From a bacterium (GTDB lineage Bacteria > Zhuqueibacterota > Zhuqueibacteria > Zhuqueibacterales > Geothermadaptataceae): DNA of 64,000 nt. The stretch's first letter is position 1. Each line of letters opens with the position of its first letter. Below the pieces are notes generated by a model. That model was given only the letters and a program-made list of their open reading frames with translations. It did not search any database and had not been told where the DNA came from. The translations under genes were made by a program, and so were the position numbers. Shown here in pieces: positions 1-64,000 of the stretch. The stretch is taken from the NCBI GenBank assembly GCA_024275575.1, contig JAJRYV010000101.1, forward strand, positions 1 to 64,000, given 5' to 3'.

Positions 1-377
1 CAAATCAGACGTGCGAAAAATCGCAAAAGTTACTGTGAACGCAATGAGAAAGAGCAAATAAATGCGGGGGCTTTGCCCCCCACCCTCAGGATTTATCGCA
101 TAAAGCGATACCGGCATCATAAAAAATGCCGGCTGGGGGATGAAAATATGCCGTATATCGCACCTTCGGCGCTCAGGTTCCGTCCCCGGATTATCCTATC
201 CTCCGAAGGTGGAGTAAACTAATAATCCGTAGAAATATATGTCAAGGTGCTAAGTTATGAATATACCATTTCGTGTGAGGCGGAACAAGTTTTAAAAAGA
301 ATTGAAGTAATTCATTGATCACTGAAAGATTGTTATTTATCTTATTCTAAAAGAAATTTAACCAGAAAGAAAACCTC
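1..377. repeat. Leader region with three small hairpins
   Basis: No gene is visible here. Three short perfect hairpins lie close together: GGGGGC/GCCCCC at 66-71 and 75-80, TATCGC/GCGATA at 94-99 and 105-110, and CCGGCAT/ATGCCGG at 111-117 and 126-132. A wider inverted repeat pairs CACCTTCGG (161-169) with CCGAAGGTG (203-211). The cluster resembles decayed dispersed repeat DNA or the terminator of an upstream gene outside the window. I see no clear promoter for the next gene. Confidence 0.4.
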
Positions 378-2927
378 ATGCACTTCACACTCAACGGACA
401 GAAAAAAGAATACAGCAGCGCGCCTGATCTCTCGTTGCTCAAATACTTGCGAGAACATGAAAAAATTACATCATTAAAAAATGGCTGTGCGCCCCAGGCC
501 TCGTGCGGCTGCTGCACCATCGAGCTCAACGGCAAAGCCATCCTCGCCTGCGCGATCAAAATGGAGAAAGTCGCCGGTGGTGATGTGCGCACCATCGAAG
601 GGCTGGAGCAAAAAACTAAAGATGCGCTCGCCGATGCTTTCGTCGCGGCGGGCGGGGTGCAGTGCGGTTTTTGCACGCCGGGTTTCCTCATGCGCGCCAA
701 AGCGATCATCGATGCCAATCCCGATCCGGACCTGCAGGATATCCGCAAAGCGCTGACGCCCAATCTCTGCCGCTGCACCGGGTATAAAAAAATCGAAGAC
801 GCCATCCTCATGGCGGCTGAATCCCTGCGGGAAAATAAACCTGTGGCAGAATTGCTTTCCTCCGGCGGCGTCGGTGAGCGTGAACCCAAATATGACGCCC
901 GCAAGCTGGCTCTCGGCCAGCGTCCCTTTGTCGTTGATATGTTTTTCGAAGGCATGCTGCACGGGGCCCTGAAATTCAGCGACCACCCACGGGCAAAAAT
1001 TGTTGCCATCAATTTGGAAAAAGCCAAATCTCTGACCGGCGTCGTGCACATTTTCACCGCCGAGGACATCCCCGGTGAGCGCTTCACTGGGCTTATCGAG
1101 CAGGATTGGCCGCTGCTGGTAGCCGTGGGCGAAGAAACGCGCTATATCGGTGATGCGCTGGCTTGTGTGGTGGCGGAAAATAAAGATATCGCCCGTGAAG
1201 CTGTGGCGCTCATCAAAGTTGAATACGAAATTCTCACCCCCATCACTGACGCCCACTTCGCTTTGACCGATGAAGCGCCGTACATCCATGCCAAAGGCAA
1301 TTTGCTCTCCCGTACCACTATCAAACGGGGTGAAGTGGAAAAAGCGCTGAAAAACGCGGCTTTTATTTCCACAGGCGCTTACAACACACAGATGATCGAA
1401 CACGCTTTTATGGAACCGGAATGCTGCATCGCTTTGCCGGAAAACGGGCGGTTGCAGGTTTACTCGCAGGGGCAGGGCGTTTACGAAGACCGGAAATCCA
1501 TAACCCGTATTTTAGATAAAAAAGAAGACGAGGTGCTGGTAACGCTGGTGCCCAACGGCGGTGGTTTTGGCGGCAAGGAAGACCTCACGGTGCAAGGCCA
1601 TGCTGCGCTCGCCGCTCACATTTTGCAAAAACCGGTGAAATTTGAACTGACCCGCGACGAATCCATTCGCATGCATCCCAAGCGCCATCCCATCGAGATG
1701 CACTACACACTCGGCTGCGACGCCAATGGCAAAATGACGGCGCTCAAGGCGGACATCATCGGCGATACCGGGGCCTACGCTTCGGTGGGCATGAAAGTGT
1801 TGGAGCGAGCGGCTGGACATGCAACCGGCGCCTACTTCATTCCGGCGGTGGAAATCGACAGCAAAGCGGTGTACACCAACAACCTGCCCTGCGGCGCTAT
1901 GCGTGGTTTTGGCGTCAATCAGGTGGCTTTCGCACTGGAAAGCTGCATCGATGATTTATGCGAGCAGGGCGGTTTTGACCGCTGGCAGTTCCGCTACGAC
2001 AATGCACTCAAAGAAGGGGACGCCACCTCTACCGGGCAAATTATCACCGGCGGCTGCGGCGCCCGGGAGACTTTGCTGGCAGTGAAAGAACAATTTGAAA
2101 AAGCGCGATATGCCGGCCTCGCTTGCGGGTTGAAAAATACCGGCATCGGCAACGGCATGCCTGACGAGAGCAAGGTTAAAATCGAAATCAAAACGCCTGA
2201 CCACATTATTCTGCACCACGGCTGGACCGAGATGGGGCAGGGCGTACATACCATGGCCATCCAGTTTTTGTCACAAGTCACGGGCATCGATCCATCGATT
2301 GTTGAGGTAAAAGTCGAAACAGCGTCCGGCGCTGAAGCGGGAATGACCACTGCTTCCCGCGCGACGTCGCTCATCGGCAACGCGGTTATCGATGCGGCAG
2401 AAAAATTAAAGAAAGACCTGGCGGCTAATGCGTTGGAAAAACTTGTCGGCAAAACCTATCACGGTGAATGGGTATGCGACTGGACCACCAAACCCGGCGC
2501 CGATGTCGATGAGATCATTACCCACTATTCCTACAGTTACGCTACGCAAGTAGTCATTTTGGATGAAAACGGGCGGATCGAAAAAGTCATCGCCGCCCAC
2601 GACGCCGGGAAAATTATCAATCCCAACTTATTCGAAGGGCAGATTCAGGGGGCGGTGCACATGGGGCTGGGTTACGCGCTCACCGAAGCTCTGGAGTTGG
2701 AAAACGGTGTGCCAAAAAGCACCCGTCTGCGCAAATGCGGCATCCTGCGCGCCAAAGAAACCCCGGAAATCGAAGTCATCGGTGTGGAAATGCACGACCC
2801 GCACGGCCCCTACGGCGCCAAAGGCGTCGGTGAAATCGGGCTGGTGCCGACCGCTGCTGCGGTGGCCAATGCGTTGTATCAGTTTGACGGGGTGCGGCGG
2901 ATGCGGTTGCCGATGTTGCGGAAGTAG
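378..2927 (+). CDS. Molybdenum hydroxylase, Se-dependent xanthine dehydrogenase type
   Basis: This 849-residue enzyme probably hydroxylates a purine or related N-heterocycle at a molybdopterin centre. The N-terminal 150 residues hold two [2Fe-2S] domains: C37, C43, C46 and C58 for the first, and CGFCTPG plus CRCTGY for the second. The molybdopterin-binding part follows directly, with GGGFGGKED, GAMRGFG, TTASRATS and GAKGVGEIGL. No FAD domain lies between them. This order and length match the bacterial selenium-dependent xanthine dehydrogenase family better than the three-subunit enzymes. The family is known to need a labile selenium ligand supplied by accessory proteins (YqeB, YqeC, SelD), but none of these genes is in the window. 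The gene stands alone between repeats. The substrate is inferred, and a purine or nicotinate-type hydroxylase remains possible. Confidence 0.8.
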   Translation: MHFTLNGQKKEYSSAPDLSLLKYLREHEKITSLKNGCAPQASCGCCTIELNGKAILACAIKMEKVAGGDVRTIEGLEQKTKDALADAFVAAGGVQCGFCTPGFLMRAKAIIDANPDPDLQDIRKALTPNLCRCTGYKKIEDAILMAAESLRENKPVAELLSSGGVGEREPKYDARKLALGQRPFVVDMFFEGMLHGALKFSDHPRAKIVAINLEKAKSLTGVVHIFTAEDIPGERFTGLIEQDWPLLVAVGEETRYIGDALACVVAENKDIAREAVALIKVEYEILTPITDAHFALTDEAPYIHAKGNLLSRTTIKRGEVEKALKNAAFISTGAYNTQMIEHAFMEPECCIALPENGRLQVYSQGQGVYEDRKSITRILDKKEDEVLVTLVPNGGGFGGKEDLTVQGHAALAAHILQKPVKFELTRDESIRMHPKRHPIEMHYTLGCDANGKMTALKADIIGDTGAYASVGMKVLERAAGHATGAYFIPAVEIDSKAVYTNNLPCGAMRGFGVNQVAFALESCIDDLCEQGGFDRWQFRYDNALKEGDATSTGQIITGGCGARETLLAVKEQFEKARYAGLACGLKNTGIGNGMPDESKVKIEIKTPDHIILHHGWTEMGQGVHTMAIQFLSQVTGIDPSIVEVKVETASGAEAGMTTASRATSLIGNAVIDAAEKLKKDLAANALEKLVGKTYHGEWVCDWTTKPGADVDEIITHYSYSYATQVVILDENGRIEKVIAAHDAGKIINPNLFEGQIQGAVHMGLGYALTEALELENGVPKSTRLRKCGILRAKETPEIEVIGVEMHDPHGPYGAKGVGEIGLVPTAAAVANALYQFDGVRRMRLPMLRK

Positions 2928-2988
2928 CTTATCAAACAGAGAAAGTTGATCGTGTTGTCCATATTTTAGCGATCATTTTTATAAACCA

Positions 2989-3039
2989 CTGATATGCACG
3001 GATAAACACTGATTTTGAAAATATCCGTGTGCAATCAGC
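2989..3039. repeat. Imperfect inverted repeat with an ATCCGTG core
   Basis: The segment CTGATATGCACGGATA pairs imperfectly with TATCCGTGTGCAATCAG across a short AT-rich loop. Further ATCCGTG and CACTGAT words sit beside it. It lies between two unrelated genes and looks like a dispersed intergenic repeat, not a terminator, because no T-run follows. No second full copy was noticed in the window. Confidence 0.5.
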
Positions 3040-3101
3040 ATAAATCCGTGGCAAACATACGAGCGTAGTTTAGATTTAATAATGGAGATTAAGCATTGTA
3101 C

Positions 3102-3179
3102 AGGAATTTTCAACCTGCTTTAGCAGGGTTTTGGGGGGTTAGCCCTGTGCTTCAGCACGGGATGGGCGGTGAAAAATTC
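3102..3179. repeat. MITE-like palindromic element
   Basis: The outer arms GGAATTTTCAACC and GGTGAAAAATTC form an imperfect inverted repeat about 78 bases apart. They enclose two further hairpins, CCTGCTTTAGCAGG and CCCTGTGCTTCAGCACGGG. Nested palindromes with matching ends are typical of small non-autonomous mobile or REP-like elements. No coding potential is seen inside. Target-site duplication was not identified. Confidence 0.5.
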
Positions 3180-3299
3180 TCTTAACTTAATGACACTAAA
3201 AGCAGGCTAAATTGCCATAGATACTCATCATGGATCATTATTTTATTTATCATCCAGAGCCCGGTTCGGAAATATGATACATCAGCAGACATCAGAAGC

Positions 3300-4688
3300 A
3301 TGTTAATAATAAAACTCATATCAAATTTAAAACGCAAAATTATTCGAAATCCTCTGCAGTTTACGATGGAACGTCTTTTGGTCATGAGCTTCGGGGTATT
3401 CATTTTTGCCGGTGCATTGCTGCTCATGTTGCCGCAGGCCACAAAAGGCAGCCCGTTGGGTTTCATCGATGCTTTATTTACCGCAACATCGGCAACGTGC
3501 GTTACAGGATTGGCTGTCGTCGACACTGGCGCCAGGTTCACTCTTTTCGGCCAGCTTCTTATTTTGACCATGATCCAGCTCGGTGGTTTGGGAATTATCA
3601 CCTTTTCCACAGCATTTTTATATGTTCTCGAAGGACGATTATCTCTGGGCAGCAAAGACCTCTTGTATGAAACTTTGAGCCAGGGACCCATTCCCAATAT
3701 AAAATATCTGCTAAAAGCTGTGTTTTTTTCAACACTGATCATCGAAGGGATCGGCAGTTTGATCTTGACATTACGTTTTCTAACTGACATGCCATTTACA
3801 CAGGCTTTATGCTACGGTATCTTCCATGCGGTCTCGGCATTTTGTAATGCCGGATTTGCGCTTTATTCAGACAGCTTTAGCGGTTATCAGGGTGACCTTG
3901 TCGTCAATTTTACGATTTGCACCCTCATCATTCTCGGTGGATTCGGCTTTATCGTCATTTACGAATTTCCCCGGCTAAGAAATTTCAATGTCGGTAAACT
4001 TACTTTCCATTCAAAGCTGGTCCTGTTCGTCAATGTTTTTTTAATTGGCACAGGAATGCTTCTGATCTTTTTTCTTGAACTTCATAATTCGCTGAAAGAT
4101 TTATCCTGGGGAACGAAACTATTAACAGCATTTTTTCAATCGGTGACGGCTCGCACAGCAGGGTTTAATACGTTGGAACTCGGTTCGATGACCAATCCCA
4201 GTCTTTTCGTCCTGATGTTGCTGATGTTTATCGGCGCTTCCCCGGCATCCTGCGGCGGCGGGATCAAGGTGACGACTGCGGCTGTATTGGTTGCATTTTT
4301 AAAAACACGTTTTCGCAACCAGCAAGATGTCAATCTGTTTTATCGAAGAATCCCGGCTGAGACGGTTTCCAAAGCGATTTCACTTATGAGCTTTTCGATG
4401 GTGCTGATCATTCTCGGCACCATGCTGCTATTGATCACCGAACTTTCAGGTGTTTCCCATCCTGAAAGCCGGGGTATGTTTTTAGAATTATTGTTCGAAT
4501 CGACTTCAGCATTCGCTACTGTGGGGCTCTCCGTCGGGCTGACACCGGCACTGTCGGCGGCCGGCCGCCTTATCGTCATCGTGCTGATGTTCATCGGTCG
4601 GCTGGGGCCGCTCACGCTGGTTATGAGCGTCGGACGCAAACAGAAGGTCTATTATAAATTTGCTCAAGAGAAGGTATTGGTGGGTTAA
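3300..4688 (+). CDS. ktrB: KtrB/TrkH-type potassium channel subunit
   Basis: This is the membrane subunit of a Ktr/Trk potassium uptake system. The 462-residue protein is strongly hydrophobic. It shows the four expected selectivity-filter loops: ATCVTGLAV, FCNAGFAL, ARTAGFN and ATVGLSVG. The length fits KtrB better than the longer TrkH. The first ATG at 3300 gives an N-terminus that aligns well with family members (an NPLQF stretch just before the first membrane helix), although no strong Shine-Dalgarno is seen. A single RCK-domain partner gene follows 18 bases later, which is the usual KtrB-KtrA pairing. Ion selectivity and coupling to sodium are inferred from the family. Confidence 0.9.
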   Translation: MLIIKLISNLKRKIIRNPLQFTMERLLVMSFGVFIFAGALLLMLPQATKGSPLGFIDALFTATSATCVTGLAVVDTGARFTLFGQLLILTMIQLGGLGIITFSTAFLYVLEGRLSLGSKDLLYETLSQGPIPNIKYLLKAVFFSTLIIEGIGSLILTLRFLTDMPFTQALCYGIFHAVSAFCNAGFALYSDSFSGYQGDLVVNFTICTLIILGGFGFIVIYEFPRLRNFNVGKLTFHSKLVLFVNVFLIGTGMLLIFFLELHNSLKDLSWGTKLLTAFFQSVTARTAGFNTLELGSMTNPSLFVLMLLMFIGASPASCGGGIKVTTAAVLVAFLKTRFRNQQDVNLFYRRIPAETVSKAISLMSFSMVLIILGTMLLLITELSGVSHPESRGMFLELLFESTSAFATVGLSVGLTPALSAAGRLIVIVLMFIGRLGPLTLVMSVGRKQKVYYKFAQEKVLVG

Positions 4689-4706
4689 GTTTTTGGAGAA
4701 AATTTA

Positions 4707-5363
4707 ATGAGAAAAAATATTGCCGTCATCGGCCTCAGCAGTTTCGGCCATTATTTATGCAAATATCTGTCTGAAAAAGGCATCGATATCATGGCCATCG
4801 ATAATGATGAGGATAAAATTGAAAAAGTAAAATCGTTTGTCAAAAAAGCTGTGGTGGCAGACGCGAAAGAAAAAGAGACTTTGAAGAGTTTACAAATCAA
4901 TGATTTTGATGCTGTCGTCATATCGGTGGGTGATGATATCGAACAAAGCGTGCTCATCACACTTTATTTGCGCGAACTGGGGGCGAAGGAAATTTTTGCC
5001 AAGGCAACCACCGTCGATCAGGCAAAAATATTAACCATCCTCGGTGTGTCGGACATCATTTTTCCGGAACGCGATATTGCCCAAACCTACGCTCATATTC
5101 TGCTTCGCAGTAATTTGCTCGATTATTTTCCCATGGGCAATGAATACGGTATGCTCGAACTGGCGCCGCCGCGGGAATGGCTGGGTAAAACGTTGTCGGA
5201 AATCAATATTCGGGTTAAATATAATGTGCAAATTGTTATGATTAAAGAAATTGTGCCCGAGAATACCATCATGATCCCCAGTGGTTCACACGTGCTGAAA
5301 GATAGCGATATTCTGGTCGTTCTGGGCAAGGAAGAGGACATTGCCAGAATTGAGAAAATATAG
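4707..5363 (+). CDS. ktrA: KtrA/TrkA RCK-domain potassium uptake regulator
   Basis: This cytoplasmic 218-residue regulator gates the KtrB channel encoded just upstream. The N-terminal Rossmann domain (residues about 5-120) opens with IGLSSFGHYL and ends its second strand with the acidic MAIDND, the usual nucleotide-binding pattern. An RCK_C (TrkA-C) domain occupies about residues 140-218. Family members bind ATP, ADP or NAD(H) to control channel opening. The start is supported by a purine-rich GGAG about 8 bases before the ATG. It forms a two-gene operon with the channel gene. Confidence 0.9.
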   Translation: MRKNIAVIGLSSFGHYLCKYLSEKGIDIMAIDNDEDKIEKVKSFVKKAVVADAKEKETLKSLQINDFDAVVISVGDDIEQSVLITLYLRELGAKEIFAKATTVDQAKILTILGVSDIIFPERDIAQTYAHILLRSNLLDYFPMGNEYGMLELAPPREWLGKTLSEINIRVKYNVQIVMIKEIVPENTIMIPSGSHVLKDSDILVVLGKEEDIARIEKI

Positions 5364-5433
5364 TTTTGCCGGGAAAACACTGTCGTCTGCAATTGATAGA
5401 ATTTAAAAAAACAATAAAAACAACAGGCTTATC

Positions 5434-6690
5434 ATGACGAACAATATACCGCCTGTAACATCACTCAAATGCATCACCTGCGCAAAAGAATACAATTCGC
5501 AGGAACTCGATTATACCTGCCCCGCGTGTGGCCCTATGCGCGGCACGCTGGAAGTTTTGTACGATTATGATCGCATCGCAGAAGAATTAACCCGGGAGGC
5601 CTTGCAGCGCAATCGCGATTTTTCCCACTGGCGTTACTTGCCCATGCTGCCGGTGAGCTGCAAGCAATTTATCCAGCCTCTCGCTGTGGGGTGGACGCCT
5701 GTTTATCAAAATGAAAAGATGGCTGCACAGCTCGGTATTAAAAAACTATGGATCAAAGACGACGGCCGCAATCCCTCGGCTTCGTATAAAGACCGCGCCA
5801 GTTCTGTGGCAGTCGTGAAGGCACTGGAGAAAAAAGCGAAAACCATTACCGCGGCTTCCACCGGCAATGCCGCCTCTTCGCTCGCTGCATTCACCGCTGT
5901 GGCCGGGCTCGAAACCATCATTTTCGTGCCCCACGATGCACCAAAGGCCAAGTTGACCCAGCTTCTGCTTTTCGGCGCCAAAGTTCTGCGGGTGCAGGGC
6001 ACATATGACGATGCCTTCGATCTTTGCTGCGCTGCGGCGGAAAAATGGGGTTGGTATAACCGCAGCACCGCTATCAATCCCTATCTCGGTGAGGGAAAAA
6101 AAACCGGCGCGTTCGAAATTTGCGAACAACTTGACTGGCAGGTTCCCGACTACGTCTTCGTCGCAGTGGGCGACGGCTGCATCTTTCAAAGTTTATGGAA
6201 AGGATTTAAGGAATTCCACCGGATTGGACTCATCGAGCGCACACCGAAACTCATCGGCGTGCAGGCCGAAGGAGCGTCGCCCTTGGCGCAGGCTTTTGCC
6301 GTCGGCGCCAATAAAGCCAGACCCGTAGAAAGCAGCACTTTCGCCGATAGCATCGCCGTCGGGGTGCCACGGGATCAGATAAAAGCGCTGAAAGCTGTGC
6401 GCGAATGCGGCGGACAGTTTATTGCAGTGAGTGATGATGAGATTAAAAAAGCAATCTCGCAGCTCGCAGGAAAAACTGGTGTGCTCGCTGAACCGGCAGG
6501 CGCAACCGGCATGGCTGGTCTGATGAAAATGGCGCAAAATAATGAAATCAAAGCCGATGAAACCATTGTTGTTTTGGTGACCGGCAACGGCTTGAAAGAT
6601 ATTGACGGGGTGATGCAGGCGAGCGAACGGCAGGCAGTTTTGGTGGAGAAAAGTATTGCGCGTTTGAATATTGAAATATTGAACGTTTAA
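5434..6690 (+). CDS. thrC: Threonine synthase
   Basis: This PLP enzyme converts O-phosphohomoserine to threonine in the cytoplasm. It has 418 residues. Unlike the short E. coli type, it begins with a zinc-ribbon-like motif (C13-x2-C16 and C29-x2-C32), as in archaeal and many bacterial class II enzymes. The PLP lysine is K119 in SASYKDRAS, the phosphate-binding region is ASTGNAASS, and a late VVLVTGNGLK strand completes the fold. It is single in its region, follows ktrA by 70 bases and ends in a hairpin terminator. A cysteate synthase-like activity cannot be excluded from sequence alone but is less likely. Confidence 0.88.
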   Translation: MTNNIPPVTSLKCITCAKEYNSQELDYTCPACGPMRGTLEVLYDYDRIAEELTREALQRNRDFSHWRYLPMLPVSCKQFIQPLAVGWTPVYQNEKMAAQLGIKKLWIKDDGRNPSASYKDRASSVAVVKALEKKAKTITAASTGNAASSLAAFTAVAGLETIIFVPHDAPKAKLTQLLLFGAKVLRVQGTYDDAFDLCCAAAEKWGWYNRSTAINPYLGEGKKTGAFEICEQLDWQVPDYVFVAVGDGCIFQSLWKGFKEFHRIGLIERTPKLIGVQAEGASPLAQAFAVGANKARPVESSTFADSIAVGVPRDQIKALKAVRECGGQFIAVSDDEIKKAISQLAGKTGVLAEPAGATGMAGLMKMAQNNEIKADETIVVLVTGNGLKDIDGVMQASERQAVLVEKSIARLNIEILNV

Positions 6691-6695
6691 AATAG

Positions 6696-6722
6696 AGTAT
6701 TCAATGACCATGAATACTGTTT
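6696..6722 (+). terminator. Hairpin terminator after threonine synthase
   Basis: AGTATTCA (6696-6703) pairs perfectly with TGAATACT (6711-6718) across a 7-base loop and is followed by GTTTT. It lies directly after the thrC stop, consistent with an intrinsic terminator, though the stem is AT-rich. Confidence 0.55.
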
Positions 6723-7043
6723 TCATTCAGCGTACTGCATATCCTCTGTTTTTACTTCCAGGTCAATGAATGTACTGTCTGGTACAGCCCCCCTGCACCG
6801 GGCAGTACAAACTCCCGCCGTATATCCTGCTGCAAGCAGGCCTTCCCGTATTTTTTCTGAAGAAATTTTTAGCCCCCCAAATACTCAGAATAACTGAGGA
6901 GGCGGCCCTGCGTTGAGCCCTGCATAAGTCCTTTTATGGCGGTGGTGCAGAAATTGCCAAAACCAACAGACCTCTGTGAAGTCGCTCAATTCAGGTTCCT
7001 GTTCACCCGGTTTAAATCTCGAATAAAAAGGAAAATACGAAAA
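6723..7043 (+). other. Untranslated leader upstream of the secreted-enzyme island
   Basis: About 320 bases separate the thrC terminator from the first secreted-enzyme gene. The frame of that gene stays open upstream to an ATG at 6936, but the added 36 residues would bury the signal peptide, so I treat this stretch as non-coding. It contains several C-rich short inverted words. No recognised riboswitch could be assigned by eye. Confidence 0.4.
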
Positions 7044-8936
7044 ATGAAAAGGAAGAGAAGAATACTTTTTTTTACCCTGGTCTGTTTTTATACACTCACA
7101 GGAAGTCTCACCGCGCAAAACCAATCGGTGACGCGTGATTTTTTCGGAGTTGATTTTTGGACCTATGATCCCGCGCTCTGGCAGGAGTTTTTCAATCTTC
7201 TCGATGAAGACAGTGTTCAATTCGGATTGCTTGGTTTTGGCGTCGGCTGGGAGATGATTGAACCCAATCCACCCGTACACGGCGTGCACCAGTACAACTG
7301 GGCGCGACTCGATGAACTCATGCAGCTCGGGGTGGCCTCGGGCCGGGTTTTCGACATGAATATTCTTATTCGCAGCGACTGGGCCACCGTGGTTCCAGCA
7401 AGTGAAATGGATGAGATCTGTTGCGATATGAGCCCGCCCAGGGAAGACGCCGACAGCGACACAACGCAGTGGGGCATGACCGCATACCAGGCTTATGGCG
7501 ATTTCATTTTCAACCTGGTGGAACGCTACGACGCTGATGGCGTAGATGACGCCCCCGGTATCTCCCGCGCCGCCATCAGGTATCTGCAGTTGGGCGACGA
7601 GCCGGATGCGCCCGGCCATTTCGTTGAAAACGGCGGCACGCCGGAAAATTACGACCGCATGCTGGCAACCATGTACCGCGCTGCAAAGAGCGCTGATCCG
7701 AATATCCTGGTGGTTCGGGGAAAGTCGAACCCGGGTGGAATCTTTGATGATGATCCAGACGAGACAGCCCTGCAAACGAGGCGGCGGGATTATCTGGATT
7801 TCATCGCAACCAGCTTGCGGCTGGGGCAAGACCATTTTGATCTTTTTGCCATCAATTATAGTGATCATTATACCGGCCTTTTCCCTTTTACCCGCTGGCT
7901 GCAAGCGGAGATGGCGAAAAACGGCTACAGCAAGCCCATCATGGTTGGTGACGCCCGCACCACCGCCTGGCCGCGCAACAACGACGGCGGTATTCGCCTC
8001 CTGCCGCGGCGTTATGCCGAGGGATTTGCCGAGAGCCTGACAGATGATTCACGTCCACGGCACGCTGCCAACCGCAGGCTTTATCACGCTGATGAAGTGC
8101 GGCAGAGCCTGCGCAAGCTCATTCTTGCACTTGCTTCCGGCCAGCAAGCAATCTCCCTGCAGCCGGCCTGGGGGCCGGTGGTGCATGAGCGAATGTTTTG
8201 GCAGGACGCCGGTTTGCTCGATTCATGGATAATGGAGGCAACCAACAGCATACACAAAGCGCGCAAACCGGTTTATTACGCAGCCAAACAATTGATTGAC
8301 GCCCTGCTCGGCGCTGACCGCCCGGTGCGGATTCTTGACCTCGGAGCGGATGTTTACGCTTGCCAGGTGAGCCGGCAGGGAGAAAATTTTTTTCTGCTCT
8401 GGCATGAAAATCAGTTTGAGGTCGATGAGCAGGAAGTGCTGCGGCGCAGGCAAAACGTGATCGTGGATTTGACGCCCTTCGTTGCAACCGCAAAAGTACG
8501 TGTGCAGCATTTCGTCATCGAACTGGATTCGAACCGGGCGCCGATTTACCCCGATGATGTGGTGGTGTCTGCAACTGAGTTAGCCATCGATGAAACACCG
8601 GTGCTGGTTGAAGCGATCGCTGCGACCTCTGTCACAGACGGTGACAACAAGATTCCGCAGGAATCTATTTTAGAGCAGAACTATCCAAATCCCTTCAACC
8701 CACAGACAACTATCGAATATCAAATTCCGATTTCCAGCCATGTTATGCTGCGCATTCTCAATGCAATGGGACAGGAAGTGCAGGTGCTGGTCAATGAGAA
8801 CCAACCGGCGGGAGGTTATTCTGCAACATGGGATGGGAAAGACGGTTTCGGAAAAGAAGTGGCAGGCGGAATTTACTTTCTTCAAATGCGCGCAAAGGAT
8901 TTTGTACAAGCAAAGAAGCTTTTACTTTTGAAATAG
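7044..8936 (+). CDS. Secreted TIM-barrel glycosidase-like protein with C-terminal sorting-type tail
   Basis: This is a predicted secreted or surface protein of 630 residues. The start at 7044 is chosen because it begins a classic signal peptide (KRKRR, then a hydrophobic run ending in LTAQ) and has AAAGGAAA just upstream. Residues about 30-430 look like a clan GH-A (alpha/beta)8 barrel. The acid/base position reads GDEPD, with E186. At the usual nucleophile strand, however, the sequence is VGDARTT with D303 instead of Glu, so hydrolysis is uncertain. The last 90 residues form a FlgD-like tail with NYPNPFNPQ and GGIYFLQM, as in FCB secreted proteins. It is the first of a run of similar secreted genes, 12 bases before the next. 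The substrate is unknown. Confidence 0.7.
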   Translation: MKRKRRILFFTLVCFYTLTGSLTAQNQSVTRDFFGVDFWTYDPALWQEFFNLLDEDSVQFGLLGFGVGWEMIEPNPPVHGVHQYNWARLDELMQLGVASGRVFDMNILIRSDWATVVPASEMDEICCDMSPPREDADSDTTQWGMTAYQAYGDFIFNLVERYDADGVDDAPGISRAAIRYLQLGDEPDAPGHFVENGGTPENYDRMLATMYRAAKSADPNILVVRGKSNPGGIFDDDPDETALQTRRRDYLDFIATSLRLGQDHFDLFAINYSDHYTGLFPFTRWLQAEMAKNGYSKPIMVGDARTTAWPRNNDGGIRLLPRRYAEGFAESLTDDSRPRHAANRRLYHADEVRQSLRKLILALASGQQAISLQPAWGPVVHERMFWQDAGLLDSWIMEATNSIHKARKPVYYAAKQLIDALLGADRPVRILDLGADVYACQVSRQGENFFLLWHENQFEVDEQEVLRRRQNVIVDLTPFVATAKVRVQHFVIELDSNRAPIYPDDVVVSATELAIDETPVLVEAIAATSVTDGDNKIPQESILEQNYPNPFNPQTTIEYQIPISSHVMLRILNAMGQEVQVLVNENQPAGGYSATWDGKDGFGKEVAGGIYFLQMRAKDFVQAKKLLLLK

Positions 8937-8948
8937 GGAGCCCGGAAA

Positions 8949-11900
8949 ATGAAGACTTCACAGATTTTTCTGTTCTTGCTGTTATATTTTGCAAGCATTG
9001 GATTACAGATCGCACAGTCACAGCCGGCTGCCATCTCACCATTCGGGATTCATGGCGAAAACCGGTACGTCTTTGATAATGCTTTAATGGACGCCGGGAT
9101 AAAAACCGTTCGCTATTCCGGCCCGCTGCCGGTTTGGGATTGGATAGAGCAAGCGCCGGGCGTTTATACCTGGAATCCATTGGATTCACTGGTAAACAAA
9201 ACTTTCGATTCCAATATCAGGATAATACTCACGGTAAGATCGTTCAACCGGTGGGATCAAGGAGTTACGGGGCCGCCTGCAGGGTCGCAGCTTTTTCCAA
9301 AGAACATTGAAGCCTACAAGCAGTTTCTCACAGCAATGGTCGAGCGCTATGACGGCGACGGCATCGAAGATGCAGCCGGTTCGCCGGTTGTGGAATACTT
9401 CCAGATTGAAAACGAAGTCGACGGAAATTTCTGGGACGATACGCCTGAAAAATACGGCGAATTGCTCAAGATCGCCTATGAAACCGTGAAGGCGGCCAAT
9501 CCGAACGCAAAGGTCATCATTGCCGGCGTGTCGATTGCCCGGGGTTTTTTCGATTATTACGTGCCGGTTTTCGATTATCTCTCCGCAAACGCAGACTCCG
9601 TGGGGTTGTCCTGCTTTGACATCTTCGACCTGCATTGGTATGGCGCCGCTGACGAGTACAACGAACTCGGCGGTTATTCCTTTGCCGGATTTCTGGCTTC
9701 GGTGCGGAATGAACTGGCGAGCCGGGGATGGGATAGAGATATACCCATCTGGGTTTCGGAGACAGCCACATATGGCGGGAAAGACGTCGTTAATAAAAAA
9801 GGTGAGTTACTGCCGCAGCAAGACGAGAGAGTGCAGGCAGGCAATTTAATCCACCGCTATGTATCCTACATTGCAAACGGTGCCGAAGCAGTCATGTGGT
9901 ATAAAATGATGGAAACTCACCACACAGGGGAAATGGGCGTCTCCAACGATTACTTCGAAAACACAGGACTTATTAACAATCCGCTGAACTCTGACAGTTT
10001 GTCCCATAAAAAACTCGCCTATTACACTTTCAAATTCCTGATAGACAAACTGGAGGGAGCGGATTGGGCTGCTATCCAAACTATCCGGGAAGCGGACAAT
10101 TTTCATGTCTACAAATTCACTAAAGTCGAAACCAGCGAGCCGGTTTACGTCGCCTGGTGGGACTGGTTCGACGAGCCGGGCTATTCCGGGGGCGAAACAA
10201 AAGACGTTACGTTACAAGTTGGAAGCCTGGATTCCGTCAGAGTTACCCAGGCCGTGCCCGACGCCGAAAGTGGCGCTGATTTGAATAAGAATGACTATCC
10301 GGCTTTCTTTGCATCGGCAACACTACCTGTAATAAACGGAACGGTGACAATCTCTCTGGGTGAGACCCCGGTTTTCGTGGAAGCTGAATCCTTGCCGACG
10401 ATCACAGAGCTGCCGTTTGAATCGTCCCGCTTCGGAATTTTTGGCGCCTATGCTCTGGAATACCGTTGGTTCATGCGTCAGATGGGATTTATTGATTCGG
10501 ATTACTGGAATTGGGTGGATGGACATTTTGTAAACCTGGGAACACATTGGACACGTTCCAACACGCAGTTGATATGGGCATTGATCGATCCCGACCTGGA
10601 TGGAAATTATGTCTGGAACATTATCACCAATCCCGACGGGGTCATTACAAATGTTTATGACAGTCCGGCCGGGGTGAACTGGCTCGGCAGTATTCATCTC
10701 GGTTTGGAGCCGGATGGTTCTTTCAGAAATCCGCTGGATCATCCCACGGAATGGCAAAATTTTATCATGGCTGCCGTTGACCGCTACAATGGCGATGGCA
10801 ATAATGACCTGAACGAATCTGTTCACGTCAAATACTGGCAATTCGGCAATGAAATCTTCCAATTAAAAGAGGCAAATTTGACGCCCGACGATTATGCGGA
10901 AATCGTGGCCTTATCAGAGTCGGCAATCCACGCCGTCGATCCCGAAGCGAAAATCTGCCTCGTCGCCCCCACGAATGCAGATGCTGTCGATCCTTTTTTG
11001 CAATTGACCATTCAAGCGCTTGCCGACCGGGGCGTCCCTCTTGATGTGATCGACATCCATCATTGGGATACGGCCGGCAATTACAAAATGAAGGCGCTTC
11101 CGGCTTATCGCCAACTTTTGGATAGCCTGAGTTACAAGAACGTGGAAATCTGGAGCGCTGAGAACGGCACCTATTGCTACCAACCTGCCGGGGCGCCGTT
11201 TCAAACAAAAGCCGAACAGGCCGCCAGTCTGGTGAAACGCTATTTATGGAACTTTGCCAACGGCCTGGACAAGCTGTTCTGGAACAACCTGATGGAGTGG
11301 CATGGTTTTGCCGGTTTTGATGGCTCCATATTCAACTCCATGGGCCTGATCGGCGACGGCGCCTATAATGGCGAGCCACCTGCGGAATTCAACCACATCC
11401 GCAAGAGTTATTACAGCTATAAAAAACTGGCTGAAAACATCGATGCACACAAAGCGGAGTTTGTCGGCGAAAGCAATTTCCATGACGAAGCGAACGGCAA
11501 CTCCGGCTATATTTACCGGGATCTGGCAACGGGCGCCCTTCTGCAGTTTATCTGGACAGAAACCGACAAGCTGGTCTATTCATTTTCCATAACCACCTCC
11601 CACGAATGGACCAACCTCATCCCCATCGACGAGGCGGGGGGATTTGCCAGTCGAATCCTGTCGCCCGGCAATCATGCCATCACCATAAAAGCGGGCGAGG
11701 TATTTTTATTGAAGGAGGCGAGCATCACTTCGGTTGGAGATGAGAATGGTTCGCCGGCTGCCAACGAGTTTGTTTTAAAACAAAATTACCCCAATCCATT
11801 CAATCCACAGACGACCATCGAATATCAACTTCCACAGCCCGGGCATGTGGCGCTGCACATTCTTAATGTTCAGGGACAGGAAGTGCGCATGGTGGTGGAT

Positions 11901-12041
11901 GAGAACCAACCGGCAGGGAGTTATTCGGTGGTTTGGGATGGAAAAGATAACTTCGGCAAAGAAGCGGCAGGCGGCATTTACTTTTTGCAGATGAGAATGA
12001 AAGAGTTTGTGCAAACCAAGAAGCTTTTGTTTTTGAAATAG
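8949..12041 (+). CDS. Secreted protein with two glycosidase-like barrels and C-terminal sorting-type tail
   Basis: This 1030-residue protein has a signal peptide (residues 1-25, ending in AQSQ) and two successive TIM-barrel domains that resemble family GH39/clan GH-A glycosidases. Domain 1 spans about 28-480 and carries IENEVD with E156 as likely acid/base and VSETATYG with E271 as likely nucleophile. Domain 2 spans about 485-925 with FGNEIF (E635) and SAENGTYC (E738). The tail from about 935 has NYPNPFNPQ and GGIYFLQM. Both domains keep both glutamates, so both may be active. A broken second copy of this gene lies 8 kb downstream at 17277. The gene clusters with a polysaccharide lyase and a TonB receptor, which suggests glycan breakdown. 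The exact linkage is unknown. Confidence 0.75.
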   Translation: MKTSQIFLFLLLYFASIGLQIAQSQPAAISPFGIHGENRYVFDNALMDAGIKTVRYSGPLPVWDWIEQAPGVYTWNPLDSLVNKTFDSNIRIILTVRSFNRWDQGVTGPPAGSQLFPKNIEAYKQFLTAMVERYDGDGIEDAAGSPVVEYFQIENEVDGNFWDDTPEKYGELLKIAYETVKAANPNAKVIIAGVSIARGFFDYYVPVFDYLSANADSVGLSCFDIFDLHWYGAADEYNELGGYSFAGFLASVRNELASRGWDRDIPIWVSETATYGGKDVVNKKGELLPQQDERVQAGNLIHRYVSYIANGAEAVMWYKMMETHHTGEMGVSNDYFENTGLINNPLNSDSLSHKKLAYYTFKFLIDKLEGADWAAIQTIREADNFHVYKFTKVETSEPVYVAWWDWFDEPGYSGGETKDVTLQVGSLDSVRVTQAVPDAESGADLNKNDYPAFFASATLPVINGTVTISLGETPVFVEAESLPTITELPFESSRFGIFGAYALEYRWFMRQMGFIDSDYWNWVDGHFVNLGTHWTRSNTQLIWALIDPDLDGNYVWNIITNPDGVITNVYDSPAGVNWLGSIHLGLEPDGSFRNPLDHPTEWQNFIMAAVDRYNGDGNNDLNESVHVKYWQFGNEIFQLKEANLTPDDYAEIVALSESAIHAVDPEAKICLVAPTNADAVDPFLQLTIQALADRGVPLDVIDIHHWDTAGNYKMKALPAYRQLLDSLSYKNVEIWSAENGTYCYQPAGAPFQTKAEQAASLVKRYLWNFANGLDKLFWNNLMEWHGFAGFDGSIFNSMGLIGDGAYNGEPPAEFNHIRKSYYSYKKLAENIDAHKAEFVGESNFHDEANGNSGYIYRDLATGALLQFIWTETDKLVYSFSITTSHEWTNLIPIDEAGGFASRILSPGNHAITIKAGEVFLLKEASITSVGDENGSPAANEFVLKQNYPNPFNPQTTIEYQLPQPGHVALHILNVQGQEVRMVVDENQPAGSYSVVWDGKDNFGKEAAGGIYFLQMRMKEFVQTKKLLFLK

Positions 12042-12080
12042 CGAAACCTGACTGATGAATTTAATATGGAGAAATGAAAA

Positions 12081-14504
12081 ATGAAACTGCAATTGTTAAC
12101 TGCAATTTTTCTTGTTCAGTTTTTGTTCGGCTCTTGTCTTTCGGCACAATCCGTCGAAATTGTGCGCGATAAATACTGGGTGCCGCACATCATTGGCGAC
12201 ACGCCGCGGGAATGCGGCTATGGCCTGGGGCGTGCGATGAGTGAGGATCACCCTAAATCAACCATCGACAATGTCCTGATGCTGCGCGGCAGAATGGCCG
12301 AGGCTTATGGCGCTTCATTTTTCAGCGATGATGTGCGCGTGCGGGCGTCGAGAATCGCAAAGACCGGCGCCGAAGCATTTGCCGGGTTGCCCTCGCAGGT
12401 GGCGGATTATTATTCCGGTTTCGCGTTAGGCGTCAACGATTATTTTCAGGAACACCCAGAAAAGCTGCCGGCGGAGGTGCAGGCGCTCGATTTTCTGCCG
12501 CTCACCGGTGCGGATTTTTACAGCTTGTACAGCCTGTACACTTTTAATACGCAATGGTTTGAATTCAGCCGGGACGCCGGCGCATTGTTAGACGGCAATG
12601 CGCAAAACATGGCGCAGCAGCCCGCGCGGCCGGAGAATTCCAACCAGTGGGCGATTGCGCCGCCGAATACCGCGGACGGCGCCACTTACGTGCTCATCGA
12701 CCCGCATCTCCCTTTTGACGGTTTGCCGGCGAGCTACGAAGCGCACCTGATTTCCCGCGACAGCGAACTCGATTTCGAAGGCCGTTTTGCCGTCGGTTCG
12801 CCCTACACGGTTTCCGGCCATAATCGCTTCGTCGCTTTCAGCGGCACTTCCAACACCCCCGATTTTGCCGACGCCTATGTGGTTTTGTTGGATCCGAACG
12901 ATCCGAATGCCTACCTGTTAGACGGCCAGTCGAAGCCGTTCACAACCTGGAAAGAGACCTTTTCTATCGCTGCTCAGCCGGATTCGACGATCACGTTCAA
13001 GGCCTCGCAGGATCACGGTGTGGTGGTGAAAAGGCTGGCAAACGGCCAGGTGCTCATGGCCAGGCTGGAAGTGCTGGAGGCCGAGCCGGCGGGCTTGCAA
13101 ACGTTCCGCATGATGACCGCCAGATCGGTCGACGACATGCAGGCGGCGCTGCGCTTGCATCAATTCCACAAAGGCAATTCTGTGGTCGCCGATGCGCAGG
13201 GCAATATCGCTTTCACCTACCGGGCGAGATCGCATTATCGCGCTAACCCCGCAGCGGCGCGCGGCGCGGCGCTGGACGGCTCGACCTCGGCAACACTGTG
13301 GGGAGAGCTGATTCCATTTGACGTCTTGCCGGGCGTGACCAATCCGGCTTCCCACTGGCTGCAGAACTGCAACGACGCGCCGTGGTATGTCACCGACCAG
13401 GTCGATTATGGCCGCGCCGACGTGGCGGCCGAGCTGTACGCGGGTGATTCTTTCGGCGTGCGCGGCAAGCGCGCGACCGAGCTGATCAAAGCCGGGCTGG
13501 CAACAATCGATATGGGCTACGCCAAAGCAATAGCGCTGGACCACAAGATCGTCGCCTGGGATTCGGTGCGCAGCGTGCTGCAAACCGCACTGCAGGAGTC
13601 GGCGAACGACGGCTACGACAGACAACAGGAAGCCGAGGCGCATGCCGCTCTTCTGTTCAACTGGGATGCCCGCGCCACCACCGATTCCAAAGCCATGTCG
13701 CTGTTTGTGGAGTGGTTTCTTTTGCTGGAAGATCAGATGAAGCTTTTGAACCCGGCAGCGATCGGTTCCGGCAAGCGGCGCACCATGGTCGAAGAGTTGG
13801 TGCATGCGGCTGATCTGATGCAAAGCTATCACGGCAGTGACCGCGTGCCGTGGGGACAGATTCACGGTCTCGAACGCAACGGCGTATGGTACCCGGTTTC
13901 CGGCGGCAGAAACAGCGAAATCGGCACAGCGCGTTTGGGGGTGTGGAAAAAACGCGACAGCCAAAACCGGTTTACTGTTCAGGCCGGCAACAATTTCATG
14001 ATGGTCATCCGCCTCAAAGCCGGTGAGTCGCCGCAGGCCTGGACCATGAAGCCATACGGGCAATCCGCCGATCCGGCCTCGCCGCACTACGCAGATTTGA
14101 CCGAGCTTTTCTCCGCCAACAGCCTGCGCAAAACGTTTTACGATGAAGCTGATTTTCGCGCGAATACGGTAAAAACAGAGACTTTTGTCGTGACCTCCGT
14201 GACGGACAATTCGGAAAATGAAAACCCGGCCATTCCAAAAACAGTGCAGTTGGCAGCTTATCCGAATCCATTTAATCCAAGCACAAAAATTCAGTTTGAA
14301 TTGCCCCGGAACAGCGAAGTTCAATTGGTGGTGTTCGACGTAATCGGCAGGTTAGTTGATGAGCTGGCAGCAGGAAAAATGTCGGCTGGCCGGCATTCAT
14401 TGACCTGGCAGCCGGAGAGATCACTGTCTTCCGGCGCTTATTTTCTGAGATTGAATTTGAAAGGGAGTCGCGTGGTGATGAAGAAGGTTTTGTTTTTGAA
14501 ATAA
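12081..14504 (+). CDS. Secreted penicillin-acylase-family Ntn hydrolase with sorting-type tail
   Basis: This is a predicted periplasmic or secreted amidase of the penicillin/acyl-homoserine-lactone acylase family (peptidase family S45). The 807-residue precursor has a signal peptide (residues 1-23). Its alpha part, about 24-186, contains RDKYWVPHI. A processing site follows, where S187 of NSNQWAI would become the N-terminal nucleophile of the beta part. DPHLPF and SGHNRFVAF fit the family's oxyanion and substrate-cleft strands. The final 85 residues form the same tail type as the neighbours (AYPNPFNPS, GAYFLRL). Known relatives deacylate beta-lactams, acyl-homoserine lactones or acylated sugars. 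In this glycan-oriented cluster an N-acyl sugar or lipopeptide is possible, but the substrate cannot be read from the sequence. Confidence 0.8.
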   Translation: MKLQLLTAIFLVQFLFGSCLSAQSVEIVRDKYWVPHIIGDTPRECGYGLGRAMSEDHPKSTIDNVLMLRGRMAEAYGASFFSDDVRVRASRIAKTGAEAFAGLPSQVADYYSGFALGVNDYFQEHPEKLPAEVQALDFLPLTGADFYSLYSLYTFNTQWFEFSRDAGALLDGNAQNMAQQPARPENSNQWAIAPPNTADGATYVLIDPHLPFDGLPASYEAHLISRDSELDFEGRFAVGSPYTVSGHNRFVAFSGTSNTPDFADAYVVLLDPNDPNAYLLDGQSKPFTTWKETFSIAAQPDSTITFKASQDHGVVVKRLANGQVLMARLEVLEAEPAGLQTFRMMTARSVDDMQAALRLHQFHKGNSVVADAQGNIAFTYRARSHYRANPAAARGAALDGSTSATLWGELIPFDVLPGVTNPASHWLQNCNDAPWYVTDQVDYGRADVAAELYAGDSFGVRGKRATELIKAGLATIDMGYAKAIALDHKIVAWDSVRSVLQTALQESANDGYDRQQEAEAHAALLFNWDARATTDSKAMSLFVEWFLLLEDQMKLLNPAAIGSGKRRTMVEELVHAADLMQSYHGSDRVPWGQIHGLERNGVWYPVSGGRNSEIGTARLGVWKKRDSQNRFTVQAGNNFMMVIRLKAGESPQAWTMKPYGQSADPASPHYADLTELFSANSLRKTFYDEADFRANTVKTETFVVTSVTDNSENENPAIPKTVQLAAYPNPFNPSTKIQFELPRNSEVQLVVFDVIGRLVDELAAGKMSAGRHSLTWQPERSLSSGAYFLRLNLKGSRVVMKKVLFLK

Positions 14505-14681
14505 AGTACCCTGAGCCCTTTGTCTTCTGGTTATCCAGTTAACAGCAAATAATTCAAATACCCCGTCGTTTACGGTGGGGTAGGCGCTGGATACCCAGTC
14601 ATTTATCTTGATACTTTGCGCTTTCGACTGTACATTATAACCAACAAATGCGATAGTGTCATATATAAAGGACAAGTAACC

Positions 14682-16022
14682 ATGATCGAGATACTAAAAG
14701 AGCAAAACCCGCATTGGGATAATCGTATGGAATTAATGGAGTTAATGCCGCGTTATACTTATCTCGAAAAACTAAAGCTGCTCTTGAACCGCCGCGAGAT
14801 GCTGGTGATAACCGGTATCAGACGGGCCGGGAAAAGCGCTCTGCTCAAGCTGTTGATCGGGGAGTTGCTCGATGCTGGAATCCGCAAGGAGAATCTTTTT
14901 TATCTGAATTTGGAGGATTACCGTCTCGGGACAGAAAAGGATATCGGGCTGCTCGACAAAGCATGGGCTCTTTACCAGGAAAAGGTGCAGCCCACCGGCC
15001 CCATTTACGCCATGTTCGACGAAATTCAGGAGGTCGAGTTTTTCGAAAAGTGGGTGCGAACGAACTATGATTTGCATCCGAATGTCAAATTTATCATCAC
15101 TGGTTCTTCATCAACTTTGACTTCCGGTGAAATAGCCACCTTGCTGACCGGGCGCCAGCTCACGGTGGAAGTTTTCCCCTTTTCCTTTCCGGAATATGTT
15201 CAATTTCACAATGAGAAACTGTCTGAAAAATTGGTTAACCAGACCGCCGAAAAATTGAATCTATCGAAAATATCCGGACAGGCGGAGGTTTTTCTCGATG
15301 ACTATTTGAAATTGGGAGGGTTTCCTGAAGTGGTTAAACACGCCGACCACTCGTCAAACATTATGTTGCTGCAGCAGTATCTGGGTGATATTCTGCTCAA
15401 AGATATCAGCCGGCGCTACAACATACGAAAAATTCAGGCATTGCAACGATTTGCTGCCTATTTGATCTCCAATATCGCCAATGAAATCAACATAAAGCGC
15501 AGTGCTGCACTGCTGGGAATCAATCGATCAACGGTAATAGATTTGATGAGCTATTTGCGTGAAGTCTATCTGGTGCAGACAACGTCCTGTTTTTCTTTCT
15601 CTTTAAATGAACGATTGAATACGACCAAACCCAAAAAAGTGTATTGCATTGACAATGGATTCTTTACCGCCGTGAAACAGATGCAAACCTTTGATCTGGG
15701 CAAACGCGCAGAGAACCTGGTTCATCAACAAATAAAATTTCACTGGCAGGAAGAGGTTTTTTATTGGAAAGGCAAAGTGGAAATCGATTTCACGCTGGGA
15801 AATGGATTTCCGATTAATGTCACAATGGATGATGCCTTACCGGAACGAGAAACAACAGGTTTGTTCTATTACCTGAGCCAATTCAACCTGCGCAAAGGGC
15901 TGCTGGTGTCTTGGAACAGGTTCGATACCATTGAAGAGAACGGTCGAAAAATCACGGTTATTCCGCTGTGGATATTTTTGACAAAATCGAAGGATGAAAT
16001 TGAAAAACTGGCAGGAGAATGA
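14682..16022 (+). CDS. AAA ATPase with DUF4143-type C-terminus
   Basis: This cytoplasmic 446-residue protein belongs to the ATP-binding / DUF4143 family, widespread in free-living bacteria but of unknown role. Walker A is GIRRAGKSALL and Walker B is YAMFDEIQ. A sensor-like ITGSSSTL follows, and the C-terminal part from about 270 has a helix-turn-helix-like AALLGINRSTV stretch and an ending typical of DUF4143, possibly nuclease-like (EVFYWKGKVEIDFT). The ATG at 14682 is chosen because AAAGGA lies 9 bases upstream. It is the only gene in this stretch without a signal peptide. A fragment of a secreted-protein tail follows it, so it probably entered the cluster later. Confidence 0.8.
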   Translation: MIEILKEQNPHWDNRMELMELMPRYTYLEKLKLLLNRREMLVITGIRRAGKSALLKLLIGELLDAGIRKENLFYLNLEDYRLGTEKDIGLLDKAWALYQEKVQPTGPIYAMFDEIQEVEFFEKWVRTNYDLHPNVKFIITGSSSTLTSGEIATLLTGRQLTVEVFPFSFPEYVQFHNEKLSEKLVNQTAEKLNLSKISGQAEVFLDDYLKLGGFPEVVKHADHSSNIMLLQQYLGDILLKDISRRYNIRKIQALQRFAAYLISNIANEINIKRSAALLGINRSTVIDLMSYLREVYLVQTTSCFSFSLNERLNTTKPKKVYCIDNGFFTAVKQMQTFDLGKRAENLVHQQIKFHWQEEVFYWKGKVEIDFTLGNGFPINVTMDDALPERETTGLFYYLSQFNLRKGLLVSWNRFDTIEENGRKITVIPLWIFLTKSKDEIEKLAGE

Positions 16023-16030
16023 GAGGCAAT

Positions 16031-16081
16031 CACAAATGCCGGTTTTCGTCAACTACGCGCAAGGTTTTATTTTTGAAATAA
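16031..16081 (+). pseudogene. Remnant of a sorting-type C-terminal tail
   Basis: Read in one frame, the bases just before 16081 encode RKVLFLK and a stop, the same ending as the complete secreted proteins at 14504 (KKVLFLK) and 17264 (HKVLFLK). No start or signal peptide precedes it. The fragment sits immediately after the ATPase gene and before the lyase gene. It looks like the 3' end of a lost or disrupted secreted-enzyme gene. Confidence 0.5.
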
Positions 16082-16124
16082 ACGATTGACAGCCGCCAAA
16101 ACGAGACATGACAGGAAAAACGAC

Positions 16125-17264
16125 ATGATCAAAAAAAATACGCTGCAAATTTTTGTCTTCGCAATGGCCTGCGTTGGTGCATTCACTAACATGCGGGCGC
16201 AAACGCAACCGTTCTCAGAGAGCTTCGATCAGTGGCCGTTCGATCCGGCCTGGGCCTTCAACATACGGAATACTACGCAGAACATTTACAACAATCGAAA
16301 TGCCCGCCTGGTTGCGTCACCGACACGCTTGGGTTCCGGCGCCATCCGGCTGACCGTATTTCCCGGAGATACGGCGTCGAAGAGAAACCGCGCTGAAATC
16401 AACCTGTTCCATAACGACTTGCCGGGAACGGAACTCTGGTACGGCTGGAGTTTCATGGTTCCGGAAGACTACGCCGAACGCCCCGACAACCAGTTGTTTC
16501 AGATCATGGGGCAATTCCACGATGCTCCCGACACTTCGAAAGGTGAAACCTGGGAAAACTATCCCGGCAATGCACCGATGGTCAGCATGAATTATGGGAC
16601 AGACAACGGCCAGAGCGGCATTCAGCTCAATTACGGGGTGAATCGAACCATTGACGGGGTCGTTTATTCCCGCAAGCCGGTGAGCTCAGCCCTCATTGAA
16701 AAAGGCCGGTGGGTCGATCTGATTTTTCACATCAAGTGGGCCGAAGACACGACGGGTTTTGTGGCTGTGTGGAAAGATGGCCTGCCCATCACACCTTTTA
16801 ACGGCACTGATTACAAATATTATGGCCCGAATATGTACAATGCCGTGCCGGCTTTTCTGAAATTGGGACTTTATCGAAATTGGGGCTTCGATACGGTGAA
16901 CAGCGTACTCTACGACGAAGTGCGCATCGGTAACAACCATGCCGAAGTGGCGCTGCCGCCAACAACTTCGGTCGGCTTCGAAGCCCGGGTGTCAACTAGC
17001 CCTTGTCTGATGCAAACCTGGCCAAATCCGTTCAATCTATCGTTAGCAATCAGCTATCAGCTTCCAGGCTTCAGCGAGATTGAATTGGCGGTTTACGATA
17101 TTCGTGGCCGGCGTATCGAAATTTTGCAGCAGGGAAAATTCGCGGCGGGCGTGCATGAAGCGCACTGGCAGCCGGGCGCATCCGTGCCGTCGGGGACTTA
17201 TTTTCTGCGGCTGCAGGCCGGTGCAAAACTCGTCAAAACACATAAGGTCTTGTTTCTGAAATAA
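16125..17264 (+). CDS. Secreted polysaccharide lyase with sorting-type tail
   Basis: This 379-residue secreted protein resembles the polysaccharide lyase family with the heparin-lyase-I / glucuronan-lyase jelly-roll fold (Pfam Polysacc_lyase type). The start at 16125 gives a clean signal peptide ending in MRAQ and has AGGAAAA upstream, whereas the further-upstream ATG at 16086 would not. The lyase domain spans about 28-285, with conserved-looking RNRAEINL, WYGWSFMVP, LFQIMGQFH and a late VLYDEVRIGNN strand. The tail from about 300 has WPNPFN and GTYFLRL. Enzymes of this fold cleave uronic-acid polymers by beta-elimination, but the actual polymer is unknown. It neighbours glycosidase-like genes and a TonB receptor. 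Confidence 0.75.
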   Translation: MIKKNTLQIFVFAMACVGAFTNMRAQTQPFSESFDQWPFDPAWAFNIRNTTQNIYNNRNARLVASPTRLGSGAIRLTVFPGDTASKRNRAEINLFHNDLPGTELWYGWSFMVPEDYAERPDNQLFQIMGQFHDAPDTSKGETWENYPGNAPMVSMNYGTDNGQSGIQLNYGVNRTIDGVVYSRKPVSSALIEKGRWVDLIFHIKWAEDTTGFVAVWKDGLPITPFNGTDYKYYGPNMYNAVPAFLKLGLYRNWGFDTVNSVLYDEVRIGNNHAEVALPPTTSVGFEARVSTSPCLMQTWPNPFNLSLAISYQLPGFSEIELAVYDIRGRRIEILQQGKFAAGVHEAHWQPGASVPSGTYFLRLQAGAKLVKTHKVLFLK

Positions 17265-17276
17265 GGAATTCGGAAG

Positions 17277-18252
17277 ATGAAAACGTCAAATTTTTTTTGT
17301 TCTTGTTGTTATATTTTGCAAGCATTGGATTACAGATTGCACAGTCGCAGCCGGCTGCCATCTCACCATTCGGGATTCATGGCGAAAACCGGTACGTCTT
17401 TGATAATGCTTTAATGGGCGCCGGGATAAAAACCGTTCGCTATTCCGGTCCGCTGCCGGTATGGGACGTGATCGAACGCGTGCAGGGCGTTTATAACTGG
17501 AGTTAATTGGATATGCTGGTAAGTAAAACTTTTCATTCCAATATCAGGATAATGCTCACGGTAAGATCGTTCAACCGGTGGGATCAAGGAGTTACGGGGC
17601 CGTCCGTGGGGTCGCAGCTTTTTCCAAAGAACATTGAAGCGTACAAGCAGTTTCTCACAGCAATGGTCGAGCGCTATGACGGCGACGGCGTCGAAGATGC
17701 AGCCGGTTCGCCGGTTGTGCAATACTTCCAGATTGAAAACGAAGTCGACGGAAATTTCTGGGACGATACGCCGGAAAAATACGGTGAATTGCTCAAGATC
17801 GCCTATAAAACCGTGAAGGCGGCCAATCCGAACGCAAAGGTTATCATTGCCGGCGTCTCTATTGCCCGGGGTTTTTTCGATCATTATGTGCCGGTTTTCG
17901 ATTACCTCTCTGCAAACGCAGACTCCGCGGGGTTGTCCTGCTTTGACGTCTTCGACCTGCACTGGTATGGCGCCGTTGACGAATACAGCGAGCTCAGCGG
18001 TTATTCATTCACAGGATTTCTGGCATCGGTGCGGAGTGAGCTGGCGAACCGGGGGTGGGATAGTGATATGCCCATCTGGGTTTCGGAGACAGCCACTTAT
18101 GGCGGGAAAGACGTCGTCAATCAGTGGCGTGGAATGCGAAAGACGGTTTTGGAAAAGAAGCAGCAGGCGGAATTTATTTTTTGCGGATGAAGGCCACGGA
18201 GTTTGTGCAGATAAAGAAGTTTTTGTTTTTGAAAACTGAAAAGCCCTCTTGA
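17277..18252 (+). pseudogene. Decayed copy of the glycosidase-like gene at 8949
   Basis: This stretch is a near-copy of the first part of the gene at 8949. It is broken in three ways. One base is missing in the signal-peptide codons soon after the ATG at 17277, shifting the frame. A TAA at 17504-17506 replaces the proline codon of the intact copy (tgg aat cca becomes tgg agt taa). A deletion of about 2 kb near 18121 then joins domain 1, just after KDVVN, to the C-terminal tail in another frame. The tail reads on as VAWNAKDGFGKEAAGG to a TGA at 18252. The catalytic-site words IENEVD and VSETATYG remain. A short expressed fragment is possible but unlikely to be functional. Confidence 0.88.
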
Positions 18253-18720
18253 GCTATAGCGAAGGTAATTTTCGAGCAGCGCCGGGCGGCATGGATGTGA
18301 CGCTTTCCATGTTTCCGTGGAACCGGGTATTATGGCTTGTCGATACCCGACACAACTCATTTTTGTGCTTCTTGTAACAATATTTCTTGCGAAAGTCTAT
18401 TAGAATTTTTATTATAGGTTATAAATAGGTCGAAACTCTTCGCAAAAAATAATCATAAAGCATACGGCAACGCTGCGATTTCATACTCGATAACCGGGTT
18501 AAAATTGATGGTTTTGCAATAGTCGGCGCCTGTTTATTATTAATCTGAAAAGAGAGGAGAGAGTATGGAAATTCGATGGTTTGTACTTTTATTGGTGGAT
18601 ACATGACAGCAACATAGTCTGAATGTCCAGTTGTTTTTCTTAAATGAACATGGTCAATAATAAAAAGGCCGGTTCATTAATTTTGCGTGTTAATCATTTA
18701 CTGCTATTAAAGCCGGAGGA
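18253..18720. other. Intergenic region before the TonB receptor
   Basis: This 468-base AT-rich gap holds no convincing gene on either strand. A TAATTTTG at 18678-18685 matches the TAnnTTTG -7 element known from Bacteroidota promoters, but no -33 TTTG is seen at the right spacing. A GGAGGA Shine-Dalgarno ends the region. Confidence 0.35.
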
Positions 18721-18726
18721 ATGAGG

Positions 18727-21339
18727 ATGAAATTAAAATACTATATAACACTCACTTTTCTATTTAGCTTGCCATTAGTATTATTTGGCCAGACAGGGAC
18801 TATCGGGGGGAAAGTCACAGCAGTCGGCGGGGATGCACTACCCGGAGCAAACGTTAAGATTCAAGGCCTTATGTTAGGAGCTGCAACGAATATAAATGGT
18901 GAATTTACGATTACTAATGTGCCGATCGGAACCTACAATCTTGAAGCTGGATTTATCGGATACACAAGCTTGACCCGGGAAGTTAAGGTGACTTCGAATC
19001 AGACAGCGACCGTTAACTTTCAGTTAGAAGAATCTGCATTGATGCTGGACGAAATCGTTGTCACAGGTACACGTGCAAAGGCCCGTACGGCAATTGAATC
19101 CCCTGTTCCAATCGATTTATTTCGCAACGAAGAAATAGAACGTCAGGGTAATGGTGATATTACCGAAACGTTAAAGAATATGATACCGTCTTACACAGCG
19201 ACGCCGCTGACAGGTGACGGCGCTGCGTTTGTACGCCCCACATCGCTTCGCGGCTTGCCGCCGGATGAAGTCCTGGTTCTTGTGAATTCCAAACGCCGCC
19301 ATCGTTCTTCGTTGATCTCCCACTTTGGCGCTGCGATGAATGTAGGCGCCCAGGCTGTTGATATCGGCCATATTCCGAGTATTGCGCTCAAGGGTATTGA
19401 AGTATTGCGTGACGGCGCCTCAGCCCAGTACGGTTCAGATGCCATTGCCGGCGTGATGAACTTTATGTTGAAGGATGCCTCCGAAGGCGTTGAGATCCAG
19501 ACACAAGGCGGTCAGTGGTATGGCAAGAATTACGGCAGCGAAAGCGACTTTAAAGTCGCCGCTAACGTTGGTTTGCCGCTTACCAAAGAAGGTTTTATTA
19601 ACTTCAGTGCGGAATATTCTTCAAATGAAGAGCTTTCCCGCGGTGTTCAACATGCTGCCGCCAAGGATGTGCCGAATGCTCAAGACCCTGCCATGAATTG
19701 GGGACGCCCGGAAAGTAGCGGTCTTCGTACTGTCTGGAATGCCGGCCTGAAACTGAGCGAAACATCAGAACTCTATTCCTTTGGTAACTATGCCGACACT
19801 TATGGTAATTACAGCTTTTTTTATCGTGCACCAGGCAAAAAAGGCGCTCTGGAAGTCATGCCCATAGACCCCAATGACCCTTCCAAAGGTAATTTTAGCT
19901 GGGGTGATACATTTCCCGCAGGTTTTACACCGCGTTTTGAAGGGTTCCAAAAAGATTTGAGCCTGTTCTTTGGTTTAAGGGGCAAGTTCAACAATGGCCT
20001 GCATTATGACCTGAGCAGCAGCTACGGTTCGAACCGCATGAACTATAAACTCAACGGTTCGCTGAACGCTTCCTGGGGACCAGAATCCCAGTTCGATTTC
20101 AAACCGGGTGACCTGAAACAAGCGGACCTCAACTTTAACCTTGATGTTGCGAAGAGTTTCAATGAGAAATTCAATTTAGCCGCAGGCCTTGAAAAGCGCA
20201 AAGAGACCTACACGATGTTCGTTGGCGAAAAGCAAGCGTGGATGGCCGGCCCCTGGGCGAGAGTAGGTCAACTCATTAACCCTGAAACAGGCGAAAACTA
20301 TGGTAATCCCGGTCTTACAGCAAATGGTTTTCCCGGTACGAGTCCGAATGACGCCGGTGAATTTGTCAGCGAAAACTGGGCTGCCTATCTTGATGGAGAA
20401 TTTGACGTTTCCGAAAAACTCCTCCTGCAGGCGGCATTTCGGCATGAAGATTTCACCGAGTTTGGTACCACCGATAACTACAAGTTAGCAACGCGCTTCA
20501 AGGTTTTCGATAAACTGACGCTGCGTGGTGCATACTCCACAGGTTTCCGGGCGCCGACGCCTGGCCAGGCAAATGTTACAACCATCGTTACTTCTTTCGA
20601 TGGCGTAACCGGTCAGCAGGTTCAGGAAGGTACCATACGTCCTGATAGCGATCTTGCGAGAAGCCTGGGTGGCAAGGCACTCGTTCCGGAAGAAGCCGTC
20701 AATATCAGCATCGGTTTTGCTTCCAGAGTTTCTCAATCTCTGAGTCTTACCTTTGATTTTTACAAAATTGAGGTTGATAACCGGATTATAAAATCCAGAA
20801 GCTTGCCTGTAACCGGTGATCCTAATTTTAGTGAGGCTGCCTTTTATACGAATTCACTGAATACAAAAACGCAGGGCGCCGACTTGGTCGCGGTCTGGAA
20901 TAACGGCGGCACAAATTTCAGCCTTGCCTACAACTACAATGCAACTGAAGTGCTTAGCCAGGAGACAGTCAATGGAATCAATCCGGTTCCTGACGCCACT
21001 ATTTTCAATATCGAGAATAACTTGCCCAAGCACCGCATTAGCGCCGTGCTGAATCAGGAGTTTGGTAAGATATCTGCGATGGTTCGCGCGAACTACTATG
21101 GCTCAACCATTGATGAGCGCGGCCTGCGTGAGGAAGTTGGTGCTGAAACACTCGTCGACATGGAGCTTAGCTATCCTCTAAGCCCCACGGTCAGATTCGT
21201 GCTCGGCGCAAACAACATTTTCGATAATTACCCGGATGAAATTAGTACGCGTTTATCACAGGGCATGCCTTACCCGCGCCGTACGCCAATCGGTTATAAT
21301 GGCGGTATGGTGTACACGCGTATCTTGATTAACCTCTAA
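18727..21339 (+). CDS. TonB-dependent outer-membrane receptor with carboxypeptidase-like N-domain
   Basis: This 870-residue outer-membrane receptor has a signal peptide ending in LFGQ and a CarboxypepD_reg-like beta-sandwich (about 22-105, with GGKVTAVGGDALPGANV). A plug domain follows (about 115-245, with RTAIESPVP, RGLPPDEVLVLVN and YGSDAIAGVMN), then a 22-strand-type barrel to the C-terminus. Of two in-frame ATGs at 18721 and 18727, the second is better because GGAGGA (18715-18720) is then 6 bases upstream. No SusD-like lipoprotein gene follows. Its position after lyase and glycosidase genes suggests import of glycan fragments, but siderophore or cobalamin uptake is not excluded. Confidence 0.85.
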   Translation: MKLKYYITLTFLFSLPLVLFGQTGTIGGKVTAVGGDALPGANVKIQGLMLGAATNINGEFTITNVPIGTYNLEAGFIGYTSLTREVKVTSNQTATVNFQLEESALMLDEIVVTGTRAKARTAIESPVPIDLFRNEEIERQGNGDITETLKNMIPSYTATPLTGDGAAFVRPTSLRGLPPDEVLVLVNSKRRHRSSLISHFGAAMNVGAQAVDIGHIPSIALKGIEVLRDGASAQYGSDAIAGVMNFMLKDASEGVEIQTQGGQWYGKNYGSESDFKVAANVGLPLTKEGFINFSAEYSSNEELSRGVQHAAAKDVPNAQDPAMNWGRPESSGLRTVWNAGLKLSETSELYSFGNYADTYGNYSFFYRAPGKKGALEVMPIDPNDPSKGNFSWGDTFPAGFTPRFEGFQKDLSLFFGLRGKFNNGLHYDLSSSYGSNRMNYKLNGSLNASWGPESQFDFKPGDLKQADLNFNLDVAKSFNEKFNLAAGLEKRKETYTMFVGEKQAWMAGPWARVGQLINPETGENYGNPGLTANGFPGTSPNDAGEFVSENWAAYLDGEFDVSEKLLLQAAFRHEDFTEFGTTDNYKLATRFKVFDKLTLRGAYSTGFRAPTPGQANVTTIVTSFDGVTGQQVQEGTIRPDSDLARSLGGKALVPEEAVNISIGFASRVSQSLSLTFDFYKIEVDNRIIKSRSLPVTGDPNFSEAAFYTNSLNTKTQGADLVAVWNNGGTNFSLAYNYNATEVLSQETVNGINPVPDATIFNIENNLPKHRISAVLNQEFGKISAMVRANYYGSTIDERGLREEVGAETLVDMELSYPLSPTVRFVLGANNIFDNYPDEISTRLSQGMPYPRRTPIGYNGGMVYTRILINL

Positions 21340-21371
21340 AGTGTTTAGCACTCACCATTAGTTGTTATTTC

Positions 21372-21410
21372 AAGCCCCTATCCGAATTTTTTCGGGCAGG
21401 GGCTTTCTTC
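21372..21410 (+). terminator. Intrinsic terminator after the TonB receptor
   Basis: AAGCCCCT (21372-21379) pairs with AGGGGCTT (21398-21405). An inner CCGA/TCGG pair extends the stem, and TTCTTC follows. It lies 33 bases past the receptor stop. Confidence 0.75.
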
Positions 21411-21530
21411 ATGGTGACTTTCAGCAATAAAACTGAAGCCATTCATGCTGCTATATAAACAAGAAACTTTCCAGCTATACTTCCTGAGCAAGCTTTTGAA
21501 ATTGTTTAAAGATGAGAGCACTGAGAAAAA

Positions 21531-22829
21531 ATGAAAAACACTCCCAACAGTCCAACGATTAATTTAAATCTCAATGTTCGTGGTTTGAAGCCTTCTGCAA
21601 CGCTGGCGATCAACGAGCGCAGCGCCGAAATGATAGCAGCAGGCAAGCAAGTGTACAAACTTGGCCTCGGACAATCGCCCTTTCCAGTGCCGGAGCAAGT
21701 CGTGCAGGCATTGCGTGAGAATGCGCATCAAAAAGACTATTTACCAGTCAGGGGCCTGCACGCCCTGCAGGAAGCTGTGGCACGATATCATCAGGATAAA
21801 CACGGCATTCAGCGTATCAGTAATGATGTACTCATCGGGCCAGGCTCGAAGGAGCTGATGTTTCTGGTGCAGCTTGTTTATTATGGTGATTTGGTGATTC
21901 CAGCGCCATCGTGGGTTTCTTATGCACCGCAGGCCAAGATCATTGGACGGCAGGTGCGCTGGGTGCCGACGCTTTCGGAAGACAACTGGCTTTTACATCC
22001 CGACGTTTTGGAAGAGCTTTGCAGCGATGATAGTGAACGACCGCGTCTGTTGATCTTGAATTATCCGAACAATCCCACCGGCCATACTTATCCGAAAGAC
22101 CATCTCGAAGCATTGGCGAAAGTGGCGCGCGACCATAAAATCGTCTTGCTGTCAGACGAGATCTATGGCGAAATTCATCATGAAGGCAAACATACATCGA
22201 TTGCCGAATTTTATCCTGAAGGTACGATTATCAGCTCCGGTTTAAGCAAATGGTGTGGTGCCGGCGGCTGGCGGCTTGGCAGCTTCACTTTTCCCAAAGA
22301 CCTGCGCTGGCTGCTTGATGCGATGGCTGTAGCTGCCAGTGAAACATTCACAGCAACCAGCGCGCCGATTCAATATGCGGCCGTACGGGCTTTTCAGGGC
22401 GGGCCGGAAATCGAAGATTATCTGGTTCATTGCCGACGGATTTTGCGAGCGCTCGGCAGGTTCTGCTGGAAAAAAATGTTTACTGCCGGCATTACGGTGA
22501 AAAAACCCGATGGCGCGTTTTATCTGTTTGCCAGTTTTACGCCATTTAAAGACAAATTGCAGAGGTGCGGCATCACAACAAACAAACAATTGTGTGAAAG
22601 CCTGCTTCAGGATACCGGCGTGGCTGTTTTGCCGGGTAGCAGCTTTGGCCGGCCGGATTACACATTCTCCATGCGTTTGGCCTATGTGGATTTTGACGGC
22701 GGCAAGGCGCTTGAAGCCGCACGGAAAATCCCAATTGAGCAGGAACTGGAAGAATCATTTCTACGACAGTATTGTGCGAATGTCACGACGGCAATTGACC
22801 GAATTTGCGCCTGGGCAGGCAGTCTTTAA
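21531..22829 (+). CDS. Class I/II pyridoxal-phosphate aminotransferase
   Basis: This is a cytoplasmic fold-type I aminotransferase of 432 residues, close to the aspartate/aromatic family. Visible landmarks are LGLGQSPFPVP near the N-terminus, YLPVRGLHALQEA, the NYPNNPTG substrate loop, LLSDEIYGEI with the PLP-ring aspartate, SGLSKWCGAGGWRLG with the Schiff-base lysine, and a late arginine region (FSMRLAYVDF). The gene faces the acyl-CoA synthetase gene tail to tail with only 19 bases between. The amino donor and keto acceptor cannot be assigned. Confidence 0.82.
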   Translation: MKNTPNSPTINLNLNVRGLKPSATLAINERSAEMIAAGKQVYKLGLGQSPFPVPEQVVQALRENAHQKDYLPVRGLHALQEAVARYHQDKHGIQRISNDVLIGPGSKELMFLVQLVYYGDLVIPAPSWVSYAPQAKIIGRQVRWVPTLSEDNWLLHPDVLEELCSDDSERPRLLILNYPNNPTGHTYPKDHLEALAKVARDHKIVLLSDEIYGEIHHEGKHTSIAEFYPEGTIISSGLSKWCGAGGWRLGSFTFPKDLRWLLDAMAVAASETFTATSAPIQYAAVRAFQGGPEIEDYLVHCRRILRALGRFCWKKMFTAGITVKKPDGAFYLFASFTPFKDKLQRCGITTNKQLCESLLQDTGVAVLPGSSFGRPDYTFSMRLAYVDFDGGKALEAARKIPIEQELEESFLRQYCANVTTAIDRICAWAGSL

Positions 22830-22848
22830 CCCAAAAATTCGTGTAATT

Positions 22849-24870
22849 TCAGGTCGATGGGCTATCGCTTTTCTGTTCAATATACCGGGAACGAAGTTTT
22901 CGCCGCATAAGCTTGTTTGAAGCAGTGCGCGGCAACTCCCGGGTAATTATGAGATCGTGAATCTTGAACAACGGATTGATCTTTTTTGCGATCCTTATTC
23001 CAAGCTCTTTTTTCAGTGTTGCCGCATCGGTTTCGGCGCTGAGAACGACAAAAACTATTAATTTCTCCTGCCCTTCACCTGCCGGCTGTACGGCTATGGC
23101 GGCGCTTTCATAAACAGCTTCGTGGGTTTCCATAATCTGCTCTAACTCGCGTGAACTTACCTTGATACCACCGAGATTCATGGTGTCGTCGGCCCGCCCT
23201 TGTGCTTTGTAAAAGGTTTTATGCAGCCTGGCCACCTGGTCGCCGTGGCGGCGCAACACTTCGCCATCCGGGCCTGCCGGACAATCGGCGTAATAGACCT
23301 CTTCGTGATCTTTGTTCAAAAGCTTTTGTGAGAGTCCGATTGCAGGCGGGATCAGAAAAAGCTCTCCCATCTGCCCTTCATCAACAGGTTTATCTTTTTC
23401 ATCCAGAATAATAAAATCAATGCCCAATGCAGGTGTGGTGAAAGCTGCCGGAGAAGCAGGTTGAACGACGGCGCCGGTGAGATGGCCGCCACCGATCTCC
23501 GTGCCGCCAAGATACTCGATTACCGGCGCGCGATAACCCGTACGACTCATCAGCCAAAGATAATCCTCGCGATTGGAAGGCTCGCCGGTAGAACTGAAAA
23601 TACGGATGTGTTGCCACTCATCCCATTGTAAAACATCCGTTGCCCGCCAAGCCCGCACGATAGATGGAATTACGCCGAGAATTGTGACCCCGGCATCGCA
23701 GATGAAACGTACGAAACCTTCGCCGACCGGGGCGCCTTCGTAGAGCGCCATGGTAGCCTTGTTCAAAAATGTCGCATAGATCAGCCATGGCCCCATCATC
23801 CAGCCGATATTCGTTGGCCAGGTGACAATATCGTTTGCATGAATATCCTGGTGGAAGTGGCCATCCATAGCGCATTTGATTGGCGTTAAATGAGTCCAGG
23901 GGATCGCTTTTGGTTCTCCGGTTGTGCCTGATGAGAACAGGATGTTGCTCACCTGACCGGGACCTCCGGCAACGGAATCAAAAGTATCTTTCAAAGAGAG
24001 AAAGACATCCCAGGAAAGATCGCTTTTGCGCCAGTCGGTTTTATCACCGGATGCAGCGGCGTCCGCTGGAATAACGATGGCACGGGGCACGCCTGCTTCT
24101 TTAATTTTTTCATAAAGTTGAATTGTACGACCCGCCCGGGTATACCTCTCAACGGTCAGGATAGCGCAAGCGCCGGCAATTTCAAGACGTTTTTTGACTT
24201 CTTGCGGCGAGAAACTATCGGCGATGGAGACAACCCGGCAACCAGCGCGTACAATGCCTATGTAGGCTGCGACACACTCCACTGTCATCGGCATGTAGAG
24301 AGCGATGTTGTCTCCCGTTTCAAACCCATGCTCCCGCAGGCCGTTGGCAAAGCGATTAACCAGTTGCTCCAGTTCGCCGTAGGTCACGATAGTTTGCTCA
24401 GCGGAATTTTCTCTACCCGATATGATTGCGGGTTTGTCAGCCGCTGCCGTAAAGCAGCTATCGACACAATTCATTTCTGCCCCTGGCAACCAGCGAGGGT
24501 CTTTGACGCCCCCATCTTTGAGATCGAGAGTAACAGCCGGTTCTTTTGAAAAAACTATACCGAGACGCTGAATCACCTTTTGCCAGAATTCCGACCTGTT
24601 TTGTACTGACCATTTGTGTAATTCGGCGTAGTTGTCGATCCCGAGTTCTTTCATGAAATGAGCGATGTTCGAATTTAGCAGATGATGCTCGCCAGGCCAC
24701 CACGCCGGGGCCGGGCCATCCACTTCCTGCCGATGGGCATAGATTTGCCGGAATTCACGCCAATGCTCCTCAAATGGAAGCTCATTTCCGTTGCACAGTC
24801 GTTCGATAAACTGCCGCCATCGCTTGTCCTGTTGTTCACAAGACACTTTGTCTGAAGGTTTTTTTGTCAT
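22849..24870 (-). CDS. Acyl-CoA synthetase (acetyl-CoA synthetase-like, AMP-forming)
   Basis: This 673-residue adenylate-forming enzyme activates a carboxylic acid with ATP and CoA. It has an N-terminal region like acetyl-CoA synthetases, the SSGTTGEPKAIPW phosphate loop, YLGGTEIGGGH, the adenosine-binding aspartate-containing stretch and GRADDTMNLGGIKV. The C-terminal catalytic lysine lies in RTASNKLMRRKL. The overall layout resembles plant AAE17/18-like and peroxisomal-type synthetases. I prefer the ATG at 24870; a TTG three codons upstream (24879) is also open. No strong ribosome-binding site is seen. The specific acid is unknown; acetate, propionate or another short acid is likely. Confidence 0.75.
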   Translation of the reverse strand: MTKKPSDKVSCEQQDKRWRQFIERLCNGNELPFEEHWREFRQIYAHRQEVDGPAPAWWPGEHHLLNSNIAHFMKELGIDNYAELHKWSVQNRSEFWQKVIQRLGIVFSKEPAVTLDLKDGGVKDPRWLPGAEMNCVDSCFTAAADKPAIISGRENSAEQTIVTYGELEQLVNRFANGLREHGFETGDNIALYMPMTVECVAAYIGIVRAGCRVVSIADSFSPQEVKKRLEIAGACAILTVERYTRAGRTIQLYEKIKEAGVPRAIVIPADAAASGDKTDWRKSDLSWDVFLSLKDTFDSVAGGPGQVSNILFSSGTTGEPKAIPWTHLTPIKCAMDGHFHQDIHANDIVTWPTNIGWMMGPWLIYATFLNKATMALYEGAPVGEGFVRFICDAGVTILGVIPSIVRAWRATDVLQWDEWQHIRIFSSTGEPSNREDYLWLMSRTGYRAPVIEYLGGTEIGGGHLTGAVVQPASPAAFTTPALGIDFIILDEKDKPVDEGQMGELFLIPPAIGLSQKLLNKDHEEVYYADCPAGPDGEVLRRHGDQVARLHKTFYKAQGRADDTMNLGGIKVSSRELEQIMETHEAVYESAAIAVQPAGEGQEKLIVFVVLSAETDAATLKKELGIRIAKKINPLFKIHDLIITRELPRTASNKLMRRKLRSRYIEQKSDSPST

Positions 24871-24929
24871 CTTGGGCAAAAGTTTAAGTGATTATTTTAT
24901 GATATCTTACCATTTATTTTTATCCCCAA

Positions 24930-25391
24930 TTAAATGTGTCGTCTTCCTGTTATATCAGATAAACCGTTTGTCAGCCAGCCCTTTAACAGCATTTCCGCGG
25001 TGAAAAATCCCAGCATTCGTCCATGTGCATCCAGTATCGGTAATTGCTCCACCTGGTGCTCGATCATCATCTTGATAGCCTCTTCTATGAGTGCATCCTC
25101 ACCGATGCTGCAACTATGCGTAATCAATAAGTCGCTTGCCGTTTCGGAGCTTATCAAGGTGAACAACTGGTTGACGATGGAAGCCGCTGCTATGTGATGA
25201 CAAAAGACTGCCTGGAAAATTCGTTGCCGGTTGATCAGGCCGGTCAATTGGTCGTCTTGATCGACCACGCATAAATTATGCGTTTCCGGATGTTCTATGA
25301 TTATCTTCACCATATCGATAATTTTCATATCCTGGCGGACGATAAAAGACGGTGCATAGGGCTGCATATCTTTGATCTGTTTCTTTTTCAT
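24930..25391 (-). CDS. CBS-domain pair protein
   Basis: This 153-residue cytoplasmic protein is made of two CBS domains (about 8-70 and 85-145), which in other proteins bind adenosine nucleotides. No catalytic domain is attached. GGAGG lies 7 bases before the ATG at 25391. The ATG overlaps the stop codon of the upstream antiporter gene (ATGA), so the two are probably translationally coupled, and the CBS protein may tune the antiporter in response to nucleotide state. That link is inferred from gene order. Confidence 0.8.
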   Translation of the reverse strand: MKKKQIKDMQPYAPSFIVRQDMKIIDMVKIIIEHPETHNLCVVDQDDQLTGLINRQRIFQAVFCHHIAAASIVNQLFTLISSETASDLLITHSCSIGEDALIEEAIKMMIEHQVEQLPILDAHGRMLGFFTAEMLLKGWLTNGLSDITGRRHI

Positions 25392-26614
25392 GAAAGGCCT
25401 CCGCTTTTTTGGGGTGAATGGCAATTGTCAGGAATCTCCCCGGCTTTGGCAATGGCATATTTCACCGATGGCGGACCGATGACTTGCACTAATAAGGTTG
25501 TCGCGGCGATGACATTGATCACCATGTGCCCCAGCGCGGTGCCGGCCTCACCGAACTGGCTGAAATGCTGGTAGATATCCAGCGCCAGACCGATGGCGAC
25601 ACCGGCCTGGGAAAACAAAGCAAAACCGAGATATTTCTGTACAGTCTGTGGCGCCCTGGAAATTCTGGCGCCCCAATAAGCACCGATCCATTTGCCGAAG
25701 GTTCTGCCTGCGACATAAAGAATGCCCAATACTCCCATGGTGGGCAGCAAGCCCAACTGCAGCCGTGCCCCAACAAAAATAAAAAAAATAATATAAATAG
25801 GCGGCACAAAAGTTTTTACAATTTTAAAATTATTTTCATTGCGGTGAGGATGCAAATTTGTCAGCATGACACCGGCCGCCATATTTGTCAGGATCAGGGA
25901 CAGGTCGAAATAGAGCGCGGCGCCGCTGGCAAGTAATACGGCCCCAACAATGATCACTAACCGATCATCCTGGATTCTGAGAAAGCGCAGACTCCGGTCA
26001 AGTAGAAATCCGCTGAGCCCACCCAGAATCAGTGAACCGAAAATCTGGATCATCGGCTGCACCAGCATCACCTGCAAACTGAGGGCGCCGCCTTCAACCA
26101 ACACATTGGCAAAAGCAAAGGCGAAGCCATAGAGAATGAGAGCCAGACCATCATCGAGAGCGACAATAGCCAGGATTGTCGTGGTCAACGGCCCTTTGGA
26201 GCGATATTCCCACAAAACATCGACAGTAGCGGCAGGAGCGGTTGCCGAGCTCAAAGCGCCAAGAAGAAGGGCCAGTGCCACATTGCCGGTCCAAAAGATC
26301 GTCAAACCGGCTACCACCACTAAAGCCAGCAATCCCTCAGAGAGCAGAATGGTGAGGAACTGTTTGCCATATTTTTTAAAAACCGAATGTTTCAGCTCAC
26401 CGCCGACCATGAACCCAATAAATGCCAAAGCGACATAGGTTAACCCGGAGAGTTCATCGAGAAGGCGTGTGGGCAGCAGGTTAGTGACGGAAGAACCAAG
26501 CAGTACGCCCATGACGATATAACCTACCACCTGGGGCACACCGAATTTTTCGAACAAACGTCCGGCAGTCAGACCCAGGATCAGGATCAAACCTAATAAG
26601 AGTAGAATCTGCAT
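25388..26614 (-). CDS. CPA2 family cation:proton antiporter
   Basis: This 408-residue inner-membrane protein has about 12 hydrophobic segments and belongs to the Kef/NapA (CPA2) monovalent cation:proton antiporter family. Typical features are AGRLFEKFGVPQVVGYIVMG near the start, GALSSATAPAA in the fourth or fifth helix, and LDDGLALILYGF carrying the ion-binding acidic pair. It lacks the C-terminal RCK domain of Kef proteins; the CBS-domain gene overlapping its 3' end may supply the regulatory part. The start at 26614 follows AAGGAACGCT. Sodium or potassium preference is unknown. Confidence 0.85.
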   Translation of the reverse strand: MQILLLLGLILILGLTAGRLFEKFGVPQVVGYIVMGVLLGSSVTNLLPTRLLDELSGLTYVALAFIGFMVGGELKHSVFKKYGKQFLTILLSEGLLALVVVAGLTIFWTGNVALALLLGALSSATAPAATVDVLWEYRSKGPLTTTILAIVALDDGLALILYGFAFAFANVLVEGGALSLQVMLVQPMIQIFGSLILGGLSGFLLDRSLRFLRIQDDRLVIIVGAVLLASGAALYFDLSLILTNMAAGVMLTNLHPHRNENNFKIVKTFVPPIYIIFFIFVGARLQLGLLPTMGVLGILYVAGRTFGKWIGAYWGARISRAPQTVQKYLGFALFSQAGVAIGLALDIYQHFSQFGEAGTALGHMVINVIAATTLLVQVIGPPSVKYAIAKAGEIPDNCHSPQKSGGLS

Positions 26615-26754
26615 AGCGTTCCTTATTTATTTCTGCAACTGACCGGTAAATATTTTGCAGAACACGGTTCTTCTTTCAGGTAGATAAAAATTTCTTTTCG
26701 AGGTATTAACTGACAGCTTTAACTCAGAATTTTTTTAAAAGGAATCAAACTATT

Positions 26755-27462
26755 TTATTTTGTGCTATCATCAATTTTTTTATATCCAGGTTCAATAGTG
26801 ATAGAATCAACAGGATTTCCGATGCATGCAAAAAAAGTTTTCCGGGTTTTTGCGGCGAAAATATAAAGATAATTATTTGTATGTTCAACCCGGTATCCTT
26901 CGTCAAAAGAAAGCCCCAGGATGTTTCGTATTATCATTTTATTCACATTACGATGGCCAACAATAAGAATATGCCCAGAACGAACGGCGTCTAAAAAAAT
27001 TGCAACCGGCTTTTCAATTCGTTTGTCAACCATTTTCAGGTTTTCTCCCCCTCCCGGTAAGACCACATTTATTTCATCATTTAAAAATGAGTTGTACATT
27101 TTTTTGGAAAAATCATCCGAAGGAAAAGATCTGTTTTGCCCTTCAAAAATTCCAAGTTTTGCCTCATTGAGTTCCGGCATTTTGATCAGTGGAATATTTT
27201 TAGCTTCACTGATTGGCCGGGCTGTTTGGATCGTCCGTTGAAGGACGCTGGTAAATATCCGTGTTATGTTAACGGGCTGCAACAAGAAAAAAAGATTTTT
27301 TCTTTGATTAAAGCCCTCGGGGCTGAGCGGCCTGTCTTGTTGCCCCTGGATGATGTTCAAGGCGTTCCAGTCACTTTCGCCATGCCTTGCAAGAAGCAGA
27401 CAGTTTTCGTTTAAGCTGTCCAGAAAAACCTGCAATGAACGATACGTTTGATGTTGTAGCAT
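26755..27462 (-). CDS. Histidine phosphatase family protein
   Basis: This 235-residue protein of the phosphoglycerate mutase-like histidine phosphatase superfamily has the phosphohistidine motif ARHGESDWN and a second catalytic histidine region, LIVGHRNVNK. It is the last gene of the minus-strand phosphonate operon, only 8 bases after the CDP-alcohol phosphotransferase. It could remove a phosphate from an intermediate or act as a housekeeping phosphatase. A role on a phosphonate or phospho-sugar is inferred only from position. Confidence 0.75.
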   Translation of the reverse strand: MLQHQTYRSLQVFLDSLNENCLLLARHGESDWNALNIIQGQQDRPLSPEGFNQRKNLFFLLQPVNITRIFTSVLQRTIQTARPISEAKNIPLIKMPELNEAKLGIFEGQNRSFPSDDFSKKMYNSFLNDEINVVLPGGGENLKMVDKRIEKPVAIFLDAVRSGHILIVGHRNVNKMIIRNILGLSFDEGYRVEHTNNYLYIFAAKTRKTFFACIGNPVDSITIEPGYKKIDDSTK

Positions 27463-27470
27463 AACTCAAT

Positions 27471-28199
27471 TCACTCGGAAAATATTTTAGCAGATTTTAT
27501 TAGTTTTGGTATTTTCCATAATCGGAAGATAAAATTTAAATAAAGCAAAACAGCCTGTATTATTATCAACCAATAAATAATAGTTGCATGAGCACTTACG
27601 GCATACGCAATAATACCAATGGAAAGATAGAAAAGCCGTGTATCGCTACCGGCGCAAAACCAGCGAAAAAATAGCTCAGTATCATTTTTGGGATAATTTT
27701 CATGAAAAACAGAACGGAATTTTTCCGATGATGCCGTGATAAGAAACAGGGCGCCCATATAAGCAAAGAAAATCATGCCCCAGGCGAGATCCGGCGTGAC
27801 TTCATGCATATAAAACAAGAGTGCTCCGGTAATCAGGACTTCGGCCAACCTGTCAACCATGGTATCATAAAAATCACCCAACCTGCTGCTACTTTTTGTC
27901 ACACGGGCGATCTCCCCATCCACACAGGACCAGACGCCAAAGAGCTGAATGAGCGCTACGCCGATAAATAAATATCCCCAAGTCAAATACAGTGCTGTAA
28001 AAAGGGCAAGAATGAAATCAACAAGAGTTGCTGAATTTGCGGAGATGCCGCGCCGTAAGCAGAAGCCTGTCGTGGGTGCAGAAAATCGGCGTAAAACCAG
28101 GTAGCTAAAAGCACCGTCACTTGATTTTTTTGCCAGTTTCGGATAGTGAGTAACATTCGAATCTGTTTTTTTTTTTGATTTTCCAATAGCGCTCCACAA
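27471..28199 (-). CDS. CDP-alcohol phosphotransferase, likely for phosphonate head-group transfer
   Basis: This inner-membrane enzyme of 242 residues has several hydrophobic segments. It contains the complete CDP-alcohol phosphotransferase signature: DGEIAR, then eight residues, then GDFYDTMVD, matching DGxxAR-x8-GxxxDxxxD. The family moves a CMP-linked group onto an alcohol. Here the neighbours make CMP-aminoethylphosphonate, so it most likely transfers that head group to a diacylglycerol-type lipid to form a phosphonolipid, as proposed for other PntC-containing clusters. A TTG at 28199 is the apparent start; the ribosome-binding site is weak, so the exact N-terminus is uncertain. Confidence 0.8.
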   Translation of the reverse strand: MWSAIGKSKKKTDSNVTHYPKLAKKSSDGAFSYLVLRRFSAPTTGFCLRRGISANSATLVDFILALFTALYLTWGYLFIGVALIQLFGVWSCVDGEIARVTKSSSRLGDFYDTMVDRLAEVLITGALLFYMHEVTPDLAWGMIFFAYMGALFLITASSEKFRSVFHENYPKNDTELFFRWFCAGSDTRLFYLSIGIIAYAVSAHATIIYWLIIIQAVLLYLNFIFRLWKIPKLIKSAKIFSE

Positions 28200-28223
28200 C
28201 AGAAAAAATGAAATTTTTGAATG

Positions 28224-29219
28224 CTATACTGTTTGTTTAACCGGAGAGAGTTTTATATCGTTCACGATAAGATATCCTTTCAAAGAACTGAGAAACCCGG
28301 TAATATCATCCTTTGTTATGGCCCCCATATTAGCGAGGCGAAAAGTATTCTGTTTTGCGCCTTTTCCCGGATAAATCGTATAACCGCGCTGGTCAAGATA
28401 ATCATGCATTTTTGTAAAACTGTAATTATTACTATCAGGCTCAATAATGGCCGTCAATATTTTTGAATGATATTTTTTCTCGACAAGATAGTGAAACCCG
28501 AGTTCCCGCAGGCCTTTTTCAAGCACCTCGTACATTTCGCTATACCGCTGCTCCCGTCCTGGTCCCGTTTCGAGAAAATATTCATTTATGGCCTGTCTTA
28601 GGGCATAAAAAATCTGCACCGGCGGGGTAAATTGCATCTCATGTTTTTGAGCAAAAAAGACATAGTTCTGATAAAGATTAAAATAGAAATTTCTTGGTTT
28701 GATCTCTTTGCTCTTTTCAAGGGATTCTTGCTTGCAGATTACAAAGCTGAGCCCGGCCATCGCCTGAATACATTTATTTGTCGATGCGATAAGATAATGA
28801 ATATCTGAGCGCTTTATGTTTATTTGAATGCCCGCGAAAGAGGACATGGCGTCAACGATTGTTTCAACACCAAATTTTCGGGCGATAGCGGAAATTGCCG
28901 TGATATCATTCAGGATTCCGACGGTTGTCTCGTGATGAATAAAAGCAATATGGGATATTTCTTTTTTATGCCGCTCGAGAATATTCTCAAGCTTTTTACT
29001 ATTGACAGGGTCGCCCCAGGTTATATTGTAATCGATGTGTGAAATGCCATATCCATCGCATATCTGTTGCATCCTTTTGCCGTAAGCGCCATTGTTGATG
29101 ATAAGAACCGATTTATCGCGGGGAACAACCGAGCTTAAAACAGCTTCGACAGCACCCGTTCCTGACGAAGCAAAAAGCACCGCTTCATACATATCCTCGC
29201 CATGAACAATTCTGACCAA
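28224..29219 (-). CDS. 2-aminoethylphosphonate-pyruvate transaminase, C-terminal part of a split PntC fusion
   Basis: This PLP transaminase interconverts phosphonoacetaldehyde plus an amino donor with 2-aminoethylphosphonate. VDAMSSFAG holds the PLP aspartate and ASTNKCIQ the Schiff-base lysine. The segment has no proper start. The transaminase N-terminus (ILLNPGPAT...NDICPR) is encoded at the end of the cytidylyltransferase gene upstream, and the codons 29220-29258 continue the same frame as HEFGELISGIRQDL after one TAA. Homologues read CPRExEFG here, so the stop sits at the glutamate codon. Without readthrough or a TTG restart at 29219, the enzyme would lack its first 30 or so residues. The natural product is therefore probably a single PntC-transaminase protein of about 625 residues. 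Confidence 0.85.
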   Translation of the reverse strand: MVRIVHGEDMYEAVLFASSGTGAVEAVLSSVVPRDKSVLIINNGAYGKRMQQICDGYGISHIDYNITWGDPVNSKKLENILERHKKEISHIAFIHHETTVGILNDITAISAIARKFGVETIVDAMSSFAGIQINIKRSDIHYLIASTNKCIQAMAGLSFVICKQESLEKSKEIKPRNFYFNLYQNYVFFAQKHEMQFTPPVQIFYALRQAINEYFLETGPGREQRYSEMYEVLEKGLRELGFHYLVEKKYHSKILTAIIEPDSNNYSFTKMHDYLDQRGYTIYPGKGAKQNTFRLANMGAITKDDITGFLSSLKGYLIVNDIKLSPVKQTV

Positions 29220-29258
29220 ATCCTGCCTGATCCCGCTTATAAGCTCACCGAACTCGTG

Positions 29259-30104
29259 TTATCTCGGACAAATATCGTTAACGAGCATGGCGCTTTTGAC
29301 AGAATTTGTCGTGGTGGCAGGCCCCGGGTTTAGCAGGATATTTCTCGAAACTCTTTTCGATATAATGACTTCCACATCTCTTTGTTTAATGAGTGGATAG
29401 ATATTTTCACGGGCTTTGCTTAAATGGTTTTCATCATCAATTTCTATCCATGCCAGATTTTCTATGTATTCATAATGTATGGCATTTGAATCGCTGATAG
29501 CCGTGAGACAATCCTCATAGTGATACTGAGCGATAGCCTTGCATTTTTCTTTGGCGCAATGTAGCATCTGCTGATACAGCTTTAGTGATATTTTGGAAAT
29601 ACCGACAAGCTCGCCTGCGAGAATATTTATATCATCACGTTGCTTTGACAACTTGATGATTCTATCACCCTGAACTCCAACATAAACTTCATCGCCTGCG
29701 CCGGTTTTTCCGGAAAGTAAAATACAGTTATCTTTTGAAGAATTTTGCAATGTCTCGAGGGCGCTGTATTCGTAAATCAGGTCAGACTCTAACAGCAAGA
29801 AATCATTTTTGACAAGAGAAGCCGCAGCACAGAGGGAAAGCATACTGCCTGTTGTCACAAATTCCGGATTATGAATTGTCCGGATAAAAGGGAGCCTTTC
29901 AGCAAGTATTTCATAAAATTCATGGCAATAACCGGTTACGATGATAATATCATTTATTCCAGCGCGAATAAGTTTAGCAATCGATTCTTCGATAATCGGT
30001 ATGTCCCCCAATCTTAAAAACCCTTTCGGACGGTCATCGAACTTGCCTTTAAGCCGGGAGCCAACCCCGGCACCTAATATGACTGCTTGTCGAATATTGA
30101 ACAT
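29259..30104 (-). CDS. pntC: PntC-type CTP:phosphonate cytidylyltransferase, N-terminal part of a split fusion
   Basis: This cytoplasmic nucleotidyltransferase activates 2-aminoethylphosphonate with CTP to give CMP-aminoethylphosphonate. Residues 1-245 show the sugar-nucleotidyltransferase fold with GAGVGSRLKGK, the lysine in DRPKGFLRL, and LLLESDLIY for metal binding. The last 35 residues (RNILLNPGPATT to NDICPR) do not belong to this fold. They are the start of an aminoethylphosphonate transaminase, and the TAA at 29259-29261 interrupts that domain in frame. PntC-transaminase fusions are known in Treponema and other phosphonate producers. AAAGAGA lies upstream of the ATG at 30104. Confidence 0.85.
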   Translation of the reverse strand: MFNIRQAVILGAGVGSRLKGKFDDRPKGFLRLGDIPIIEESIAKLIRAGINDIIIVTGYCHEFYEILAERLPFIRTIHNPEFVTTGSMLSLCAAASLVKNDFLLLESDLIYEYSALETLQNSSKDNCILLSGKTGAGDEVYVGVQGDRIIKLSKQRDDINILAGELVGISKISLKLYQQMLHCAKEKCKAIAQYHYEDCLTAISDSNAIHYEYIENLAWIEIDDENHLSKARENIYPLIKQRDVEVIISKRVSRNILLNPGPATTTNSVKSAMLVNDICPR

Positions 30105-30115
30105 AAAATCTCTTT

Positions 30116-31276
30116 TTAATAAGTGTTATTCAGATAGTTCATAAATCTTTCTTTTACCTTTTCCGGTTTAATCGTCGGCCTGCCCAGGTTTTCCGGAACA
30201 CCGGGATTCGTTTTGAGATGAATAAAAATGGCGCCCTTCATCTCCATCGCTTGAGATATGCGGCGATTAAACACATCAAGGTCGTCAGTGGAAAAAATAT
30301 GCTTGTAGCCGAAACCTTTTGCAATGTCTGGAAATGAGACTTTGCCTGATAAAGACTGCTGCCCCCCTGTTGATTCATGGATTTGATTATCAAAAAGAAT
30401 ATGGATCAAATTAGCGGGCGCATACATGGCGATTACCGCCATAGAACCCGCCCGCATCAGCAAGGCGCCATCACCATCCACTACAATAACTTTTAACGCT
30501 GATTTGCTGAGCGCCAAACCGGTACCAATGGACAGGGCACATCCCATAGATCCGGCCATATAAAGCTGGTTGCCCCTGTCTTCAAGCATACAAAGTTCAC
30601 GCCCGGTAAAACCTGTTGTTGCAATGACTGCAGTTCCTTCTCCTGATATTGACTGTATTATTTGCAGGGCCTCGTTACGGGTAGGTCTTTTATTATTTCC
30701 GATATTGCAATTATCTTCGATTGGTTCGGCAAGCGCCAGATCGCCTGTATAATCGAAAGCATTTAGCTTATATGGCGCCATATCTCCCTTGCGCATGACA
30801 AACGCAAAAGGAAGCTTTTTCTCCTTCATAAAGACTTCTGATTTCTCAAGGACGCTCTCGATTTCTTCACGTGATTGTGGAAAATATGACCAACCGATTT
30901 GCATGGTTTCAAGAAGGTCTGTGGTGATTTTTCCCATTAGTTCATGTTGCGGTTCATCTTTTGAGCCACCCGGTTCGCCACGTAGTGTAACGATTAACAA
31001 TGCTGGAATTTTAAAAGTGTGAGTTAAAGAAATCAATGGGTTTACAGCATTTCCAAGCCCTGAATTCTGAAACATAACAACACTTTTTTTGCCCGCCAGA
31101 GCAGCCCCGCAGGCTAATCCAATAGCATCACCTTCGTTTGCGGCATTGACAAAACTAAACGCAGCGTTGCTCATGACATAATTAATTATCGGTTTAAGAT
31201 AGGAACAAGGAGTCCCGGTATAAAAATTAAAACCGCGGTTTAAACATCGCTCTAAAAAATCTCCGGTATTAATCAC
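30116..31276 (-). CDS. ppd: Phosphonopyruvate decarboxylase
   Basis: This 386-residue thiamine-diphosphate enzyme decarboxylates phosphonopyruvate to phosphonoacetaldehyde, the irreversible step that drives phosphonate formation. The N-terminal pyrimidine-binding half contains FYTGTPCSYLKP and NAANEGDAIGLACG. The C-terminal half has the cofactor motif GDGALLMRAGS followed by FDNQIHESTGGQ. A GTG at 31276 with AGGAA close upstream is the apparent start and matches the N-termini of homologues. It is separated from PEP mutase by 3 bases and precedes the cytidylyltransferase by 11, so it is clearly in one operon. Confidence 0.93.
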   Translation of the reverse strand: MINTGDFLERCLNRGFNFYTGTPCSYLKPIINYVMSNAAFSFVNAANEGDAIGLACGAALAGKKSVVMFQNSGLGNAVNPLISLTHTFKIPALLIVTLRGEPGGSKDEPQHELMGKITTDLLETMQIGWSYFPQSREEIESVLEKSEVFMKEKKLPFAFVMRKGDMAPYKLNAFDYTGDLALAEPIEDNCNIGNNKRPTRNEALQIIQSISGEGTAVIATTGFTGRELCMLEDRGNQLYMAGSMGCALSIGTGLALSKSALKVIVVDGDGALLMRAGSMAVIAMYAPANLIHILFDNQIHESTGGQQSLSGKVSFPDIAKGFGYKHIFSTDDLDVFNRRISQAMEMKGAIFIHLKTNPGVPENLGRPTIKPEKVKERFMNYLNNTY

Positions 31277-31279
31277 TTC

Positions 31280-32161
31280 CTAATTCCCCTCAATAGCGGG
31301 GAGATATTTCTTCTCGGCCTGGGTCAATTCATTCGCTTCCTGTAGTTCAAATACTTCAGCAAGGGTGGCGACTTTTTTTTCAACATCAACAAGGGACTGC
31401 ATTTCATGTATCTGCAGGGCTGTTTTCTTCATGGCGGTGATCGCTGATCTCATCAAATGGTTGGCCCAAATAACCAGACTGATATCTAATTCTCTAAAAA
31501 TGCTTGTTGGGGTGGTGTAGTATTTTGTCGGAACAATGACAACCGCCCCACGGTTGCCCCATTCTTTCAGAAATGAATGGATTTCATCAAAAGTTGAAAT
31601 TTTGCTATGTATCAGCACCGCATCTGCACCTGCCTGGTGGTAGGCAATTGCGCGCTTCAGTGTTTCATCGACGCCCCATCCGGCAATAAAGGCTTCCACT
31701 CGGGCGATAACGCAGAAATCATCATCTTTCTGTGAATCTTTTCCGGCTTTAATTTTACCGCAAAATTCATCGATATTAGCAAGTTTTTGATGCTCACTTA
31801 GAAAACTATTGGTCTTCGGGAAAAGCTTGTCCTCTATACAAACTCCAGCGATATCACGGTGCTCGAGTTTTTTGACAAGTCTGCGAAAGTTATTGAAGTT
31901 CCCATAGCCTGTATCTCCATCCAGCAAGATTGGAATAGAGGTCGCATCGCTCATAAATTCCACGATTTCCAGCACTTGTGTCCAGCTCGCTTCGTTATTA
32001 TCGCGAATACCAAGCGCCGCACTCATCGAAAGCCCACTCGCCCAAATGCCTTTGAAGCCTGACTGCTCAACAATTCGGGCAGACAAACCATTGTGCGCTT
32101 CCATTAAAAATCCCAGATCAGCGCTAAACAGCATATTTTTTAATAGTGTCGTTTTTTTCAA
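31280..32161 (-). CDS. pepM: Phosphoenolpyruvate mutase
   Basis: This 293-residue enzyme rearranges phosphoenolpyruvate to phosphonopyruvate, forming the C-P bond that starts nearly all phosphonate pathways. The diagnostic motif [10 protein letters not shown] is at residues 110-119, separating it from isocitrate-lyase-type relatives. DGDTGYGN at 81-88 holds the metal-binding aspartates. The apparent start is TTG (32159-32161), backed by a strong AAGGAG 6-7 bases upstream; no ATG is placed as well. It follows a perfect 15-base-pair hairpin after the LicD gene and leads the decarboxylase and cytidylyltransferase genes. Confidence 0.95.
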
Positions 32162-32204
32162 TTTTTTCTCCTTGGGAAGCTAAATCCCGTAAATTCTATG
32201 ATAT

Positions 32205-32238
32205 CCAGGTGTATTTCATTGTTATGAAATACACCTGG
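32205..32238 (-). promoter_or_regulatory. Perfect 15-bp hairpin between licD and pepM
   Basis: CCAGGTGTATTTCAT (32205-32219) and ATGAAATACACCTGG (32224-32238) form a perfect stem with a 4-base loop. No T-run follows on either side, so it is not a standard intrinsic terminator. In the transcript it would separate the LicD gene from the phosphonate genes and could act as an RNA processing or stability element, or a binding palindrome. Confidence 0.6.
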
Positions 32239-32254
32239 TTGAGCGCCAGGAAAG

Positions 32255-32953
32255 TTATTTTTGTACTTGCAGAAATTTCAGTACATCATTCACTGTTTTT
32301 TTAACGAGTGGAAACCCGGTAGGTTTGTAAAGCCGGTGATCGAGTGTAGAAGGTATGCAATAGTGCATCCAGTCGTCGGTGCCGAAATATTCATTCAGTA
32401 TTTTTTCAGGGTTATGAGGAATTAAAACAGAAAAATCTTTAAATGTTTTTCGCTGTAATGGAAAAAAATCAGCAGTATGATAAACAAACTTTTCAGGTGG
32501 AAGAGTCATGCTCCCTGTTTTAAAAACAGGCTCCCATATCCCAAGCCACGGGAATTTCCAGCCAACCTCCGGGATAGCGCTGCCTTTCTTTGAATAAATG
32601 CGATATCCGCATCGTGTTTTAAGTTTGATAACAGGTAGTTTAGCGATGGGGCTTATTCTGCGAATATCCTGCAAAACAGTATATCCTCTTTCTGCAAACT
32701 TTTCAATGCAGCGCTTTTCAAATTTTTTGATATCAAAGATGATAATATCGAGGTCATCATCCCAGGGAATGAAATCACTATGACGCAAAAGTCCGAGCAG
32801 GGTGCCAAACATCAGGCAGTAATCTATACCTTCCGATGTTAAAATATCATCAGCATCACGAAGATGTTGTATTGCCGCCTCTTTTTCCTGGAAGAAACCG
32901 GTTTTTTTAAAATAGATTAATTCACTATCATTATTTTTCATGAATAGCTTCAT
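32255..32953 (-). CDS. LicD family phospho-/phosphono-head-group transferase
   Basis: This 232-residue protein of the LicD (fukutin-like) nucleotidyltransferase-fold family moves phosphorylcholine or similar groups from a CDP donor to surface glycans. The core motif is GTLLGLLRHSDF followed by IPWDDDLDIII, with the metal-binding aspartates. It is the first gene of the minus-strand run that makes CMP-aminoethylphosphonate, so aminoethylphosphonate is the likely group transferred. The acceptor, probably a lipopolysaccharide or capsule sugar, is not shown by the sequence. Confidence 0.82.
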   Translation of the reverse strand: MKLFMKNNDSELIYFKKTGFFQEKEAAIQHLRDADDILTSEGIDYCLMFGTLLGLLRHSDFIPWDDDLDIIIFDIKKFEKRCIEKFAERGYTVLQDIRRISPIAKLPVIKLKTRCGYRIYSKKGSAIPEVGWKFPWLGIWEPVFKTGSMTLPPEKFVYHTADFFPLQRKTFKDFSVLIPHNPEKILNEYFGTDDWMHYCIPSTLDHRLYKPTGFPLVKKTVNDVLKFLQVQK

Positions 32954-33170
32954 TTCTTTGATTTATTATCGGGTAAACTTTTAGCTTGGGATTCTATGGC
33001 AATTAGCTTGATTAAAGCCAACCTTCAGCTTATCCTGCCGTAATCTCTAGACTTTTTTGCCGACAATCTCAAAAAGGAGAACACCCGAAGGATTCCAGCT
33101 ATAGATATATAGGGGGAATATTGTAAGATTTTTGGACAACCTTTAAATCTATCAAGATTCGTGATCTTTC

Positions 33171-34112
33171 CTACAGATTTTTTTTGATAGCAAGGGTAAA
33201 CTGTTGTATGCGGTTATTGCCAAAATCGACAACATATATTTTTTCGCTATCTATTGCAATATCTATCGGTCGATCGAATTGTCCGGGTTCCCGGCCATAG
33301 GCGCCGAATTGCATCAGAAATTCGCCGTTGGTATTAAAAACCTGGATGCGGTGGTTATAAAAATCGACTGCGTAAATTCGTTGGTTTTTGTCTATTGCAA
33401 TCGCATTGACCACATCGAATTCACCCGTTGCCGTTCCTTTTTTGCCCCAGCCAAAAATATAGTTTCCCTGTGAATCGTACTTTTGAATGCGGTGATTGTA
33501 GGCATCGGCAACAAAGATGGAACCATCGGCAGCAGCTACGGCGTCGGTGGGGTAATACAATTGTCCGGCTGCATGCCCTTTTTCGCCAATCGCCAATAAC
33601 GGCGCCCCTGTTTCGGTTAAAACCTGCACGCGGTGGTGGTAAAAATCTGCAATGATGAGGCGGCCGCCGGCGTCGAAGTTTACGGAAGCGGGAGCATCGA
33701 ATTGCCCCGCCGCTCCGCCGCTTTTTCCCACGGTTCGCTGTGAATTTCCCCGGGAATCAAAGACCTGAATACGGTCATTTCCATATTCCGGCACAAAGAC
33801 GAAACCCGCAGCACTCACCGATAAGTGCATTGGCCGACCTAATTGGTTTTCGCCGTTATGGGTTTTTCCCCATTCGAGCAAAAAAGAACCAGCTTTACTG
33901 AATTTTTGGATGCGGTTGTTTCCCGTATCAGCAACATAAACGCGGCCAAAAGTATCCAGCGCGATACCGACAGGTTCATTGAACCGGCCAGCTTCTTTCC
34001 CGCGTGTTCCCCACTCGCCTGCGAATTGAACAGTTATATTTTTCGGTTTTTGTTCACAACTGAATAACATCAGGCTTAAAAATAATATCGTGTTTTTGAT
34101 TAATTCTTTCAT
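33171..34112 (-). CDS. NHL-repeat beta-propeller lipoprotein
   Basis: This 313-residue predicted lipoprotein has a signal peptide ending in the lipobox LMLFSC. It contains about six NHL-type repeats, each with a pattern like GRVYVADTGNNRIQKF and a following GEFDVVNAIAID segment, that should close into a beta-propeller. The start at 34112 is chosen because it gives the lipobox and has AGGA upstream; the longer reading frame does not. It is the last gene of the mercury operon, 11 bases after the outer-membrane protein gene. The function is unknown; a binding or scaffold role in the envelope is likely. Confidence 0.75.
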   Translation of the reverse strand: MKELIKNTILFLSLMLFSCEQKPKNITVQFAGEWGTRGKEAGRFNEPVGIALDTFGRVYVADTGNNRIQKFSKAGSFLLEWGKTHNGENQLGRPMHLSVSAAGFVFVPEYGNDRIQVFDSRGNSQRTVGKSGGAAGQFDAPASVNFDAGGRLIIADFYHHRVQVLTETGAPLLAIGEKGHAAGQLYYPTDAVAAADGSIFVADAYNHRIQKYDSQGNYIFGWGKKGTATGEFDVVNAIAIDKNQRIYAVDFYNHRIQVFNTNGEFLMQFGAYGREPGQFDRPIDIAIDSEKIYVVDFGNNRIQQFTLAIKKNL

Positions 34113-34123
34113 CGTATTCCTGC

Positions 34124-35023
34124 TTAAAAAATCAAAATTCGTGTACCGAGTGAAATCGTCCAGTCTGTTGCGAGCTGTGTACCGTTTGGCTGTTGGATGA
34201 GCGGATATTGCAGCGAGGCCTCCAGCAGCCATTTTCTGCCACCGACAAATTGCAGCCCTGGTGAAAGGAATACAATCGTGCCGCCGGAGTTCTCTATAAT
34301 TTGCCCATTGATTCGATTTCTGCCTGTCGTTGCGCCGTTGATTTCCAGAAAACCGTTGAGCTGGGGGGATGGATAGGTTTCATAAATCGCGGGCAGCAGC
34401 CGGTAGCCGAAGGCAAAATTATATACAAAACTGTCGCCAAAATTTGTCGACCCATTCGAGGTGTTCAGATTGTAGATGCCTTCCAGATAAAGACCGATAC
34501 GATTTTTTATCCAGCCGGCTACGGTGGAAAAGGCATAATCCGTCGAACCGCTTCCCAATGCAGGTGATTTATTCTCATTTCCGGAAGGCAATTTAACTGC
34601 TGCTTTGGCGGCAATTCGAAAGGTCTCGAGCTTGCGATCGCGTTGATACAGCAAATACTTTGTGAATAAACGGAAATCGCCGATTCCTCTGCTTGCCGTC
34701 TGCTGCGTACGTGAATCAAAGTCAATATCCATAAATGGCACGATTACACCAACCTGAAAACGTTCATTGAACAGGGTGTAAGGAATGATTACGGGCGTTA
34801 TTCGCACGTTCGCCTGCCGATTCATATCATCGTTGATTTCGCTGCCGGCCTGTAAAAGCGTGGTTTTGTGTACAAATTTTGTAAATGTACGCAGACCGCG
34901 ACCTTGCAGCCCCAGCATGATCGGCGTGTCGGTATTGATCGACGGGCCTTGCGCCTGTGCATTATTTAAAAATATGCAGGAGAATAAAAAACTCACCGCG
35001 ACGGACGAAATGATTCGCTTCAT
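34124..35023 (-). CDS. Outer-membrane beta-barrel protein (MetA-pathway-type transporter family)
   Basis: This 299-residue protein has a signal peptide ending in NAQAQG and many alternating amphipathic strands, ending in an aromatic-rich strand (SLGTRILIF), as outer-membrane barrels do. It resembles the 'MetA-pathway of phenol degradation' transporter family, which is often found beside heavy-metal genes. Its ATG overlaps the stop of the double-HMA gene (ATGA), so it belongs to the mercury operon. It may carry a metal or thiol compound across the outer membrane. The substrate is not known. Confidence 0.7.
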   Translation of the reverse strand: MKRIISSVAVSFLFSCIFLNNAQAQGPSINTDTPIMLGLQGRGLRTFTKFVHKTTLLQAGSEINDDMNRQANVRITPVIIPYTLFNERFQVGVIVPFMDIDFDSRTQQTASRGIGDFRLFTKYLLYQRDRKLETFRIAAKAAVKLPSGNENKSPALGSGSTDYAFSTVAGWIKNRIGLYLEGIYNLNTSNGSTNFGDSFVYNFAFGYRLLPAIYETYPSPQLNGFLEINGATTGRNRINGQIIENSGGTIVFLSPGLQFVGGRKWLLEASLQYPLIQQPNGTQLATDWTISLGTRILIF

Positions 35024-35562
35024 TCTTCTTCCAGCGCTGCTTCAAAACCGAGATCATCGATGGCTTTCACGAATTTTGTTTTATCGAATTTTGTATCCGT
35101 GCAAACAAACGTCGCCTTCTCTCTTTGCAGATCGACATCGACATCGTGAACACAGTCGATTTTAGTGAGCGCATCTTTTACACGTTTTACGCAGCTTTCA
35201 CAGCTCATCCCTTTAATTGAGAGTCCGATTTTATCGCCGTCCATTTTTTCCTCCTTCGTTGCGATGGTTTTTATTTCGCCCGCTGTAAATCCGGCTTCTT
35301 TTATTTTTTTTGTGATGAGATTTTCATCGATTGCCGCACCGTCTTTGTAGGTTAAAATTGCCAGGCCGTCATTGACTTTGATCTCGAGTTTTTCTACGCC
35401 TTCGATGGATTTCAATTTCTTCTCCAGCCCGAAAGCGCAGAAGGGGCAGGAGAGCCCATCGATACGAACGCTAAGCTGTTTTTGTCCACCGAACAAAGCG
35501 CCAGCGGCAAGCAGAAATGCCAGGCTGGCCAATATTGACTTGAAAAAAATAGTATGCTTCAT
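35020..35562 (-). CDS. Membrane-anchored protein with two HMA metal-binding domains
   Basis: This 180-residue protein has an N-terminal signal or anchor (hydrophobic residues about 9-24) and two heavy-metal-associated domains. The first has GLSCPFC, the second GMSCESC, each giving a CxxC metal site of the MerP/Atx1 type. AAGGAG sits 8 bases before the ATG at 35562. It lies between merA and the outer-membrane protein gene and could serve as a periplasmic mercury or copper carrier in place of MerP. A tandem MerP-like protein of this sort is unusual but not unique. Confidence 0.82.
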   Translation of the reverse strand: MKHTIFFKSILASLAFLLAAGALFGGQKQLSVRIDGLSCPFCAFGLEKKLKSIEGVEKLEIKVNDGLAILTYKDGAAIDENLITKKIKEAGFTAGEIKTIATKEEKMDGDKIGLSIKGMSCESCVKRVKDALTKIDCVHDVDVDLQREKATFVCTDTKFDKTKFVKAIDDLGFEAALEEE

Positions 35563-35703
35563 TTTGTGACTCCTTGTAATGACATAAATTGCGATAGAAT
35601 TTTTGTATCTTTTCACCATCTGTTTCCTTGAATTTGCATTGCAAATCTGGTCGGAAGTATTTTATAACAACGCTACATTTTGCTTCATCCTGGATATGCT
35701 TTC

Positions 35704-37419
35704 TCACCCCGCACAACAGGAAAGTTGCACTATATCCTTGTCGAATGTCTGCGCTGCCAGTTTGAGGCTCTCGACTTGCGTAAGATAGGGAAAAAGCATC
35801 GTGCGAAATTCCTGCACAGTAAAACCGTGTTTCTCACCAAACTTGACAGCCAATGCCGCCGTCTCGATGATTTCACCGCCTTCCGCAGCCAAAACATGGG
35901 CGCCCAGCAACCGGTCGGTTTCTCGATCTGCCACGAGTTTGATTAACCCATGTGTACGGTGTGCCGCCAGTGCGCGCGGCACATATTCCAGCGGCAGGTT
36001 GGAAATTTTAACATCGTAACCTTTGGTTTTGGCCTGTCTTTCGGTCAGACCAACTTCAGCAACTTGCGGATCGGTGAAAATTACTGTGGGTAAAACCGAT
36101 AAATCCAGCTTTTTGTTGTTGCCGTTCAAAGCGTTTTCCGCCGCAATGCCACCGGCTGCCGCAGCCACATAAACGAACGCCGGCAGAATGGTGACGTCGC
36201 CGGCGGCATAAATTTTGGGATTGTTCGTCTGCAAATATTCATCGACGATGATGAAACCCTGCTCGTCTAATTTTACACCCGCTTTTTCCAAATCCATTCC
36301 ACTGCTGTTCGGCGTATTACCCACAGCCATCAAAACATGCTCGGCGTTAAACTCCCGTTCTTTGCCCCGTATGCTGGCTGTGATGATTTTTTCGCCATTT
36401 TCCTTACGTATTGCCTGTGCCGTACAACCGGTTTCGACGACGATGCCTTCCTCGCGTAAAGCTTCAGCGAGTGCGTCGCCTAATTCCGGTTCATGTTCGG
36501 GCACGAGACGTTGGCTGCGCTGTAAAATCGTCACTCTTACGCCGAGACGCGCGAAAGTCTGTCCCAGTTCCAGCGCTACCGCCCGCCCGCCGAGAACAAT
36601 TAGCGATTTCGGCAAAGTCTCCATATCCATAAGTGTGGTGCTGTTGAGTATTTCAACATTTTCAATGCCTTGCAGCGGCAGGACTTTTTGCCGTGCACCG
36701 GTTGCTATCACCACCCGGCCTGCTTTGAGCGTTTTATCATTATCAATAAGCACATCACCGTTTTTATCCAATTTCGCCCAGCCCTGAATCAGGGTGATCC
36801 GGCTGTGGGATTTCAGTACGTCGATATATTTCTTCTGCCTGAGTGAGTCCACAAGTTCATCTTTCTCAGCGCGAATTGCAGACCAATCGATGGATTCTGC
36901 TTTGGTGTTGACGCCTTTGAAAGGATGGTGTGCGGCAATATGGAAAGCCGCTGCAGCGCGAATCAATGCTTTTGATGGTACGCAGCCGATATTTACACAT
37001 GTTCCTCCGATGGTGCCGCCTTCGACGATTGCAACTGTGTGTCCGTTTTCCGCCGCACGAATCGCCGCAGCAACGCCACCGCTGCCGGTGCCGATGACGA
37101 CGAGATCGTAGTCGTGCTGTGCATTGCCGCCATTTGTAGATGCCGTTTGTTCCGCCCGACCTGTGCCGATGATTTGAGCGGAATAACCGGCTTTCTTAAC
37201 TGCTTGAGCCAGTTTTTCCAGCGCCATTTCTGCTGCCACGGTCACGATAGCTTTTTTTTTCTGCCAGGCCGGTCCCCGTGCTTTGACGACGCCTGTAACT
37301 TCGCTCAAAGCATCTTCGACACGCATAGCGCAATTGCTACAGGTCATGCCTGTGACCTCGAGTTCGATTTGGCTGCTGTCGTTTTTCGTTGATTTTATTT
37401 TGCGCTTAAAAAAGTTCAT
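35704..37419 (-). CDS. merA: Mercuric reductase with N-terminal HMA domain
   Basis: This 571-residue cytoplasmic flavoprotein uses NADPH to reduce Hg(II) to volatile Hg(0). An HMA domain (residues about 18-85, GMTCSNC) precedes the FAD domain (VVIGTGSGG) and the redox disulfide GGTCVNIGCVPSK. The protein ends in LSCCAG, the C-terminal vicinal cysteine pair that hands mercury to the active site. All catalytic cysteines are therefore present. The start at 37419 has GGAG upstream and gives the usual N-terminus. It follows merT by 17 bases. Confidence 0.94.
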   Translation of the reverse strand: MNFFKRKIKSTKNDSSQIELEVTGMTCSNCAMRVEDALSEVTGVVKARGPAWQKKKAIVTVAAEMALEKLAQAVKKAGYSAQIIGTGRAEQTASTNGGNAQHDYDLVVIGTGSGGVAAAIRAAENGHTVAIVEGGTIGGTCVNIGCVPSKALIRAAAAFHIAAHHPFKGVNTKAESIDWSAIRAEKDELVDSLRQKKYIDVLKSHSRITLIQGWAKLDKNGDVLIDNDKTLKAGRVVIATGARQKVLPLQGIENVEILNSTTLMDMETLPKSLIVLGGRAVALELGQTFARLGVRVTILQRSQRLVPEHEPELGDALAEALREEGIVVETGCTAQAIRKENGEKIITASIRGKEREFNAEHVLMAVGNTPNSSGMDLEKAGVKLDEQGFIIVDEYLQTNNPKIYAAGDVTILPAFVYVAAAAGGIAAENALNGNNKKLDLSVLPTVIFTDPQVAEVGLTERQAKTKGYDVKISNLPLEYVPRALAAHRTHGLIKLVADRETDRLLGAHVLAAEGGEIIETAALAVKFGEKHGFTVQEFRTMLFPYLTQVESLKLAAQTFDKDIVQLSCCAG

Positions 37420-37436
37420 ATTTTCTCCAGCTTTAT

Positions 37437-37778
37437 TTAAATAGGCAAATACGGCAACAAATAAGGGAAGGCCACTAAAATTGCCGTGAGGGCAGTCACG
37501 CTCAACAAAATGATACGCTGCGCCCGACCGTTTTGCGGCGCTATGCATTCGCCATCCAGCCCACATGTTTGTTCTTGCGGTCGATAGGCATAAAAGAAAC
37601 TGCTGGCCAGAAAAATGACCGTGAGACCGATGAAATATGAGCGATACGGCTCCAGCGCTGTGGCGAAAGCGAGACCGCCGATGCTGAAAATCGATGCCAG
37701 CAAAGGGCCAATACAGCATGCAGAAGCTAAAACTCCGGCGAAAATGGAACCACTGTTCATCAAAGTATTTTTATTCAT
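37437..37778 (-). CDS. merT: MerT-type mercuric ion transporter
   Basis: This 113-residue inner-membrane protein has three hydrophobic helices. The first helix carries the vicinal cysteine pair ASACCIGPL that accepts Hg(II), and a loop after helix 2 carries a second pair, CGLDGEC. This matches MerT. It lies 3 bases after the ArsR-type regulator gene and upstream of merA, so mercury brought in would be passed to the reductase. Confidence 0.92.
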   Translation of the reverse strand: MNKNTLMNSGSIFAGVLASACCIGPLLASIFSIGGLAFATALEPYRSYFIGLTVIFLASSFFYAYRPQEQTCGLDGECIAPQNGRAQRIILLSVTALTAILVAFPYLLPYLPI

Positions 37779-37781
37779 TTC

Positions 37782-38186
37782 TCATTTCCTTTCATTCAAT
37801 ATAAAAGCATGTGCAGTTTTTGTCTCCTCCTGCAAAAACATATCTTGTGAATTAGTCGTAAAAACATTGCTCACGAGTGAATAAAAAATCGTCTGACCCT
37901 GACGACGAGATGCCACCAGGTTCCGGTCTTTGAGTTTGCGCAGGTGTTGTGAGACTGCCGAATCGCTGATTTCCAGCACCTCTGCCAAATCGCAGACACA
38001 CATTTCGCGATGAGCATGCAAAAGGTAGAGGATTTTCAACCGTTGTTCATTGCCGGCCGCCGCGAGAGAAGCGGCCAGGGTCGTCAGCCCGGCGTTGTTT
38101 TGCAAATTGCGTTTGATGAGTGCAAATTCCGCCACCGAAAAATTCGGCCCGATGCATAATTGTCCTTCAATTTTAATTTTTTTCAT
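37782..38186 (-). CDS. ArsR-family metal-sensing repressor
   Basis: This 134-residue winged-helix regulator of the ArsR/SmtB family contains EMCVCDLAEVL (metal-site type) and the recognition helix ISDSAVSQHLRKLK. It is the first gene of the mercury operon and probably represses it until Hg(II) binds its cysteines. This replaces the MerR activator found in most mercury operons; ArsR-type mercury regulators are known in actinobacteria and some other groups. The promoter carries a matching palindrome (38208-38225). Confidence 0.88.
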   Translation of the reverse strand: MKKIKIEGQLCIGPNFSVAEFALIKRNLQNNAGLTTLAASLAAAGNEQRLKILYLLHAHREMCVCDLAEVLEISDSAVSQHLRKLKDRNLVASRRQGQTIFYSLVSNVFTTNSQDMFLQEETKTAHAFILNERK

Positions 38187-38207
38187 TTGAAGATCCTTTT
38201 GTATTTT

Positions 38208-38225
38208 AGTATTTGCTTAAATACT
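38208..38225 (-). promoter_or_regulatory. Operator and promoter of the mercury operon
   Basis: AGTATTT and AAATACT form a perfect 7-base inverted repeat around a 4-base centre, 22 bases before the regulator's start codon. On the minus strand it lies between a TTACAG and a TAAAAT, which could serve as -35 and -10 with a short 15-base gap. The size and symmetry fit an ArsR/SmtB binding site that blocks RNA polymerase. Confidence 0.7.
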
Positions 38226-38450
38226 GTAACGCCGGATTTCCTGAAATATTCCCCTCAAATTCGTGTCCACCCGGAAAAGTATGTTTTCGGAAGGATGCGA
38301 ACCCGGCGTAACAGTATGCTGCGGACTTGCGAAAGAGATTTATGGGCTGTCGAAATCAGGTATGACAGTGATGTTGAAAAGTTCCGGTAAAATTTGTATA
38401 CTTCAACCATGCACTTATATTTCATTTGTTTTATCTACAAATAAAAAAAT

Positions 38451-40802
38451 ATGCAATCAGCCGAACTTAATTCTGAAATTGACGCTATCATCAAATCCAT
38501 CGGTGGCCGGCCGAGTGATGTCATCCCGTTGCTGCAGGCGATACAGGAAAAGTATAACTACTTGCCAGAGGCAGCGTTGCGTCGCATCCGGGAAACGACG
38601 GAAATTACGGCCGCTGCGATTACCGGTGTCGCGACATTTTACGCACAATTTCGCCTGAAACCTGCAGGAAAACACATCATCAAAATCTGCGTCGGCACCG
38701 CCTGCCACGTTATGGGTGCCGCTGCGATTTATGACGCTTTCAAAGATGAATTGAATATCCCCGAGAAGCTGGACACCGACAGAGACCGGTTATTTACAGT
38801 GGAAAAAGTCGCTTGTCTCGGCTGCTGTATGCTGGCGCCGGCGGTACAACTGGAGAATTCGACTTACGGCCATTTGACAAGGCAAAAGGTGGCCAATCTG
38901 CTGGCTGATTTTCTTTCTTCCTCTCAAATGGCTAATGGACCTGAAAAATATTCGCGCTCCCGGAATGGCAAAACCAATGGTGAAGTGAGGATGTGCCGCT
39001 GTTCAAGCTGCCTTGCTGCCGGGGCAGAGCCGGTCTATCGCGAGCTGCAGAACAATATTCAAATGTACAGATTACCGGTGCAGTTAAAAAATGTCGGTTG
39101 CACCGGCATTGCTTATCAAAGCCCGTTGGTCACTGTTGCCCTGAATGATGGACGCCAGTTTCAATATGGCAAAATGCAGCCGGAGAAAACGCGGGAGATG
39201 TTGTTGGAGCATTTCTCTCCGGCAAATTTTATCAGCAGGAATACAGCCCGGCTGACCAATTTTCTCGATCGTTATCTCGTCAGTCCACAGGATGAGCCGG
39301 TCACCCGATATCCCCTCGACATCCGATTCGGCCCCGAGGCATCATACCTCGGACCGCAAAAACGCATCGTCACCGAACAGAGCGGCAGCCTCGATCCACT
39401 CAACTTAGCGGAATACAGAAGCAACGGCGGATTTGTGGCGCTGAACAAATGCCTGCAAAACTTTTCTCCTGCGAAAATTATCGATGAAGTGGAAAAGAGC
39501 GGCTTGCGCGGGCGCGGCGGCGGCGGATTTCCTGTCGGGAAAAAATGGCGTTTGGTTGCGGCAGCCGCAGGTGATAAAAAATATATCATCTGCAATGGCG
39601 ACGAAGGCGACCCCGGTGCATTTATGGATCGCATGGTTCTCGAATCTTTTCCTTTTCGCGTCATCGAAGGCATGCTCATCGCAGCCTATGCAACCGGGGC
39701 GGATGAGGGCGTCATGTATATTCGGGCGGAATATCCTTTTGCCCCCCAAAGCGCACGCCGGGCCATCACTATTTGCGAAGAAAACGCTCTGCTCGGGCAA
39801 CATATTTCAGACTCGGATTTTTCGTTCAAATTACGTGTTTTTTCAGCAGCAGGTGCATTTGTCTGCGGTGAAGAAACCGCGTTGATTTCCTCCCTCGAAG
39901 GGGAGCGAGGCATGCCGAAATTACGACCGCCTTTCCCGGCACAGCAAGGTTTGTGGGGCAAACCGACGCTGGTGAATAATGTCGAATCGCTGGCATCGAT
40001 CCCCTGGATTTTGCGCAATGGTGCGGATCATTTTTTCAAATTGGGGACAAAAACCAGCAAAGGCACGAAAACTTTTGCTCTCGCCGGAAAGATCAAACGC
40101 AGCGGTCTCATCGAAGTGCCCATGGGCCTGACACTGCGGCAAATCGTCGAAGAAATCGGCGGCGGCATTATCGATGACAAAACTTTTAAAGCAATTCAGG
40201 TCGGCGGGCCCTCAGGCGGTTGCATTCCTTCATGGCTCGCCGATACACCGATTGATTACGAAGCCCTGACCAGCGCGGGCGCCATCATGGGCTCCGGCGG
40301 CATGGTGGTTCTCGATGAAAGCGATTGCATGGTAGATATCGCGTGCTATTTTATGGCTTTTACACAGGCGGAATCTTGTGGCAAATGCACCTATTGCCGT
40401 ATCGGCACCAAACGCATGCTGGAAATTCTCCAGCGTCTGTGCAACGGCAGGGGGCGCAAGGGTGATCTTGAAAAACTGGAATCACTTTCGCTCTCGGTGA
40501 AAACCGGCAGCATTTGCGGCCTCGGCAAAACCGCGCCCAATCCTGTGCTGTCTATTCTCAAACACTTCCGGGAAGAATACGAAGCCCACATTGAGGGACG
40601 CTGCCCGGCGGCGAAATGCAAGGCGCTGATCATTTATTCAATCGATCACAAATGTATCGGCTGCACGCGTTGTGCGCAGGCTTGTGCTTTTCAGGCCATT
40701 GAAATGAAACCCTTCGAACAACATGTTATTATTAGTGATAATTGTACGAAATGTGATATCTGCCGTCAGGTCTGTCCGGCGGATGCGGTGCGGGTGATTT
40801 GA
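38451..40802 (+). CDS. NuoE-NuoF-ferredoxin fusion, NADH-oxidising subunit
   Basis: This 783-residue soluble redox protein joins three modules. Residues 1-155 are NuoE-like with a [2Fe-2S] site (C80, C85, C122, C126). After a ferredoxin-like linker domain (MCRCSSCL), residues about 300-690 are NuoF-like. They keep the FMN/NADH signatures GRGGGGFPVGKKW and NGDEGDPGAFMDR and the 4Fe-4S motif CGKCTYCRIG. Residues about 725-783 add two 4Fe-4S clusters (CIGCTRCAQAC, CTKCDICRQVC). Such fusions oxidise NADH in hydrogenases, formate dehydrogenases and bifurcating complexes, but no catalytic partner of those kinds lies nearby. It overlaps the next gene by one base. The ATG at 38451 has no clear Shine-Dalgarno. 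Confidence 0.85.
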   Translation: MQSAELNSEIDAIIKSIGGRPSDVIPLLQAIQEKYNYLPEAALRRIRETTEITAAAITGVATFYAQFRLKPAGKHIIKICVGTACHVMGAAAIYDAFKDELNIPEKLDTDRDRLFTVEKVACLGCCMLAPAVQLENSTYGHLTRQKVANLLADFLSSSQMANGPEKYSRSRNGKTNGEVRMCRCSSCLAAGAEPVYRELQNNIQMYRLPVQLKNVGCTGIAYQSPLVTVALNDGRQFQYGKMQPEKTREMLLEHFSPANFISRNTARLTNFLDRYLVSPQDEPVTRYPLDIRFGPEASYLGPQKRIVTEQSGSLDPLNLAEYRSNGGFVALNKCLQNFSPAKIIDEVEKSGLRGRGGGGFPVGKKWRLVAAAAGDKKYIICNGDEGDPGAFMDRMVLESFPFRVIEGMLIAAYATGADEGVMYIRAEYPFAPQSARRAITICEENALLGQHISDSDFSFKLRVFSAAGAFVCGEETALISSLEGERGMPKLRPPFPAQQGLWGKPTLVNNVESLASIPWILRNGADHFFKLGTKTSKGTKTFALAGKIKRSGLIEVPMGLTLRQIVEEIGGGIIDDKTFKAIQVGGPSGGCIPSWLADTPIDYEALTSAGAIMGSGGMVVLDESDCMVDIACYFMAFTQAESCGKCTYCRIGTKRMLEILQRLCNGRGRKGDLEKLESLSLSVKTGSICGLGKTAPNPVLSILKHFREEYEAHIEGRCPAAKCKALIIYSIDHKCIGCTRCAQACAFQAIEMKPFEQHVIISDNCTKCDICRQVCPADAVRVI

Positions 40803-42412
40803 TGATGGTTAATTTAAAAATAAACGGTAAAAAAATAGCGGTTCCTGCGGGTACGAAACTCATCGCTGCAGCGGAAAAGGCTGGTGCGGAAATCCCGACG
40901 ATGTGTTATAAAAAGGGTTACCCCCACTTTACTTCCTGCATGATTTGTACGGTGCAGGAAATGAAGAGTGGCCGGATGTTGCCGGCCTGTAGCTTGCCGG
41001 TTGCCGAAGGTTTGGAGATCGAAACGGAAAATCAGACGGTGACCGACATGCGGTGGGAAACGCTGGAGTTGCTGATGAGCGATCATGTCGGCGATTGCAT
41101 CGCACCCTGCCGGCGCACTTGTCCGGCGCATATGAATATTCCGCTGATGAACATGTACATCGAAAGCGGTAAAGCACGCGAGGCGCTGATGACAGTGAAA
41201 GAACACATTGCCTTGCCCGCGGTGCTTGGCCGTATTTGCCCGGCGCCCTGCGAGGTTAATTGCCGTCGGTCATTTGTCGATCGCCGCCTGTCGATATGTG
41301 CGCTGAAATGTTATGTTGCCGACGAAGACCTGGCGAGCGAAAAGCCATATTTGCCGGCATGCAAAACACCGTGTGGGAAGAAAGTGGCAATCATCGGTTC
41401 GGGCCCGGCCGGGTTGGCTGCTGCTTATTATCTGCAGCAAATGGGCTATACCTGTACAGTCTTCGATAAAAATCCACAACCCGGCGGCATGTTGCGTTAT
41501 GGCGTTGAAAAATCCATCTTGCCGCGAGAAGTTCTCGATGCCGAGATCGAAATTATCCGCCGGCTGGGGGCTGAATTTGTGATGCAAAAATCGCTGGGCA
41601 GCGATTTCACGATTAAAGATTTACAGCAGGGTTTTGACGCCATTGCTCTGGCCGCCGGGCTTTTGTCTGCGGAAGAATTGCCGGCTCTGGGCGTTGCAGC
41701 GAAGGGCAGAAGTGTAAAAGTTGATAATTTTACCTTTCAGACAGATATCGCCGGTGTTTTTGCCGGCGGCGGCATCATCAATCCCGGCAAAATGGCCGTA
41801 CGTTCCGTTGGCCACGGCAAATCCATGGCTGATTCCATCGATCGATATTTATCCGGTCGGGTGCAGATGATGCGCTTGAACCGCGCGTTATCCAAAGTCG
41901 GTAAAATTAAAGAAAATGAATTGGATGCGTACGCGGCCGGCATCGGTGCTTTAAAAATCGATGTGTACGATCACGAATTTCATCGCCTTTTGCTGGAAAA
42001 AAATAACGCCGGAATTTCGCGCGTACAGGCTGAGGGCGAGGCCGGTCAATGCCTGCAATGTGGTTGCATCAGTTTTGACAACTGCAAATTACGGCTGTAT
42101 TCCGAACAATATGGCGCCAATTCGCAGCGGTTTAAAGGTGAAGACCGCCGCAGCATCGAGCGGGTTTTCGATCATCCGCATGTGCTTTACGAGCCGGGGA
42201 AATGTATCCAGTGTGGTTTGTGTGTGCGTATCACGGAAAAAGAAGGCGAGACGCTGGGGCTCAGTTTTATCGGTCGCGGATTCAACGTCAAAATTGGTGC
42301 AGCGCTCAACGGCTCCATGGCCGACACATTGAAAAAAACGGCGGACTTGTGCGTCGAGGCCTGTCCCTCCGGTGCACTAGCGTTTAAAGAAAACCTGTGC
42401 AGATTCAGATAA
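40802..42412 (+). CDS. Fe-S flavoprotein, GltD-like but lacking the NAD(P)-binding domain
   Basis: This 536-residue protein begins with a [2Fe-2S] ferredoxin domain (C35, C46, C49, C63). An Fe-S-rich GltD N-terminal region (CRRTCPAHMNIP, CPAPCEVNCRR) and an FAD-binding domain (IIGSGPAGLAAAYYL, GGMLRYGV) follow. In GltD and NfnB a second GGGNxAMD-type dinucleotide domain of about 120 residues comes next. Here the chain goes from FDAIALAAGL almost straight to TDIAGVFAGGG, so that domain is absent. The C-terminus adds another cluster (CIQCGLC and EACPSGA). It probably receives electrons from the NuoEF fusion upstream, whose stop overlaps its ATG (TGATG), not from NAD(P)H directly. The electron acceptor is unknown. 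Confidence 0.8.
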   Translation: MMVNLKINGKKIAVPAGTKLIAAAEKAGAEIPTMCYKKGYPHFTSCMICTVQEMKSGRMLPACSLPVAEGLEIETENQTVTDMRWETLELLMSDHVGDCIAPCRRTCPAHMNIPLMNMYIESGKAREALMTVKEHIALPAVLGRICPAPCEVNCRRSFVDRRLSICALKCYVADEDLASEKPYLPACKTPCGKKVAIIGSGPAGLAAAYYLQQMGYTCTVFDKNPQPGGMLRYGVEKSILPREVLDAEIEIIRRLGAEFVMQKSLGSDFTIKDLQQGFDAIALAAGLLSAEELPALGVAAKGRSVKVDNFTFQTDIAGVFAGGGIINPGKMAVRSVGHGKSMADSIDRYLSGRVQMMRLNRALSKVGKIKENELDAYAAGIGALKIDVYDHEFHRLLLEKNNAGISRVQAEGEAGQCLQCGCISFDNCKLRLYSEQYGANSQRFKGEDRRSIERVFDHPHVLYEPGKCIQCGLCVRITEKEGETLGLSFIGRGFNVKIGAALNGSMADTLKKTADLCVEACPSGALAFKENLCRFR

Positions 42413-42429
42413 TTTGGGCTACGAAAGTG

Positions 42430-42458
42430 TTGTTTCTTTTTGCAAGTTTGGATATAAT
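42430..42458 (+). promoter_or_regulatory. Putative promoter of the restriction-modification pair
   Basis: TTGTTT (42430-42435) and TATAAT (42453-42458) are 17 bases apart, close to a sigma-70 consensus. It lies about 95 bases before the methyltransferase start in an AT-rich insert with a run of seven Gs. Whether this host uses such a consensus is not known. Confidence 0.4.
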
Positions 42459-42554
42459 AAAAAAGGGGGGGATAACGTGCTCCATCTATGGATTGTGCCA
42501 TAGTGTCTCAGAGAATGTAAAAAAGAATTAGTACCAAAATGGAATGAATTAATC

Positions 42555-43415
42555 ATGGATATAATGACAGAACTCTTTTTGGGTGACAGTAAAAACGAGC
42601 TTAAAAAAATTGATGATTGCTCAATTGATTTAATATTTACCTCCCCTCCTTATGCCGATCAAAGAAAAAATACTTATGGTGGAATCCATCCGGACAAATA
42701 TGTTGACTGGTTTCTACCGATTTCGGCGCAGCTATTTCGTGTGTTAAGACCTTCGGGATCCTTTGTTTTAAATATCAAAGAAAAGGTAGTGAACGGTGAA
42801 CGCAGTACATATGTTATGGAGCTCATTCTTGCAATGAGAAAGCAGGGGTGGCTTTGGACTGAGGAATTTATTTGGCATAAAAAGAACAGCTATCCAGGGA
42901 AATGGCCAAACCGTTTTCGAGATTCATGGGAACGCTTATTACAATTTAATAAGAATAAAAAATTCAATATGTATCAGCAAGAAGTCATGGTGCCAATGGG
43001 GGATTGGGCAAAAAACAGATTAAAGAATTTGAGTAAAACTGATAAAACGAGAGATGAATCAAGGGTGGGCAGCGGCTTTGGTAAAAATATATCAAATTGG
43101 GTCAACAGGGAGAAAGCATATCTGACAAATGTCTTACACCTTGCCACGGAATGCAGCAATAAAAACCATAGTGCAGCATTCCCGGAAGAACTGCCGCAAT
43201 GGTTTATAAAGTTATTTACAAAGGTTGGAGATACAGTGCTCGACCCTTTCATGGGTTCTGGTACGACAAATATCGTTGCTTAAAGAATGTACAGAAATTC
43301 AATAGGGATTGAAATCGTACCGGAATACTATGAGCTTGTTAAAAAACAAACCGGAACAATAAAATCAATATTGTTTGATGAGAATGATTTAAATGAAACC
43401 AATGGAACTCAGTGA
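42555..43415 (+). pseudogene. Type II DNA methyltransferase with an in-frame stop
   Basis: This gene encodes a beta-class site-specific DNA methyltransferase, probably N4-cytosine type. The catalytic motif IV TSPPYADQ comes early and the AdoMet-binding motif DPFMGSGTT late, as expected for that class. A TAA at 43281-43283 ends the frame after NIVA. The same frame then continues as RMYRNSIGIEIVPEYYELV, the normal end of such enzymes, up to a TGA at 43415. The stop replaces what is usually a lysine or similar codon (one-base change from AAA). The truncated product lacks the last 44 residues and may be inactive. The next gene starts inside the tail at 43393. Base composition is AT-rich compared with both flanks, which suggests acquisition. 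Confidence 0.8.
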
Positions 43416-44142
43416 AGTTTTCGAATATGTCGAAAAGAATATTTCAAAATTTCACTTAAAAAGAATTGAAAAGCTTGATTCACTCAAGTTAAAGGATGTC
43501 TTAAAGAAGAAAAATCCATACTTGTTTAAAGCCAAAAATATTCTCAAAACACAAGATTTAGTTCAAGCTCTCATCGATGCTTTTTTATTATCTAGTGAAG
43601 ATGGAATATTTGGGGACTGGCTCGAAGGTCTCGCCGTTTATATTTGTGAAAGAGTTTACAATGGAATAAAATCTGCGGTGCCTGGGATTGATTTGGAGTT
43701 TGATAAGGAAAATACTCGATTTATTGTTTCAATCAAATCAGGCCCTAACTGGGGAAACCATAGCCAGGTTGCAAAACTAGTAGACTATTTTAATTCCGCT
43801 CGTAAAGTACTGCGGACATCTGGTGCGGATATTCAAGTAACAGCCATCAACGGTTGTTGTTATGGCCGGACGACAACGAAAAATAGTTACAAAGAGAAAG
43901 GCGATTATTACAAGCTCTGAGGGCAAGCATTTTGGGAGTTTATTTCAGGTGATCCAAATCTCTACAAAATTATGATAGAACCACTGGGGTATAAGGCAAA
44001 AGAGAAAAATGATTTATTTCTAAAATCATATGCGCAAAAAGTAAATTTGTTTACAAAAGATTTTGCTATCGATTTTTGTAATGATACAGGGGAGATAAAC
44101 TGGGAAAAAATAATTGAATTTAACTCAAGGCAATCAAAATAA
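43393..44142 (+). pseudogene. Type II restriction endonuclease with an in-frame stop
   Basis: This gene is a restriction endonuclease that resembles PmeII-like type II enzymes. FIVSIKSGPNWGN gives a PD-(D/E)xK-type core with the catalytic lysine. The frame reads to YYKL and hits TGA at 43918-43920, then continues as GQAFWEFISGDPNLYKI through to a TAA at 44142. Homologues have a cysteine here (CGQxFW), so TGT or TGC has become TGA. The break removes about 74 residues. With the partner methyltransferase also interrupted, the system is probably dead or dying. Its 3' end overlaps the apparent start of the cysteine desulfurase gene. Confidence 0.78.
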
Positions 44143-45265
44143 TCTTTCATTCTATTTTGATTACGCTGCATCAGCACCACCCTTTGCGCAAGTTATAGAA
44201 CTTTACGCCCGGATTTCTCAGCAATTCTGCGGTAACCCATCAGCTTTGCACATGCCCGGCAGAGCGGCTTCAACCCTTTTGCAAAACTGCAAAAAACAAT
44301 TTCTTGAGTTGTGTCATGCGAAAGATAAATTGCTCATTCTGACTTCCGGTGGCAGCGAAGCAAATAATCTCGTCATCCGGGGAGTGATGGAGAGAGAAAA
44401 TAAATCACGCCTACTGCTCACCGCCGATACCCATGATTCGGCCTGGTTTGCTCACGAGTATTATCGCAAGCGCGTCGATGTGCTGTATCCCGATGCAGAG
44501 GGCAGCTACCCGGTGGAAAGAGTGGCTGCGCTAATCAAACCCAAAACCCGGCTTCTGAGCCTGCCGCATGTCTGCAACGAAACCGGCAAAATTCACCCGG
44601 TTGCTGAAATTGCTGCCTGCTGTCGCCAAAGGAATGTTCTGCTGCACTGCGACGGCGTGCAGGCGGTTGGTCATCTCGATATAAATTCTGCCGTAGCGGC
44701 GTCCGATTTTTATACTTTCTCAGCACATAAATTCGGTGGGTTGCGCGGTACCGGCGGTATCATTTGCAGCGATCAAAATCTGCAGCCGCAGATTGCCGGG
44801 GGGCGGCAGGAAGGCGGGTTGCGTGCCGGCAGCGAAAATATCGCCGGACTGGCTGCGGCGGGTGCAGCGCTGCAAATTTGCGAAAGTACGATGAGCGCAG
44901 AAACCGAAAAACTCAAGGACCTGGAAAATTTATTGGGTGATCAATTAAAAACAGCAAAACTCGATTTCATATTTAATTCAAAGCCGGCAGGTTTGCCGGG
45001 TCTGATTTCGCTTGCTTTCCCCGGTTTATTTGGCATAAATATAGTCGCAGAACTGGACTTGCTGGGATTTGCCGTCTCTGCCGGTTCAGCCTGTCACGCG
45101 AACAATACCGAACCTTCCCGTGTGATTCTCGCTATAGGCCGCAGCAAAATCGAAGCGCTGGGTACGATTCGCATTTCACTGGGGCGGCACAATACACGGG
45201 AGGCGGTTCTCAGCCTCGCCGATGCACTGGTCGAATCGGTGCGCCGCCAGCGGCTGCTGGCATAG
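44114..45265 (+). CDS. Cysteine desulfurase-like protein (NifS/IscS family)
   Basis: This PLP enzyme of about 383 residues takes sulfur from cysteine for Fe-S clusters or thiol products. It has FDYAASAPP at the N-terminus, SGGSEANNL, HCDGVQAVG, the Schiff-base lysine K206 in SAHKFGG and the persulfide cysteine C327 in SAGSACHANN. No ATG lies near the expected start. The first usable codon is TTG at 44114, inside the 3' end of the restriction gene, and family members normally begin right at the IYFDYAAT segment. The upstream insert may have replaced the original start. It leads an operon with the thioredoxin-like and CcdA-like genes and may supply sulfur to the Fe-S-rich proteins encoded before the insert. 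Confidence 0.85.
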   Translation: MNLTQGNQNNLSFYFDYAASAPPFAQVIELYARISQQFCGNPSALHMPGRAASTLLQNCKKQFLELCHAKDKLLILTSGGSEANNLVIRGVMERENKSRLLLTADTHDSAWFAHEYYRKRVDVLYPDAEGSYPVERVAALIKPKTRLLSLPHVCNETGKIHPVAEIAACCRQRNVLLHCDGVQAVGHLDINSAVAASDFYTFSAHKFGGLRGTGGIICSDQNLQPQIAGGRQEGGLRAGSENIAGLAAAGAALQICESTMSAETEKLKDLENLLGDQLKTAKLDFIFNSKPAGLPGLISLAFPGLFGINIVAELDLLGFAVSAGSACHANNTEPSRVILAIGRSKIEALGTIRISLGRHNTREAVLSLADALVESVRRQRLLA

Positions 45266-45275
45266 GACAGGAAAA

Positions 45276-46175
45276 ATGGGCGCGCAAAATGTACAAATCG
45301 ATACTGGAAAAATTAAAGTGAAAAAAGAAACCGCAACTGCTGACCGCAACCTGAAACCACTGGAAGCGACGAGCCCGGAGATGCGGAAGCAGCTGGCCAA
45401 ACTCATCGATTCCACTGCGGCCTATTTTATCATCACCGGCAGCGATGCCCGCGATTTGACCGGCTGCTGTCCCTCGGATAATGTTACCGCAGCCAACAAA
45501 CTGGTCGAAGCCGGTATTCTGCAGGTGGCACGAAATACAACGCCACCAGGCACTTGCCCGGTTAGTTTTTATGCCTTCGCCGGTGAAATCAGCGAGCAAG
45601 GGGAGCGACCGGAATTTATAACCAATAGAGAACTTCGCCGTCGGGTTCGCGATTATTTACAGCGATTGGAGACGAGAAAATCACAAATTTGGCCGCCGAT
45701 TTTGCGCTGGTTATTATTGATATTTATCGTTGTGAGCCTGATTTTTATGATTGTACGACCCCGACCGGAAATGCACCCACCCTACAGCTCAATTGCTGAT
45801 CCGCTATTTCTAACATCGCTAGAAATACCGCCGAATGCCCGCTTGCTCGTTCTCTTGCTTCATCGTTCACAACGCTGCGAATTTTGCCTCAATATGGAAG
45901 ATTTCGCCGGGCAAACACTGGAAAAATTCCATGCCGATGAGTTGAGGGAGCAGAAGATTGTTTTCCGAACGCTGAATATGGATTCGCCCCAATATGCTGC
46001 AATCATTGAAAAACAGGATTTGTTCACCGGCAGTATCATGCTGATCGCCATTGAAGATGGCCGGATCAAACGCCGGGGGATTTTCAAAGAAGCCTGGTAT
46101 CTCACTGATAATAAAAACCGCTTCAGCGCGGCGTTTGAACCTTTCATCCGCGATTTTTATCGCAACCGAAGGTGA
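45276..46175 (+). CDS. Membrane-anchored thioredoxin-fold protein with ArsF-like C-terminal domain
   Basis: This 299-residue protein has an N-terminal domain (about 40-125) with TGCCPSDN and GTCPVSFYAF cysteines that I do not recognise. One transmembrane helix (about 143-162) and a C-terminal thioredoxin-fold domain with C201-x2-C204 (RCEFCLNMEDF) follow. The C-terminal part resembles the ArsF family found next to ArsG permeases. AGGAAAA lies before the ATG at 45276. It sits between the cysteine desulfurase gene (10 bases) and the ArsG-like gene. The likely role is thiol-disulfide exchange across the inner membrane. A specific tie to arsenicals is not shown. Confidence 0.65.
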   Translation: MGAQNVQIDTGKIKVKKETATADRNLKPLEATSPEMRKQLAKLIDSTAAYFIITGSDARDLTGCCPSDNVTAANKLVEAGILQVARNTTPPGTCPVSFYAFAGEISEQGERPEFITNRELRRRVRDYLQRLETRKSQIWPPILRWLLLIFIVVSLIFMIVRPRPEMHPPYSSIADPLFLTSLEIPPNARLLVLLLHRSQRCEFCLNMEDFAGQTLEKFHADELREQKIVFRTLNMDSPQYAAIIEKQDLFTGSIMLIAIEDGRIKRRGIFKEAWYLTDNKNRFSAAFEPFIRDFYRNRR

Positions 46176-46244
46176 TGAATACATTGCCGGGGGATATCGC
46201 ATTTTGCCTCATTATTTTCGGCGCTGCCAAAGGATGGAATAGAA

Positions 46245-46922
46245 ATGATCGAATTATTAACAGCGTGCGGCCTCGGTGCGTTGACAATACTCCACCCCTG
46301 CCCACTGGCGACGAATACGGCGACGCTGGGCCTGTTGTTGGCCCTTCACCGAACGACTGCACGACCGTTATTAGCTGTGCTGATTTTTATGGCGGCGGAA
46401 ATTCTCACCTTTATTGTGCTGGCTATTTTAATCGCTGCCTCTGCGCTGAAAGTAGCGCCGGTGGCCGTTTTTCTGCAAACATACATTCGACAACTGACGG
46501 GGCCGGTATTGATACTCAGTGGTATGATTCTGACAGGTTTGTTGCAGCTTGGCCGGAGCGGAAGACATGCCGTTATCCCGGTGGAGAAATGGATTTCGCG
46601 TTATGGCCATAGCGGCGCTTTTTTGCTAGGAATGCTTGCGGCGCTCTCGTTCTGTCCCTTTTCCGCAGCGATGTTTTTCGGTGTTTTAATCCCGCTTGCA
46701 GTCGCGCAAAATATGGTCATCACCTTGCCCTGTTTCTATGGCGCCGGTGTTGCGCTGCCTCTCGTACTGCTGGCGGTTATTCTCTCAAAGGCGTCAGTTT
46801 TTTTAAAAGATAAAAGTAGGATTTTTTTATTTGCCGGGAAAAATCAACAAAAATTGCTGGGCAGTATTTTGATCGTCTCCGGTATTTATTTTTCTCTGCA
46901 TCTTATTTATAAAATTGTTTAG
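46245..46922 (+). CDS. ArsG/CcdA-like membrane protein
   Basis: This 225-residue polytopic inner-membrane protein of the CcdA/DsbD transmembrane superfamily has cysteines in the first and fourth helix regions (LHPCPLATN and LSFCPFSAA), placed as the redox pair of CcdA. This pattern is that of the ArsG family, named from aromatic-arsenical efflux operons. It follows a thioredoxin-fold ArsF-like gene. CcdA relatives pass electrons from cytoplasmic thiols to the periplasm, so the pair may form a reductant relay. AAAGGA lies before the ATG. Confidence 0.72.
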   Translation: MIELLTACGLGALTILHPCPLATNTATLGLLLALHRTTARPLLAVLIFMAAEILTFIVLAILIAASALKVAPVAVFLQTYIRQLTGPVLILSGMILTGLLQLGRSGRHAVIPVEKWISRYGHSGAFLLGMLAALSFCPFSAAMFFGVLIPLAVAQNMVITLPCFYGAGVALPLVLLAVILSKASVFLKDKSRIFLFAGKNQQKLLGSILIVSGIYFSLHLIYKIV

Positions 46923-47042
46923 TGCCCGTCAAAAGGATTCTTTATCCCATCGGGGATGCTCTGATGGTCCTGAAGGATAAACGACGCTGAACAAATACAA
47001 TTTAACGTTTTGACAGCTTATAATAGAGTGAGGAGCTATTCA

Positions 47043-48392
47043 ATGAAAATTTTTTTTAAGTGGGTCTTGATGGGCGCCGCCGTTCTCTTGCTGTTTTTAT
47101 CGATCTATGTTTGGCTAAACTGGTCTTCCGTTGCAATTCTCATGGGCACGGAAGGCATAACCGGGAAAACGGAAATAATTCCAGCGGCATCAGCACAAAC
47201 ATTGGTGCCGTTGGAAAAAGGCCCGGCGGATTGGGCAACCTGGCTCGGTATCGGCGGCAATAGCCGTAGTACGGTAACAAGCTTGAAAACCGATTGGTCC
47301 AAGGGTTTGCAAAAGTTATGGGAAGTGGATTTTCTCTGCCAGGGGCGCACGAGCGCTGCCTGGGCTGCACCGGTCATTCAGGGAAACCGGCTTGTCGTCA
47401 CCGGGCGCAGTGCAGATGAAGACTTGATTTTCTGTCTCGACCCACAAGATGGACATCTGCTTTGGCAGAAATCTTATTCCTCAAAAGCGGGGACGAGCCA
47501 CGGCGCCGGACCGCGTGCGACTCCGGCCATCGAAGACAACCGGGTTTATACTTTCGGGCGCAACGGTGATCTCGTTTGCTGGAATCTGACTGATGGTGCG
47601 GAAATCTGGAAAGCAAACGTCAATGGCCTCGGCGGAGAAACGCCCCAATGGGGGCATAGTTCATCACCGCTGATTCTCGGTGATCTCGTGCTGGTACAAG
47701 GCGGTGGTTCAGCGCGAACTCTGGCATTTGACAAGATGACCGGAAAAGTGCTCTGGAAAAGCGGTAACGGTAAATCCGGTTATGCCGCGTTGACGAAAAT
47801 CATGTTACAAAATAAAGCGGTGATTCTGGCCTTCCACGGCACCGGACTGGCAGCAATTGATGCAGAAAACGGAGCCGAATTGTGGAACATTCCCTGGAGC
47901 ACACCCTATGACGTCAACGCGACCACCCCGGTGGTAAGCGAAAATCGTGTTTTTATCACCTCAGGTTACAAAACCGGTGGCATTTTACTCGAAGCAAGCC
48001 GAACCGGCGGTAAAAAAATTTGGCAGAATACAAGCATTGCTGCGCAACATTCCGATCCCTTTGTTATCGATGGCTATCTCTATGGTTACTCAGGGGATAG
48101 TTCACAAAACCGCGGCGATTTTGTTTGTGTTGAACTCGCTACGGGCATTGAAAAATGGCGCAGCGGCGAAATGGGCTGGGGCACTTGTATTTTTGCCGCA
48201 GGTTATCTTCTGTGCCAGGATATCCGGGGGAATTTATACCTCATGCAGCCAAATTTTGACAAATTTATTAAAATCAGTGAACTGCCGCAGGCGCTGGGCA
48301 AGGTCAGAGGCCCGGTGTGGACCCGACCGGTGGTCGCCAATGGACGGCTTTATTTACGTTTTAAACAGATGCTGGTTTGTTATGAAATCTGA
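47043..48392 (+). CDS. Membrane-anchored PQQ-type beta-propeller protein
   Basis: This 449-residue protein has an N-terminal membrane anchor (residues about 8-27) and then repeated PQQ-like propeller blades, each with a pattern such as LDPQDGHLLWQKSY or AENGAELWNIPW. Seven or eight blades would fit the length. GAGGAG lies upstream of the ATG at 47043. There are no cysteine pairs or heme motifs that mark a quinoprotein dehydrogenase, so binding of real PQQ is uncertain; many such propellers are scaffolds, BamB-like. It is followed by a second, related propeller gene. Confidence 0.75.
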   Translation: MKIFFKWVLMGAAVLLLFLSIYVWLNWSSVAILMGTEGITGKTEIIPAASAQTLVPLEKGPADWATWLGIGGNSRSTVTSLKTDWSKGLQKLWEVDFLCQGRTSAAWAAPVIQGNRLVVTGRSADEDLIFCLDPQDGHLLWQKSYSSKAGTSHGAGPRATPAIEDNRVYTFGRNGDLVCWNLTDGAEIWKANVNGLGGETPQWGHSSSPLILGDLVLVQGGGSARTLAFDKMTGKVLWKSGNGKSGYAALTKIMLQNKAVILAFHGTGLAAIDAENGAELWNIPWSTPYDVNATTPVVSENRVFITSGYKTGGILLEASRTGGKKIWQNTSIAAQHSDPFVIDGYLYGYSGDSSQNRGDFVCVELATGIEKWRSGEMGWGTCIFAAGYLLCQDIRGNLYLMQPNFDKFIKISELPQALGKVRGPVWTRPVVANGRLYLRFKQMLVCYEI

Positions 48393-48476
48393 CCTTGCTG
48401 AACGTATTTCAATTTCTAAAGTCTGATAAAAAAAAGTGACTGTCACATGTTTCTGAACTCCAAAAAAGGATGCCTG

Positions 48477-49730
48477 ATGAAATTTCTGCAATCACTCCTG
48501 GTTTGCTTTTTGTTATCATCGGTAACGATGAGTGCGCAACAAATCGCACAATGGCGCGGCCCTGATCGAAACGGCGTATTCCCGGGAAAGGGGCTTTTGA
48601 AAATATGGCCGGAAAATGGCCCCCGGCTGCTTTGGTCAAAAGACGGTCTTGGGGAAGGTTATTCTTCGGTGAGTGTTACGCAAAAAAGCATCTTCGTCAC
48701 CGGTCGGCAGGATTCGACTGAATACCTAACCGTGCTGGATTTGAAAGGCCGGGAACGCTGGCGTCTGCCTTATGGTCTTGGTGTTCGCCGCAGCTATAGT
48801 TCTTCCCGCTGCACACCCACCGTCGAAGGAAATTTTGTCTACCTCATCAGCGGCCGGGGAGAAGTGGTTTGCATCGATGTGCGGAAAAAGCAAAAGGTGT
48901 GGTCTGTGCCGGCGCTGCAAAAATTCAGGGGAGAATACTGGAAATGGGAAATCGCCGAATCACCATTATTGGTCGGTGATAAAGTGATTTACACACCAGG
49001 CGGGCCGCTTACGACGATGGTTGCATTTGATAAAAAAACCGGCGAAACAATCTGGCAGTCGGTCACTCTCAATGATACATCGGCTTTTGTCTCACCAATT
49101 CTGGTAGAGTTTGGCGGTAGAAAAATCATCGTCAATGTCACGATCAATTATATTTTTGGAGTTGATGCTGCGGATGGTTCAATACTTTGGCAAGTAAAGT
49201 ATTCGGAAATCGAACCACCGGAGAATCGTCCCTGGGCGCCGAAAATCAACTGCGTCACCCCGCTTTATCATAATGGGCAGATTTTTGTTACCAGCGGCTA
49301 CGATCATGTCGGTGTCATGTTCAAACTCATTGACGGCGGCAAAGCCATCCGGAAAATATGGACCAACGCCACCCTTGATTGCCACCATGGTCAGGTCGTA
49401 CGTGTTGGTAATTATATCTACGGCGCCAACTGGATCAATAATTCCAAAGGGAACTGGTGCTGTCTGGATTGGAAAACAGGTAAAACCATGTATGAAAAAG
49501 CATGGTATGGCAAGGGCTCCATCAGCGCTGCCGATGGTATGTTGTATTGCTATGAAGAAAAACGGGGCAATCTTGCGCTCGTTGAACCGACCCCGGCAGA
49601 ATTCAAAATTATCAGCGCCTTTACCATCGAACTGGGAAAAGGGCGCCATTGGACGCAACCGGTGATCGCCGCCGGCGTGTTATACATCCGGCACGGTAAT
49701 GTCCTGATGGCTTATGATATAAAAGCATAA
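48477..49730 (+). CDS. Secreted PQQ-type beta-propeller protein
   Basis: This 417-residue protein has a signal peptide ending in SAQQ and repeated propeller blades starting with QWRGPDRNGVF, a motif common in outer-membrane or periplasmic PQQ-like proteins. AAAGGA lies before the ATG at 48477; an upstream ATG at 48447 would spoil the signal. It is a distant tandem paralogue of the membrane-anchored propeller just upstream. The role is unknown, and no catalytic residues stand out. Confidence 0.75.
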   Translation: MKFLQSLLVCFLLSSVTMSAQQIAQWRGPDRNGVFPGKGLLKIWPENGPRLLWSKDGLGEGYSSVSVTQKSIFVTGRQDSTEYLTVLDLKGRERWRLPYGLGVRRSYSSSRCTPTVEGNFVYLISGRGEVVCIDVRKKQKVWSVPALQKFRGEYWKWEIAESPLLVGDKVIYTPGGPLTTMVAFDKKTGETIWQSVTLNDTSAFVSPILVEFGGRKIIVNVTINYIFGVDAADGSILWQVKYSEIEPPENRPWAPKINCVTPLYHNGQIFVTSGYDHVGVMFKLIDGGKAIRKIWTNATLDCHHGQVVRVGNYIYGANWINNSKGNWCCLDWKTGKTMYEKAWYGKGSISAADGMLYCYEEKRGNLALVEPTPAEFKIISAFTIELGKGRHWTQPVIAAGVLYIRHGNVLMAYDIKA

Positions 49731-49854
49731 AATGTAGTGATTGTTTGTTGAGCATTAGTTTTTCAATATCCGGGTGTAGTTTTAGCACGGATTGATATAT
49801 CGTTTGGAGAAAGCAGCAATAGAATTGATTTTAGATGTTTTCTGAGGAGAAAAG

Positions 49855-50613
49855 GTGAATTTTAAAAATAAAACTGTACTCATAACCGGCGCTTCGCGTG
49901 GTATCGGCAGGGCGGCGGCGCTTGAATTTGCCCGCCGTGAAGCGACCGTGATCATCAATTACCGCAACGATGAACCTGCAGCGAAGCAAACTTTAAATAT
50001 GCTCTCAGGTACGGGACATTCAATTTTTCGTGCTGATATTTGTAACCCGGCAGCTATCAGGTCGATGATCGATCATGTTGTTGCGCAATACGGCGAGCTC
50101 GATATCGTTGTGAACAACGCCGGCTGTTCGCTGGAGCATACAATCGAGCTGGTTGAATTTGAAATCTGGCAGGCTGCCTGGCGGAAAATTATCGACACCA
50201 ATTTGATCGGCGCGGCAAATGTCGCCTTTTTCTCGGCAACGCAAATGATCCAACAAAAACATGGTCGCATGGTTTTCGTTTCCTCGCGCGGTGCTTTTCG
50301 CGGCGAACCGACAAAGCCGGCTTACGGCGCCAGCAAAGCTGGTTTGAATGCCCTGAGTCAATCATTAGCGAAGCAGCTGGCGCCGCACAATATATTCATC
50401 GCTACCGTCGCGCCCGGATTTGTCGCCACGGATATGGGTGCTCAAACATTAAGCAAGGCAGAAAAAGAAGCGATTGAACGGGAATGCCCGCTGAAGCGTG
50501 TAGCCAAAGCGGAGGAAGTGGCTTATGCAATTGCATTTCTGGCTTCGGCTGGTGCAGAATTCAGCACCGGCGCTATTCTTGACATCAATGGTGCATCCTA
50601 CCTGCGTACCTGA
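49855..50613 (+). CDS. Short-chain dehydrogenase/reductase, FabG-like
   Basis: This 252-residue cytoplasmic NAD(P)-dependent oxidoreductase has the cofactor motif TGASRGIGRA, NNAG, the catalytic serine in VSSRGA and the YGASK tyrosine-lysine pair. The apparent start is GTG, supported by GAGGAG 5-10 bases upstream. It ends in a shared bidirectional hairpin with the transhydrogenase operon on the other strand. Specificity, a 3-oxoacyl group or sugar alcohol, is not determined. Confidence 0.85.
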   Translation: MNFKNKTVLITGASRGIGRAAALEFARREATVIINYRNDEPAAKQTLNMLSGTGHSIFRADICNPAAIRSMIDHVVAQYGELDIVVNNAGCSLEHTIELVEFEIWQAAWRKIIDTNLIGAANVAFFSATQMIQQKHGRMVFVSSRGAFRGEPTKPAYGASKAGLNALSQSLAKQLAPHNIFIATVAPGFVATDMGAQTLSKAEKEAIERECPLKRVAKAEEVAYAIAFLASAGAEFSTGAILDINGASYLRT

Positions 50614-50623
50614 TCTGCTCCAG

Positions 50624-50657
50624 CGATGCCGTCACTCAAAGTAAAGTGACGGCATCG
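50624..50657. terminator. Bidirectional terminator hairpin
   Basis: CGATGCCGTCACT (50624-50636) pairs perfectly with AGTGACGGCATCG (50645-50657) across an 8-base loop. It lies between two convergent genes and is followed by T-rich sequence on the plus strand, so it probably ends both transcripts. Confidence 0.8.
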
Positions 50658-50667
50658 TTCATTTTAA

Positions 50668-52077
50668 TTAACTCTCTTTCAATTCTTTTACAACTGCGGT
50701 GATCATTTCTTTGGCGTCGCCGAAGAGCATCATGGTTTTGTCGTCGTAGAACAGCGGATTGTCTACGCCGGCAAAACCGGGGGAGAGACTGCGTTTGACG
50801 ATCATGACCGAGCGTGCCATATCGACGTTGAGAATCGGCATGCCGTAAAGTGGGCTGCTTTTGTCGGTGCGGGCACTGGGGTTGACAACATCGTTGGCAC
50901 CGAGCACCAGGGCAAGATCAGTATTCTGAAATTCTTCGTTGATCTCATCCATTTCCAACAGCAAATCGTAGGGCACGTTAGCTTCGGCGAGCAGCACATT
51001 CATGTGTCCCGGCATGCGGCCAGCAACGGGGTGAATAGCATAGCGTACTTTGATATTGCGATCTTGCAGCAAGGTTGCCAATTCATGCACGATGTGCTGG
51101 GCCTGGGCAACAGCAAGACCGTATCCCGGCACGATAAGAATCGAACTGGCGCTGTCAAAAACCATAGCTGCATCTTCCGGTGTGTATTCCGTAACACGGC
51201 TGCGATCGCCGCGTGTGCTGGTGCCGGTACTGTCATCAGTGCCGACGGCGGCGAAAAGCACGTTCGCCAGAGAGCGGTTCATCGCCTTACACATTATTTT
51301 TGTCAGAATGATGCCTGAAGCGCCAACGAGTGCACCTGAAATAATGAGCACATTATTGCTGAGTACAAATCCGGTTGCAGCAGCAGCAAGGCCGGAATAG
51401 GAGTTCAATAGCGAAATGACCACCGGCATATCGGCGCCGCCGATAGGGATAACGGCGAGAACGCCGAGTAATGTTGAAATTGCGATGATGGCGACCAGGT
51501 ACTGCTCCTGTGTGTAATCACCCGTGAGCATAGCGCCCAAAACGACGACGGCGATCAGGCCGAGTGCGTTTAGAGCCTGCTGGCCTTTAAAAGTGATCGG
51601 CGCGCCCCGCAAAATACCTTGCAGTTTGGCAAATGCGACGAGGCTACCGAAAAACGTAACTGTGCCGATGAGCACGCTAAGCACGATGGAAATGGTTATA
51701 TCGGTCGTCGGTGGAACCGAACCAACACCGGTATCACGCATGTATTCGGAATAAGCAACAAAAGTTGAAGAACCGCCGCCGAACCCGTTAAACAGGGCTA
51801 CCATTTCGGGCATGGAAGTCATCTGTACCTTTTTCGCGACGAGCATACCGATGGCTCCGCCGATGATCAGGCCGGCGATTATATAAGTGTATTCAAGAAT
51901 TTCTTCATTTAGCAGCGTCATGACGATCGCCAACAGCATACCGATCATGGCGTATTGATTGCCGCGGCGTGCGGTTTTGGGGCTTCCCAGCTTTTTCAAG
52001 CCGAGAATGAAGAAAAATGAGGCAATGAGATAGACAAAATAAATAATGATTTGTTGGGTATTTAAAGTTTCAGACAT
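50668..52077 (-). CDS. pntB: NAD(P) transhydrogenase beta subunit
   Basis: This 469-residue inner-membrane subunit couples hydride transfer from NADH to NADP+ with proton entry. It has about nine transmembrane helices and then a cytoplasmic NADP-binding domain with VPGYGLAVAQAQH and GANDVVNPSAR, as in PntB. The ATG at 52077 has GAGGAG directly upstream; the longer frame is not needed. It is the last gene of a three-gene set in which the alpha subunit is split in two, a common bacterial arrangement. Confidence 0.94.
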   Translation of the reverse strand: MSETLNTQQIIIYFVYLIASFFFILGLKKLGSPKTARRGNQYAMIGMLLAIVMTLLNEEILEYTYIIAGLIIGGAIGMLVAKKVQMTSMPEMVALFNGFGGGSSTFVAYSEYMRDTGVGSVPPTTDITISIVLSVLIGTVTFFGSLVAFAKLQGILRGAPITFKGQQALNALGLIAVVVLGAMLTGDYTQEQYLVAIIAISTLLGVLAVIPIGGADMPVVISLLNSYSGLAAAATGFVLSNNVLIISGALVGASGIILTKIMCKAMNRSLANVLFAAVGTDDSTGTSTRGDRSRVTEYTPEDAAMVFDSASSILIVPGYGLAVAQAQHIVHELATLLQDRNIKVRYAIHPVAGRMPGHMNVLLAEANVPYDLLLEMDEINEEFQNTDLALVLGANDVVNPSARTDKSSPLYGMPILNVDMARSVMIVKRSLSPGFAGVDNPLFYDDKTMMLFGDAKEMITAVVKELKES

Positions 52078-52122
52078 CTCCTCTTCTCCGTGGGTTTGAG
52101 GGTCATCTGGCAAAAAAGCCGG

Positions 52123-52419
52123 TTATTTTTTATCTTTTTTATCTTTTTTGAACATTTCGAGCATGCGATCAGTTACCATAAACCCACCGACGACGTTAAT
52201 CATCGCGAAGATGAGCGCGAGAAATCCGAGAATTTTGCTCAGTGCGACATTTTCGGCGCCGGCGCTGATTAGCGCTCCGACGACCGTAATACCGGAGATG
52301 GCATTCGAGCCGGACATTAGCGGTGTATGCAGCAGCGGCGGCACTTTTGTGATGAGCTCAAATCCAACAAAAATCGCCAGAGCGAAAATATAAATTGAAA
52401 ATAAAATGGTTGCATCCAT
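52123..52419 (-). CDS. pntAB: NAD(P) transhydrogenase alpha subunit, membrane part
   Basis: This 98-residue protein of mainly hydrophobic helices corresponds to the C-terminal membrane segment of PntA in organisms where that subunit is split. It has IFALAIFVGFELITKVP and HTPLMSGSNAISG, typical of the family. The start codon overlaps the stop of the upstream gene by one base. It ends in a lysine/aspartate-rich tail. Confidence 0.92.
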   Translation of the reverse strand: MDATILFSIYIFALAIFVGFELITKVPPLLHTPLMSGSNAISGITVVGALISAGAENVALSKILGFLALIFAMINVVGGFMVTDRMLEMFKKDKKDKK

Positions 52420-53561
52420 TATTTTGCTCCTTCAGGATAAAGTACGTTTTTAACCATATCGTTGACGATCTCTCCGTCGCGGCAGATGCAGGCGCCTTTG
52501 GTGATTTCATCTTCAAAATCCAGCGAGGCGTCTTCTTTTGTGAAGGTGTTTTTGAAGAGATTGGTAATGTTTTTCGAGTACATCTGGCTGGCATGCACCG
52601 GAAGAGTCGCCGGTAAATTAAGTATGCCCATAATGGTGACACCGTGTTTTTCCACAGTTTTCCCGGCCTCGGTCAGTTCACAATTGCCGCCTTGTTCAGC
52701 AGCGAGATCCATGATAATCGAACCCTGTGGCATCAATTTCACCATCTCCTCGGTGATGAGCACCGGTGCCGCTTTGCCAAAAATTTGTGCAGTCGTGATA
52801 ACGACATCAATTCTCGGCAAGCGTGCTGCGATAGCTTCCTGCTCCTTTTTCAAAAATTCATCAGACTGGGCTTTGGCGTAGCCGCCTTCGGTTTCCGCAT
52901 CTTCCGGCATTTCCATTTCAACGAACATGGCACCGAGACTCTCAACCTGTTCCTTTACTGCAATGCGCGGGTCGAATGCTTCTACTTTTGCTCCCAGGCG
53001 TTTGGCTGTGGCAATGGCCTGCAATCCTGCAACACCGGCGCCGAGAATAAAAACGTTGGCCGGCGGAACCGTTCCGGCAGCCGTCATCAGCAGCGGGAAA
53101 AATTTGCCGAGATGTGCGGCCGCGAGCAAGACGGCTTTGTAGCCGGATACCGTCGCCATTGAACTCAACGAATCCATGCTTTGTGCCCGGGTGATGCGTG
53201 GAATAAATTCCATTGCAAAAGCGGTGACTTTCTTTTTGTTTAAAATGTCAAGAACCTCTTTTTGGTAAAAAGGCGCCATATAACCGATGTAGATACTGCC
53301 GTTTTTGAGTTGTCCGGCTTCATCTTTTGTCAATGGCTGAACCTTGATGGTCACATCCGATTCACCAAAAATCGTTTTGTTATCCTTTACACATTTGGCG
53401 CCTGCTTTTTCGTAAGCTTGGTCCGAAAATGAAGAACCCTCACCAGCACCGGCAGCAACACAGACTTCATGATTTTGCTTGGTGATCAAACCGACCATGG
53501 AAGGCACGAGTGCAACGCGTGTTTCTCCATCCAGGCTTTCTTTTGGAATACCGATTTTCAC
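52419..53561 (-). CDS. pntAA: NAD(P) transhydrogenase alpha subunit, NAD-binding part
   Basis: This 380-residue soluble subunit binds NAD(H). It resembles alanine dehydrogenase and shows the family start GIPKESLDGETRVAL, the cofactor loop FILGAGVAGLQAIATAKRLG and RAQSMDSLSSM. The apparent start is GTG at 53561, with a strong AGGAGGT 5 bases upstream. It is the first gene of the pntAA-pntAB-pntB operon, which should make NADPH at the expense of the proton gradient. Confidence 0.93.
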   Translation of the reverse strand: MKIGIPKESLDGETRVALVPSMVGLITKQNHEVCVAAGAGEGSSFSDQAYEKAGAKCVKDNKTIFGESDVTIKVQPLTKDEAGQLKNGSIYIGYMAPFYQKEVLDILNKKKVTAFAMEFIPRITRAQSMDSLSSMATVSGYKAVLLAAAHLGKFFPLLMTAAGTVPPANVFILGAGVAGLQAIATAKRLGAKVEAFDPRIAVKEQVESLGAMFVEMEMPEDAETEGGYAKAQSDEFLKKEQEAIAARLPRIDVVITTAQIFGKAAPVLITEEMVKLMPQGSIIMDLAAEQGGNCELTEAGKTVEKHGVTIMGILNLPATLPVHASQMYSKNITNLFKNTFTKEDASLDFEDEITKGACICRDGEIVNDMVKNVLYPEGAK

Positions 53562-53675
53562 TGATTACCTCCTAATGACTTCAACGAGAACTCATTCTGT
53601 TATCTGATTGAATTTATATGAATAATGACTTTATATTACTGCTTTTCGACGGTTTAAACACAATAATTACATATT

Positions 53676-54125
53676 TTATAGTCTTTTCATCATTGCTGTT
53701 GCCGATGCCGGACAGACAAAGGCAAGCTGAATCGATGATTTGACTGCTGCGGGAATATCATTTCGCGCAATCCTTGAGAATCCTTTGCTCTCGAAATAAG
53801 CGGGCACGCTTTCAGTAAGCAAATATAAGCTTGCCAAACCCAGCTCAACCGCGTATTGAAAAACCGTTTCGATGAGCGCATTGCTGATACCGCGGCCCTG
53901 CCATTCCTTTTTTACTGCAAGTGAGCGGAGCAGGGCATTCTGATCATAAATTTCCAGGGCGATGGAGCCCACCGGCTCAGCGTTTTTCCAGGCAAGAAAG
54001 CTGTGCTGCAGCCAGTCTGCGATGCCGTCGGGCGGCAAATCGACAGAATTCAACAAACGGGTGATCGCCTGCAGGTCTGCTGCTGCCGCTTTTTTGATCG
54101 TGATGCTGTCCTCTGTCCAGCTCAT
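53676..54125 (-). CDS. GNAT acetyltransferase, ArsN2-like
   Basis: This 149-residue GNAT-fold N-acetyltransferase has the acetyl-CoA-binding loop KKEWQGRGISNAL after LLRSLAV, and a C-terminus ending FVCPASATAMMKRL that closely matches the ArsN2 family. ArsN2 proteins are linked to arsenic resistance, with ArsN1 relatives acetylating organoarsenicals. No arsenic operon is adjacent, so the substrate is inferred. It lies alone between the transhydrogenase genes and a dehydrogenase gene. Confidence 0.7.
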   Translation of the reverse strand: MSWTEDSITIKKAAAADLQAITRLLNSVDLPPDGIADWLQHSFLAWKNAEPVGSIALEIYDQNALLRSLAVKKEWQGRGISNALIETVFQYAVELGLASLYLLTESVPAYFESKGFSRIARNDIPAAVKSSIQLAFVCPASATAMMKRL

Positions 54126-54160
54126 GTTTTACTCTGAATTTCAGTATTGAAAAAGGTTTT

Positions 54161-55111
54161 TCAAACCGTGGCTTTCGATTTTAAGTTTTCGATCATATCT
54201 GCGGTGATTTTTGCCAGATCGAATTGGTGTTGCCAGTTCCATTGTTGCCGCGCCAGCGAGTCGTCGATGGTACACGGCCATGAGTCGGCGATCCGTTGCC
54301 GGTAATCCGGTTTATAGCTGCAGGAAAATCCGGGGAAATGCTTGCAGATTTCCAGTTCTAGTTCCCTCGCCGAAAAAGAAATACCGGTGACGTTGTAGCT
54401 CGTCCGTACTTTAATCTGTTGTTTTTCAGCCCGCATGATGTCCAGAATCGATTTGATCGCATCGGCCATGTACATCATCGGCAGCGTGGTTTCCGGCGAG
54501 ACGAAGCAGGTATATTTTTCCTGCCGCAAAGCATAATAAAACATATCAACCGCATAATCTGTCGTGCCGCCGCCGGGAGGTGTGTCATAGCTGATAATGC
54601 CGGGGAAGCGGATACTGCGCACATCGATAGCAAATTTTTGATGATAATAATTGCACAGCAGTTCACCGGAAACTTTCGTGATGCCATAGATTGTCGTGGG
54701 GTCAAGAATCGTGTTTTGCGGGGTGTTTTCGCGTGGTGCTGAAAGACCAAAAACGGCGATTGAACTGGGCCAGAAAATTTTGAGATCAAATTCCTGTGCC
54801 AGTTCAAGAATATTTTTCAGGCTGGTCATGTTGACATGCCAGGCCAGATCAGGGTTGTTTTCTCCTTTGGCTGAAAGAATTCCGACAAGATGGAAAATAT
54901 TGGTAATTTCATATTTTTTAATCACCTGACGCAAGGCATCCTTGTCTGTTGCATCGCAAAGTTCGAAGAGACCATTTTCGCGCCATTGTCGTTTTTGCGG
55001 CGGCCGGATATCGAGCCCGACAACGTGGTCAACGCCCTCGTCGTGACGGAAAAGCTCGAACAGTTCCGAGCCGATCTGCCCATCGACGCCGGTGATGAGA
55101 ATTCGTTTCAT
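54161..55111 (-). CDS. SDR-type L-threonine dehydrogenase-like epimerase-family enzyme
   Basis: This 316-residue NAD-dependent protein of the extended SDR family has ILITGVDGQIGSEL at the N-terminus, WPSSIAVFG, the YGITK catalytic tyrosine-lysine and the RFPGIISYDTPPGGGTTDYA stretch typical of the SDR-type L-threonine 3-dehydrogenases. The ATG at 55111 is chosen as the family N-terminus, with only a weak ribosome-binding site. It would oxidise threonine to 2-amino-3-oxobutyrate. A nucleotide-sugar epimerase role is the main alternative. Confidence 0.8.
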   Translation of the reverse strand: MKRILITGVDGQIGSELFELFRHDEGVDHVVGLDIRPPQKRQWRENGLFELCDATDKDALRQVIKKYEITNIFHLVGILSAKGENNPDLAWHVNMTSLKNILELAQEFDLKIFWPSSIAVFGLSAPRENTPQNTILDPTTIYGITKVSGELLCNYYHQKFAIDVRSIRFPGIISYDTPPGGGTTDYAVDMFYYALRQEKYTCFVSPETTLPMMYMADAIKSILDIMRAEKQQIKVRTSYNVTGISFSARELELEICKHFPGFSCSYKPDYRQRIADSWPCTIDDSLARQQWNWQHQFDLAKITADMIENLKSKATV

Positions 55112-55200
55112 CTTTTTTTTAACCTCACCAGATAAATCACTTTTTCGCAGAACTGACGCCGCGTACATACAGGGATACAGTATTGCTGAGTTCAGCCATT

Positions 55201-55920
55201 TTAATGGATATAATGGCTGAACCCGATAAGACATAATCCCAGTACAAAAGTTACCAGCGTCGGAATGCGTTCCGATTTTACCGAGTGTACCTCGGGTAGC
55301 AAATCATCGGCAGCGACATGTAGAAATGTCCCGGCGGAAAAAGCGATCAACCAACCAATAATTGTTTCATTCAATTCTGCCACAAGAAAAAATGTAATCA
55401 GGCCGCCGACAGGTACGGCCAGGGTGAATAACACGAGTAGGAAAAGGATATTTTTTCTGCTGAATTTCTCATGCAGCAAAATACTGGTTAATGAAAATGA
55501 AGCCGGAAATTTATGCAATAAAATCGCCAGAAAAACGACCAGACTCAGTTGCGGGACAGCCAGACCCGTGCCGAGTACGAGGCCATCCGTCAAGCTGTGT
55601 ACGCCCAGGCCGATGAAAGCTGACCAGCCCAGTGTGTGATAATGACAGTCGCTGGCTTCACATATATGCACCATTATAAATTTTTCGATGATATAGAGCG
55701 AGAGAAATCCGAGAAGCAACGGTAATCCCAGGTTGTGACCTAAATAATCGGCCGCAAGCGGGATCATGTGGAGAAATGCCGCCGCCAACAGTACGCCGCC
55801 GCCGAAACTGATGAAGAGCCGGATTGTCGATTGTCGCCAATGAACCAGCAGAGGGATGGAACCCCCAATTAAGGAAATACAGATAATTAAAAGGATATAC
55901 GTTATCAAATGTGTATACAT
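55201..55920 (-). CDS. ZIP family divalent metal transporter
   Basis: This 239-residue inner-membrane protein has eight predicted helices of the ZIP family. The metal-site helices carry GVHSLTDGLVLG and LLHKFPASF, the conserved His-containing motifs. It probably brings zinc or iron into the cell. The start at 55920 is followed in the opposite direction by a long non-coding gap. Metal choice cannot be told from the sequence. Confidence 0.85.
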   Translation of the reverse strand: MYTHLITYILLIICISLIGGSIPLLVHWRQSTIRLFISFGGGVLLAAAFLHMIPLAADYLGHNLGLPLLLGFLSLYIIEKFIMVHICEASDCHYHTLGWSAFIGLGVHSLTDGLVLGTGLAVPQLSLVVFLAILLHKFPASFSLTSILLHEKFSRKNILFLLVLFTLAVPVGGLITFFLVAELNETIIGWLIAFSAGTFLHVAADDLLPEVHSVKSERIPTLVTFVLGLCLIGFSHYIH

Positions 55921-56343
55921 TAGACTTGTATTCTAATTCTTTTAAAAACAAGATGTTTATGCATTTATAAAATCCGCTGATTTATAGATTGAGTCGGGAA
56001 TATAAAAAAAAATACTACAGTTGCAAAGGTTTTTAAACAAAGGCTGCTTCCATCCAGTGTATCTCCTGTCATAAGTGGCAGATTATCAGAAGATTAACAG
56101 AAGATTAAATCGGGGTGTTTTTTTTGCCGTCACTTCACTACGATAACTGGAAGCGGCAATTCATGCAGACGGCTGATTCTTAGAAAATTCCGGCCTGACC
56201 GTTGCATTTTTGACAGATTGTTGTCGTTTATTTATCTTTGAAAAATGGGTTGCGTGTGATTTATTATTTTGCAGGACATGCATGGTTGATGTGGGTTATC
56301 TCCGGGCAGAAAACATCGCATTTTATATTTACAGGTTATTTTT
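55921..56343. other. Intergenic region between ZIP and MarR genes
   Basis: This 423-base AT-rich gap between divergently transcribed genes has no convincing reading frame. A near-direct repeat AGAAGATTAA occurs twice around 56087-56105. It should hold promoters for both neighbours, but no consensus can be called with confidence. Confidence 0.4.
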
Positions 56344-56781
56344 ATGAATCATCTCGATGCAAAATCGCGTGAGCTGCAGCGATTTTTAGATAAATTGAAC
56401 ACGAGTTTTAATTCCTGCGATAATCAGGTGCTCGAGGATTACAGCCATTTGTCGCGTCGGGAACTGAACATTATCACATATCTTGGGTTGCACGGCGCAC
56501 AACAAATGCGTGATCTGGCGCGGCAGCAAGTCATGCCCATGAGCACCCTCACCGGCGTAATGGACAGGTTACGAGAAAAATCAGCCATAACACGGCAGCG
56601 CTCTGCGAAGGATAAACGCATCATCAAAGTCCGCTTGACACCGGTTGGTGAAAATATTTTCAAAGCCGTGCAGCGCCGGCGCCTCCATTTGACGGAAAAT
56701 CTCATGCGCAGACTGAAATCTGAAGAACAGGATATTCTGCTATTGCTCTCGCGCAAAATGCGCAAAGATTTATCTGTCTGA
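56344..56781 (+). CDS. MarR family transcriptional regulator
   Basis: This 145-residue winged-helix regulator has a MarR-type core: LSRRELNIITYLG, the recognition helix region MSTLTGVMDRLREK and the wing RQRSAKDKRIIKVRLT. The upstream helix has a long charged N-terminus. Its ligand and targets are unknown; genes on either side are on the minus strand, so it may act on distant sites or the divergent ZIP gene. Confidence 0.85.
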   Translation: MNHLDAKSRELQRFLDKLNTSFNSCDNQVLEDYSHLSRRELNIITYLGLHGAQQMRDLARQQVMPMSTLTGVMDRLREKSAITRQRSAKDKRIIKVRLTPVGENIFKAVQRRRLHLTENLMRRLKSEEQDILLLLSRKMRKDLSV

Positions 56782-56793
56782 ATTTGGCAGTTT

Positions 56794-57585
56794 TTATTTC
56801 CCACCTGCCGCTTTCCCGCCGAACCAGATTTGCCGGGGAGAGCTTTTCGTAAATGCCGAACCTGTGTAATCGCCCAGCGTTCCTTTTGCAACCAGACCAT
56901 TGTCTTGCAACATTTTACCAAATATTTCCGCCCGGTAAAGGCGCACGGATTCAGTGTATTCCCGTGTTCCGGTAATGTCGGAAATCTCGATAATTTTTTC
57001 GACGCGATCCCCTGAAATAAAACGTTTTTCAATGACTTGTGCGTCGCCGTGCGGGCCGGTGATGCTGCGGATTGTTTTAGGAACGAGTGAAGCGATGAGA
57101 AAATCGGGGTTGGGCAGATCGATCCACCACCATGCCCCCGGCTTCAAAACTTGCGAAATATTTTGCAAAACGAGACGGTCTTCCTCAGCATTTTCAAAAT
57201 AACCGAATGAGGTGAACCACATGGTTACGCCGTCAAATTCTTCGCGATAGCACAGGTCGCGCATATCCCGCTTTTCTAACCTGACGGATAATTTCATTTT
57301 TTTGAATCGTTTTTTCGCCTGTCCCAACATCGTTTCAGACAGATCGACGCCAGTAACACGAGCACCCAATTGCGCGAACGCCTGTAAATGGCGTCCGTTG
57401 CCGCAGGCAATATCCAGAATGCACTGTCCGGCTGCAAACGGCACATGTTGTATCGCCATTTCGACGTGTTTTTGGGCTTCGGAGTCATCGCGATGGGAGT
57501 AGAGGAAGAGGTAATCGTCGCTGAATGCCTGCCGGAACCAATCCTGATCAGATTTTCGCCGCATTGATGGCGTTTCGGTTTTCAT
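56794..57585 (-). CDS. Class I SAM-dependent methyltransferase
   Basis: This 263-residue cytoplasmic methyltransferase has the AdoMet-binding motif LDIACGNGRHL, followed by VTGVDLSETML and a motif IV region with EFDGVTMWFTSFGYF. The C-terminal part is variable. It converges with the MarR gene 12 bases away. The substrate is unknown, and no neighbour points to one. Confidence 0.8.
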   Translation of the reverse strand: MKTETPSMRRKSDQDWFRQAFSDDYLFLYSHRDDSEAQKHVEMAIQHVPFAAGQCILDIACGNGRHLQAFAQLGARVTGVDLSETMLGQAKKRFKKMKLSVRLEKRDMRDLCYREEFDGVTMWFTSFGYFENAEEDRLVLQNISQVLKPGAWWWIDLPNPDFLIASLVPKTIRSITGPHGDAQVIEKRFISGDRVEKIIEISDITGTREYTESVRLYRAEIFGKMLQDNGLVAKGTLGDYTGSAFTKSSPRQIWFGGKAAGGK

Positions 57586-57809
57586 AAGCTATTTTCGACT
57601 TTGTATGAAAAAGGAGAGTCACGAAAAATAAACTGAAGTTTACATGAAGATAGATAAAGAATCAAGTAAATTGTTTGGCAGGAGCTGTTGGAAACGACAT
57701 GCAGATGCAAGCTCGCATGCGCCGGCCAATACTTAAAATCTCGCAGAATAGAATTCACCGGCAAGCACTGGAAGCAGAAAGTTGAGCGGCATAATACCGA
57801 TCAGGCAAA

Positions 57810-58151
57810 TCAGCCCAGATATTTTTCCGGAATGCGCCGGTTTAATTCTTCTTCGATGGACCAGTGTTTCGGCTGAGTGATGGATTCGAGCTCGTGCTCG
57901 ATGCGAGTGAAGTCGAGTGCGGCGAATTTACCGGCGCGTTTTTTCAGCTTTTCTTTTTGCACCCAGCAGAGCAGTTTGAGCTTGTAATGATTATCCAGAA
58001 TAAAATGGCCGCCATCCTCGTTTGCAGGCAGGGGCAGGGGATTGTCGATGCGTGAAATCAGGGAAGCCACGCCCTGACGCCGGACATGCAGTAACGCCGC
58101 CAGTTCCCCGATAGCAGCGGCCTGGTTTTGGCTTTTGGTCGCGAGAGACAT
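57810..58151 (-). CDS. Small hypothetical protein with HTH-like N-terminus
   Basis: This 113-residue protein of no recognised family has a predicted helix-turn-helix-like segment AAIGELAALLHVRRQGVAS near the N-terminus, then a basic region WVQKEKLKKRAGK. A purine-rich AAAAGGG lies before the ATG at 58151. It could be a small DNA-binding regulator. It is unlikely to be a shadow because no gene is opposite, but support is moderate. Confidence 0.55.
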   Translation of the reverse strand: MSLATKSQNQAAAIGELAALLHVRRQGVASLISRIDNPLPLPANEDGGHFILDNHYKLKLLCWVQKEKLKKRAGKFAALDFTRIEHELESITQPKHWSIEEELNRRIPEKYLG

Positions 58152-58428
58152 TTTTTACCCTTTCGTTTTGATTTTGATGTTCATTTCAGCCGGAATTAAA
58201 ATAAACAATTCTCCCTCAAAGGGAAGTTGTTTTAAAATCATTTCACAGCTTTTACGAATATTTGTTTTTAGACAAATATCCTTCGGTAGATCGCCAGCCC
58301 GTAAAAGGATTTTTTAAAGTTATGTTGCCTCCGTATTGCCTTTTTATCAGAAGATGATTACCTTTTATATCGATCAGGCCAGTTAAGCAGGACTGAAATT
58401 TTTTTCATATTCTAACCGCAAACTTTGC

Positions 58429-60540
58429 ATGGTCATTCAATCTATCGCATACAAATTTAAAGCGCAAGCGGAAACAGTAGTGCATGACCTGACAAAAGGC
58501 GCTATCGCGATTGAAACAACAGAGCCGGCGCATCTCCTGCAGCTTATGCAAAAGGTCATACCATGTTTTTTGAGTGACAGTTGGATAAAATCCGCCGATG
58601 CTGAATTTTTTCAAAAATTTGATACTTTTCGCATCGCTTTCAAGCTGAAAGCCGAGGAAAAGCCGCTGTTTTGTGATATCTTATCCGGGCAGTATAATGT
58701 TCACGTTGAAGATATCAGCGCTTTTTTATTGGCACCGGCACGCGAAGATTGCCGGATTTTATTTCTTGAACACCAGCAAATTCAGGAAATTATTCAGGCT
58801 ATCGTTATGCCTTATAATGTCAATTTCCCCGTTTTTTTCAAATTATTGCAAGCCGTTTTTAAGCAGAATAGTCATCATTCAAATCCGGGTTTGAAAAAAC
58901 TTCAGCAATCACTTTATCGTGAAAAAGATACTTTTTTGCTGCTTGCCACTCGTTTAAATGCCGTGGAACAGCAATGCGCCGCAACAAAACACAAGTTGCA
59001 ACAGCAGATCGATTTACGCGATCGTTATGAAAAAATTGATGAGACAAATCAACTATTGCAAGAAAAGATTTCGGCTATGAGTCGATCGCTGCGCACCTGC
59101 AAAAGCAAACTCAGAAAAATTAAGCAGCAAAAAAAACAGTTGGTTAAATTGGCTGAAATACAGAAACTATCTGCTGATCTGCACGCTGAAAAAGAGAAAA
59201 TGTCTGGAGAGAAAGAACGATTTGAAAAACGTGCGGCGCTGGAAAAGCAACAACAGTATTTTCAGGATGAAATAGCAAAAGATCAACAGATCATTTCGCG
59301 CCTGCAACGGGAAATCGCAGCGATTGGTGATTTGCCACTGCTCGAGCTTGAAATCGAAGACCGGGAAACGACGTACCGCGCTTTTATCGGGGAAGCGACC
59401 GCATGGCTGGATGCTGTGAAACCTGAACTTGCAAATCTGGAAATAAAGGGGAGAAAAATAAAGGAGCAGCAAACAGCTCTGCGAAATACGGCAAACCCGG
59501 ATACCGGTGAAATACAAAATCTGGAAATGGAATTGGAAGAATTGCGTCGGGCTTATGCAGAAAAAAAAGCCGAAGTCAAAAAAACAGCTGCGGAGCTCGT
59601 TAAGATCAAAAAGAAAGAAAATCAGCTTGAGTATCTGCGTCAGGAATTGAGTGAAAAACGCGAAATACTGGTGGACAAAAATACGCAAACCGACATAATA
59701 CAGCAACGCATTCAACAGTTATCCGATGAGTTGCAGGCTACAGAGAAGAAAATCGCCGCGATTGATCCCGTAGAATTCGACACAGCAGCCTTTGAGAGAA
59801 TTTGCGCTGATTTGCAGCAGGCTGATAAAATTCTAACTTTTTTGCGCCAGATTAAGCAGGAAAGCGAACTGGAATCGCAGTACCAAACCGAGTGTTGCAG
59901 CCTGGCGCAGGCGCTCGAAACAGCGCACGCGGAATGCGAAAAAAATTCCGTTGCGCTGCAAAGTATCGGTTATGATACGCAACAGTATATCGCCTGTGTC
60001 GATCAATTTGAACAGCAATCACGAATTGTGGACGAAATCTATCAAAAGCTCGAAGCGACGCGTTCGGCGCTTTTCATTGCGGAAAAAGCATATTGTTCAG
60101 CACGAGGACAAAGGGATTTGGCCGTCGGAGAAGGCGGTTCCGCCGAAGAAACGTGGGAAGACCATTTCAGATTTATCATCGATGACGCGCACCATTTCAT
60201 CAAATTGCTTTGGCGGCAAGCGGGGGGCGACAAAAAAACACCTTTGCTTCAGTTGGCGCTTGACAGGTGTGGCGACGTAACGTGGTGGGGAAAAATACCG
60301 CTGCCGCGCAAAAGACTGGCACAGCTCAGTTTGAGTTTTGCCTGCCGAAATTGGCTGCAGGAAAACGGTTTGCGAACACCGCAGTTTTTGTTCATCGATG
60401 ACAGTTTGGCAGCGGAAAATATAGCAGGGAAATTTCGCCATCGACCAATTTTACAGCATTTGCTGCATGAATATGAACAGGTATTTTGGGCATCGCCATC
60501 GCTTCCTGAAGAGAATCTGATCGTGGCAAGAATCTCCTGA
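58429..60540 (+). CDS. SMC/Rad50-like coiled-coil protein lacking a P-loop
   Basis: This 703-residue protein has a globular N-terminus (about 1-175), a long Gln/Glu/Lys-rich coiled coil (about 175-530) and a globular C-terminus. The C-terminus has SMC-type features: LPRKRLAQLSLSFACRNWL at about 625-643 where the ABC signature helix lies, and TPQFLFIDDSLA with D657 and D658 where Walker B lies. At the N-terminus, where SMC proteins have the P-loop, the sequence is GAIAIETTEPAHLLQLMQKV, without a GxxxxGKS. I infer a degenerate or partner-dependent SMC-like protein. No partner gene adjoins it. It may also be a fragment-type gene unique to this lineage. Confidence 0.6.
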   Translation: MVIQSIAYKFKAQAETVVHDLTKGAIAIETTEPAHLLQLMQKVIPCFLSDSWIKSADAEFFQKFDTFRIAFKLKAEEKPLFCDILSGQYNVHVEDISAFLLAPAREDCRILFLEHQQIQEIIQAIVMPYNVNFPVFFKLLQAVFKQNSHHSNPGLKKLQQSLYREKDTFLLLATRLNAVEQQCAATKHKLQQQIDLRDRYEKIDETNQLLQEKISAMSRSLRTCKSKLRKIKQQKKQLVKLAEIQKLSADLHAEKEKMSGEKERFEKRAALEKQQQYFQDEIAKDQQIISRLQREIAAIGDLPLLELEIEDRETTYRAFIGEATAWLDAVKPELANLEIKGRKIKEQQTALRNTANPDTGEIQNLEMELEELRRAYAEKKAEVKKTAAELVKIKKKENQLEYLRQELSEKREILVDKNTQTDIIQQRIQQLSDELQATEKKIAAIDPVEFDTAAFERICADLQQADKILTFLRQIKQESELESQYQTECCSLAQALETAHAECEKNSVALQSIGYDTQQYIACVDQFEQQSRIVDEIYQKLEATRSALFIAEKAYCSARGQRDLAVGEGGSAEETWEDHFRFIIDDAHHFIKLLWRQAGGDKKTPLLQLALDRCGDVTWWGKIPLPRKRLAQLSLSFACRNWLQENGLRTPQFLFIDDSLAAENIAGKFRHRPILQHLLHEYEQVFWASPSLPEENLIVARIS

Positions 60541-60618
60541 CGAATTTTGCATAATTCAGATTGTCTCACCTTTATTATTCTCGCTGAGCCCCAGTGGTGC
60601 AGAGAAAAAGTAACTGTT

Positions 60619-60761
60619 GAGCGTGTGCCAGAGAGGCCTTCCCTGAGCTTGCCGAAGCGATGTCCTGAGTTTATCGAAGGGGGCACGTTTCGGACAAGTG
60701 AGAAGATATCCCGCTTCGGCAAGCTCAGCGTCCATCTGATGCGCTGAACGAGATACTTTTT
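60619..60761. repeat. Dispersed repeat, copy A
   Basis: It has a 17-base perfect inverted repeat, CTGAGCTTGCCGAAGCG at 60643-60659 and its complement at 60712-60728, inside a segment that recurs at 62579-62700. Shared words include GCGTGTGC, CCCTGAGCTTGCCGA, TTTCGGACAAG, CCCGCTTCGGCAAG and GATAC. The layout suggests a small hairpin-forming mobile or REP-like element. Confidence 0.75.
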
Positions 60762-60853
60762 AAATTTGTGAGTAGTGCAGGCCAGGAATATCACTGCCGG
60801 CTGTCCAGGATTTTTTTGCACAAATGTTTTTCCGCCCCGGATAAATAATTCGT

Positions 60854-60981
60854 GTCCATCCGGAAATGCACTTTTTTTCGTCATTCCCGAATGATTTTAT
60901 CGGGAATCCACAACGTGTTGAGCTCGCCGAACGATGGATTCCGTCTAAAAGCATAACGGAATGACGCTCGCCCGGATGGAC
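60854..60981. repeat. MITE-like element with inverted ends
   Basis: GTCCATCCGG (60854-60863) and CCGGATGGAC (60972-60981) form perfect 10-base terminal inverted repeats. Inside is the common CGTCATTCCCGA / TCGGGAATCCA / GGATTCC / GGAATGACG pattern of dispersed genome repeats. A related left end, TTCGTGTCCACCCGGAAA, occurs near 38262 upstream of the mercury operon region, without a right end seen. Confidence 0.6.
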
Positions 60982-61010
60982 GCTGTTTAAAAACAGAATG
61001 AGGAAATAAC

Positions 61011-61697
61011 ATGGCGATTCGCCGTTTAAAAATAGAAAAAACTGCATATTACGCGCAGCAGGAACCGGAATACCCAAAAGATGATCCACCGGATTTGTTG
61101 ATTGCTTTGCACGGTTACGGCCAGCTCGCGGAAAAATTTTTGCAAACCTTTACGCCGTTGAAAAATCGCAATATTACCGTTGTTGCGCCACAAGCGTCGA
61201 ATCAATTTTATGTCAAATTAACCCCGAAAATAATCGGCTCGACATGGCTGACGCAATTCGAACGGGACCAGGCTATCGAAGATTTTTTAAACTACATGCA
61301 ACGTCTGTTTGCAAACCTGCAGAGTGAAATTTCTTTCAATCCTCAGGCGGTGTTTTTATTGGGTTTCAGCCAGGGTGTTTCCATGGCTTATCGTTTGCTG
61401 TGCGCAAAGCGGATTCCCGTAGCCGGTTTGGTCGCCTGCAGCGCCGATATTCCTGGTGACGTGCTGCAGCATCTGCCGGGACTGCGGCAAACACCTATTC
61501 TTATCACACACGGCAATGATGATTCCATTGTACCGCGAACAGCAGCCGAAGCTGCGCTGCGGGAACTGAGGAAACAGCAGTTCAATGTGGAAAAATACAG
61601 TTATCCCGGCGGGCATGTCATCCCGTCTTTTGTGGTGGAGAAGATTTTCAACTGGTGTAGTGTGCAAAAGCAGACGACGAATCTGCCCTCATTTTGA
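61011..61697 (+). CDS. Alpha/beta hydrolase, carboxylesterase/phospholipase family
   Basis: This 228-residue cytoplasmic serine hydrolase has the oxyanion-hole region IALHGYGQ, nucleophile elbow GFSQG, aspartate in THGNDDSIVP and histidine in PGGHVIP. This is the full triad of the phospholipase/carboxylesterase family. AGGAAATAAC precedes the ATG. It lies between two copies of a dispersed repeat. Esters of small alcohols or acyl groups are typical substrates; the natural one is unknown. Confidence 0.82.
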   Translation: MAIRRLKIEKTAYYAQQEPEYPKDDPPDLLIALHGYGQLAEKFLQTFTPLKNRNITVVAPQASNQFYVKLTPKIIGSTWLTQFERDQAIEDFLNYMQRLFANLQSEISFNPQAVFLLGFSQGVSMAYRLLCAKRIPVAGLVACSADIPGDVLQHLPGLRQTPILITHGNDDSIVPRTAAEAALRELRKQQFNVEKYSYPGGHVIPSFVVEKIFNWCSVQKQTTNLPSF

Positions 61698-61759
61698 ACC
61701 TTTTTATATGATTAAATTGCTAAACTAACGATTTGATCAAAAACAGAAGAGAGGATAAA

Positions 61760-62551
61760 ATGGATTTTGGATTAGATAAAAAACATGCGTTTGTCGCAGC
61801 AGCGAGTCGGGGACTGGGTTTCGCGGCAGCGTTGGAGCTGGCGCGTGAAGGAGCGAATGTAACGATCTGTGGCCGCAAGCGGGCAACGATTGAGGCCGCT
61901 GCAGCAAAAATTCGGCAGGCGGCTTCAGCAACTGTTTTTGCAGTCAAAGCAGATGTGGCGGTTGCTTCGGAAATCGAAAACGCCATCGTCGCGGCGCAGC
62001 AAAAATTCGGTCCGGTGGAAATTCTCGTCACCAATGCCGGAGGGCCGCCGCCGGGATTTTTTGCCGATATCAGCGAAGAAAACTGGCAACGCGGTTTTGA
62101 GTTGACACTCATGAGTACCGTGCGCCTCATTCGAACCGTGCTGCCAGATATGAAAAAACAGAATTGGGGGCGCATCGTCAATATCACCAGCGTTTCCGTG
62201 AAACAGCCGATTCAGGGCTTGTTTCTCTCCAACGCCTTGCGGCCGGGTATCATCGGCATGGCGAAATCGCTGGCGGACGAACTGGCGCCACACAGCATCA
62301 CTATCAATAATGTTTGTCCGGGCTGGACTGATACAGAGCGCGTCGGCGAAATTTTGCGGGCACGAACCGCTGTCGGCGATGGCAGTTTAGCAGATGAGAT
62401 GCAAAAGATCACGCAATCAATCCCCATGGGGCGCATGGGCAAACCGGCTGAATTGGCTGCCACTATCGCATTTCTATGCTCTGTGCGCGCAAGTTACATC
62501 ACCGGTGTTTCAATACAAATTGATGGCGGTGCCTTTCGCGGATTGATGTAG
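61760..62551 (+). CDS. SDR family protein with atypical active site
   Basis: This 263-residue protein has a complete NAD(P)-binding Rossmann part (AAASRGLGFA, NAGGPPPG). At the active site it reads ITSVSVKQPI, then LFLSNALRPG instead of the usual YxxxK. The catalytic tyrosine and lysine are therefore not in their normal form, as in a known SDR subgroup with LxxSNxxR. It may bind a dinucleotide without classic catalysis, or use other residues. AGAGAGG lies before the ATG at 61760; a TTG nine codons upstream is less likely. It is flanked by repeat copies. Confidence 0.75.
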   Translation: MDFGLDKKHAFVAAASRGLGFAAALELAREGANVTICGRKRATIEAAAAKIRQAASATVFAVKADVAVASEIENAIVAAQQKFGPVEILVTNAGGPPPGFFADISEENWQRGFELTLMSTVRLIRTVLPDMKKQNWGRIVNITSVSVKQPIQGLFLSNALRPGIIGMAKSLADELAPHSITINNVCPGWTDTERVGEILRARTAVGDGSLADEMQKITQSIPMGRMGKPAELAATIAFLCSVRASYITGVSIQIDGGAFRGLM

Positions 62552-62578
62552 TTCTGTTCAAAACACATTTTGCTATTC

Positions 62579-62700
62579 AGCGTGTGCGCGAGAAGCGCTC
62601 CCTGAGCTTGCCGAGGGAAGACGTGTTTCGGACAAGATGAGAGGATGCTCCCGCTTCGGCAAGCCCAGCGTCCGCATTGTGCGCTGTACAGATACCTTTT
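62579..62700. repeat. Dispersed repeat, copy B
   Basis: Second copy of the element at 60619-60761, somewhat shorter. It keeps CCCTGAGCTTGCCGAGG and CCCGCTTCGGCAAGCCCAG as imperfect inverted arms and the TTTCGGACAAG and GATACCTTTT words. The two copies bracket a hydrolase and an SDR gene. Confidence 0.75.
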
Positions 62701-62825
62701 GCTTGACTTTAGATATTAATTAATTTAAATTTACAGACACTTATATCTGGGCATAATTATAAAATTTACCTGTCAACCATATTCTTCCATTCAAGGTTAT
62801 CGCTGGTAATAGACCGAGGAAAATA

Positions 62826-63602
62826 ATGAAAAAACATATTCTTACGCTCATCTTTTTAGCATTGCCAACATTCGTTCACTCGCAGGGTTTGAATGTCAAT
62901 CCCCGCTATCTCGTTAGTATTCCCATCGCCTCAACCCTGCCGCGGGCAAGTTTTGATTTGAGCATGCGCAATTTTGCCCACGGCGGTATGCTTGCCGGTC
63001 TCGAAGTTGGGATGACGGAACGTTTCATGTTCGGTGTGAGCTTTGGTGGTATCAATGTTCTGGGAGAAGATGATGTCGACTGGCACCCGTTCGCCGGTGC
63101 TTCCGCACGTTTTCAGGTCGTTCGTGAAACTTATACTTTACCATCATTATCCATCGGATTTGATTCGCAGGGCCTCGGCAGTTATCGGCAGAAATACAAA
63201 CGCTTTGAAAGGAAATCCCGGGGTTTTTTTGCGGTTGTGAGCAAGGTTTACGAAGTCTTTGATCACCTCAGTTGCACTGTGGGGCTGAATTATTCGCTCG
63301 AAACGTACGATAAAGATGATGATGTGAATATTTTCACCGGAATCGAGCTGGGGCTTTCAACTGACCTGGCGATGATGGTTGAATATGACTTTGCCCTGAA
63401 TGATAATAGCGAAGAGCTCTCCCGTGTTTTAGACGAATACGGCAATCCTGTCGCCGGCCGTGGCGATGGTTATCTCAACCTCGGTTTTCGCTATCGCATT
63501 AAAAATGCAGTTTACTTTGAAGCGAATCTGATCGATTTGACCGAGAATAAATTTAAGGGCACGCGGCGATCGATCAAGATTACTTATTTTGAGTTTTTCT
63601 AA
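62826..63602 (+). CDS. YjbH-like outer-membrane beta-barrel protein
   Basis: This 258-residue protein has a signal peptide ending in HSQG and strand-rich sequence with many aromatic residues and alternating polarity, as in outer-membrane barrels. The start of the mature part, NPRYLVSIPIASTLPRASF, resembles YjbH-domain proteins, which in other bacteria take part in exopolysaccharide export. GAGGAAAA precedes the ATG. A lipoprotein gene follows 12 bases later and is probably co-transcribed. The function is inferred only from the fold family. Confidence 0.65.
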   Translation: MKKHILTLIFLALPTFVHSQGLNVNPRYLVSIPIASTLPRASFDLSMRNFAHGGMLAGLEVGMTERFMFGVSFGGINVLGEDDVDWHPFAGASARFQVVRETYTLPSLSIGFDSQGLGSYRQKYKRFERKSRGFFAVVSKVYEVFDHLSCTVGLNYSLETYDKDDDVNIFTGIELGLSTDLAMMVEYDFALNDNSEELSRVLDEYGNPVAGRGDGYLNLGFRYRIKNAVYFEANLIDLTENKFKGTRRSIKITYFEFF

Positions 63603-63614
63603 CGAGTCCAGGAT

Positions 63615-64000
63615 ATGAAAATAAAATATTGCTTAATAATCACCGCTATATTTTCACTCATTTTGATGACAGGCTGCTATACTTTGCTGAAGCACCCGAC
63701 GCTGCAGAATGACAGCCGCCAGAGCAACAGTTTTGGTGAAGTTGAACCGGTGCAGTACCGCTCCGATTGTATTCAATGTCATGTCAGTTCGGAAGATTAT
63801 TATAATAGCACACTTTCTTACGGCCATTATTATCAGCAAAGCTCGGACAGATGGCTTTTCTATTACGATTCACCGTGGTGGGTACAGCCGTTTTACTACG
63901 GCGGCAGCAGTGCAACAGAAGGGAGCGGACAAACCGTTAATCCGCGAAAGTTCGGTCGTCGTGGTGTTACAAATACCGATGCCGCCGCGCAAACCTCCGG
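63615..64000 (+). CDS. Lipoprotein with one CxxCH motif, cut by the window end
   Basis: The reading frame starts at 63615 and runs off the window with no stop after 128 complete codons. It has a lipoprotein signal with lipobox LMTGC and a single CIQCH heme-type motif (residues 54-58). A tyrosine/serine-rich stretch with little predicted structure follows. A CxxCH in a lipoprotein may bind one c-type heme. It follows the outer-membrane barrel gene by 12 bases. Confidence 0.7.
   Translation, partial: MKIKYCLIITAIFSLILMTGCYTLLKHPTLQNDSRQSNSFGEVEPVQYRSDCIQCHVSSEDYYNSTLSYGHYYQQSSDRWLFYYDSPWWVQPFYYGGSSATEGSGQTVNPRKFGRRGVTNTDAAAQTS

Follow-up and report, generated by a model that had tools for sequence, protein, structure and literature searches.

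Background

The closest described counterpart of the gene considered here is the PntC-AEPT protein of Treponema denticola (Tde1415), in which a PntC cytidylyltransferase is fused to a 2-aminoethylphosphonate (AEP) transaminase (AEPT). The structure of this protein is available as 6PD1, and both CMP-AEP formation and transaminase activity have been reported for it (PMC6697681). The transaminase domain also has a stand-alone counterpart, PhnW (1M32).

In this study, we analyzed a stretch of 64,000 nucleotides from an uncultured bacterium (contig JAJRYV010000101.1, hereafter the window), in which a gene of the PntC-AEPT kind is interrupted by a stop codon. We compared this gene with its relatives and with other interrupted genes of the same assembly, and we weighed the possible origins of the stop.

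Results

An interrupted PntC-AEPT gene in a phosphonate cassette

An in-frame TAA within a PntC-transaminase fusion, with the frame continuing beyond it without a shift, was the core of the original prediction, and translation of the minus strand bears it out. From 30104 to 28224, the frame encodes a PntC cytidylyltransferase and then AEPT, and its sole interruption is the TAA at 29261-29259. The upstream piece (29262-30104, minus strand) begins with the ATG at 30104 and has 281 codons, which comprise the PntC-like domain and the first 25 AEPT residues; it ends in the residues ...NPGPATTTNSVKSAMLVNDICPR and matches PF12804/PF00483, TIGR03301 and 6PD1 (E 1.5e-64). Past the TAA, the same frame resumes at HEFGELISGIRQDL... 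and runs for 344 codons (28224-29258, minus strand), ending in a TAG at 28226-28224. No frame shift or second lesion was found in the minus-strand translation of 28224-30104.

The match to the NCBIfam family TIGR03301 (PhnW-AepZ) is divided between the two pieces, with positions 1-25 in the upstream piece (residues 256-281) and positions 28-353 in the downstream piece, so that the TAA cuts a real domain. The downstream piece scores above the family cut-off by itself (367 bits against 360.8), matches the structures 6PD1 (E 1.1e-80) and 1M32 (E 3.5e-63), and keeps the PLP lysine motif TNKCIQ and the C-terminal NTFRLANMG. The domain order is that of the fusion, with PF12804 upstream and TIGR03301 downstream, colinear with 6PD1. 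When the frame was read through the stop, for comparison only, residues 4-612 of the product aligned with residues 2-609 of 6PD1 (E 3.3e-153), with Glu at the stop site; this alignment of the joined product with a known fusion, which the original prediction had proposed, runs from end to end. Together with the domain profiles, it confirms the gene identity that had been proposed, and the window gene is, judging from its sequence, an ordinary PntC-AEPT fusion, a known kind of gene.

Profile matches also place the fusion in a phosphonate biosynthesis neighbourhood, all on the minus strand. Upstream are a LicD-family phosphotransferase (32255-32953; PF04991), a PEP mutase (PepM, 31280-32161; TIGR02320, 383 bits, cut-off 319.6) with a ten-residue motif visible in its sequence, and a phosphonopyruvate decarboxylase (Ppd, 30116-31276; TIGR03297, 403.5 bits, cut-off 312.5). 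Downstream are a CDP-alcohol phosphatidyltransferase (27471-28199; PF01066) and a histidine phosphatase family protein (26755-27462; PF00300). PepM, Ppd, AEPT, PntC and the CDP-alcohol and LicD transferases make up a predicted phosphonate head-group cassette. Elsewhere in the window, the glycoside-hydrolase-like gene at 8949-12041 has a second, truncated counterpart at 17507-18239; the frame of this copy is lost past QWRGMRK.

Relatives of the fusion gene and of the cassette

A scan of genome contigs yielded four relatives of the fusion gene (L006-L009) in MAGs named Desulfobacteraceae, Desulfobacterales and Planctomycetota. Their identity to the window gene is 66-74% upstream of the TAA and 69-79% downstream. 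A single open frame spans both domains in all four relatives but not in the window gene. At the site of the stop, each of the four reads CPREKEFG, with the codons GAA AAA GAG where the window has TAA CAC GAG; the TAA thus lies one base from a glutamate codon, as had been predicted. The change in the following codon (Lys to His, AAA versus CAC) is ordinary divergence.

The part of the gene downstream of the stop has an NG86 dN/dS of about 0.07-0.12 relative to these homologs, compared with 0.08-0.11 for PntC and 0.04-0.15 for the neighbouring genes, all of these being rough values with synonymous sites near saturation. This part is free of visible decay. Since its dN/dS is like that of the neighbours and no second lesion is present, the stop, if real, would be recent.

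L008 and L009 share with the window the gene order LicD, PepM, Ppd, PntC-AEPT, and a CDP-alcohol transferase lies downstream of the fusion in L006 and L007, in the latter with the phosphatase as well. L007 differs from the window in that LicD adjoins PntC-AEPT, with no PepM or Ppd between them. Closer to the organism itself, 14 other genomes of the same order have only distant transaminases (22-26% identity), and searches for PepM in the same genus and family found none. The cassette (26755-32953), lacking in its own genus and family and with close matches in Desulfobacteraceae MAGs, therefore looks horizontally acquired.

In-frame stops elsewhere in the assembly

A class-V transaminase gene adjoining phosphoglycerate dehydrogenase on contig C83 of the same assembly also contains an in-frame TAA, and its orthologues in relatives are open. 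This prompted a search for hexamer coding signal flanking single in-frame stops, which covered 1.74 Mb (35%) of the assembly; 0.4 Mb of a genome of the same genus (G002) was scanned in the same way as a control. Candidates were tested by comparing concatenated protein segments with relatives, by examining orthologue codons at the loci and, for ten of them, by Pfam.

In the 1.74 Mb, checks against relatives or domains left sixteen genes that each carry one in-frame stop, the PntC-AEPT gene of the window included. The others encode a UvrD helicase (L054:9087, TAG), a class-V transaminase (L044:14732, TAA), an HD-type response regulator (L042:3381, TAA), a chemoreceptor (L046:3841, TAA), an ECF sigma factor (L082:12051, TAA), a PMT-type transferase (L151:5228, TAA), an unnamed repeat-like protein (L127:18090, TAA), a TPR protein (L136:13644, TAG), an unnamed protein (L099:2743, TAA), a PAS-domain protein (L059:1431, TGA) and, named from recognised motifs, a putative LD-carboxypeptidase (L149:305, TAA), a putative S9-type peptidase (L075:14598, TAA), a putative zinc carboxypeptidase (L064:7114, TAA) and a large protein, possibly of the CotH kind (L137:8886, TGA). 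Cas3 (L087:3825, TAA) was included on its continuing frame and coding signal; no relative of it was found, and its recognised domains finish upstream of the stop. Candidates with no informative relative or no check (L074:8647, L075:17865, L100:11532 and some weaker ones) were left out of the sixteen, and those at L154:16714, L159:4246, L076:12024, L094:6912, L155:348 and both L048 sites were dropped as conserved gene ends.

The interrupting stops sit on many contigs, with TAA, TAG and TGA all represented, and every interrupted gene has an intact frame past the stop and one lesion. No clear interrupted gene was found in the 0.4 Mb of the G002 control, in which six candidates, judged by eye, resembled either the end of one gene with the start of another after it or a short, spurious frame. 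For the PF00266 family, which was searched without selection, two in-frame stops occur in 16 matches in this assembly, versus one in the matches listed for 14 relatives. A frameshift scan, itself insensitive, gave five matches versus none in the control, two of the five without a nearby start; frameshifts seem rare, and indels are not the main lesion type. The stop in the window is therefore not peculiar to the phosphonate gene, and it does not look like the work of a special mechanism; these stops are probably sequence errors.

Read-through and restart

It had also been suggested that the TAA might be read through or bypassed by a restart at the TTG at 29219. Useful read-through or suppression, giving full-length product from this gene and from the other interrupted ones, is consistent with the intact frame past the stop in all of these genes and with the mostly polar character of the former residues. 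However, the long frames in the sample end in TAA (471), TGA (319) and TAG (153), so that normal termination in the sampled genome most often uses TAA and no stop codon is unused for it, and no suppressor tRNA with a stop-reading anticodon was seen among the 39 of 41 tRNAs read. In addition, all three stop codons occur among the interruptions, for which a single suppressor would be insufficient, and the relatives have a sense codon at the site. Read-through is thus unsupported and, in our estimate, very unlikely; in its gene-specific, programmed form it was ruled out by the like lesions in unrelated genes.

The two pieces of the window gene are intact, adjacent and conserved and together make up nearly the full family profile, as they might in a working split enzyme in which PntC with 25 transaminase residues is joined by a separately started transaminase body. 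Yet there is no start codon at the TAA itself, and the first common start past it is the TTG at 29219, 14 codons downstream; a restart there would leave out 41 transaminase residues, the NPGP segment among them, and this part of the original prediction is likewise without support. Since the frame is uninterrupted in all four relatives and like stops break unrelated genes, a split enzyme is scarcely credible. Even taken jointly, read-through and a working split enzyme are improbable.

Base spectrum and conservation of the interrupted genes

The former codon could be read from relatives in 12 of the 16 genes. It was Glu in eight, Gln in two, Gly (GGA) in one and Lys in one, where the Glu call at L149 and the Gln call at L064 concern positions variable among relatives and the Glu call at L042 rests on paralogues. 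Glu is over-represented (8 of 12) relative to a codon opportunity of 18% (P ~3e-4), and nine changes are G to T on the coding strand versus no C to A (P ~0.02), with both P values to be taken as guides only because the set was hand-curated and thresholds were picked while looking. An exclusive G to T change, guessed from consensus motifs, was ruled out by the orthologues (one Lys, two Gln).

Compared with their best G002 match, the 16 interrupted genes show a median of 64.5% identity, and 28 coding segments drawn at random from the same sample likewise show 64.5% (Mann-Whitney P 0.57); no selective filter against hits in conserved genes is visible. Real stops old enough for filtering should avoid conserved genes; the absence of filtering points to error, or to mutations so recent that selection has not yet acted on them. 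The implied rate is ~4e-4 changes per site, which would imply many unseen missense changes too.

Discussion

Origin of the stop

We regard the TAA as part of a scatter of base changes that extends across the genome, and there is about an even chance that it arose as a consensus error in the draft. Base-level consensus errors would then have scattered single-base nonsense changes across the assembly, the TAA of the window included. The organism itself would carry an open 626-codon frame at the fusion gene and would make AEP and CMP-AEP, as the T. denticola enzyme does. The choice of error over mutation is inferred, as is all biochemical function described here. This reading is supported by the GAA in all four relatives, by the sixteen interrupted genes on many contigs against no clear case in G002, by the PF00266 counts and by the lack of decay past the stop; it is also supported by the equal conservation of interrupted genes and random segments, which is expected of errors.

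Library-damage artefacts should be blind to the coding strand, so the coding-strand bias (nine G to T, no C to A) is not expected of library damage and the spectrum does not settle between error and mutation. Oxidised guanine is given as a known source of library G to T artefacts in two reports (PMC12390751, PMC8748355). The otherwise good quality of the assembly (97.7% complete, 1.1% contaminated) and the apparent rarity of frameshifts in the insensitive scan also count against an error.

The same strand-biased spectrum, with GAA or GAG to stop predominant, argues for a real and recent nonsense mutation in a lineage where single-base changes have been building up, G to T in excess, owing to a mutator state or a bottleneck. 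A single lesion per gene in otherwise conserved sequence fits a recent origin, and the cassette is accessory, being absent from the organism's own genus and family. On the other hand, no filtering is seen, and UvrD and the class-V transaminase beside phosphoglycerate dehydrogenase are among the genes hit. Changes from G:C to T:A are normally held in check by MutY, which is intact here (TIGR01084, 340.5 bits, cut-off 286.5, no internal stop); a MutY-deficient mutator was ruled out, as mutY is neither missing nor broken. A real mutation is a plausible reading that falls short of an even chance, and consensus error is somewhat more likely. Of the original interpretation, the gene identity, the change from GAA to TAA and the choice between a recent nonsense mutation and an assembly error hold, and read-through and restart do not.

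If the stop is real, PntC could still be produced, but AEPT and the AEP supply would be lost, as searches of the assembly gave no further AEPT-like gene; no AEP would then be expected from the cassette, barring a substitute enzyme. It is unlikely that the scatter as a whole is real and reflects a natural lineage in which genes, the phosphonate enzyme gene among them, are being lost to a G to T process biased to the coding strand, or in which weak suppression makes stops tolerable. Should the scatter be real, the genome would offer a case in which to study gene loss under biased mutation in an uncultured bacterium. Because such stops occur in many unrelated conserved genes of the same assembly, the interrupted gene should not, before reads are seen, be taken as a sign that the pathway is lost, that the stop is read through or that the enzyme is split.

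Comparison with known systems

The stand-alone transaminase PhnW (1M32), which the read-through product matches with E 4.8e-70, belongs to the same family as the window gene across the entire transaminase domain but, unlike it, has no PntC fusion. The PntC-AEPT genes of L006-L009 differ from the window gene in having an open frame. The T. denticola protein Tde1415 (6PD1/6PD2) has the same two-domain order as the window gene; it is encoded by one open frame, whereas in the window the transaminase is cut past its residue 25.
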